DNA of 64,000 bases from Chrysomallon squamiferum (taxonomy: Eukaryota > Mollusca > Gastropoda > Neomphalida > Peltospiridae), in the NCBI GenBank assembly GCA_012295275.1, contig CM022679.1:31489337-31553336 (forward strand). The letters run 5' to 3'. Numbering within the stretch: position 1 is the first letter of the stretch; each line of letters begins with the position of its first letter. A program made the position numbers and the translations under genes. The notes under the pieces were generated by a model. It saw only the letters and a program-made list of their open reading frames with translations. It did no database searches and had not been told where the DNA came from. Below are positions 1 to 64,000 of the stretch, in pieces.

Positions 1-12
1 GTTAACTTTCAC

Positions 13-3000
13 CTCTTATGAACCTCCTCCAATTCATCGTCTTTCTGTCTTCTCAAGTCTTCAGTGTCATTCTTAGCTTTCTCCAGTTCTATCCGGTGTT
101 TGGCTTTCAGTTCTGCCATCTCCATCTTAACTCTCTTGCTTTCCTCCTCAGTCTGGACAATGCGGTCAGCAAACTCCTGGCGAATGATGTCTGAAACATG
201 GCCCCTCTCCTCATGTAACTTTTGAGTCAGCTGAAATATTAATGGTTTTAAACAGTAGTTCAAGGAATACTCAGTGTATAAATCTTCATATATATCTACA
301 TACATACACACATATACAGATTTCTTAATTATTATTATTATATTTTTTTTTAAATAAACAAGAGTGTTATCTTGCAATCTTTGGTGTTTACCTATTTCAA
401 AAGATGCCACTACTGAATGATTTGATAGATATAAATCAGTGTAGTAGAAGCGATAATTGTTTGGTTTTTGCTATGCATTTTGGTAGGCTTGTCAATTCAG
501 TGACTCTGAAATACAAATTATCATTTCTACTATACAAAAATTCAATCAACTTGGTCTGAATTAAATAAGATTGATAACACTGCAGCACAAAAATTATTGT
601 CTACTGAGTGTCAATCACAACATACAAAACAAATTTAAAACTGCTAACAGTTAATAAAAGCAATTTTAGCATCTTACCCTCTTATTATCTTCAAGTTCTA
701 AATCTTTCTGCCGTATAATTACTTTTAGTCGTTCATTTTCACCCTCCACTTCTGTCAGCTTTGCCTAAAGAAATATTTTTAATTATCAGTTATTAAAAAT
801 TACACAAAGTGAAAATGAATTTCCAAAAATAAATAATTATCTAAGTCAATAAACAGAGAAATTCAGAACTGTATCTATTTTGCACAGATTATTTAGAGTA
901 TCCTACACATATGGAATGTTTTTAATCACAAATTATGTCCAGTCAGAAAGTGTGTGGTACAGCTTAAGGGAGTAAGAGTGCCATGTTTATTTTTAATTAT
1001 TACTAGTGACAAACTTTAATTTGATAGTAAATAAATAAATAAATTAAAAACTAAAAGAACTGTTTACCTTCATTTCGTTGTATTTCTGAATTGCTTCTCT
1101 CTCAGATCTTTCCAGTTCTTTTATTTCAGAACTATATTTATCTTTCAAACGTCTGGAAACAGTAATTAAAACAAAATATATTACATTTCATTCATTTAGT
1201 ATGACTCTGAAATGTTGCACTATTAATAAATTACTAACCTTTCATAAAATAAATATATAATTAACTAATCATATTTTACAATACATGTGACAGAATATAA
1301 AATTAATGATTAAATAATTTAACTGTAAAAATAAGGTTCAATATAAATCTCAAAACATTGAACTCCTCTATATGAGCATTTATTTGTTAGTCTGTGAGTA
1401 AAAAAAAAAAACAACAACAAAAAATCATATATAATATTAAATGACTTTAATAATGGTTAATTTTAACAATACTAATAACACATAACTACAGACCTAATTT
1501 TATTTTCTGCAGTTTTCTCGCACTCTTCTCTGGCAGCTGTGGCATCCTCTTCCAGTCTACGTATAACCATGTCTATCTCCTTATCACGGTCCTTCCTCAC
1601 CGTCTCCTTCAACTCTCGCTCCTTGTGAGCCAACCAAGTCTCCTTTTTCTTCATGTAGTTCTCCTCCCAGGACTCCTTCTCTAGTTTTAACCGTTCATGT
1701 AGTTCTCGGATTTCAGTCTGCAGAGTAATTCATCACATTAATTTCAAGTTTGTTTCTGACAAAAATATACCTATTAACTATTATGAAACAACCTAAAGTT
1801 TATTTAGTTTTAAGTATTTAATAGCTGATTAAATAAACTCGTATCTTACTGTATTTTTTTTTTTTACTTTAGAAAATTGTTCACTCACTGATCCAGCAAG
1901 TTTATAAATGTTCAAATTAAAAGAAATTTGAATTTTCTAAATCTTTTTTTATTACTCTAATACAAAAAAGCATAAACTAATTAGCTGAAAAATTAATTAA
2001 AATATTCCACTCACAGCATGCCTACTGTCTTGTTCAGCTCTAGCTTTCTCAAACTCTGATTTCATTGCTTCAAGGGCGTGGTTATGGCTGTCCTCCAGCT
2101 GCCTCTGTAGCTTGTCCAACTCAGTGCGCTGTCGAATGGCCTGCTGGGATAGCCGATCTTTCTCTTCCTGGACCTCGGCATACAGTCGTCTACGCTGCTG
2201 TTGGTATGCCTGTTCCTCCTGCTGCAGCTGCTTCTCATATCTACAAAACAATAACAACATTTTAAAAAAATGTTCTTTTTTCTCTTAAAGATTTGAATTT
2301 TTTAAATCAATGCAAAAAGTTGATCTAAACTGCTGTGAGATAAACAAACAAATTTATGCTAAATCAGAAATATCAGAACAAACCTAATAAATCAGACATG
2401 GAAATGGGCCCAATGGGGGCACTTTGATGGACTGACCATGTGACCAATCATCCCTCAGGTCAGCAATTGAGCACTGAGTACAACAACAAAGAAATAAAAC
2501 TATCACCTTTCCATGGCCAGCTGTCTTTCCCTAGCACATGCTGATTCTTTCTCCTCGGCCAGCTGGTTTCTCAGTTCCTCTGTCATCTTCACATATCTCT
2601 GTGCTGCTCTTTCATCAGCTTCGAGTAGCTCTGCCTCGTGAATCTGTTTTACCTTCTTCAACTCTGCTTTGTGCTTGGCTATCAGTCGCTGGATTTCCGG
2701 TTCCAACCCTTTCACAGTCATTTCCTATCATTAAGATAAATTGTTGGTTTTTGGGTGGATTTTTTTTTTTATATATATATATATATATTTTTAAGATTAT
2801 AATTTTTTCATGTTTTTTTCCACTAAAAAAAACAAATTTTGATAGTTTTATTGTTTTTAAGTAAGAGGGCATATATGGAAAATAATCCAAAATTTCACTG
2901 TTAGTTTGACAAAAATATTTTATTTTTCTTCTTTTTTCACAACAGCTTACTTCAATTTTCTGTTGCTTTTTTTTGATGAATAGCTTACTTTAATTTTTTA

Positions 3001-6000
3001 TTTTCAAAATAGTTTACTTTAATTTTCTGTGTTTGTTTTTTAACAGAATAGCTTACTTTAATTTTCTTGGTTTTCTCATCAATCCATTTCTCTCTTCTAA
3101 GCTTCTCAGTTGCTGATGTAATTTCTTTCAATTTATTCATTTCTATAGTGTGGCTGAAACAAAATAAATAAATATCAAAATCAACAAGATAGGATATTTG
3201 GGAGGTGCTGAAACTCTACATTCACTCTTTGCAGTTTATGATAATAAAAAATAAACTGTTAATTGACACCATGTCTATGATTAATATGTCAATTATTTAA
3301 TGCAATTACCTGTTTATCAATACCCAAATCTTTATTTGTATGTTTGTTATCAACTTACTTTTCCTCCATTGACTTGAACTTGTCTCTGTATTTTTTATCA
3401 ATCTCCTTCAGTTCTTTCACCAGCTGTTCACATTTTTCACCCAGCATCTTTTTGTCTTCAATAAGCTGAAAAGAGAAAAAATGTACAAATTTTATACAAA
3501 CAAACATACATATTACGTACATACATATATGTAAAATAAATAAGTAAATATAAAAAGAACTCCACACTGGATACAATAAACATTTTTAACAATTATTTTT
3601 ATTTTTGATAGTAATAAAACTAATTCAGATACCACCACGTTCTGTTTTTGTCAAAGAAATGATAAAATGTCATATATTATCACACATTAAACACACACAC
3701 AAATAATTGTACATTACACACAATAAAATACACATTTTACATTAAGAGAATTGACAGTTAACTATTTACCTGGTCTATGAAAGATAAATGTCGTTTTATT
3801 GTCTCTTCATATTCGTCCTTCTGTACCTCCAGCCTTCGTTTCATTTCTTTCTCTGTTTCCTTGGCATGCCGTACGGTCAGTTCCCTCTGCTGGTTCTACA
3901 ATAAAATACAAAAATCCGAAGTTGGTACACATTTAACTAAAAGGTGGGGTTTTTTAATTATCTTTTTTTCATAAACCACAACAGGTATCTTAAATATTTT
4001 AATCTTATATGAACTTAATTGATCAATATACATGATACATAATCAGTAGTATACAATTGCTTTTAAAGTAAAATAAAAAATAACTGATAGTATGAAACTG
4101 CTTTTTATGCAAAGTAAAATAAATAATCTGGAACCATTCTGAATACAAGAAAGAACTACATAGATTATTTTGCCAGTGAAAATAAACCATGACACTTTTT
4201 ATTATTAATTCAATTATTTTCAATAGAACAAGGAACAGTAACTCCTGTTTCTCCTAAAAAAAAAAACATGAGACTTTTTATTATTAATTCAATTATTTTC
4301 AACAGAACAAGGAACAGTAACTCCTGTTTCTCCTAAAAAAAACGAGACTTTTTATTATTAATTCAATTATTGTTCAGTAGAACAAGGAAAGGTAACTCCT
4401 GTTACTCCTACCAGTGCCTTCTGCAGCATTGTGATGGTTCGTTTCTTCTCGTCAATCTCCAGTCGCTGTGACAACACTGCACTGGTTACCTCACTGGCAA
4501 CAGCCTGAGCCTGTTCAATCTGTGCCATTTCTTCACCAGTGGGAAGCAGGGCAGCAGGCTTTTCTAACTGTTCACTCATCCTGTTAATTTCCTGAAATTA
4601 GCAGCATAAATCAATTTAAACAGGAACACAAAGAACAAAATATTAAGGAAATGCAATGTAAAAGTTCTAAAAAAATCAGTGTAGCTAGCTGAAGGTGGAA
4701 TCAATGAAAAGTTTAAATAAAAATAATGAAAAATAAATTAAAATGTCTTAAAAATCTGTGGAAAGTTTAATGTGTTATCTGTGATTTACTTAACTAGATA
4801 AATAAAACTGTTCAAAGAAAATGTTTTATTAACATTTTTACTTCTTAAACACAAAAATCGTAATTACAAATTAGGGATCACATAAAAAAAAAAATACATA
4901 AAGAAAATACATTATTATATTACAGCTAATTTTTTAAATTCTAGTAAATAATGAAAGAAAAATATGTGACACACTACTATGAATTTATCCAGGGGCTGTA
5001 AGGTTTATCCTATTAATATTCATATAAACAGAAAAAAAAAAAAACCACTGTACAATCACTATGAAAAATAGTTGCTTTTGTTTAGCATTTTTCAACATTT
5101 TCAAAAAGACTGACAAAAAACTTTGTTTTTTTGTTCATAAAAACTTGAGGATATCAAGTGAAAATAACTGTGTAGAAAATTTACAAGCACACTATCTACA
5201 TCTGTTTAGTTATAACTCTTATTAAATGCAGATTCACAGTTTTTAAACAAACAACTGTAAATAGTTATCAGAAAAAAAAACTGAAAACTCTCACCATAAA
5301 CTATTACCTGGTTAGTTCAGATGTTGCTATGTCAACAGGCTAGTCTGGTTACAAAGAAAGACCTGTTGTATTAACATTTGGACAGGTGAAAAAAAAACCT
5401 CATTATTGAAATAGGTAGTAATATATGTAATGATATACTCACTGAATCAATCTCAGAGAGCCGGTCATTGACCTGTACTTCGTCAAGAAAAGACATAATA
5501 CTCTGTAACTTGTCATCTGAGAGAAAGCCACTCTTACTCAAACTGTCCTTTGCAGAATTCAACTTCTCTAAATTCTCCATGGTTAAATTTGTGTCACCTT
5601 CTCTGCTTTTAGTTAAATCTTCCACTGAAAAAAAAAAAATAAAAATAAAAATTAAATAAAACATGTTTGCTGATGTAACCAGTATTGAGAGAACTAAGTA
5701 TCTTTCCTCACACGATTAAACTAAACAGATCATCACCAGGGTGGATAATGATGCTAGTAAGGTGAAAAAAACAACAACAACATAATACAGCCTTTAATTT
5801 AATTTGCAAGAATGTTCACAGAAAGGTAGAAAAACCAAACTTAGAAAAGAAATCTTTCTGAATAAAGAGAAATCTGAGAGAAATCTTAAAAATACTTACA
5901 CCACGAATTCTTCTTTTCTTGTCGAGCGCTCACAAATGTCTCTTCCTCTTCTAGTTTCTTAAGTGTGTCAAAAAGATCATTGAGGGTGGTTCTAGTTGGG

Positions 6001-9000
6001 GCCTTACTCTGATTTTCTCCTTCTCTGGGAGAATCCACAGCAGCTTCAGCACCGTTCTGACCAGGTGACAACTGCAACACAGAAGTATACATTACATATA
6101 TATGAATGAAATGTGTATCAGTGTATGCTCTGTCTTTATCAACTGTAAAAACAATTGTTTTTAGGTGCTACAACCAGTTTCTATGTTTTTAAGGAGTCAA
6201 TCAGTTAATTAAAGATCAAGCATAATTATTGGCAGCTAGGAAAATATGCACCATTTTCCCCATGCAGTTGATATTCTTGTTAAAATTCAATATATGAATC
6301 ATCCTGAATAATATTTTAATTATACTTATTGCTTAATTTAATATTCTCTCTCAAAAAAAAAATAAAAATAAAATAAAAATTTTACATTTTTGGTTGCTTA
6401 TTACCTCATCTGCTTCTGATGTGACTTGTGGAGTGGCTCTGTCTCGTGGACTCTCCTCTGGTGTGGCAGTGTCCCCGGGGACATCTTTCTTTACTCCAGC
6501 TTTCACACCCTTCTTCTTGCCAATGTTGGTCTTCGATGGAGTTTTTGTGATTTTACCACTAGCCTGCAGATAGGAAATTTCCTGTTCAGCCTTTTGTTTT
6601 ACACTCTCTCTCCTTTCTTCTCTCCTTTTGTGAAGGTCCTATGTAATAGAAATTGCCTGTATTGAATGCTTTTTTAATATTTTTATTTCTGTCATTATTC
6701 AACATAAACATCCATAATAATGTTAAAAATAATTATGTTTGCAAACAAAACGGCAAAATTTGGTACATTGTATGTGTTGTGTACACTTTAAATTACCTGT
6801 ATTGCTTGTTGTCTAGCTTTTCTTGCTCTTTCCTCTCTTATTTTTTTCCTGTCTGTATTCTGTTCATCAGTGACACTTTCCAGTAAAGAAAGACTTCTGT
6901 CACTCAGCTGTTTACCTTCTCGCTCCTGTCTCTTGTGTTCTAACATCCTTTTCAGTGCTGCCTGGCAAGCCAACCTTCTCTTCTGATGTCGGCGAAACCA
7001 CGACTGTATCTTTGTTGCAGCATTGTTCAATGTCTTTATGTAATCCTCAGCAACATTCAGTCCCACTTGATTCGAAGTTGATTTCGAAATGTCGTTCACT
7101 TGATGATTTGCCACTTGGTTTTTTGATGAAGATTTCCTCATCTGGTTTTGGTTCACCGGTGCTTTAGGTTTGATATTTTGATACGAATTTTCCATGGACG
7201 ACAGAGAAGGTCTGGTTCTTGGCATTAAACCTTGACTAGTCATGTTATTGGCGATGCTGTTCAGTGGTAGGCTTCTGGGACTCGACTCAGATCTGTGACT
7301 ATTGAGCATTCCCTGCTCGTCAGCTGACGAGTTGTTTCGGTTGACCCCTGACAGCTGGTTCTGAAGACTCTGAAGTTTGTTAATGGAGCGAGACAGACTT
7401 TCTTCGATGTCCTCTGTCTCATCAGAGCTGCTGTTGACGACCTCTGGGTGGAAGATGTTGTGAGGCTCTGTGCGATCTGAATCTAAAGTTGTGTCAGTTC
7501 TGGAACTGTTGGGAGGACCACTAGATTTTCTACCCTGTCAAATATGTTTTAAAACAATTAGCTTCAGTTTATTACAAACACTTAACAGAATATGTCAGAA
7601 TTAGGTTTCAACTTTAAGAAGAAACTAAAGCTCATAAATTATCTTATTATAAAATATTACAGTATCCACTATAAAAGATTAATTAGTATCACAGAATGAA
7701 CATTTGTGGAATGTGTCAGACATGAATAGTACTTGCGTCAATGTAATTTGCTAATCATAAATCTGTTAATGATGAGTTTTCACACTCAGAATGATACAAA
7801 ATGATACTGTAGCTGAATGAAGACATAAGACTATAATGTTTGGTTTGTGTCCAACTTGAAAAACTGAATTTATTAAACAATAAATAACTAACAATAATAA
7901 TTTACTATAAAGATCTAGCTGAATAATTTCTATTACAGTTTTTTGAAAATGCTACTTCTAGATATATCTAACTCAAATCTGTGTTTAATAAGTCAACACC
8001 TTTCCGAAGATGTTTATTAACTGGGTTTTTTAATCTAAACAATGATTTGTACTATTACACTGCAATTAGTCATAAATAAAGAAGTACACGTCGTGGTACT
8101 AGTAGTACAAATTAGCGACTGATGATTGTGAGTATTACCATCTGGTCCCAGAGAACTTTTGACGTGGTGGTCTTCTGGTTTTTTGTACTAGGAGCAGAAG
8201 TGGGGCGTCTGATCTTGGGTTGATGTGAATTTTCAAACAGAGCTAGAAAATCAGTCCTGGAAGAAAAATATAAATACATAAATAAATAAATATGAATAAA
8301 TAATCACACAAAAATGGTATTTTATCAACAAAAAAACTCCCCAGATAAACAGGAATGAATCTTGTTATTATTTTAATGGCAAAACATTCTGAACACATGT
8401 ATCAATAACTGTAACAATGACGATTTTTATATTTTTTATTATGATAATTTTGGATAGAGAGAAAATTAGGTAAGTAAATAATTGAGTTTGTAACTTACTC
8501 TTTGGTTTTGGGTCTTCTGCCAGAGTTTCCTGTTACAGTTGAAGTAGCACTAGACTCACTTCTATGACTGGAAGGGGGCATTCCAGAACCTGGATAAAGT
8601 TAAACAGAATTTTTAAAGATATTCCATGAAACCCAGAAATTAACAACACTGAACAGAGTAAAATTTGAATATTAATAATTTTGATTTTTCTTTTTTTTTT
8701 TTAAATCTCATTATATTGGTATCATATATGAATCATTAAAATTAAAACTTTCTGAAAGGTAATATCACTGTGGTCTCATTAAAAGCTAAGGATATTTTAC
8801 ATGCATTTTCGAACATTTGTGAAAGAAGTCACCATAATGTATGATAAAACAGTTGTAAGTAATAGATTACATGGCACATAACTATTAAACATTGATCCTT
8901 GGGTCTTGCCTGAGGCAAGCACTCTAACAGTAATCTACATATAGTGTCCTCATGTATTGATTTAATACAGTAAACAGTATGATTGCATGACATGTATCTC

Positions 9001-9737
9001 ACCTTTCACCCATTTCAGTTTTCATTTTTGGTTATTTCCAACTCATTAAATACAAATCATAATTAAAATGATAATTTAAAAGTTATTAGTTATTAATTGT
9101 ATGTGGTTTAAAAAATTCATCTTCATAAAAAAAAAAAATCCTTCATACTTCGATTTCTGGCTCGACTGGGTGCTCTTTTTTCTGCATCACTTTCACTGCC
9201 AGATGTATATTTTCGATTTGATGTCTGAAAACAATATTTTATAAAAATAAAAATAATAATAATAATAAAATTAATAATAAAACTAAAAACAAATTAATAA
9301 TGATATCAGAAAACACAAATACTGACAGGAGTATTAATACTGTACTGTGACGGAAATTATTAATAATTAAAATATTTAAGTCATGTCATATAAACTATAT
9401 CTATGCAGTGGGTTTTTTTTAATACCTTTATTATATACACCAGAAATATATATATTTTTTCAAAACACAAGATGATCTGCTAGCATTTAATGCTGCGACA
9501 TTTTCATTTAAATAAAAAAAGAAACAATAATATTTTGTATTACAATAATAATTTTAATTATAAGTTTTAAACAAATAACTTTAAATGTATTACACAAACC
9601 TTTGATGTTCTTACATCAACTAAAGAGTTTGGTCGTTTCAGCTGTGCAGAGCTTGGGCGCTTCCCTTTAGATGTTAGAATCTGAGAACCTGTCAGACTAA
9701 GGTTCAACTCTTCGCCAGGGGGACTTCGGTAAGTCAT
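13..9737 (-). CDS. CEP131: CEP131 (AZI1) centriolar satellite protein, 18 exons, 3' end off the window
   Basis: CEP131 is a centriolar satellite and basal body protein needed for ciliogenesis. Exons, in transcript order: 9737-9600, 9224-9149, 8589-8499, 8256-8139, 7534-6797, 6638-6405, 6071-5900, 5624-5443, 4591-4412, 3895-3770, 3465-3359, 3153-3057, 2724-2507, 2240-2015, 1717-1494, 1152-1068, 764-678, 230-13. All have GT-AG borders and the phases join without a stop, giving about 1,105 residues (the human protein is about 1,083). Hallmarks seen: N-terminal SPPGEELNLSLTGS, TDFLALFE (about residue 103), an IQ motif (AATKIQSWFRRHQKRR, about 313-328), LQSIMSFLDE (about 565), then continuous coiled coil from about 600 including EKWIDEKTKKIK, GLEPEIQRLIAKHK, KGRDKEI-like RKDRDKEIDMVIRRLE and IRQEFADRI. 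The start is the ATG at 9737, preceded by a 3' splice site at 9760, so upstream 5'UTR exon(s) exist. The last exon ends HK-AG at a GTGAAAG donor (12-11); only the final tens of codons are missing. The family assignment is firm; exact borders were read by eye. Confidence 0.95.
2944..3060 (-). repeat. Fourfold reiteration of a CEP131 exon-intron donor junction
   Basis: The junction at the end of the CEP131 exon 3153-3057 (minus strand AGAAAATTAAA then GTAAGCT) recurs three more times just inside the following intron. On the plus strand the copies begin at 2944, 2982, 3011 and 3050 (AGCTTACTT-TAATTTT, with small changes), spaced 38, 29 and 39 bp. Each copy retains a GTAAGC or GTAAAC donor, so the intron opens with a ladder of potential 5' splice sites. 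Confidence 0.85.
4185..4411 (-). repeat. Three tandem copies of a ~70-bp intronic unit beside a CEP131 donor
   Basis: Three tandem copies start near 4189, 4267 and 4342. Each reads ACTTTTTATTATTAATTC, then CAATTATT, AGAACAAGGAA and TAACTCCTG-TCTCCT. The copy nearest the exon abuts the donor of exon 4591-4412, but the distal copies lack the GT, so only the intronic part was reiterated. The AGTAACTCCTGTT core resembles the core of the satellite at 44.9-46.6 kb. Confidence 0.8.
6797..7534 (-). other. CEP131: CEP131 large exon with IQ motif
   Basis: This is the longest CEP131 exon, 246 codons, phase 0 at both ends. Its first two thirds are Ser/Asn/Gln-rich and probably disordered. The last third carries the IQ motif (AATKIQSWFRRHQKRR, about 7027-6980), which in the human homologue is also single and lies N-terminal to the coiled coils. 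A basic helix (KKIREERARKARQQAIQ) runs to the donor. IQ motifs usually bind calmodulin-type EF-hand proteins; binding here is inferred from family knowledge only. Confidence 0.9.
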
Positions 9738-9759
9738 TTTAAATAATTTGAATTGTGAC
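9738..9759 (-). other. CEP131: CEP131 5'UTR portion of first coding exon
   Basis: Minus-strand sequence ATTTATTGTAG directly precedes GTCACAATTC and the start ATG at 9737. This is a plausible 3' splice site, giving 22 nt of 5'UTR on the first coding exon and implying at least one upstream non-coding exon. Confidence 0.6.
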
Positions 9760-11459
9760 CTACAATAAATAAAAAAATTAACCTTTTTTTCGAAACAAGG
9801 AAATTTCATAATTAAAACTGGAGGGAATAAATATAAAGATCAAAATTCATCTGTAAACTTATTCAATAAATACAAATTAATTAATTTTTTTTAACGTTTT
9901 AAAAAACATTATCAATTTGTTAAAAATAGATCAGAAAACCAAATCTGGAGTTTTATATGTATTAATTATCTAGTAACTTTTATTTTAGAAGAAAGATACA
10001 CATCTTAAATATTCAAAATCATATAACTCTGACCACTCCTTTGGCAGAAATGGAATAAATTGATTTAGAAAATTTTGTAATCATAAATAGCATTTTGTTA
10101 ATGAAAAATGATATATTTTGAGATTTTTAATTTAAACATTAGACAGTAAATTATGATTAATTTAACTGTACTTAAAATGTCCCAATGGTTGTCAAGATTT
10201 TTTAATGCGAGCAAAAAGGAAATAACCAATAACTGAATAAGTTATAGTATGCAATGACATCTCATTGAATAGAACTATTAAACCTTAGTTACACCACAGT
10301 GCTGGACTATGGAAATTTCGCCACAGGTATATGATGTCCAGGCAATCTCACCATGAGTGAGAATCTATAAATTCTATTTCCTACTTGACTAACTGATGTT
10401 GTTTAAAATGATTATATTATTAAAATACATTAATCATTCATTGCATGTTGTTTTTATTTTTAATAGCATGTAGGTTGCATGTTGTTCTTTCATGTTCTGA
10501 CTTTTAGTGTATATAATATAAAATAAACAAATTATGAGAAATATTTCTATTGCAATAATTCTGTACGAACTAGTAGAAATAAATATATATTTTTTTAAAT
10601 GACAACTCGTGCAATTAATTAACTATTAATAACAGACCTGTCAAGTGAAAATCATTTAATCCACTAGTTGTTGATGACCAAAAGCTTCAGTTGACATAAC
10701 ACACACACACACACACTGAGTAGGTTTAGAAGTGATTAATTATCTTACATCAGATTATTAGCACCAGTGAATGCATAAAAAGATTTCTCCCAGACAGGCA
10801 GATATTAGTTGCATTTGAATACAAATACACTTTGGTTATAAATATGCATTTTGTTCATGAGAAAATTTATTTAAGAATGCACTGAATGATAATAAGTTTA
10901 ATAATATAATCATTTCAAACAGCACCAATTCTTTCTTGCTGTTATGTATCCCAGCTGGAAAATTAATCTACAGCAATTTCTAACTGTGATGAGACTGCTG
11001 GGCACTACACTGATGATACCATAGTAGTTCACTTTTCACCTTTCTGAATTTTGTTTACTTTTTAATACGTTTAACCGTTAGTGTTAGTGTTACTGTTAGC
11101 TGTAGGATACTATCAGTATCATACTGATACTTAAGTTATGACTTTTGTATCATTGAATGTAATTACTATAATTTTGTGTATTTGGAATATTCTCTATTCC
11201 ATTGTCTAATTGGATAATCATGTAAAGTAATAAATTATATAATCACTGATTCACTATGATTATTAATATTATTATATAAAATTATGATGGTAAGATGAAG
11301 CTGCTGTTGGAAAATTATTTCATTTTTAAATTTCTTTATACGGTCGGATGTAAGACTAAGCCACTGATTTTTAATTTACATTTGATTTATTATTATTAAT
11401 ATGCATCTATTTTATTACATTGCAAACAACTTTTTAAAAAGATTTTACCCTTTAGTTTA
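9760..11459. other. CEP131 5'UTR intron / spacer, no gene seen
   Basis: AT-rich sequence with a short (CA)n run near 10701. I see no coding exon or repeat family on either strand. It is most simply the first intron of CEP131. Confidence 0.5.
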
Positions 11460-12099
11460 GAAAAACGAGAGTAGTACTCGGTCATTAATTCGCATGCCTG
11501 CACATCGTCAACCAAAACCGGTGGGCACTTCAGTCGAATATTGTGCATACGATTCAATTTAAGTTCAAGGTATACCCTTGCTTACAAACATTGTCATTTG
11601 TTTTTCTATAGTGTCACAGATAATGAACTGTCTGGGGTGCTGAACAATCAAGCCAGAAGCACTGCCGTACAATTTCGGTGTTTCTGCCGTCAAAACTTGT
11701 AAACATTTATTGGCTCATGCGCTGTGAACTAAATCTGTCTTTCCGGTTTCATTAAGTATCATTGAGCCTAAACTTTTTGGCTGTACAAATTAATAATAAA
11801 AATATTGTTCACATTTTTATTCTTTTAAATCCATAAAATATTGTTGTCCATTTATCGTTTAAACATATTCATCAAAAAGATATATATACTTAATAAATAC
11901 CTTATTTCTCTGGCACTATATTGTCCATCGGCGATATATTGTGTATGTTAAAAGGCTTGTCTAGATTTCGGCCATCTTGGGTTTTCAGAAATTGCTTATG
12001 AGTGGAAAAAAATAATTGTTTGTATACTGTCTTCTTTAATTTGGATACCCCTGCATAGCATAGCATGCTCCAATTACTAATATACATGCATTCATAGCT
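11460..12099. promoter_or_regulatory. Probable divergent CEP131/CNOT3 promoter region
   Basis: The two genes are head to head: the CNOT3 start codon is at 12100 and the CEP131 5'UTR points the other way. The interval has more CpG than its surroundings (for example CCGGTGGG, TTTCCGGTTTC, CATCGGCG). A YY1-like site, GGCCATCTTGG, lies at 11970-11980; such sites commonly sit at transcription starts of TATA-less housekeeping genes. The shared promoter is an inference from geometry. Confidence 0.45.
11902..11985 (-). other. Candidate non-coding first exon of CEP131
   Basis: On the minus strand a segment starting near CCCAAGATGGCCGAAATC and ending GAGAAATAAG is followed by GTATTTATT, a possible donor. 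Spliced to the acceptor at 9760 it would supply the missing 5'UTR. The ATG inside CAAGATGGCC reads only three codons before a stop, so it would be non-coding. No other evidence; a transcript would be needed to confirm it. Confidence 0.35.
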
Positions 12100-27572
<15,473 letters not shown>

Positions 27573-28785
27573 TTTTGAGCTTCTAACCATGTGATCTTGG
27601 ATGTGCAATCCGCATCCTTTCTTGACTCGGTGCATAGAAAGGAGCCCTGACTAAATGCAGGACATTGGATGCTACTACCCGACACTGACAAGTGAATGAA
27701 TGGACAGTGGTCAGTTGTGCTCGGACTGTCAAGCCAAGCGAGTTGATCTCACAAAAACGGGTTGTTTTTGTATCACCGTCATGCTGCTGTTCTTCCCACA
27801 ACAGACATCATTTTATTGAGTTTTGTTTCTGTCACACTCACATGGCTCCTCCTACTCTTCTCCAAGTGTTCACAAGGGCAAAAACTATTTTCTTTATTTT
27901 TATTTTGAAAAAAAAAAGAAAACGAAAAGAAAACAAAAGAAATATATACATATATATTAAAAAATAAAAGATGAAGAGATAATATTTTGTGTTCTTCAAC
28001 AATGCCCTAAAATACTGATTCAAATTAACCTGTTTTTTTTTTTTTTTTTTTTATGAATATGTATAATAATAATATACATAAATAAGCTATATTTAAGAAA
28101 GTCACCTTTAGAAAAATCATGTGATGTCAAAACATGTTGGAAAATTCCAGAGTGTTGTAGTCTCACTTGGCTGCATGCATCATGATAAAAAGAAAGGAAT
28201 TAGTTGCCTAGGTTATGTACAAATTTATTTCTGAATGTCGACATTATGAGGAGAGTAGCAGGTGCACATGGTCAGTTGTACTGTGACCGATACAGGACTT
28301 TGTGACCAGCAGGCACTTGCCATATGTTTTAACAGTGTGGCCGTCCATGAACAAATGTGTGGCTGGCTGAATTGAGTGAATCAAAATTGAGAGGAAAATC
28401 ATCTGTGGACTATTTGTTTTTATTTTAGTTGTTCTTTTATTATTATTATTATTATTATTATTTTTTTTTTTTTTTTCCTATCTGGCAGTATTCGTTGTTA
28501 CGAGATCATGTTTAGACTATCAAAGAGTTTACACAGTTGTCACAGACTTGGTGCTTTGTTGAGAGAAAATGTTTGCATGGATTTGTTTGTTTTGTGTCAT
28601 ACATCTGAGTAAATGCTTAATTTGGTTCACTTCTGATGAATGTAGAACTACATTCTTTTTCGTTTTCTTTTTCTGATTAAATTAGTTGTGATGTGTTTTG
28701 GTTAACTATATCATTATGACAAAAGACATGGTTAAAAGTTAGTTACGACATTGACAGACTGTTACTGTAAATAACAAGACATATC

Positions 28786-28895
28786 AGGGATGGACGGAAC
28801 TGAAAGCTGCAAATGATATTTCTTTCTACTTCTGCATATGTTCTTCCTTTATACTGATATATAAACGATTATTGGAAATATTCTTTGGAAAGAAT
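28786..28895 (+). repeat. Diverged repeat, copy 1 of a pair (partner 30546-30668)
   Basis: ATGGACGGAACTGAAAGCTG, then GCATATGTT and AAACGATTATTGGAAATA with CTTTGGAAAG, recurs 1.76 kb downstream in the same order. The final 29 bases are almost identical. Neither copy is coding. Confidence 0.75.
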
Positions 28896-29635
28896 TGAAG
28901 CCCTGTTTTAAATACTTAAGATGGTCACACTATTGGCTTTGTTTGATTTCTTGGTATCTTTCTAATAATAACAAGTTTCTTAATGGATTTCTAAAACCAC
29001 ATTTCTTACTGAATTTTTTTTTTTTTTCTTTTGCTGAAATATTCCTTAGTAACTAGTGGTTTCAGAAGGTAATTTTATCTGCAGGCAGTGACAAAAGTGT
29101 CATTGATGAATGAAAAACCATAGACCACTGGAAGAATGTTTTTGTCTTCTTAACTAAATGTCAGGTGAAACTGGTGGTAATTATTTCACGAATTGATTTT
29201 TCTTTCGGTAGTTTTCTGATTCTAGAATTCATTTTTTTCTCATTTTTTCTTTCTTTTTCTTCTTATTACTATTATTTTTTTAAACCTTGTGGTCCCCAAT
29301 CCTAGAAACAGAAAGGCAAAAAAGAAAATGAATACACTTGAAAGTTCCTTCTTAAAATTGTATTTTGTGACATGAGTCACTTTAATGCATTGTTAGTTTT
29401 AGATTCTGAAAATTAGTGCATTGTTTGAGATAAAGATTGATTTTTGAGATAAGTAAATTGTTTGATCAACTTCTAACATCCATTTACACATTCAGGATTA
29501 AATTGCTGGGTGGGTATTATTTTCTAATTGTAATTAAATTTAATACTTTTTCTACAGTTTATTATTATTATTAATAATATTATTAACAGTTTGATACATT
29601 TTTAAAAATAAATAATGATTTTATCACTATTATTA

Positions 29636-29667
<32 letters not shown>

Positions 29668-30545
29668 ACAAAATAATATTCCTGTATCATTTGTAGTGAC
29701 CAAATACACCTAACATTGCTCTCTTTGATTTGGTTGTATTTGAAAGTTGGCATGTTTTCTTTTTATGTTGATATCTACGCAGGTCTTTGACTTTCAGTAT
29801 TCTCTTAATGACATGTGACAAAAAAAAAAAAAAAAAAATAATAATAATAAATTGGTTTTAAATGACTTGTAATAAACAGTTTGCTTTAGTCACAGCTGTT
29901 ATAGTAAATTAAGTGTATTTTTGAGAAGTTACTGTTTTTAAGAAACTGAAAAAAATATATTACTTTAAAGACAAATAGTAGTTATAACTGTAATTTCAGG
30001 GTATTTTAAAAAAAGAATAAGTGGTTTAAAAATGATAAAATCTACAGAATAAAAAATACGACACTTAATTACTTTTAAAATATGAAAATAATTTTTTACA
30101 TGTGTATGTGTGTAAAGGAACTGTTTAAAATAAATGATAAGGTAATAACTTAATGTAAATAATAATAATATGAATTTGAAAATAGCTTGATCTAAAAAAT
30201 GATACTGATTTTAAATAATTAGAGTACAGGTATTTCTTTCATTTGGTTTGTGTAAAACTTCCAAATATTTTTGAACAAATTTAATTAATAACTTAACCAC
30301 TGGCTTCATCTTTCAGAACTCTACCTGTAAAATAGTAAGTTATGTTCTATAACTACTGCTTTATCCTTGATAGCTATTTTGTTCATGTATAAAATAAATT
30401 TAAAAAAAAGAAAAGATTTTTTCAAACAACAAAAGTAAAACTATTTGAAATACGTAAGTGATCAAACAATAAAAAGAAGAAAAAAACATACATATATATA
30501 TACGTATACATTCTGTGCACATACATACACACAAATGTATATGAA

Positions 30546-30668
30546 CAGAATGCATGGAACAAATAGTTGCAAACAATATTTCTTATTACTTTAGCATATG
30601 TTTTGCCTTACTGTTTGTGGCTGTCATTTATTTACAAAACGATTATTGGAAATAGTCTTTGGAAAGCT
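30546..30668 (+). repeat. Diverged repeat, copy 2 of a pair (partner 28786-28895)
   Basis: Second copy of the unit described at 28786, with an insertion of about 15 bp (CTGTTTGTGGCTGTC) before the conserved AAACGATTATTGGAAATA block. Confidence 0.75.
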
Positions 30669-33600
30669 CACACACATATACACACACAAAACTTTAGTAA
30701 ATACATTAACATTTAAAAAGCAAAAAAAAAAAAAAAAAAAGTAGAGGAATTCCAAGTTTAAAATAATAGTGATTAAAAAAAGTGTTTTCAGTGTATGATC
30801 CTCTTGTCTGAATTCACCAAGTCCTATTGAGTGCTACGCCAAGAAGTGCTAATCTAGTATGAATACTGCCTTTATTTTTATTTTTTTACATTTTTTTTTT
30901 TTAAAAACAACTAGACATTGCTCCATGTTTCACATTCAGTTCTGTCTTAACTTTGATGTTTTTGCGATTATTAAAACAAATTCTGTTTGCAGATGAAAGT
31001 ATTACATGTTATTTTCTTTTTCTTTTGGTAAAATATCTTTGCATAAAAAAAAAAAGAAAAAGAAAAAGGAAAAGAAATATAATTTTTACAAAGAATGTTA
31101 GTTTTTCAGATTTTTAGTTGAAGATTTGAAACGTAATTTTTATAAAGTTGTTCAGCAGGAGGATAACGTGATGGAACAGGGTTTTCATCTGCAAAAAGAA
31201 TTTTTAAAGCAGATTTGCTACATGTAACTAAATACTAAAATAGTTTTTGCTTTCCAGGTTAGCATATTTGTTTTATTTATTTCTAAAAGTTTGCAGGTGG
31301 ATTTTTTTTTGTCGTTTTTTTTATAGAGTTGAAAAATTACTGCTAATTGAGAATGAAAACTTGTGTGTCCTTGATTCTTTTGCTAACAACAGATTCCATT
31401 TCAAATTAAAATTTTGTCAGTGAAAATTTTCATTGATTTTATTAAATTTTCAGTATTCAGTTGTTTCAGAGTAATGGCAGTGAAATATTTGTCAAGTCTA
31501 GTTTGTATTTACAGAGAAATATTTTTGTTATGTCTACACATTTTATTGTTGGATGTGTACATGTTGACAACTAAAATATGGCTCAAAAACGAACAACTCA
31601 GTTTAGCATTGTGAGGTTTGACTTTTTTAATAGACTTTGCTATATTTCCAATGTGAACGGTTTGTCATGGCAACTTTTCTATGCTTGAAGTTTAGAAATT
31701 ATTAATGTTATGTTACATAAAAAGATTTTTTTTTTTTTTTTTTTTTTTAATTTGCGTTTAAAAAAACTTAACAGCATGGATACTTCTTGAACAGTAGAAA
31801 TAAAGTGAGAAATTCGTTTTAAATCTTAAAGAAAAAGAAGGAAAAATATCTTGTTTGGATTTCCCAACCTTTATTTTCATAGTTCTCTTTAAACATCTCC
31901 ATAGGTTGTTAAAATTTAACATGGAATATATTTGTACAAACACTTACAAGTATATCTGTGTTGCCAGTACTGTTAATTTGTTTTTACAGGAGTTTTATGT
32001 GAATTTTCTTTTCTTTATATTGTTTGACATTATTTGTTCAGCAGTTACTCAACTCCAAAAAAATTGGGGCCTTGATTATTATTACTATTTTTTTTTTTTA
32101 AAGTCATTTTTGAAAATAGCTATTGTTTATGCAAATCATTTTTATAATCAGTCTAGAATTTAAACACTTTGATATTGGACTGCCTTTGATTATAATTTAA
32201 GTGATATTGCCACCACTTCCACAATTTTAAGAATAATGTAAGACAGAATGATTAATAAATGTAATTATTATTTTTGTTTGTGTCTGTGCAGAGTACAGTT
32301 AATATCTTAGTATTCAGTAAGTAAATTCATGTTGCTGAAAATTACATAAAAAGAAAATTACCTCTAACAAAAAGTCCAGATATGCTATGATTTTTTTTTT
32401 ACATCTATTAAATAGCTCTTAGTAAAAATATTTTCATTTAAACTTGTCATTTCTGTTTAAACTTTGGCTGTGCTGGTCACATGGAAGCTTGTGGGAGAGC
32501 AGCTCAAGTATTGATAGAAAAGCCAAAATGGATGATTTGAAAGATTTTTTACCCTCATCCTGCCTGCTTCATTACCTCCCTTGCTTAGCAGTGTGTACGT
32601 CTGTGTGCATGTGTCTGAGAATGTCGTGTCAGTTTGGTGCTAATGTTCTCATTTCATTGTCATGTAACATCTTTATTGTTTACATCACACCGAGGTCTTC
32701 ATTTGAACAAGTGTGTTTTCAGCTCTATATAAACGAAATTAAAAATAACAAACGCTAAAAATGTTATTCTTAAGTCAGGATAAGTAAATTTAAAATAATT
32801 CATGAATCTGAACCAGAAAGTGATGATAATTTTTTTTACCAAATGCAAAGATTTAAACTAATAAATGTTAACTCTCTTGAGACTGTGTTTGGATATTTTA
32901 TGTCAATATGACAAAGTGTTGATGGATTCAAGTATTATTATTAACGTTATTATTTTGACAATCAGTTCAGCTGTACAAATTATCCTAAAAAGGATAAAAA
33001 AAAAAGGATTTTATTTGAGCTAGTTATCAGTTAACTAGCATGTGCCATTAACAAACTATGCAAATATTTGAATGGCCTTTGCAATAAACTGTTTCTTACT
33101 GTTCTTACAACTATGACATTTTTAGTTCACTTTATCCATTAAGAACAGTTTTCTTTGAAATGGTAAAACTGATAGTAAAAGTGTGTTGGATTTCTAGCCT
33201 CCTCCCAAAATTTTTTCACATTCTAAAAATACTTGAAATCCTAACAGGTAATGTTTGTCATGTTGGATCTAAAAGGTTGATGGTTTTTTTGTTGTTATTT
33301 TGGAGTGAGGGAATTTTTTTTTTTTTTTTTAATTTCTTGCTATACAGATACTACTTTGACCACACAAATTAATATCATCAGGAATAAATTGGAATTTAAT
33401 GTTGTTACATGATAAATTTATGTAGTATTCTCAAGTATTTGTATTGAGACAGTTGTTATGGTACTATTTCTGGTGGTTATGAAATAGTAAAACATTTCAC
33501 TAGTCAGTTACTCACTTTCAGTGCCTGCTAGCAACAATTCTACATTACACGTTAGATATATTGGGAAGAAAGAAAGTTATGGTTTGCTCCATAACATTCT

Positions 33601-34119
33601 CGATTCTATTTGGAACAGGCATGTATCACAAAATCTCTTTTCTGATTAGCTTATACATCTAAAATACTTCAAACAATTGTTATGAATTTTTAATTTACTG
33701 TTATTTTGAGATTTTATTTTCTGTAGCTCCAAGGTAAGGATGTTGTTTGTACATTTATTATATCCACTGTTCAAAGTTTGCTAAAAGCAGTTTTGTCCAT
33801 GATTAATTGTTCAATAATTTGTTTTTGGTTTGTTGACCTAAATGATGAATGCTGCTGATGTGAATTATTTTCAGAAAGAAGGGAAAAATTTTTTTTGGTT
33901 TAAATTGTTTCTTTTTGTCCTAGCATTGTTTTTGGTTTTTTTTTTTGGTTTTTTTATTATTTTAGTATGTACTGCAGACTGAAGTCCTTTTGCATAAGCT
34001 ACAAGTGAAATAATTTCATTTTGCTGTGTGCAGCAGATACATTCACACTGGTGTATGCAAGACACTTCATTGAATGCAAGAAGTGAAGTCACTTTGGTGT
34101 GTACAGTAGATGGAATCAT

Positions 34120-34120
34120 T

Positions 34121-34151
<31 letters not shown>

Positions 34152-34165
34152 GTGCATGTGTGCAT
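34120..34165. repeat. (GT)n microsatellite
   Basis: GT run with GC interruptions (GTGTGCGTGTGTGCATGTG), in the non-coding stretch downstream of CNOT3. Confidence 0.9.
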
Positions 34166-34383
34166 GTTTGCACTGTTTTGCAAAGAGGTGGTGAATGCAG
34201 GCAGGTTGTGTGTGAACATGCGAGTTGCCAATTCTCCTTGTAAGCTTCATTCACTTGCAGTGACGATGTAGTCTTCAAAATGTCCATGTCATTGATGTTT
34301 CATCATGCTGTTGGTTTTTAGTGTGAAGCTCTCTCTGTACTCTGATGGCCTATTTTTGTACAGTGTGAGTTACGATCTATCCT

Positions 34384-34479
34384 CACCTGGTTGCCCCGTT
34401 TAACCCACCAGGCCGTTGGTTTTAACAGCATCTTGGTGGGTTTGTATATATATATATAATTAACCGGGGCAACCAGGTG
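34384..34479. mobile_element. 96-bp element with 20-bp terminal inverted repeats (MITE-like or hairpin)
   Basis: The left end CACCTGGTTGCCCCGTTTAA and the right end TTAACCGGGGCAACCAGGTG are reverse complements with one mismatch. A second inverted pair, AACCCACCA and TGGTGGGTT, lies inside, so the whole element can fold into a long hairpin. It is far more GC-rich than its surroundings and is followed by a poly-A tract at about 34494-34518. No clear target-site duplication was found. Confidence 0.6.
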
Positions 34480-36119
34480 TATGGATACAGCATAAAAAAA
34501 AAAAAAAAAAAAAAAAAAGAAAAAAAAAGAAAAAAAAATATATAAAAAATAAACTCATTTGTCTGAACAATGAATATTTGTCTTTGTTGTAATTTGCAAA
34601 TGTGTTTTTATACATAATGTTTTTATCGTATATGTGCATACATTTACTTGCATGTATTTTTAGAAATATAACAGATATACAAGTGACTAAATTATAGGTT
34701 AAATAATGGATCTGGAAGAGAATGTTTACTGGAATGCAGTGATAAAAATATAGCTTCCCCACAAAAAAAAAAATCAAAAATCAAAATATCAGCTGCATTG
34801 ATTTAATTTATAGTCTGATATTTATTTCAGTTTATGCTAGCACTTAAAAATTTAAGGAACCATTCACAAATATGTTTTGTTACTTCCTATTTGGTATGTT
34901 GTAAATTACTGCATTTCATCTCAAACCTTTTCAAATATTATCTTCAGTTCTTATAGTGAGGAACATATCTGTAAACAATAGCACCTGTGGCAAGCTCTGA
35001 AAATGCACTCCTATCCAAAATTCTGACATCCATCTTTCAGATCACTATACCATTAAATCAGCTCAAAAATGCCAGTCAGGTTTAACAGAAATTGCTTAGT
35101 GGCACCCAGGGCATGTAGCTTACTTGCTGTTTAGTTACACAACTGCTGACATCATAGTTTTCTGCCCACATTTACTCCTCATTGATAAACAGATTTATGT
35201 GGACAGAAAAGTTAAGAAAAGTTAAAAAAAAAAAAAAAAAAAAAAGAAAAGAAAAGAGTTAAAAAGGTTCCTGACTGGTGTCGATGTCAATGTAGATTAT
35301 TTTCTCTACTTGGCAGTGTTAAAAAGTCTGGGATTGTCATACATTTATTGAAGATAACATTCAGTCTAAAACAACAACATTCTGAGAATTGTGCTACACA
35401 CCAGGCTTGAAATGCTGCAGAACTAAACTTGTATAATTAGTGATATGCCTTTCAGAGTAAGACATTTTAAAACAGGACACTGTTTTATTACCATATGCAG
35501 AAAAAAATAAAAAAAATCAACAAATTAGGAATATTTTCAATAAGTTGACATAATTTATGTTAATGATCCTGCTTGTGACCATAACATGATGATTAAATAA
35601 ATTAGAAATAGTTATCATGTGTCTTCTGAATGTTACCTTGTAAATACAGAAACAAACATTAGAGCCAAACAAGTTTCAAGTAGCCAAATTCAAAATATAA
35701 ATCTACTATCAAAAGTTGCACAGATATATAGTTCAACAACAACAACAACAACAAAAATTAGCTTTCATTATTGTTTGGAATAATATATATATATCAAAAA
35801 AAAAAAAAAAAAATTAAAATTGAACCGGAAGAAATTAATACGCTGAACAGTTTGAATACACAGTGAGTCATAGACATTTATCTCATGGTAAATTAAAATC
35901 ACTTATAAGAAAGATGTCGGACTTTTCAAATGATAATGAAACTATGCTGGAAACACTTGACAAAGCATATACATATTACATTTACGAATTAAACAGAACT
36001 GTGATATGTATGACACATCAAAGGAATAGTGATGCTGAAGATGGTCAAAATAAGTTATACTATACTTTCAGTAAGAAAATGTCAGTAATAACAACAATAA
36101 CAATAAACAGATAAATAAT
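34480..36119. other. Intergenic AT-rich stretch, no convincing gene
   Basis: Contains poly-A tracts (34494, 35224, 35798) and a CAA run (35736). An 83-codon open stretch at 35863-36114 has mixed composition but no recognisable domain and no conserved start; it ends near a GTAAGAAA donor-like site. I do not call it a gene. Confidence 0.5.
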
Positions 36120-36665
36120 AATAAAAAATACGACCACCCTTGACAAACAGTTGTATAATTCTTAACAGATCGCTATAATAATCCAGTATAAATAATTACT
36201 ATGCTGTTAGTTATAATTTCTTCCATTAACATAAAAGCGAAAGAAACAAGCCTGAGTTGTGTAATCAGGGACTTGCTCGACTTTTTCTGACTATAATAAT
36301 GATATTTACCTTTACAGCCAGAAAGTTAGGTTTACAAGAGGACTTTCGACGTACCTATCGGCAAACACTCGTTATAGTGGCAGTTGTATTGCCACTACAA
36401 TGAGTATTATAAATTTGTCATCGTGAATGAAAATATTATCCTGAATTAACAGTTATTCAAGATCAATTCAAATGATACAAAAGCTAAACTAATTTATCAT
36501 ACCAAGTAATCATATATTTAAAGTAATAAATAATTGAACAAAATTTTCCTCATTTACATCACGTTCTAGTTTTCGAATTACCTCCCTTGTGAACCAGGAA
36601 GTTGGAATTGGTGGAAGATCTCGAATGTCATCGGTTGAAACAAAAACACATCGAAATAAATAAAA
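36120..36665 (+). promoter_or_regulatory. Promoter/5'UTR region of the PH-domain gene
   Basis: Upstream of the ATG at 36666 the sequence becomes less AT-biased. An ETS-like AGGAAGT lies at 36596-36602 in the likely leader. There is no TATA box at a fixed distance. A hairpin at 36367-36405 lies about 260 bp upstream of the start codon. Confidence 0.4.
36367..36405. other. Inverted repeat, 16-bp stem, 7-bp loop
   Basis: ACTCGTTATAGTGGCA and TGCCACTACAATGAGT are reverse complements with two mismatches, separated by GTTGTAT. It may be a palindromic regulatory element or the remnant of a small transposon. Confidence 0.7.
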
Positions 36666-37988
36666 ATGGCACAAAGATCATCTCTGGTTCAAGGATTTGG
36701 TGGATATCTGGAGAAAAATTCAGGACTGGTAAAATGATAAACGTATACCATTATTTCATAACCAAAATGTTCAGTATACTCTTAAAAATTAGTATGTTAT
36801 TAGTTATTAAAGTTTAGTAAAGTTTTGTATGCTGTATAAAAGATATATGAACTAACAATTAAAAAATCATGATAACAGAAAACTTCAGCTAGCTATATAT
36901 ATATATTTATTTATTTATTTATATATATATACTTTATTACAGATGAAATCAAAGATAAAGTACTGGTGCATGCTTGAAGGAACTACCATGCTGCTATCCA
37001 GAGAAAACAAAGTATGTTATTTTATTTAATATTATTAGCCAGTTTACAAAAAAGAAAAGAAAGGAAAACAGCATATATTCTGATATCCAGTTGATAACCA
37101 TTAATATAGTAATATATCTTGATCAAACAATAATTTATCAGTGGATGCTTACAACCATTACTGTTCATATTAATAATTTTTAACATAAATAATTTGTAAT
37201 TTGCTGATTTTTATAGGTTAAAATGTATTATTATTATTATTTTTTTTTTTTTTTTTTTTTTTTATACATATATATTATTATATATATATTTCTTTTTTTA
37301 GAGATCCTCAGGTTTTGAATCTGTAAATTTAACGGATGCACAGACAGTGAGAAAAGTAAACAGTAACAAGTCAGGCACTCAGTTTGAAATTGTCATGAAG
37401 AAAAATAAAAAATCACACATTTTTGTAAGATATTTTTTTTACTTTGATCCTTCTCATATTATTAATTTTTTCTTAGTAATATTAAAGAAATACTGTATAA
37501 AAAAAAAAAAAAAAAAAAAATTAAAAAAAAATTAAGAGACTTTAAAATTTAATTAAATGTATCACATAATAAATGTGTGACGTTTGAATATTATATTTTG
37601 GAAATACTGCTGCCGATATTTTATTTCTTTATTAATATTAACTTTAATTAAATATTTAAGATAAATCTGAAAAACAGAACATCAAAAAAAAAAAAAAAAA
37701 AAAATTACTTTAATATTTCGTTAAATTAATACGTTCTCAGTCTGTGAAGTTTGAAAATTTTGGTTTGGTAATGCTACTGCAGAATTTTATTTTATTTATT
37801 TAAATTTAACTTTTATATAATGATTACAGACGGCTTTGAGCCCTGAAGAATGCAGTACCTGGATTCAGAAACTTCAGTGTCTGATGATTGCAAAATCACC
37901 TGCTGATGTCGGCAGGTAAATTACTTGTACAGTGTTCTGTTAATCTAGATTAAGTTACCTGTAAATTTATTTATTCTTTGTCTTCTTC

Positions 37989-38074
<86 letters not shown>

Positions 38075-38134
38075 TTGATTATAGATGGTAGTTTTTTGGT
38101 AATTGCCAGGTTTCTAGCAGTTTGCAAAGCCAAG

Positions 38135-38171
<37 letters not shown>

Positions 38172-39173
38172 AAATAAAAATTAAATTTTAACTTGGCTCT
38201 TCCTTTTATGTTGAAGTCAAAATATTTTCAGGTTATTTTGTGAATAGGTACTTTAATATATATATATAATTTCCTGATTGTATTCTTTCAGTATTACTTT
38301 AATTGATTATATGTGTAAAATTACTACACAGATAGCTGCAGTTATGAAATACATTTTTTATCTGTGAAGAAACATAATAATGTAAAATGTTTCAACTTTA
38401 CAGTTCTTATTTTAATATGATTAAGTATTAATAATGCAAAATAACTTAGGATGTACATTTAATTAAAAAGAAAGAAAAGAAAATTGGTAATGAAGGTAGT
38501 TTGTTACTTAGTGACAAATTGTTAGTGTTTCTATCAAGAAGTTAAAATTGACCAATTTTGATCTTAACAATGAAATGTAACAAAAGCCTTTCCATACCAT
38601 ATTTTATTTTTTTATTTTTTTTATTTTTCAATAATTATTTGTATATTATTGAGTACAATTAATTTTGTGGAATCAGTACTATAATATTAGAATGTAATAT
38701 TAATTCAAAATTTTCCTTATTCATTTTAATTTCAGTTATCTCCTGGTAAGATCTTGATGTTGGTTTTTACACTTTTGTTTTCAGATGCATTATCACTCAT
38801 GTTATTTTTTGTTTTCTTGTGTTTATTTTATGTTTACAATAAATCTTTCTAATCTGTTTATTGTTCTAGACATTTTGACTGTCTTGAAGTACCTGTTAAT
38901 GATATTTAAATAATCAACCTTTCATTTTCGTTTTTTAACATTTTTATTTATTTATTTATTTTTATATTTTTTACAAAATATATTTCTGCACCTGAAAGCT
39001 TTTCCTTGTTTTTTTTACATTTGATTTTTAAAATTTTAAATTTATAGAATATTAGCACATAAAAATGATTGGTTTCTAACAAAGAAAACTAAAATTGCAA
39101 TATTGACGATGGAAACAGAAAGATACTGTGCTTGTTGGATATGGCAAGGTGGGGAAAGAAAAATAAATATATA

Positions 39174-39209
<36 letters not shown>

Positions 39210-41251
39210 CTAATTTTATATTTGCACTGCAAAAACCTGCTCACATCCCTGAGTGCTGGTTTTGAATTTTACCATGCTCTGCAGAAACATCCAGTTATTT
39301 AATATAACAAAGAGACAGAAATATTTATTCAAATATTATGAAACTCATATTAATTTGATTCTTACTATTATAATCCGCTTCAAAATTATATTGAAAATTC
39401 ATTATTTCTAGAAAAATCATATTAATGGAAGTGTATCTATCAGCAAAAATAAATTTATTTTAATAGCTTATTATTATTTGATTTGATTTGAAATGGATTT
39501 GATTCAGATATAATTCTATTACCTAACTCACAGAAGATACACATAAAAATTATTTTCACAAAAATAACATTTATTCAGATGTTATTACTGTTAATAACAA
39601 TGAAATCATACTAATTCAGTGTGTTGTTATCAAGAATAGAAAAGCTACTGAAATGGGAACTTCAAAACATTTAATAATAATAAAATAAAATAAAAAATAA
39701 AATAAATAAAAATATCAATAATAAAAAAACAATATAAATATGTATTTTATATGTCTGTGTATGTTATATAATGTTATCAGTGGCTTGAGCAAAATACTAT
39801 AAATTAAAACAATATTATCTCCCTGCACAAACTTATTAATACAAATACAGTAACAATCAGCATATATTCACTTGTATATTATTACTAAGAGCAGATTAAT
39901 CCACATACACTATAACCAGAATCAAACTACTGTTGATTAATATTATTATTATTATTATTATTATTACCAATTAAAATACCAAAAATAAATATTGTGGTTG
40001 TCAATTGAAAATTAACTCCATGAAATATAATTACAAATTTTTGCATTTTAATTATCAGCACAAAAATCTGATTAATTCTAAAAATAGTGCAACTGAGTGC
40101 AATTAATATTTTAGCCAACCGTTTAAAAGTCACTTTAACAGTAAATGAAATGCAAAATGTTGTTCTTGGACAAACTTTTAATTGTTATTTATATCCCGAT
40201 CCTGTCAAGTGAAAAAAAGTGTGACCTACTGTGGAACACTATCTAATTGTTTTTTAATTTTTGACTGTTACCATCATTATAACTGACATTTAATATTATG
40301 ACAAAAGATATAATAAAATGTTTTGAATCCCACTGTTGTAGTTTACATACCACTAGCTTGTGTATGAAGGATTGTTTTATCAGCACCTTGTCAATCAACA
40401 TTTTTTTTCAACATTTATTTTGAAATTGTTTGAAGAATGTTTTTTTTATTTTTATTTTTTTATTTCTCATTTATTATAATTTTGTTTTAATCTTAATTTA
40501 ATTTTATTTAATTTAACATTTATTCTCTTTTTATTTATTTCATTTTATTTATTATTATTTTGTTGTTGTTTTGTTTTGTTTAAGGTCGAGCCAGTTTTTT
40601 GTGGATGATAGCGGAGGGTACACATCAATAGATACACTGGATTCTTCAGATCCAGTCAAAATGTCTCAGAATGAAACTTTCACAGGGACCAAGTCAACAG
40701 CAGCAGCAACAACAACAACAACAACAACAACAACAAGAGCATCAGAAACGATGGAGGGGGAATATGCTGAGATTGGTGAAGCTTACTTGTCTCAAGAACG
40801 CAGCAGTACAAAAACAAAAACAAAAACAAACAACAATGAAAACGAAACGAAAAATGCTTCATTTTCAAAGCCGTCAAACAGTGGCTTGGTTTCAGAATAT
40901 GCACCAGCTGACTTGTTAACAGAAGAAAACTATAGTGACGTGGTGTCAGCAGAAGAGCCCAAACCTCACAGCCCTGCAGTGACAGATTTGTATGCCTCGG
41001 TGAACAAAGAACAGAAAAGAAAGGACAGTGCCGAAGACTCGACTGACGAAGTCCTCAGCCTCTTCGACAAGTTAGAGTTCACGAAACCAGCACCACTGAT
41101 TCCTCTGCAGGACGAGGACTACAAACCTCTCCGCGATCTGAAACAGTTCCTTGCCAACAATGAAGACTTGTGTAGACGGTCTTACAACATTGTGCCCCAG
41201 GGAGCTGACCCAGTGCTTCAGCTGAAAGAGATGTTAAAAGAAATAGGATAA
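36666..41251 (+). CDS. PH-domain protein with multi-tyrosine tail, adaptor-like, 5 exons
   Basis: Exons 36666-36728, 36943-37011, 37302-37424, 37830-37915 and 40585-41251 join in phase to 335 aa. Residues about 10-110 read as a pleckstrin homology domain: GFGGYLEKNSG at strand 1, KYWCMLEGTTMLLSRE at strands 2-3, FEIVMKKNKKSHIFTALS, and the C-terminal helix with its conserved Trp (CSTWIQKLQCLMIA). The tail (114-335) is polar and probably disordered, with a poly-Thr run from an ACA repeat and tyrosine motifs YTSI, YAEI, YSDV, YASV and YNIV, plus YAPA, YKPL and YLSQ. The first five fit YxxΨ sites bound by SH2 domains when phosphorylated, or by AP adaptors. A compact hydrophobic end (LFDKLEF, LKQFLANNEDLCRRSY, LQLKEMLKEIG) may be a short conserved helix. 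I do not recognise the family; STAP-type adaptors have a similar PH start but carry an SH2 domain, absent here. The last acceptor is TTTAAG, not the usual YAG. The ATG was chosen because it opens directly into the PH domain. Confidence 0.85.
37916..40584 (+). other. Intron 4 of the PH-domain gene
   Basis: Low-complexity intron of 2.7 kb: (TTA)n at 37990-38074, poly-A at 38133-38168, AT run at 39178-39206, (TTA)n at 39940-39966 and an A/TTTA-rich 3' end. No hidden exon recognised. Confidence 0.75.
40697..40735 (+). repeat. Coding (GCA/ACA)n trinucleotide repeat
   Basis: GCAGCAGCAACAACA continuing as ACA repeats encodes Ala and Thr runs in the PH-protein frame. The other plus-strand frame would give poly-Gln. 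Such a tract is prone to length polymorphism. Confidence 0.9.
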
Positions 41252-41819
41252 GAAGTGGAGCTGTTTGTCAACAGGCTGCAGTAATATCCAACTTACAACC
41301 TGTTTTTTGATTCATTTTTCTTTTGTTATTTGGTTACAGATCTACATCTGTGTGTGTGCATATGCATGTTTGTGGTTGTGTGTGTGTTTCTGTGTATGTG
41401 TGTGTGGGTGGGTGGGTGGGTGGGTAAGTGCAGGTCTATTATAACTTCTGGCAATAAATATTTTTTCACACACAATTTTGAAGGCAAGCTGACGCACACG
41501 CATATATATATATATAACTCATATCATACATATTACATAGTTTATATATTTGCATGGATACCTGACTCACATTAAGAACAATCATTAGCGTTATGAACAG
41601 AGAAGACCTTACAGCCTGTGATTTAAAATATTAGTGTTTTATGAGGAATGATTTTCTTTCAGTTATTTCATGCTTTCTGTTATGCTGATGATTCACTGCA
41701 GCAAATGTGACATTAGTATCATATTATTCTTGTTAGTAAAGAAATGTTTCCAGCCTGTAACATGTAATAGAAAAAATACCAGAGAACATGTCATAGACAG
41801 AAAATCATTCTTCTTCGTG

Positions 41820-42080
41820 TTTGTGTAAAACGTTCAGGTTTACACTTTGTGTAAACATTTGTTGATAATGTTTTATGTAAAATGTGTTCCAGTTTCAAAA
41901 ATGTTAGAGATGTTACTTTATATAAAAAAGTTTCCGATTCAAACTGTGTTAAGGATGTTATGTACTGTCTTTTATGTAAAATGTGTTCAGTCATAGTTTA
42001 TGTAAAAAACTATTCTAATTCAAGCTACATTACACAGAATGTGTTCTCAGTCATAGTTCATGTAAAATAAATTCTGACTC
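41820..42080 (+). repeat. Degenerate tandem repeats of ~60 bp
   Basis: TTATGTAAAATGTGTTC recurs with variants (TTTATATAAAAAAGTTTCC, TTTATGTAAAAAACTATTC, TTCATGTAAAATAAATTC), interleaved with AGTCATAGTT and TTCAAACTGTG-like blocks. I count four or five copies with heavy divergence. Confidence 0.7.
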
Positions 42081-43508
42081 ATACATTTGTTTTTATTTAT
42101 AGATAAAATAGAAATTTGTTTAATCATTCAGTGTGGACTATTGATTGCAATCAGCCAATCAATCAAAAGTGTAGTGCAGACAGATTGCACATGATTCAGA
42201 AATTCAGTGCAGGCCATCAAAGTAAGGTAGACACCACAAATATATTCTTTTGTATTGTGCAACAATTGTTCATGCAGTTATGCAAGGTGCACCAACTTAT
42301 ATACTATATATATAAAGTATACTCAGTATATATACCAAAATAAATATTTTTAGAATTTTTTAATACAGGTAAATTATTTTGACCTGGTTATTTTAAAAGT
42401 AGCTCGCAATGTGAAAAAGGGTTGGACCCCTCTGCTATATAGTTTGTTACTTTTTATTTTTAAATTGCATTGTTATCAAAATTGTGTTTTATAAAGCTTA
42501 CTTAGATTCTTATCTTATTGGAGAGGTGACTAAGGCTCTGTATATTTTTATGTGTGTGTGTGTGTGTGTGTGTGTGTTAGGATAATAGAAAATATTTATT
42601 CATAAACTATATAGTACATTTACATAATTATTTGGTACTGGAATAAAAACCTACAAATTTTTTTTTTTTTAAAGCAGTATATTTTATTCAAACTATAAAT
42701 ATATACTTTGACTGGCATGACAGAAATGCCCCCCCCCACACACACATACACATACCCCCACACACACACTGTTATAAATGTTACCTTCAAAGTATTACCA
42801 TAAATATGGGGTCCAGATAATTGACATATCCTACTAATAAGATACTAACAGATAAGGAAACTATTTGTTAAAATGCTAATTTTGTTCAGGTATTAGCCAT
42901 TTAACCTCAGATTTATTTATTTATTTATTTATTTGGAGTTTTTTATTTTTCTCATAAATATAAGTGTTCTAAAAGTGTTTAATTTCATTTTGTGTGTTTG
43001 TGTGTGTGTGTGTTTGTGTGTTTCTATGTGTATTAATGTGTAAATGTACACATATTCAGTATATCTCATGAATCTAAATGTCTGCAGTTATTATTTATTA
43101 GTGTTTTGTTCATCATTTATGAACAAGTAAATTTTGTAATATATTGATACCACAAGTAAATGGCCATGAGTGAATGCTTGTATACAGACTACATTCACTT
43201 AGACTCCATGAAAAATGTTGTTTATCTTCTTTTTAATTGGAAGAATTGGATAAGGCCAGATGGGTAATCTTTTTATTTTAGTATTGTTTTTAAAAACTGT
43301 TTGTCTATTTGTGAATAGAATCATGTACTGAATGGTAACTGATCATTATCACTGGTATCTCTTACTGTCATGAACAGTCACAGGTATAAGGAGGTGCAGT
43401 TTTATTAGTTTTGAAAGCAACATGTTGGTAATAAAAATACAAAAAATATGATAAAGTATGATAAACAACATATTTCTTTTAGCAGTCCTTAGTAAACTGT
43501 CAAAAAGA

Positions 43509-43510
<2 letters not shown>

Positions 43511-43554
<44 letters not shown>

Positions 43555-43572
43555 GTGTGTGTTTGTGTGTGT
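43511..43572. repeat. (GT)n microsatellite
   Basis: About 60 bp of GT with two interruptions, in the flank downstream of the PH-domain gene. Confidence 0.95.
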
Positions 43573-44449
43573 CTTTTTAAAGATATATTTGACTGGAGGC
43601 TGTATGTAGTAAGTTAAAACTGAACAGAGACAATTCCAGCTACTGAAATGATATATTCTTTACTTTTGTACAATTTAATACTATTTGTAATATTTGGTTT
43701 TATATATGCCTCTTATAGACCATGATGATATTTTTGTGACCTTTGAATTATGAGCTTGTTGCAGAAAATGGGTATCAATAAAATATTGCTTTGTTTCTTT
43801 GAGTTTGTTTTTCTTATTCAAAAGAAAAAAAGGATATTAATCTTTTTTTTCTTTTCTTAATAAAAATATTGTTTTAATGCATTTAAGAAATCTATTGGTT
43901 ATTATTCATTCTCTGAAAGTCTAAAAATAAAAAAGAATAAAATATATCAAAACCCATAGTCCACTGGCTAAGACATAGGGACTCAGTGGTCCAATCTATA
44001 CAGTGTAAACCAGGACTTCACAAACCTGTTAGTCAAATTTTCACATTTGGCATAAAACATTGGAACCACTTTGTTGATACCCCAACCTCCCCTATCAAGC
44101 TGGGAAGACTTATTTTTTACATATTAATAAGATCTTTTTTGTTTAATTTTCATTATCTTTTTTTTTTTCCATGTTATTCTTGTTAAAAAATTTAAATCTT
44201 GGCATATTTGTAAATTATAATAATGCCAATCTTCAGTTTTCTAATATGCACATGTTAGTTATAAATACATTGTTTGTATAGCTTACACATACATATTCTT
44301 AATTTTTACACTACATGTGCACTTATCTTACAATGTCTGGATGTTTTCTTTTGTCTTTATTATTGTTATTTCAGCTTATTGCATACAAGTTCTATCTGTG
44401 TTTCTATTTTTTTCGTTTGAAAAATGAAAAAAAAAAAAATTAACATATA

Positions 44450-44924
44450 AAACCAAAGCATTAACTTACTTTGATCCACTACTTAAAAAAACAACCAAAA
44501 AACAATCAAAAAATTAATAATCATAAATCAAAAATGTATAAATATAAAACATTTTAATTTATTATTATTATTATTATTTTCCTAAAGTAGAAATGAAATA
44601 CAATAGTAAGAAAGTTATCAACAAGTTAGAGTCAAACCATTAATTTACTTTGATTGGTTATTTACAAAAAATTAAACTTAATCATAACACATGAATATAC
44701 AGATATTCACAACATTTTTTGTTTTTCTGTTTGTTTGTTTATTTTAAAAAAGAGCAAAAATAAAATAAAATAATAAAACATATATGTATACATTAGGGAC
44801 AAAACATTAATTTACTTTGATTAAAAAATTAATTTAATCATAAAACAGATATATATATATTTTTTAATAACTATAAAAGTTTAATTTACTTTGATAAGTT
44901 ATTTTACAAAAAATTAAATTTCCC
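44450..44924. repeat. Degenerate repeats built on ATTAATTTACTTTGAT
   Basis: ATTAATTTACTTTGATT followed by GGTTATTTACAAAAAATTAA recurs four times (near 44460, 44640, 44810 and 44880) with 70-180 bp spacing. It directly precedes the satellite array. Confidence 0.75.
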
Positions 44925-46640
44925 TTAGACTTAATGTATTAATCTGTAGTGTCATTACTAATGTTTTTAAAAAAAGAAAATATGTATTTATTTATTTTTA
45001 GTATGAGCAGTAAAGGGGAGTAACTCCTGTTTTAAGGAATGTCGAAAATATATTTCTAAAGAGAATATTAAATTAACGGTCGAAGGGAAATAATTCATGA
45101 CGCATAAAGAAAACAAGAGTTATTTCCCGTAGACTGTTAAATATTAATCTGTAGTGTCATTTCCAATGGTATAATTATTATTTTTTTTTTATAATGGATG
45201 TATCTATTTATTTTCAGTGTGAGCAGTAAATTTACGATCTAAGGGGAGTAACTCCTGTTTTAAGGAAAGTCGAAAATGTAATTGTTTAGAGAATATTAAA
45301 TTAACGGTCAAGGGGAAATAATTCTTGATGCCTAATCAAAACAAGAGTTACTTCCCCTAGACTGTTAATTTGCCATTTCCATTTTTTTTTTTTTTTTTTT
45401 TTTTAAATTATAGATTGATTTATTTTCAGTATGAGCAGGAAATTAATGATTTGAGGGGAGTGACTCCTGTTTTAAGGACAGTCGAAAATATATTTCTAAA
45501 GACTAAAGAGAATATAAAATTAACGGTCTAAGGGAAATAATTCTTGAAGGATAAAAACGAATTATTTTCCGTAGAGTGTTAATGTATTAATGTGTAGTGT
45601 CATTTGCAAGGCTTTTTTTTGAAAAAAAGAAATTTGATATATTTATTTTCAGTATCAGCAGTAAATTTACGATCTAAGGGGAGTAACTCCTGTTTTAAGG
45701 AAAGTTGAAAATATATTTGTAAAGAGAATGTTAAATTAACGGTCAAGGGGAAATAATTCCTGATGCCTAAACAAAACAAGAGTTATTTCCCTTAGACTGT
45801 TAGTATATTAATCTATAGTGTCATTTCAATTTTTATTTATTATTATTATTTGTTTTTATATATATATTTTTTTAAATTATGGATTTATTTATTTCCAGTA
45901 TTAGCAGTAAATTTACGGTCTAAGGGAGTAACTCCTGTTTTAAGTAAGGTCAAAAATTAATTTCTAAAGACAATATTAAATTAACGGTCAATGGGAAATA
46001 ATTCTTGATGGCTAAACAAAACAAGAGTTATTTCCCTTAGACTGTTAGTATGTTAATCTATAGTGTCATTTCCATTTTTATTTATTATTATTATTTGTTT
46101 TTATATATATATATTTTTTTAAATTATGGATTTATTTATTTCCGGTATTAGCAGTAAATTTGCGGTCTAAGGGAGTAACTCCTGTTTTAAGTAAGGTCAA
46201 AAATTAATTTCTAAAGACAATATTAAATTAACGGTCAATGGGAAATAATTCTTGATGGCTAAACAAAACAAGAGTTATTTCCCTTAGACTGTTAGTATGT
46301 TAATCTATAGTGTCATTTCCATTTTTATTTATTATTATTATTTGTTTTTATATATATATATTTTTTTAAATTATGGATTTATTTATTTCCAGTATTAGCA
46401 GTAAATTTACGGTCTAAGGGAGTAACTCCTGTTTTAAGTAAGGTCAAAAATTAATTTCTAAAGACAATATTAAATTAACGGTCAATGGGAAATAATTCTT
46501 GATGGCTAAAAAAAACAAGAGTTATTTCCCTTGGACTGTAAATGTACTAATCTATAGTGTCATTTCCATTTTTTTTTAATTATTATTATTTTTTTTATAC
46601 AAAATTATGCACTTATTTATTTTCAGTATTTTAGTATATA
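44925..46640. repeat. Seven-copy satellite, 212-247-bp units with internal inverted repeats
   Basis: The core GGGAGTAACTCCTGTTTTAAG recurs at 45018, 45246, 45458 (as GAGTGACTCC), 45681, 45926, 46173 and 46420. Spacings are 228, 212, 223, 245, 247 and 247 bp. The last three units are nearly identical and the earlier ones diverged. In each unit a right arm ACAAGAGTTATTTCCCTTAG lies about 100-120 bp on. Its reverse complement (CTAAGGGAAATAACTCTTGT) matches the left arm (CTAAGGGGAGTAACTCCTGT), so each unit can fold back on itself. A partial right arm at about 44920 shows the array starts with a truncated unit. Confidence 0.9.
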
Positions 46641-47246
46641 ATAGCTTATAAAAACTACATTATTGGTCTGATAAATAAATTATAAAACATAACAAATTTG
46701 ATTTTAGACATGCAATCGCTGAAGTAATTATCAATGACGAGTTAGACTTATATACATAATAGCTTTTACACCTTCATTTCAAGTGACTGAAAGAGAATGA
46801 GATGAGAATACAATCTGTTTTAAAAATCAGCCAAAATGATTTTCAATCATTACATTGCTGTCTTGGTTATAAACAAATACTAATAATCATAATTAACAAA
46901 CAAATAAATAAATAAATAAATAAATAACAAAAAACATATGAAAATTTATTGAGATATAAATAAGTATACACTTGAATTATATATGCAAAAGAGAAAATTC
47001 TAATTAAAGAAAAAAAAAATGAATGAAATAAAAATATAAAAAAGTAAAAATAAAATAAAGATAACGAACTTTTACTCCAATACAAATTACTTTTAACTTA
47101 ATATAAATCAAAAATATAATGCAATGTACCCTAGCTAGATAAATAAATATTAAACATGTGCTAACAAACATGCTATTTTAACAACATAAATTTATAATCT
47201 AACTTTTTGAACTATGATATTTTCTCAGTTCATAAATTTTACTGAG
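46641..47246. other. Non-coding AT-rich stretch
   Basis: Contains an (AAAT)n run at 46903-46927. No gene or family repeat seen. Confidence 0.6.
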
Positions 47247-47379
47247 TTTAATGTACCAAAGGTGAACAGTCCCCCAGTAGCTCATTTTCAAATATGAGTT
47301 TCCTGTATTAGCCACACTGAGGTGGGGGTATCATCACTCACCAGGTGACTCCTTGTTGCTGCATTTAAGGTACATTAAA
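47247..47379. mobile_element. 133-bp segment with perfect 11-bp terminal inverted repeats
   Basis: TTTAATGTACC at the left and GGTACATTAAA at the right are exact reverse complements. The interior (CAGTCCCCCAGTAGCTC, GAGGTGGGGGTATCATCACT) is more GC-rich than the flanks. It has the size and structure of a small MITE, but no target-site duplication is evident. Confidence 0.45.
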
Positions 47380-47559
47380 TAGTAATAATTTTTAAATGGT
47401 GAGGAATGAATGATCCTAACAAATAATTATAAAATAAACCTAAGTATTTTCATTACACCATGCAAGACAAAATGGATACCAATATTTCTTTTAAATTAAG
47501 ACTAAACAAAATTTTAGTTTTATATTTATTTAGTTTCTAATTATTAAACAATAAGGAAT

Positions 47560-48569
47560 ATCATTTTATTTTATTTTATTATTATTAATAATGTATTACT
47601 AGTGCTTCTGCTATCATTACTATTGCTACAAATACTACTACTATTATTATTACATATTGATTTAGTTCTAGTTTTACATCTTCTTCTTCTTCTTCTTCTT
47701 AGTACTACTACTATTACTACTATAACATATTTATTTACTTATTTACTTTTTATTTATATATTTATTTATTTATGTATTTATTTATTTATAATGCTATATA
47801 TTCTATTTCTAGTGTTTCTTTTTTTTCTTCTTCTTATTATTATTACTACAACAATTACTACTTTTGTTATTATTTTTATATTTATTTATTTATACAACAT
47901 TTTCTTCTTCTAATTCTTCTTCTTCTTCTTATTGTTTATTATTTCTTTCTTTATTTGTTTATTTATTTCAAACCGTATGTCTTCTTCTTATTATTATTTA
48001 TTTATTATGCTACATGTTGTTCCTGTTGTTCTTTTTCTTCTTTTAAATTAATTATTTTATTTATTTATTACATTTATTGATAACGTTGCATGTTCTTCTT
48101 CCTCTTTTTCTTCATCTTCTGATTATTATCATTGTTATTATTTATTTATTTATAATGTTCTTCTGTTTCTAGTTTTTGTTCTTCCTCTTTTACTACTATT
48201 TCCACTACCACTACTTCCACTACTACTACCACTACCACTACAACTACAACTCTTCTTCATCTTCTGATTATTATTATCATTATTATATATTTACAATACT
48301 AGATGTTCTTCTATTTCAAGTTCTTCTTTTTCTTACTACTACTACTACAAATTTATTTATTTATTTTATAATGTTAGGTATTCTTCTTATTATTGTTACT
48401 GCAACTGCTACTGCTATTACTACTAATTCTACTACTACTACTCCCTACTACTACTATTATTTATTTATTTATTTACTTACTTATAATGTTATATGTTCTT
48501 CTAATTCTTCTTATTATTTATTTATTTATTTATCGATAATGCTACATATTCTTCTGACTTGAGTTTTTT

Positions 48570-48608
<39 letters not shown>

Positions 48609-49700
48609 TTATGCTACATTTTTTTCATTATTAATGTACTAAGTTTCAATATTAAATTAAATATGTAAGTATTGGAATCATTTTAAAGTATCAAAATCTA
48701 ATTATTTATCTGCAAAATTTGAAAAATTTAAAAAGTATATGTGATGAACATAATTTTAAAAAATGTTTGAATTTGTGGTGAAGAGTAACAATTAATAGTA
48801 ATAATAAGAAAAATAATTTTTGGGATGACTAAAAATAAATAAATAAATAAATAAACAAATAAATAAATAAATCAATAAATTAATAAATAAATAATATAAA
48901 TAAATAAATAAATAAACAAACAAAAAAATAAAAAAAAATAAAAAAATAAATAAAATAAAAAAATAATAAAGTAAGATATATGCTTGAATGATATTAAGAG
49001 ACAGTAATGCTATTATTTATTGTTCCAAAGTTATAAATATTTGAAATTCAATTCAGAATTTATGGACACCCATATATATTAAGAATCTGAAAAGGTTCAA
49101 AATTTTATGAATCAAAGAAATAAATAGTCTGTAATAAAATTTAATTAGTTTTTTAAATCGTAAAAATTAAATATGCACCACAATCATCTCCATCATTTGA
49201 CTACTATATTTATAATTAAAATACAGTTGAAAGCATTAATAAAAAGTAAAGTTACACACTACATTTTAATCTTGTTGTTTAATATCAGTCATCATATATG
49301 TACACTACTGCTACTACTAGTACTACTACAACTACTTCTACTGCTACTACTATTACTATTGCTACTATTTTATTTTAATATCAGTTTTTACATCTCTTTT
49401 TCTAGTTCTTCTTCATCATCCTTCTTTTCTTATTTATTTATTTATTTATCTGCTTATTTATATATAATGATTCTTCTTCTTTTTCTTCTTATTCTTGACC
49501 GTATTATTATCATTATTAAGAATTATTTATTTATTTAAATTTAATGTTGCATGGTGTTCTTAATCTGGTTCCTATTTATTTATTTATAATGTATATATTA
49601 TCCTTAAAGTTCTGCTTCTCCTTATTTATTTTATTCATATTTTATGCTACCTGTTCTTATTATTATCACTTACTATGCTAGATGTTTGTAATTGTAAATA
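47560..49700. repeat. 2-kb low-complexity TTA/TTC/TTTA tract region
   Basis: Alternating blocks of TTATT(T)A, CTTCTT, CTACTA and TTTATTTA cover most of the interval. They include a TTTATTTA run at 48570-48615 and the complementary AAATAAAT run at 48830-48960. Long open frames here are artefacts of codon-poor sequence (poly-Leu/Tyr/Ile). The recurrence of CATGTTCTTC-type blocks suggests growth by slippage and unequal exchange. Confidence 0.85.
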
Positions 49701-49979
49701 TATTAAATTTAGATACAAAATTAGAAATATATGGCACCATTTTGTTTTCTATATTTATTTCTAAAACTGGAAGATCTGATGTCACAAGAAAACAATTTTT
49801 GTTTCAAATGTTCTTACATTACTAAATATAGAAAGTAATTTTGCTCTGAACTTCTCTCGATTTCCGTAAACAAATAATATTTGTATATTACAGTAGAAAA
49901 ATAGCAATAATAAATATATAAATAAATAAATACCAAGTTTGATTAATAATATTCTAAATCAGTAAATGTCAAAATTGAT

Positions 49980-50300
49980 CATTTCCGGTTTTGAAGCTGA
50001 ATGTCGTTTGTCCACATTAATCATGAAGTAAACCCGTCCTAATATTTGAAAAACAAAACAAAATTAAATTATTTTTAGCGTACTTACTACATATCGCAAA
50101 GTACTAACGCGGTGAGTTAATATTTAATTTTAATTTTGTCACACAGAAATTGCAGCTACTTACATAGTTTGATGCGGAGTCACTAAGGATGTGTATTGTT
50201 GACGTCACTAGCATCGCTAGGTTGTCGGAAGTTGTCGAAGTAAAGCGAGTTGACAGAAACTTTCGGGAGTTTATCCCTTTCTATCTTTTAATACCAGTAA
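49980..50300. promoter_or_regulatory. Unique CpG-containing island with a perfect CRE
   Basis: This interval breaks the low-complexity DNA. It has several CpGs, a TTTCCGG ETS-like site and a full TGACGTCA at 50200-50207. Donor-like GTGAGTTA (plus, 50112) and GTAAGTAG (minus, 50163) are present. A plus-strand open stretch from ATG 50189 (MCIVDVTSIARLSEVVEV) ends at a GTAAAC donor-like site near 50297. It could be a promoter with a first exon, but no downstream exon can be assigned. Confidence 0.3.
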
Positions 50301-50302
50301 AC

Positions 50303-50333
<31 letters not shown>

Positions 50334-50930
50334 TTTTTTTTTTTTTTTTTTTAAATATTTCGTTACGTAGTTAAAATTAATATTAAATATGACTTGTTTT
50401 GGTCAATGTAACATTTAAATTTTTTTTTTTATTAGTAACTAGACTGTTAACATGAGCAACTTTTGTTTCAACGGAAAACTGATAATTTATTACTGAACAA
50501 AAATAAATATAAATAAATAAATAAATAAATAATAAAGATACATTTAAAAGAAAAGAAAAAAAGAATAGAAATAGGAAAAATATATTTTATAAGTGAATAT
50601 ATATTAAGCACATACTTACAAACAGGATTAAATTCGAAATACGAGGCTCCACAGTATACAAGGCTCTCTGTAGCATAGACACACACACAGAGATTCATAC
50701 ATACACCTGCAGAAACATAGACACCTATACATATGAACAAACGTATCAGTTACACACACGACTGTTATTCATCAGTAATTCAAACGGTAAACACGAATTT
50801 AGTAAAGTGGACATTTTCATAAAGAGGGCACTCAGATACAAACACTGCAAAAAACTGCAATATGTCGTGGATATGGAAGGATTATCATGAAAATTATTAA
50901 CACTGAAATAAAAATATCACTTTAATAAAC

Positions 50931-50939
<9 letters not shown>

Positions 50940-50978
<39 letters not shown>

Positions 50979-52164
50979 TTTTCAAAACGACTTTCCTGCT
51001 TTATATCAATTATTATTAGTAGTATCAAAGGTTTAATCAAAGTAGGATATATTAATATACTTTCTATATACTTTTCTGGTCAGTGTTTATGAACTAGATA
51101 TAGTGTAAATGTCAGTAATTTATATGTTACAGTTTGTTTAACAATATTTAAACTGTTGTAATAATTTACATGTCAACGTTTCAGATTTTTCTTAACGTCA
51201 CTGTAGTCTTGTTGAAAGTACAATAATTAAAAAACAAAACAAAACAAAAACTATATCATAATAATTTTAAGAAAACAATACAACAGAATGATTAAATGTT
51301 ATATGAAATCTGGATCATATTAAAACTGTTATTTTGATTATATATCAACATTTGTATGTAGCTTTACTTTCAATTATGTGAATAGGGGTTCACCATTTCC
51401 AGTTTATATATGTTTTAGTTGTTTACTTTTTGTACACCAGTGTCTGTCATCAAAATTATAACTAAATTAATCTTTGACTATAATAATATCTAGAGACTGA
51501 ATAAATATTCATATTTCACATACTATTATTAAAATGATAAAAAAAACGAACACCAAAAACCCCATCTAAAAAAAAACCCCACGTACAAAACCAACAAAAA
51601 ACAAACAACAAAACAAAGAAAAAGAAAAAAGAAAAACAACCGAATATTCATAGTCAATACATTTATAGTATTATTACATTTTAATATCTCATAAACATTC
51701 TTATATTACATTTCACATTCATTATCTAGATACACAGCTGACTGAAATTCCAAAAAATTAGTTGCAGTCTATTTATGAAGTAATAATTTATTTTAACAAT
51801 TATTTCCTAATTACTTTGAAAAATCAGAATAGGTAGATTTTATATTAACTATACTAGAACTTCAGGAGAAAAGGGTAAGCTGAAAAGAAAAAAAAAAAAC
51901 AACCATGAACTACCTAAAATTTAACAGTTCAGAAAATCTTTTGCGTACCTATAAATATAAAATAAAATAAACAAAATGAAAAGTAAAATGAATAAAATAA
52001 AATAAAATAAAATATCATAAAATAAATAAATAACAATTAAGTCAGATAAAACTTCAGGAATATGAAGGAAATACAATAATTATGATATTTTGCATATGTT
52101 TAAAGTATCACAGTGTGGTAGATTTTTGTTAACAGTAATGAAGAACGGTAAAAATGTATAGATG

Positions 52165-52199
<35 letters not shown>

Positions 52200-52380
52200 T
52201 TGTATAAATATATATATGTGTACATATATAAACATCTATTTATGTATGTATCTAGCAATAACTATAAGAATGATAATAATAAGGAAAATTAAAATTAATA
52301 CAGTTGCAAAGAAATCATGTATTTTTTCTACAGAACTGTAGCTCATAAAAACTATTATTTACCCTAACACCGAACTGAAT
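50940..52380. repeat. Segmental tandem duplication, unit 1 (~1.45 kb)
   Basis: Ordered matches to unit 2 include CTTTATATCAATTATTA, CAAAGGTTTAATCAAA, GTCAACGTTTCAGATTTT, AATAAATATTCATATT and TAATTACTTTGAAAAATC. All lie about 1.45 kb upstream of their partners. It begins with an AT microsatellite (50935-50976). No coding exon recognised. Confidence 0.7.
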
Positions 52381-52842
52381 ATTTTTTTCTCCCTAATTCA
52401 TCTGTTGTAATCAGTAAAGTATAATTTTAAAAATTTCCTTCCTCCTTTATGTCAGTTATTACAAAAATTTCAAAGGGTTTAATCAAATCAGAATATAGTC
52501 ATTTTCTATACAAGTTTCGTCTGATTAAGTTCAACATATGGCTTAAATGTCAATAGTTTATACGTTCAAGCTATTTCACTACTATTATAACAGTCAAAGT
52601 TATACAAAGTAGAATGTATACTTCAGGGACAGTTTATCTAGGAAAAAGACAGAGTCAGTAGATTATTTGTTTCTGTTTATCTACGAATATTTTAAAAATT
52701 AATTTGCATGTTAACGTTTCAGATTTTGCTTGACTTTTCAGAGGTCATATTAAAACTCTTTTACAATAAGAATTTATATAAAAAAAAAGAAAACCAAAGA
52801 AAAAAACTTACAGCAATTGCATTGCATGTTACTAAAACAATT

Positions 52843-52883
<41 letters not shown>

Positions 52884-53400
52884 GACTTCAGAATATGTTA
52901 ATCAAATTCATTACATGTATTTTGATCTTTTTCTATTACAGGGTTTGTCTGTAAGTCCAATCATTAGACCTAGTAACTAAATTAATATTTAATTTACTCA
53001 TCTAATAAATATTCATATTGATATATGTATATATATTTGTATTATACTTTCAAATAACCCATATATTTACATTGTAATTAAAACTATAACAATAGCAAGT
53101 TATATCTAAGGAATATTAATATTTCCATTATTAAATAACTTTTTGCTATTATTAAGTTTATAACAACAGTAATAGTGTAATCTCATAAATGTTCACCACT
53201 AAAATTTCATATTAGTTTCATATAAGTCCACAGATGGTTCATTGTATATACACATAGTTAAGATCTGTTTATAAAATAATAATTACTTAGTTAATTACTT
53301 AGAAATCTAAATTGGAAAGTTTTATTAACAAAAGTAGGTCTTCAGATTTATTACAGATTTCTGTGAGATATACGTATCAGGTGATCTAATTCTATATTCA
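52381..53400. repeat. Segmental tandem duplication, unit 2
   Basis: Partner of the unit starting at 50940. Ordered matches: CTTTATGTCAGTTATTA, CAAAGGGTTTAATCAAA, GTTAACGTTTCAGATTTT, AATAAATATTCATATT and TAATTACTTAGAAATC. Divergence is substantial, so the duplication is not recent. It contains an AT run at 52850-52880. Confidence 0.7.
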
Positions 53401-53409
53401 TGCACTGTG

Positions 53410-53418
53410 TATAAAAAG
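53410..53418 (+). promoter_or_regulatory. TATA-box-like TATAAAAAG
   Basis: TATAAAAAG lies in TGTGTATAAAAAGAGGAG, followed by a purine-rich stretch resembling a leader. It may be an upstream promoter for the peptide gene at 54178, although a second TATA box lies nearer the start codon. Confidence 0.35.
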
Positions 53419-53583
53419 AGGAGATTTTTTTGTGAAAAGCAAAGACGAATCCAAGAGAAGAGAAAGTTTTAAAGAAGAATCAGAGAAAATATTTGTCTTC
53501 ATTCACTAGTTTCACATTCCTTTACATTTAAGTCTATATTTATATATATATTTATTTAACAAAGAAAATTATATTATGTGTTC

Positions 53584-53587
<4 letters not shown>

Positions 53588-53613
<26 letters not shown>
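53588..53613. repeat. (GT)n microsatellite
   Basis: Pure GT run upstream of peptide gene A. Confidence 0.95.
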
Positions 53614-53619
<6 letters not shown>

Positions 53620-53854
53620 CTCACTCTACATTCATACATAAAGTTGTCTCGGTTACCGATAGATATCGTCGTTAGCCTTCTAAGTGCACAAAATAAACAC
53701 ATCCATGCATACATACACACCCTATTCTCTTGTACTCACTGTAGGTATAATAGTGTTATACAACTATAGTTTTTCACATATTTGTTTACTTATATATATA
53801 AACATACTCACATACAAAAAAAACACACCTAGATACACAGATACATACATACGG

Positions 53855-54010
53855 TTTTCTTGCGGGCCGAGTGTTTTCGGAGTTTGGGGAAATGGGTGTC
53901 ATACGCTGGCATCTCTTCATCAACGTCTGACGGGGTTTGTGAGGTCGCGACTGGACTTTGTCCTGTTACGTTAGAGCGTTCCCGAGTGTTACCTAAGGGT
54001 AGAGTCTAAT
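53855..54010 (+). promoter_or_regulatory. GC-richer block upstream of peptide gene A
   Basis: About 150 bp with many CpGs (GCGGGCCGAG, GTCGCGACTGG, TTCCCGAGTG) stands out from the CATA-repeat surroundings. It ends just before the TATA box at 54017. It may be a proximal promoter or a captured repeat fragment; I see no tRNA-type A/B boxes. Confidence 0.35.
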
Positions 54011-54016
54011 CAGACG

Positions 54017-54024
54017 TATATAAG
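54017..54024 (+). promoter_or_regulatory. TATA box of peptide gene A
   Basis: TATATAAG in CAGACGTATATAAGACTGAG lies 161 bp upstream of the gene A start codon. This would place transcription initiation near 54045-54050 in a CATA repeat and give a leader of about 130 nt. Inferred from motif and position only. Confidence 0.4.
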
Positions 54025-54177
54025 ACTGAGAACATACATACATACATACATACATACATAATACATACATACACACACATATATATATATACTCAATGAT
54101 ACAGATATACACACACATACACACTCTTTCTGAGTAATAGTTTACATAATAAATTTACAAAAAAATATCTGTTTCAA

Positions 54178-54835
54178 ATGAAAGTATTTCAGCTCTCAGT
54201 TGTAATGTTTCTTCTGTTGGTGCTTAATTCATCTCCGATATTAGCTACTGTTACGTATTCAGAATGTGTGGAAAAATGCAGGTAAGTCTACAATCGGCTT
54301 AACAGGTTCAGTAATTAGAAGTAATTTGTATCAAAAGCGAATCTTCGATCACGTTAAAAAAATGTGAAAATATTGTAACACCATTTCTCTTGCCTATTAC
54401 ATATATTATATATTCAGTTTATCACTTCTACACACTTTAATAGTAGTATGAAAGCTAGTAAAACAGATAATATTGAAGATTCTGTAAATATAGATGTTTT
54501 ATAAGGTATATAATATAAAAGAAAAATCTCTATCACGTTCGTATTTTATTTTTTATTTTATTAGTGGTTTCTTGCCAGATCCTTCGTAAGTATCATTTTA
54601 TTATTATTCTATTATTCTATTAGTCTTTAAACTGCGTGTAAAACCCAACACACTACTACTATTATACTAGTAAAACCCAACACACTACTACTATTATACT
54701 AGTAATACTAATACCACTACTACAACCTTCAGTATTATTAATATTACTACACTGCCAATACAGTATATTATACTACCACAGCATTACTACCATACTTCTA
54801 TTATACTAACAAATATTGCTGCTATTGCTATTGCT

Positions 54836-54876
<41 letters not shown>

Positions 54877-56228
54877 GCTAACATTATTATTATCATTAGT
54901 AGTAGTAGTCCCATCACTATTAAATATAATTCTTTCAGATTAACTGTACTCTATAGTATCACTACATTACTTCCACACTACTACCATTTCTACCATAGCT
55001 ACTACTTTTACACTAGTACTATAATATCCTGTATTAGTGCTATTGCTATTACTGTTATAATGCTGTTACTATTAATATTATCACTTCTAATGGTGGTTCT
55101 TTCAGATTAACTGTAAGGCAAAGTGATATATGTATACATTATTAAAATACTTTATACTGATTGTTGATGTTCTGTATATCATCACTGGCCACATTTTTCA
55201 GGAAATGCCCAAAATGCTGTGCTGATGTTGAAGAGATTGGAAGTAAGATGAATTTTATTTTCTTAAAGAATTTTACACAGGCACAGGCACAGACAGACAC
55301 GTACATACGCTGAGGCTAATGTACTCTCACATACACACACACACGTATATATGTTTTTTACAGACATAGACATGGACATACAGAAATGAACAAACACGAC
55401 TGTTATTCATTGTAAATGATTTTAGTAAAGTGAACAGTTTACACGAAGTGGTCATTCAGACACATACATACGTACATATATATATATATATATATGAATC
55501 TGCAGATCCTGTACATACGTATGTGATGTTGCATATATTTTAGAGAATATAATAATAAAAATATCTCCTCGTTCAAGCTTTTGCTGGTATTCTGAAAGTT
55601 TCGATTATGTATGTATCATTTGCATGAAATTTCACCAATTAAGAATCATAAAATCACCAATTCAAAAGAACAGCAGTAACATTAACAGTAATTATAAACA
55701 TGATAATAACAATAACAGTATAATAATAATAATAAGATCCCAGCTATAACAACAAAAACAATAACAATAATTATAATTTTATTTTAAAATAAGCCCAGTT
55801 ATATCATTTTAATAAGAATCTCCATTTTTTTTCAAACATCTCTGCCTTCGAAACCAAATTAGACCAATAGCTGATCACATTGTTTAGCTATAGTCATAAC
55901 ATCCCAAATATTTAGAATAAAGTATATGGTAGGACAAATATTACTATTATCATTAAATTATTATACCACTACAGCGATTTGAAAAGATGTGTGTGTGTGT
56001 GTGTGTGATAAATGCATTATAGAGTAACTGGGCTTTCTCATAGTAAATATTTTCAATTGTTAAAGAACGTTATAATGTCGCGAATATTTATTCTTATTTA
56101 ATGAAGATTTATTAGAAAGGTTACTTAATTTAGTAAAAAACAAAAGTAATAAATAAAATGTGTATATGTGTGTGTGTGCGTGCGTGTGTTTCATTTAATA
56201 ACAATAACAACAACAACAACAACAATAA

Positions 56229-56259
<31 letters not shown>

Positions 56260-56724
56260 AAGAAGAAGAAGAAGATGATGAAGAAGAAGACAAAGACGAA
56301 GATACAGAAGAAAAGAAGTATAAACATTTTTTAATTCAGTACAATCGTTAACATATTTTGTTTCCTGCAAAATATGCAATATTAGTGAATCATATTATAA
56401 AAATTATTAACACTGAAAGAAATACATCACTTTAATAAACCTCATTTTAAATACTTTTCTGGTCAGTGTTTATGAAGAGAAATAGTGAGTAAATATGAGT
56501 AATTTATATCTTACAGTTTAACAATATTATAACAATTGTAATCATTTATATGTCAACGTTTCAGATTTTTCTTTACGTCACTGAAGTCTTACTGACAATA
56601 TTTATGATAATTTTAGCAAAACTACATCACAATAAGCTTGCATATAAGCTGAAAAAATGGTGGACATAAGCTCAAAGATGTTTCAGCATATAAACTACCG
56701 AATGAGCTGCATTCTTCAAGTTAG
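54178..56724 (+). CDS. Gene A: small cysteine-containing secreted peptide, micro-exon gene
   Basis: Proposed exons: 54178-54281, 54565-54585, 55202-55242 and a less certain terminal exon 56687-56724. They join in phase to 67 aa. Residues 1-23 form a clear signal peptide: MKVF, then a hydrophobic core VVMFLLLVL, with cleavage expected after ILA. The mature part has five cysteines, at about 30, 34, 44, 47 and 48 (ECVEKC then KCPKCC). The second exon is 21 nt, lies in phase 2 at both ends and has a strong acceptor (TTTTATTTTATTAG) and donor (GTAAGTAT). The third exon ends in phase 1 at GTAAGA. The terminal exon ([12 protein letters not shown], stop) follows a TTTCAG acceptor. An odd cysteine number suggests a dimer, a free Cys or a wrong terminal exon. 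An alternative 3' partner is discussed in the findings. I recognise no homologue; a venom, mucus or immune-type secreted peptide are all possible. Confidence 0.55.
54565..54585 (+). other. Gene A 21-nt micro-exon
   Basis: TGGTTTCTTGCCAGATCCTTC is flanked by TTATTAG and GTAAGTAT. Being symmetric in phase 2, it could be skipped without shifting the frame, removing seven residues (SGFLPDP). Confidence 0.55.
54620..55120. repeat. CTA/TAC trinucleotide-rich intron of gene A
   Basis: Contains a direct duplication of GTAAAACCCAACACACTACT (54638 and 54669), a (CTA)n run at 54835-54875, and two copies of TTCTTTCAGATTAACTGTA (about 54930 and 55098). Confidence 0.8.
55380..56640. repeat. Partial third copy of the 50.6-53.4 kb duplicated sequence
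   Basis: ACACGACTGTTATTCAT (55395), AAAATTATTAACACTGAA (56399), CTTTTCTGGTCAGTGTTTAT (56455) and GTCAACGTTTCAGATTTTTC (56552) match 50759, 50891, 51069 and 51173 in order. Larger insertions separate the blocks, including the AAG repeat. It lies in the last intron of gene A. Confidence 0.7.
56229..56292. repeat. (AAG)n/(AAC)n microsatellite
   Basis: CAACAACAAC grades into AAGAAGAAG for about 60 bp. The poly-Leu/Phe frames on the minus strand are artefacts of it. Confidence 0.95.
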
Positions 56725-56949
56725 TCGCATCTTCAATGGAACATTTAAAGCATTTGACAAACACATTAATCTTGCAAACTAAAAAGAACGTAAGTCTGGT
56801 GAACGAAAAGCGGAGATAATTCTGGGTTTAGTTTTGTTATGGGGAGGAAGGTATTTCACGTGTTCCTCTTCGTGGTGTCGGTCCCGGAATAGGCCGGGTT
56901 TGCTGATAGAGAGATGTGTACTGCTGCAGCACGAGGAGGTGGTTCAGGT

Positions 56950-57385
56950 CTCCATACATACATACATATGACATAGATAAGACATACATATATGCTTACA
57001 CCTATACAAACATATATACACACAGACACACATACATATATACACATGTACATTCAAATGTATATATGTGTTTATATATATATACAGACAGATGTACATA
57101 CATAGATACATATACATACATACAAACATATATACATACACTTTGTCAAGAAATGCACACTCATACACACACATCTATATACATATCTATACATGAATAC
57201 ATACATGCTTACCCTAATACAAACATATATATACACAGACACACATACATATACAGACATGTGCATACATATGTGTATATCTATGCACACACATGTACTA
57301 CATACATATATACATATACATACATACCTATATACACTTTTATGTTCTTTTTTTCTAATAAGCTATAGGTAGTAAGATAGATAAC
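56950..57385. repeat. Left copy of a recent segmental duplication (partner 63540-64000)
   Basis: A CATA-rich block ending in the unique sequence ACTTTTATGTTC, then CTAATAAGCTATAGGTAGTA and AGATAGATAACTG, is nearly identical to the last 450 bp of the window, offset by 6,613 bp. The matching unique 3' part shows common descent, not chance microsatellite similarity. Confidence 0.9.
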
Positions 57386-57439
57386 TGTTCATGCATTTAA
57401 AATTCAATTATTTTACGTAATCTTCTTAGTAGCTGTTAA

Positions 57440-57715
57440 AATAGAGGCAGACAGACAGAGTGTATGACAGATGTACAGATTAAAATATGTCAGTTTTCTT
57501 TTTAAGCTGTAACAATTTTAATATGTTAGACTGATTTATACTTTTCTGTCGTAGTACAGAATAATATAATATTCAAATCTTTGATACAAAATATTTTATT
57601 ACATTCGTACATGATTTTAAAAAGCTCGTGTAATCGATATCATAGATATTCTTCCAAGAAGGCTGTTGAATAACACAACTGTTTTTGATATTTTCACATG
57701 ATATATATACATTTT
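57440..57715. repeat. ~280-bp tandem duplication, copy 1
   Basis: Matches 57755-58020 in order: AGATTAAAATATGTCAG, AATATAATATTCAAAT, GATACAAAATAT, CATGATT-TTAAAA, GCTCGTG, TTGAATAACAC and GATATTTTCACAT. Non-coding. Confidence 0.85.
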
Positions 57716-57754
57716 ATCATTAAAGTATCTCGACATTAAAGAAATTTAAAGGAC

Positions 57755-58020
57755 AGAAAGACCGTGTGACAGATATAGAGATTAAAATATGTCAGATAAC
57801 TTTCTAAGCTGTCATAATTTTAACATTTACTGCCAGATTTGTAATTTTTTGTCGTTGTAAAGATTAATATAATATTCAAATGTCTGATACAAAATATGTT
57901 ATTACATTAGTACATGATTATTTTAAAAGGCTCGTGCATTCGATATAGTACACTTTCTTCCTGCTAGTTTGTTGAATAACACTACTGTTTTCGGTAAGAT
58001 ATTTTCACATTTTATATATA
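57755..58020. repeat. ~280-bp tandem duplication, copy 2
   Basis: Second copy of the unit described at 57440. It ends about 215 bp before the first exon of gene B. Confidence 0.85.
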
Positions 58021-58249
58021 TTTTTTAATGATCCCGACACTTCTAATAAATTTCATGAAACAGTATTCACAATCATTTAATAAGACAATGTGTTGGATTT
58101 GATAAATAATCATCCTATAGTAGATACTTCATATATTATAATAGTCATTATATTAATAAGCGTAAAAAGAAAACAAATGTATATTTTAATCACTAAAAAA
58201 TATATTTATTTCTCTAAGAATCTGCATGTTTCAGTTGACCTGGTTTGCA

Positions 58250-60667
58250 ATGTCTGTACTGAAACTGAAAATGTTTCTCGTCTTACTAATTTTGGGATCA
58301 GTGGTGGCCGTGTCAGCTGTTGAATGGGAACCTTACAAACCACTGTAAGATTTATTTTAGCTGTCTTCCTATGTGAATCCAAATGTAAATTATTTTATTT
58401 TGTAAGATTTATTTCTGTTCTTCTTACTCAATAAATATCAGACAAGGTTAGAAATTTCAAGACGAAGGATTCCAGATTCAGACTATTTAAATGTGTCTTT
58501 GTATATCCTATGCTCGCTGTTATTTACAAGTATATGTTATAGAGAAGGAACTAATTCCATTCATATTTTGTGTAAAAGGCTTTATTATATTATTATATAT
58601 ATTTCTTTTTTCCACATGTTTCAGTCCACCGTGAGTATAATTTATCATTACATGACATTCACACAATATTTCGGTCCTGTATAAAGAAACATACTGTATC
58701 AAGTAAACTAATAGCATACAAACTAAAATTAGGAAAAACAATCTGTGAAATAGTGTTTCCTTCTAATCCAATAATAAAAAAGAATTAGAATTATTAAGAG
58801 TTGAGAATCAGTTTATGTTTCTCTTTCTTTTTCTGTCTTTCTTTGTTTTGTTTTCTTCCACAACCGTAACAACTTAGACCCAAGTGGAAATGGAAATGGA
58901 AAAAAATTAACGTGCTAATCAGAGCAAGCTGTTGTGAAGCACGTATTAGACCCAAGTTGTTATTTTACTAAATTATACTCATATCAGTCTTCACTTTTCA
59001 AAAACAGATTGATGTTTTATAAGTGAGTATCAATTTATCTCCACACAGAAGTGTGTGTGTGAGAGAGAGTGGCAATCAGCAGCAAAAACAACAAAATAAT
59101 GATGATGATAATACTAAATTGTACTAATATCAGTGTTCACTTTTACAGATACAAAAGGAGTATTGTTAGGTGAGTACAGCCAAACCACCTACACCACAAC
59201 TGCAACCGCCAACACAAAAAACAACATAATCAACAACAACAACAATAAGAATAATAATAATAATAATAATTGATGATTCCGATGAATATTATATGTGTTG
59301 ATGAATAGTATGTGGACAGCGATGAATGGTAATAGTAAGAAATGTGATAATTATTTCATTATTATGTCTGCTGAAAAATTGATTTTTATTTTTATTTATG
59401 TGTTCCCTTCAGAGAATGGTATGTGTCAATTATCAGTAGGGAACTTAACTGTATTTACAACAGTACCAAACAAATTCTTACATCAAAATTGAAGTAACAA
59501 ATACACATCTGACCTGTTGTAATTTTATGCACTTTAATATAAATATTTTTAAATGAATTTTGAGAAGACTAACCATGAGATGGATCCAAATTTACTTTTA
59601 AGTTCCGATACTTATTATTTGATTGATAATTGTTGTTTCTCTTCAAAATATTAAACAAACAAACAGCCTGGCAAGTCTCATTCTCTTAAATTGTAAGACA
59701 ATTTAATTCAGCAGAAATATTATATATTGGGTCTTAGTTTTGTAAAACCAGAAACCATTAAAAACAAGTCTCTTTGATATATTCGTAAGTTAATAGAGAG
59801 CACCCCACCTGGAAAAAGAACTGAATGGGGATTTCATGCAGTATGAACATAAGGGCATTAAAACAGACGACAGTGATAAAAAATAAATTGTTAAAAAGGA
59901 CCTCATTATATATGACAATGCTGATAATGCTGAATTCATTTTCTAACAAATGGACACTCAATCAGTTTATGCTTTTTAAACATTCACACTTCTTTTGCTG
60001 TAAATGTATAATGTTTTCAATCCCTGTCTAAGTGATGTCCATTATCCTTACTATTGTACTAATTCAGCACTTTTTTCTTTACTTTTATTTTACTATTTCT
60101 ATCAGGCTTACATAAAATAATAATAGTAAAATAAAACGAAAAACTTAGTTTCCATGATTATTTATCTTTATAAAACATGTACAGAGCTGGCTTGTAAGTC
60201 TCATTCTCTGAAACTGTAAGACAAATTACATCAGCAGAACTATTATACTGGGTTTTAGTTTTCGTAATACGCATAGAAACTATTAAATATAACTGTCACT
60301 GAATTGCACCGGTTCGGAATAAAATTATATTTTTTAATGTTGACAGGAGGCAGTTCCACCATTTAGAAATACAAGAATTCAGTTTCAGAAGACCGTACAA
60401 ATGTCCAAGCTTATGATTTAAAAATCTCAAAAAATAAGTGAAACATTTCACATTACTGTCTAGCACTTTGTAAATTCATACCACAAAGGTGAAGATATAA
60501 TCACGTTTGTGAACAAACCCACGACAAAATCATACTCACATTAAATTTCCTAATTTATCCTTCAGACAGTATATATATATTTTTTTCCTTTAACAAAAGA
60601 CAATAATGTATATTACAGTTTATCTAATGCGGACTATAACAAAATACATTATAAGAAAAAAAAAATG

Positions 60668-60699
<32 letters not shown>

Positions 60700-60809
60700 A
60701 ATAATAATAATTTAAAAAAATGATATTTAAATTTCTAGAAGATATACTGAATTTAAATTCAAATCGTTTTTCTCCAAATCTTAAGAATATCATGTGTTCA
60801 GTTAAATAA

Positions 60810-60868
<59 letters not shown>

Positions 60869-61497
60869 CAACAACAATAATAATAATGATAATACTCTTA
60901 CACAGCAGTTCAGATAAACTTAGTATTTTAAAGACGATGTCAAAATGAAGAGAAAAGATCGGAACAGTTCGTTATCAATAGGTGTATAGAGGTCATCTCA
61001 AGTAAAATAAAACAAACATGTCTCCGAAATAAGAAAAAATGTAATTTGTATTTTCAGGAGAGGCGCACTACCTGTTATCTCTGATTTGCTTCACATCAGA
61101 AGTTGTAAGTGAAGTTATTTTTGTCTAAACTAATACAAGAAAGAAAATGTTTATTTTTGTGGATACTTATGTACGTAACTAAGCATATATCACTCAGTGA
61201 ATGTATGTATGTATGTATGTATGTATGATTGTATGCATGCATATATGTATGTAGATGTATGCATAAACGTGTGTATCTATGTATGTAGGTATGTCATCCA
61301 TGTGTGTATGTGCATCTACGTATGGATAGATAGATAGGGACTGAAGAATGAATGGATATTGATAAAAATAATGTCTCATTTAAATTTCTAAATTCTTTAA
61401 TTATTGCCGGCAGAGAGCTGATATTATGTATTTATTTACTGTTTTTCTCGTTTCAGTGTCAGGAAAAGAGGGAGAAAGCAAGATGAGTTCACGATAA
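58250..61497 (+). CDS. Gene B: secreted peptide precursor encoded by micro-exons
   Basis: Proposed exons: 58250-58344, 58625-58630 (6 nt), 59008-59022 (15 nt), 59149-59169 (21 nt), 61058-61104 and 61457-61497. All are GT-AG. The exon junctions up to 61058 are all phase 2, then phase 1, giving 225 nt and 74 aa with no internal stop. Residues 1-23 are a textbook signal peptide: MSVLKLK, then core MFLVLLILGSVVAV, with cleavage after VSA. The mature part (24-74) has no cysteine, an aromatic-proline start (EWEPYKPLPP) and dibasic KR (41-42) and RR (46-47) sites, and ends KMSSR. AATAAA overlaps the stop (61496). The exon starts after a TGTTTCAG acceptor at 58234, so a 5'UTR exon lies upstream. A prohormone-like precursor or an effector peptide fits; no homologue is recognised. 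The phase-consistent chain of symmetric micro-exons resembles schistosome micro-exon genes. Transcript proof is lacking. Confidence 0.6.
58625..58630 (+). other. Gene B 6-nt micro-exon
   Basis: TCCACC lies between an excellent acceptor (TTCTTTTTTCCACATGTTTCAG) and the donor GTGAGTAT. It adds two residues (LP within PLPP) in phase 2. Confidence 0.5.
59008..59022 (+). other. Gene B 15-nt micro-exon
   Basis: ATTGATGTTTTATAA is flanked by AAAACAG and GTGAGTAT, symmetric in phase 2. Read alone in another frame it would end in a stop, so its use depends on phase. The 40 bp upstream match those of the next micro-exon. Confidence 0.5.
59149..59169 (+). other. Gene B 21-nt micro-exon
   Basis: ATACAAAAGGAGTATTGTTAG is flanked by CTTTTACAG and GTGAGTAC, phase 2. 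It encodes the KYKRSIV part including the KR dibasic site and the first Arg codon bases of the RR site. Confidence 0.5.
59413..59418 (+). other. Candidate optional 6-nt micro-exon of gene B
   Basis: AGAATG lies between TGTGTTCCCTTCAG and GTATGTGT. It is symmetric in phase 2, so it could be included without a frameshift, changing RR to REWR at the junction. Only splice-signal evidence supports it. Confidence 0.3.
59665..59765. repeat. ~105-bp repeat in gene B intron, copy 1 (partner 60180-60290)
   Basis: AAGTCTCATTCTCT, GTAAGACAA, CAGCAGAA, TATTATA, GGGT-TTAGTTTT and AGAAAC-ATTAAA recur in the same order about 520 bp downstream. Confidence 0.8.
60180..60290. repeat. ~105-bp repeat in gene B intron, copy 2 (partner 59665-59765)
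   Basis: Second copy with scattered substitutions. It lies directly before a candidate alternative terminal exon at 60347. Confidence 0.8.
60806..60888. repeat. (AAT)n microsatellite in gene B intron
   Basis: Long AAT run with a CAA interruption; a shorter AAT run sits at 60667-60710. Confidence 0.95.
61198..61340. repeat. (TATG)n-rich tract in last gene B intron
   Basis: GTATGTATG repeats grade into GTGTATCTATGTATG-like sequence. It is the same CATA/TATG family seen upstream of genes A and B. Confidence 0.9.
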
Positions 61498-61603
61498 TAA
61501 AATATTGTGTGATGAAAACACTTAAGTGTCTATTATGAATCTGTTTAACCTATTTCTATCATTCTATTTAGATAAAATGTCATAAAATCATTAACGATTT
61601 AAC

Positions 61604-61677
<74 letters not shown>

Positions 61678-63535
61678 CATTTTCTGTAAGCATTATCAGT
61701 ATTTTATTTTCCTAAATGTAAAATAATATATATTTAAAAGACAAAATTTTCACTGAATAACATTGACTCATCTTATTTATAGTGGACTTAAATGTTCTTC
61801 TGTTGTTTTTTCGAAACTGAATGTCCTCCAAATCAAGAAAAGTGATAACAATTAATTTTATACTTTCTTTTTCTTTCCCGAATCAAACTGGTCTGCACTT
61901 TGTAATTACAAACACAATGTCTATACATTGGAATGCAATGAAGCATCATATTTGTTAAACAGATTGCTAGTGGCGCATTAATAGTGTCTAAAACTAAAAC
62001 ATATCTATATACAATATAAAAATAGTATAGCAGTTAGACTCAATATATCGGTAAATGATATTTCTCACTTTTTAAAATATAATTTGTAAAATGTTTAACG
62101 AGATTATTCTTATTTCCGAGAAAGTAACAATGCCGTTGACGAGATTTTAACGTATGACACCCATATATGCATGTGCATGTGCATGTATGTACGTATGTAT
62201 GTCTGTATGTCTGTATGTATTTGTGAGATTAACTGCGTAAGGAGCCTATAGAAATAACTGTCTAACAAAAAAATGTTTTGGATTAGTTGGATCATATTTA
62301 TAATGACACGAATTACATACAACATACCTTGTTCCTTCTTGTTAATTACAATATTCGAGTAAATGTCACTTTTGTAAATCAGTTTTTACATAGCACTGAC
62401 TCCTTAATGAACAACATGCATGTATATAATCTATGCACGTTTATTTCTTTCTACATGTGAGTCTTTAATTGAGTGTATTCACCTGTCCCTTTAATCAATT
62501 ATATAGCTAACTGTATATCTATGCATCTATGCATCTGTCTATCTGTCTATCTCTCTATATGTCTGTCTATCCATCTATCTATCTATCTATCTGTCTATCT
62601 GCATTTCTATCTAAATATATAATATATGCATAAATGGGTTGAATATGTCTCATAATTAATCTTGTAACGATTCATAAAACCTTTTTTATTTTAAATTTCT
62701 GAATAATAATCATCAAAAATAACAACTCACTAAAACTGATGTTCAATGACGTAAAAATACTGGTTTCAGTAACACATATAAAGTGATTAGTAAATATGAC
62801 TCATGTTGAAAGATGTCGGTGGACGAAAACATTCAAATATGGTGCGCGTCAGTTTAACGACAGTACAGGAGGCAGGGTAATGACCACCTACTCTCTAAAA
62901 ACTAACTGAGTGAGAGTCAGACATGGAGATTACAATAAACCAAATATTCTATGATAAAAAAAATAAATGTTTATTCTGAATATTCATTTGGTTTTTATGC
63001 TCTAGACTGAGAAAATATACGATTTGTTCTTTTTTGTGTGTTTTTTTTAAATTTATTTTTGTAATATATACCATTACCACTATTAAAACATTAGATAAGA
63101 CTAAAAACGCCTCTAATATTTAAAACATGAATATTAATACTGTCACAATTTTAATAACAGTAAAAATATCTTCTTTATTATGGCACCATAAAAATATGAA
63201 ATTACCAAACATGACTAATTATTAAATAAGTGAATAAACTTTAATGACTTATGTCCTCAAAAATAAAATAAAATAAAATTAACAAGTTCTCTCCATGTTG
63301 CAGGTCAGTTGAGGGTCACAACAAATCACAGTCATCATCAGGGCTCATAATGGTCATAAACCATATCAGCATTTTCCCTACACCTGTCAGATTTATAGTT
63401 CTGTACATTTCTATTTCTGACATTTACTGAATAATCCCCTTCCCTTGACATGCTGAATTTTCTTTCTTTATATCATTTCTACCTGTTTTTATTATTATTA
63501 TTATTATTATTATTAATTTAGAGATCAATGTCAAA
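61498..63535. other. Flank downstream of gene B, no gene seen
   Basis: Contains (CT)n at 61609-61673, TATG/CTAT tetranucleotide runs (62160-62220, 62510-62610) and (TTA)n at about 63488-63517. No phase-consistent exon with a signal peptide was found. Confidence 0.6.
61609..61673. repeat. (CT)n microsatellite
   Basis: About 65 bp of uninterrupted CT, 112 bp after the gene B stop codon. If transcribed it would lie beyond the AATAAA at 61496. Confidence 0.95.
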
Positions 63536-63539
63536 AAGT

Positions 63540-64000
63540 GCACACACATATCTATATACATATCTATACATACATACATATGACATAGATATGAGAAACA
63601 TATATGATTACACCTATACAAACATATATACACACAGACACACATGCATATATACACATGTACATTCAAATATATATATGTGTTTATATATATATACAGA
63701 CAGATGTACATACATAGATACATATACATACATACAAACATATATACATACACTTTGTCAAGAAATGCACACTCATACACACACATCTATATACATATCT
63801 ATACATAAATACATACATGCTTACACCAATACAAACATATATATACACAGACACACATACATATACAAACATGTGCATACATATATGTATATCTATGCAC
63901 ACACATGTACATACATAGATACATATACATACATACATACATATATACACTTTTATGTTCTTTTTTTCTAATAAGCTATAGGTAGTAAGATAGATAACTG
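63540..64000. repeat. Right copy of a recent segmental duplication (partner 56950-57385)
   Basis: Near-identical to the left copy, including the unique end GGTAGTAAGATAGATAACTG that runs to the last base of the window. The duplicated unit therefore continues beyond the edge. Confidence 0.9.

Follow-up and report, generated by a model that had tools for sequence, protein, structure and literature searches.

Gene B, on the forward strand of the 64,000-nucleotide stretch of DNA analysed here (the window), very probably belongs to a clustered family of short secreted-peptide precursors, in which a conserved signal is followed by a hypervariable peptide encoded by micro-exons, a basic site and a C-terminal extension. 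Re-reading of the coordinates from the sequence confirmed in place the six exons of the first-pass annotation. They splice in frame into a precursor of 74 amino acids ending with TAA and carrying the KR and RR sites that had been claimed, KR being encoded within the 21-nt exon and RR spanning the junction of the 21-nt and 47-nt exons. The succession of phase-2 symmetric exons of 6, 15 and 21 nt after a signal-peptide exon was supported by these coordinates and by paralogues, and the stop codon (TAA, 61495-61497) does overlap AATAAA. That annotation had missed the candidate exon at 59413-59418, a tandem duplication of the exon-3/exon-4 unit (58966-59117 matches 59112-59266, E 6.6e-11) and the gene family. 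The following features were delineated:

56951..63562, + strand: 6.6-kb tandem-duplication unit with gene B; the next copy begins at 63563 and leaves the window
57984..57993, + strand: candidate 5'UTR exon end; its donor (GTAAGA) follows 57993 and would pair with the acceptor just ahead of 58235
58235..58344, + strand: exon 1, with 15 nt of 5'UTR, ATG at 58250, predicted signal peptide and first mature residues; ends in phase 2
58319..58344, + strand: hypervariable exon-1 tail (start of the mature peptide), of low identity between copies
58625..58630, + strand: micro-exon 2, 6 nt, from the comparison of copies
59008..59022, + strand: micro-exon 3, 15 nt, from the comparison of copies
59149..59169, + strand: micro-exon 4, 21 nt, encoding the KR site
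59413..59418, + strand: optional 6-nt candidate exon, doubtful
60179..60193, + strand: E4c, a 15-nt micro-exon in other copies, here a putative relic or shortened version (60185-60193)
61058..61104, + strand: exon 5, 47 nt, start of the C-terminal extension, from the comparison of copies
61457..61497, + strand: exon 6, last coding part and TAA stop, from 3'-end matches in the genome
61496..61501, + strand: AATAAA overlapping the stop codon 61495-61497, by direct reading

Such an exon chain had been deemed unlikely by chance. Simulations, scored with approximate, untrained splice-site matrices, gave this view fair support, but the window alone is suggestive rather than overwhelming. With the threshold set at 10.9 to include the 15-nt exon, at least four in-phase candidates followed a signal exon in 2/600 simulated strands (the real plus strand has four) and at least three in 16/600 (the real minus strand has three). 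With an acceptor score of 4.1 and a sum of 11.0, the 15-nt exon is weak; at a threshold of 11, the real plus strand has three candidates, a number reached by 0/40 simulated strands. Three of the nine best plus-strand symmetric candidates open in phase 2 (58625, 59149 and 59413) sit between exons 1 and 5, and at least three strong candidates inside 2.76 kb arose in 11/400 simulated strands. The codon score of gene B was 11.2, against a null mean of -45.8 (sd 11.7), with negative scores for exons 3 and 4 (-5.5 and -4.0). Because of the paralogues in the host genome, the sequence data taken together make the reality of the chain a near certainty.

An exon-1 search of the host genome returned 13 copies, all on a single contig (C15), in three groups at 27.65-27.68, 31.09-31.19 and 31.55-31.60 Mb, and the 3' end of the gene gave 13 genome matches, full or partial. 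About 437 bases at the end of the window match the duplication unit at 96%, and copy B2 lies 6,611 bases downstream of gene B, as predicted beforehand. The description of gene B as having no recognised homologue thus fails within the genome. Outside it, the description held at the limited sensitivity of the search: a protein database search requiring shared 5-residue words yielded three candidates, none with E<=1, and Pfam gave no match for gene B. Host proteins seem absent from the protein database, since CNOT3 found no near-identical entry there. This CNOT3, assembled from the window, shared 83% identity with that of Gigantopelta aegis across the full length, which agrees with the molluscan look ascribed to the window and points to a gastropod host. 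Rfam searches gave no match in the window at gathering scores. A paralogous relationship between genes A and B was also considered and found unsupported, the DNA score being matched by 63/1000 shuffles and the protein score by 215/1000.

Nine copies were aligned; copy D was left out, and copies I, J, K and M contributed exon 1 alone, with scattered and partial matches to the later exons. All 13 exon-1 copies display CAG ahead of exon 1, an ATG and a phase-2 donor (in this count B, B2, B3, H, C1 and C2 were scored at an earlier donor than the modelled one), together with seven invariant columns in the hydrophobic leader; the modelled donor GTAAGA is present in 9/9 aligned copies. The candidate 5'UTR donor at 57993 (score 8.1) recurs at the same site in 5/5 copies of the alignment concerned (B, B2, B3, C1 and C2). 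Micro-exon 2 keeps its 6 nt and both splice sites in eight of nine copies. Micro-exon 3 aligns at 15 nt in 8/9 and is almost identical across B2, B3, C2, E and F; its donor has lost GT in E and F and is a weak GTGTGT in B2, B3 and C2. Owing to these donors, the exon failed a comparative scan requiring both sites in four copies, and it may be unused in the five copies named. Micro-exon 4 was found in B, B2, B3 and C2 among the nine copies, and E4c, bounded by both splice sites, measures 15 nt in B2, B3, E, F, G, H and C1, the acceptor G being lost in B. The 59413 candidate, whose inclusion would change RR into REWR, has a CAG acceptor in B, E, F, G and H, GAG in B2, B3 and C2, and CAG with a 3-nt exon in C1. 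At most five micro-exon candidates were found.

Both splice sites of exon 5 are retained in 7/9 aligned copies, with lengths in frame (50 nt in F, G and H). C1 and C2 differ at this exon and carry another C-extension; their modelled stop comes earlier, in another terminal exon, again within AATAAA. The AATAAA stretch is identical in 8/9 aligned copies, G reading N. A kept AG...GT pair proves nothing by itself, because 10 of the 15 rows of the comparative scan, which are not model exons, had lengths that are not multiples of three. As judged from the aligned sequences, the copies differ by gain and loss of micro-exons as well as by tandem duplication.

The same alignments demonstrate that the copies diverge mainly in the exon-1 tail and in certain micro-exons, the introns being more alike. 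Mean pairwise identity was 0.51 in the exon-1 tail versus 0.90 in its flank, none of 804 intron windows being equally low. Micro-exon 2 fell to 0.63 versus 0.92 (equal drop in 19/897 intron windows), the drop of micro-exon 3 was matched by 5/857 windows, and E4c showed 0.44 versus 0.76. The divergence of micro-exon 4 (equal drop in 202/855 windows) and of exon 5 (72/724) was not unusual, and the 59413 candidate was ruled out as a diversifying exon (586/897); since its body is not hypervariable, it remains doubtful. Counted over pairs of copies, which are non-independent, identity was lower than in the local flank for the exon-1 tail in 35/36 pairs, for exons 2 and 3 in 24/28 each, for exon 4 in 5/6 and for E4c in 30/36, and the mature part fell below the introns in 33/36. 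The leader was barely above its local flank (0.91 versus 0.89). Between B and B2, the mature exons agreed at 51/68 positions versus 0.970 in introns (p=5.1e-11). For residues 24-46, with about 14-16 synonymous sites, pN/pS values were 0.273/0.143 (B-B2), 0.368/0.068 (B-B3) and 0.178/0.032 (B2-B3). Alignment blocks yield discordant trees, so gene conversion may explain some of the differences between copies, and whole-unit introns were dropped as sole control; the G-H pair has 0.976 identity in whole-gene introns but only 0.897 in the local flank near exon 1. The local-flank pair counts and the intron-window comparison are therefore the divergence tests that we trust.

Pairwise gaps in exons 1, 2 and 5 of B, B2, B3, E, F, G and H were multiples of three in 30/30 cases, which stem from few events, against 66/452 in introns. 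For these seven copies, 136/136 tested splice combinations were free of stops, exon 3 being excluded for E and F and some optional exons retained despite apparently lost sites; exon 6 of G, which reads N, was dropped before the counts. C1 and C2, excluded from gap and isoform counts, have one open splice combination each. Symmetric micro-exons of which all tested combinations are open would suit a generator of isoforms, in which variable exon skipping is the main point, as proposed for the micro-exon genes (MEGs) of schistosomes. This reading is possible but rather unlikely: variation between copies already supplies diversity, and some copies have donors and acceptors that are weak or gone, which suggests loss, not regulation.

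Under the preferred reading of a family of rapidly diverging precursors, the protein would be secreted and cleaved at KR or GKR, and some peptides would be amidated. The sequence itself shows a hydrophobic leader, then a hypervariable segment divided between the exon-1 tail and the phase-2 symmetric micro-exons (6, 15 and 21 nt), then a basic stretch and, up to the stop that overlaps the poly(A) signal, a C-terminal extension. As the micro-exons preserve the frame, their gain, loss or skipping should leave the precursor intact, and such turnover might allow the family to alter its peptide quickly under diversifying selection. Gene B perhaps releases the linear, cysteine-free peptide VEWEPYKPLPPLMFYKY, and the predicted product of copy F is QTPPTHNHKNPPIF-amide. 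The processing and amidation motif GKR occurs in four copies (F, G, H and C1), and copy E, in its shortest form, lacks a dibasic site. With regard to the cationic mature peptide of a myticalin-type precursor, the predicted products of B and B2 have a net charge of 0, and those of B3, E, F, G and H carry between +1 and +4. No cysteine was found in the eight peptides predicted from seven copies.

Short linear peptides, KR and GKR sites and the amidation expected in F, G, H and C1 would also fit neuropeptides, hormones or pheromones processed at dibasic and amidation sites. The active sequence of such signalling peptides is usually conserved, whereas the peptide-coding segment is here the most divergent one; pheromone families can diverge fast, and a signalling role retains some plausibility without being likely. 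A venom- or gland-type toxin family of the conotoxin kind is considerably less probable. Gastropod conotoxin precursors, like the gene B family, have undergone duplication and join a conserved signal to a hypervariable mature peptide, but they are cysteine-rich and their cysteine framework is lacking from the eight predicted peptides; a venom is not known in such snails. Conotoxin genes are further described, in a preprint, as having four exons with phases 0, 2, 0 in five of six families (PMC12236594), versus phase 2 in gene B. A decaying pseudogene cluster or non-coding tandem repeat, suggested by partial copies (D, a partial exon 1 at 31577987 and 3'-end fragments at 27656814, 27667519 and 27671777) and by microsatellite-rich surroundings, is hardly credible in view of the open frames, frame-preserving gaps, retained splice sites and exon-confined divergence.

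In its working, homology aside, the secreted-peptide family proposed here would resemble schistosome MEGs, aphid bicycle genes and mussel myticalins. The likeness to MEGs noted earlier stands for the architecture: a signal peptide and secretion (both predicted here) and internal coding exons that are mostly tiny and frame-symmetric (6, 15 and 21 nt in the copies having them) among longer introns. Exons of Schistosoma MEGs are described as mostly multiples of three, of 6-81 bp and mostly 15 bp (PMC10526429), and their mature part as having a higher dN/dS than the signal part (PMC4350168). The likeness does not extend to exon number, the same description giving 10 to 20 very short exons (PMC10526429) versus four short internal exons in gene B. 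Moreover, MEGs belong to another phylum, gene B has a KR/GKR layout, and the search, of limited sensitivity, gave no sequence match.

Bicycle genes carry Cys-Tyr-Cys motifs, absent from gene B, and belong to the aphid lineage, whereas the host of gene B is a gastropod according to CNOT3. They are reported as fast-evolving putative effectors with many small internal exons in one phase, averaging about 17 exons with a minimum of five (PMC9168663), versus six in gene B. The bicycle classifier (printed coefficients, cut-off 0.72) gave gene B 0.991 counted as phase 2 and 0.009 as phase 1, the convention being ambiguous in the source. Myticalins and modiocalins of mussels share a conserved signal and C-terminal propeptide, a hypervariable linear mature peptide, a dibasic site, an intron directly ahead of the ATG and a multigene organisation (PMC5577615), a likeness in published architecture. 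In the gene B family, too, conserved signal and C-extension flank the hypervariable peptide and dibasic site, with C1, C2 and E as exceptions. However, myticalin genes encode the mature peptide in a single exon followed by a phase-1 intron, and they have an anionic extension (PMC5577615); the mature peptide of gene B is split over phase-2 micro-exons.

By analogy with these mussel peptides, the most likely role may tentatively be placed in defence or at the interface with microbes, at somewhat less than even confidence. That a gastropod lineage independently evolved micro-exon peptides facing bacterial symbionts, with duplicated, lost and fast-changing exons of 6-21 nt amid stable introns, is quite unlikely; if true, molluscs would have their own equivalent of the peptide families that control symbionts. 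The best-known secreted micro-exon families come from schistosomes and aphids and are interpreted there as tools of host interaction; a snail family built alike would point to repeated origin of the design where secreted peptides must evolve fast. No mollusc family of micro-exon secreted peptides was described in the titles and abstract openings of the literature searched. Automatic annotation is stated to have struggled with MEGs even in schistosomes (PMC10526429), and the number of such families may thus be underestimated. Recent copies resemble each other in their introns, which offer an internal yardstick for measuring selection on each tiny exon.

The six-exon chain proposed for gene B in the first-pass annotation was found at the same exon positions when re-read from the sequence:

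58235-58344, + strand, exon 1, with ATG at 58250
58625-58630, + strand, exon 2, 6 nt
59008-59022, + strand, exon 3, 15 nt
59149-59169, + strand, exon 4, 21 nt
61058-61104, + strand, exon 5
61457-61497, + strand, exon 6

Its spliced reading gave the claimed precursor of 74 residues with a hydrophobic leader and both KR and RR sites, and the TAA stop shares bases with AATAAA, as had been stated. In the spliced frame the six exons had a codon score of 11.2 bits (null mean -45.8, sd 11.7); exons 3 and 4 scored alone were negative. Splice sites scored 4.1 to 11.2 by approximate matrices, the acceptor of the 15-nt exon being the lowest. An alternative in-frame phase-2 donor (58311; score 4.7-9.2) lies directly past the leader in gene B and in its paralogous copies B2, B3, C1 and C2; its use would drop the mature segment coded in exon 1. 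Acceptors occur at 61457 and 61463, 6 nt apart, and use of the latter would create a TGA at the junction and stop the protein at ...HIRS. A tandem duplication of ~300 nt (57450-58053, 78%), containing a candidate 5'UTR donor and also found in the copies, lies a short way upstream of exon 1.

Three of the window's nine best symmetric micro-exon candidates on the + strand sit between exons 1 and 5 of gene B, two from the first-pass annotation and a further 6-nt candidate at 59413-59418. At least three strong candidates inside 2.76 kb were obtained in 11 of 400 simulated 64-kb strands. With a cut-off chosen just low enough for the 15-nt exon to count, a signal exon was followed by four in-phase candidates on the real + strand and by three on the minus strand; at least four were reached in 2 of 600 simulated strands and at least three in 16. 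At an earlier cut-off the real + strand had three, a number attained by none of 40 simulated strands. On account of these counts, the assertion that such an arrangement is unlikely by chance stands insofar as gene B is likely from the window alone, but certainty is not reached.

A protein search of the 404.6-Mb host genome yielded five exon-1 matches, including gene B itself and copy B2, located 6,611 bases downstream, where a copy had been suggested by a duplication at the window's end. DNA searches with exon 1 and with the 3' end each returned at least 13 matches, both counts being lower bounds; all exon-1 matches were on C15, the contig on which the window spans 31489337-31553336, and part of the 3' matches were partial. 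An additional partial exon 1 was found at C15 31577987. Nine copies (B, B2, B3, E, F, G, H, C1 and C2) were aligned end to end; copy D, matching in its 3' half only, lies outside this alignment, and the distant copies I, J, K and M were compared over exon 1. The exon-1 acceptor and a phase-2 donor were retained in 13 of 13 copies, a donor count resting in B, B2, B3, H, C1 and C2 on an earlier donor than modelled; the modelled donor, GTAAGA, was present in all nine aligned copies. The cluster containing gene B (C15 31.55-31.60 Mb) lies ~160 kb or less from the contig end (31,706,904) and is perhaps subtelomeric.

In pairwise comparisons of seven copies (without C1 and C2), exons 1, 2 and 5 showed 30 gaps, which trace to few events and all have a length divisible by 3; among introns, where gaps no longer than 30 nt were counted, this held for 66 of 452. 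None of the 136 splice combinations tested in these copies contained a stop. C1 and C2 each had an open frame in one combination and finish in a different terminal exon, whose TAA also lies within AATAAA. The last exon of copy G reads N and falls outside these coding tests.

Mature-coding exons were less similar than whole-gene introns in 33 of 36 pairs (B versus B2: introns 0.970, mature-coding exons 51/68). As trees of intron blocks were mutually discordant, local flanks represent a better control. Copy pairs are not independent, so that the divergence figures are descriptive and carry no exact probabilities. Identity was below the local flank for the exon-1 tail (58319..58344, the start of the predicted mature peptide) in 35/36 pairs, exons 2 and 3 in 24/28 each, exon 4 in 5/6, exon 5 in 32/36, a 15-nt exon near 60179 (E4c) in 30/36 and the 59413 exon in 12/28; the leader was lower in 5/36, its mean being barely above the flank. 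When drops below the flank were ranked against sliding intron windows, that of the exon-1 tail exceeded all 804, and those of exons 3 and E4c were matched by just 5 of 857 and that of exon 2 by 19 of 897. Drops at least as large as those of exon 4, exon 5 and the 59413 exon were ordinary, being seen in 202 of 855, 72 of 724 and 586 of 897 windows, respectively. Exon 3 was almost identical among B2, B3, C2, E and F, in which its donor is weak or lost, and may be dead in these copies.

In gene B, a tandem duplication contains exons 3 and 4. Among the nine aligned copies, exon 4 was present in B, B2, B3 and C2, and exon 2 was absent from C1. Both sites of E4c occurred in seven of the nine, its acceptor being gone in B; the 59413 acceptor was found in B, E, F, G and H, with a 3-nt form in C1.

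Judged from sequence, the predicted precursor looks like a leader followed by a hypervariable segment, a basic site and a C-terminal extension. GKR, a motif for cleavage and amidation, occurs in copies F, G, H and C1; the shortest form of copy E had no dibasic site. Eight predicted peptides from seven copies had no cysteine and a net charge of 0 to +4. Amidation in molluscs is also assumed in one report (PMC5577615).

The family's exon layout is like that of schistosome MEGs (PMC10526429; PMC4350168) and aphid bicycle genes (PMC9168663), and its precursor layout is like that of mussel myticalins (PMC5577615). The schistosome resemblance noted initially holds for exon layout; for none of these three groups were all membership tests passed. 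The diversification pattern and the likeness to myticalins suggest a microbe-facing role of the putative peptides. No comparable mollusc family was found in the literature searched, which left subscription journals mostly outside its scope; on this basis the family would be novel in a mollusc.

CNOT3 exons at 12.1-27.6 kb of the window, assembled by hand as a query, had their best database match in Gigantopelta aegis (83% identity across the whole query), which bears out the proposed molluscan host and indicates a gastropod, probably near Neomphalida, the order to which Gigantopelta belongs. No near-identical CNOT3 entry was among the best 120 matches; the host's own proteins therefore seem to be missing from that protein database, and the search with gene B, in which nothing was found, bears on other species only.

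At gene A (54178-55242, +), a further exon coding for a signal peptide has a strong donor; a symmetric 21-nt exon, whose donor is weak, and one of 41 nt also belong to this candidate gene. Its predicted product contains cysteine, and a protein database search gave no candidate. Diverged direct repeats occupy 50845-56635, upstream of gene B:

50992-51264 with 56361-56635, direct repeat pair
50973-51865 with 52420-53345, direct repeat pair

A tandem-repeat array with a unit of ~247 nt extends over 44507-46630.
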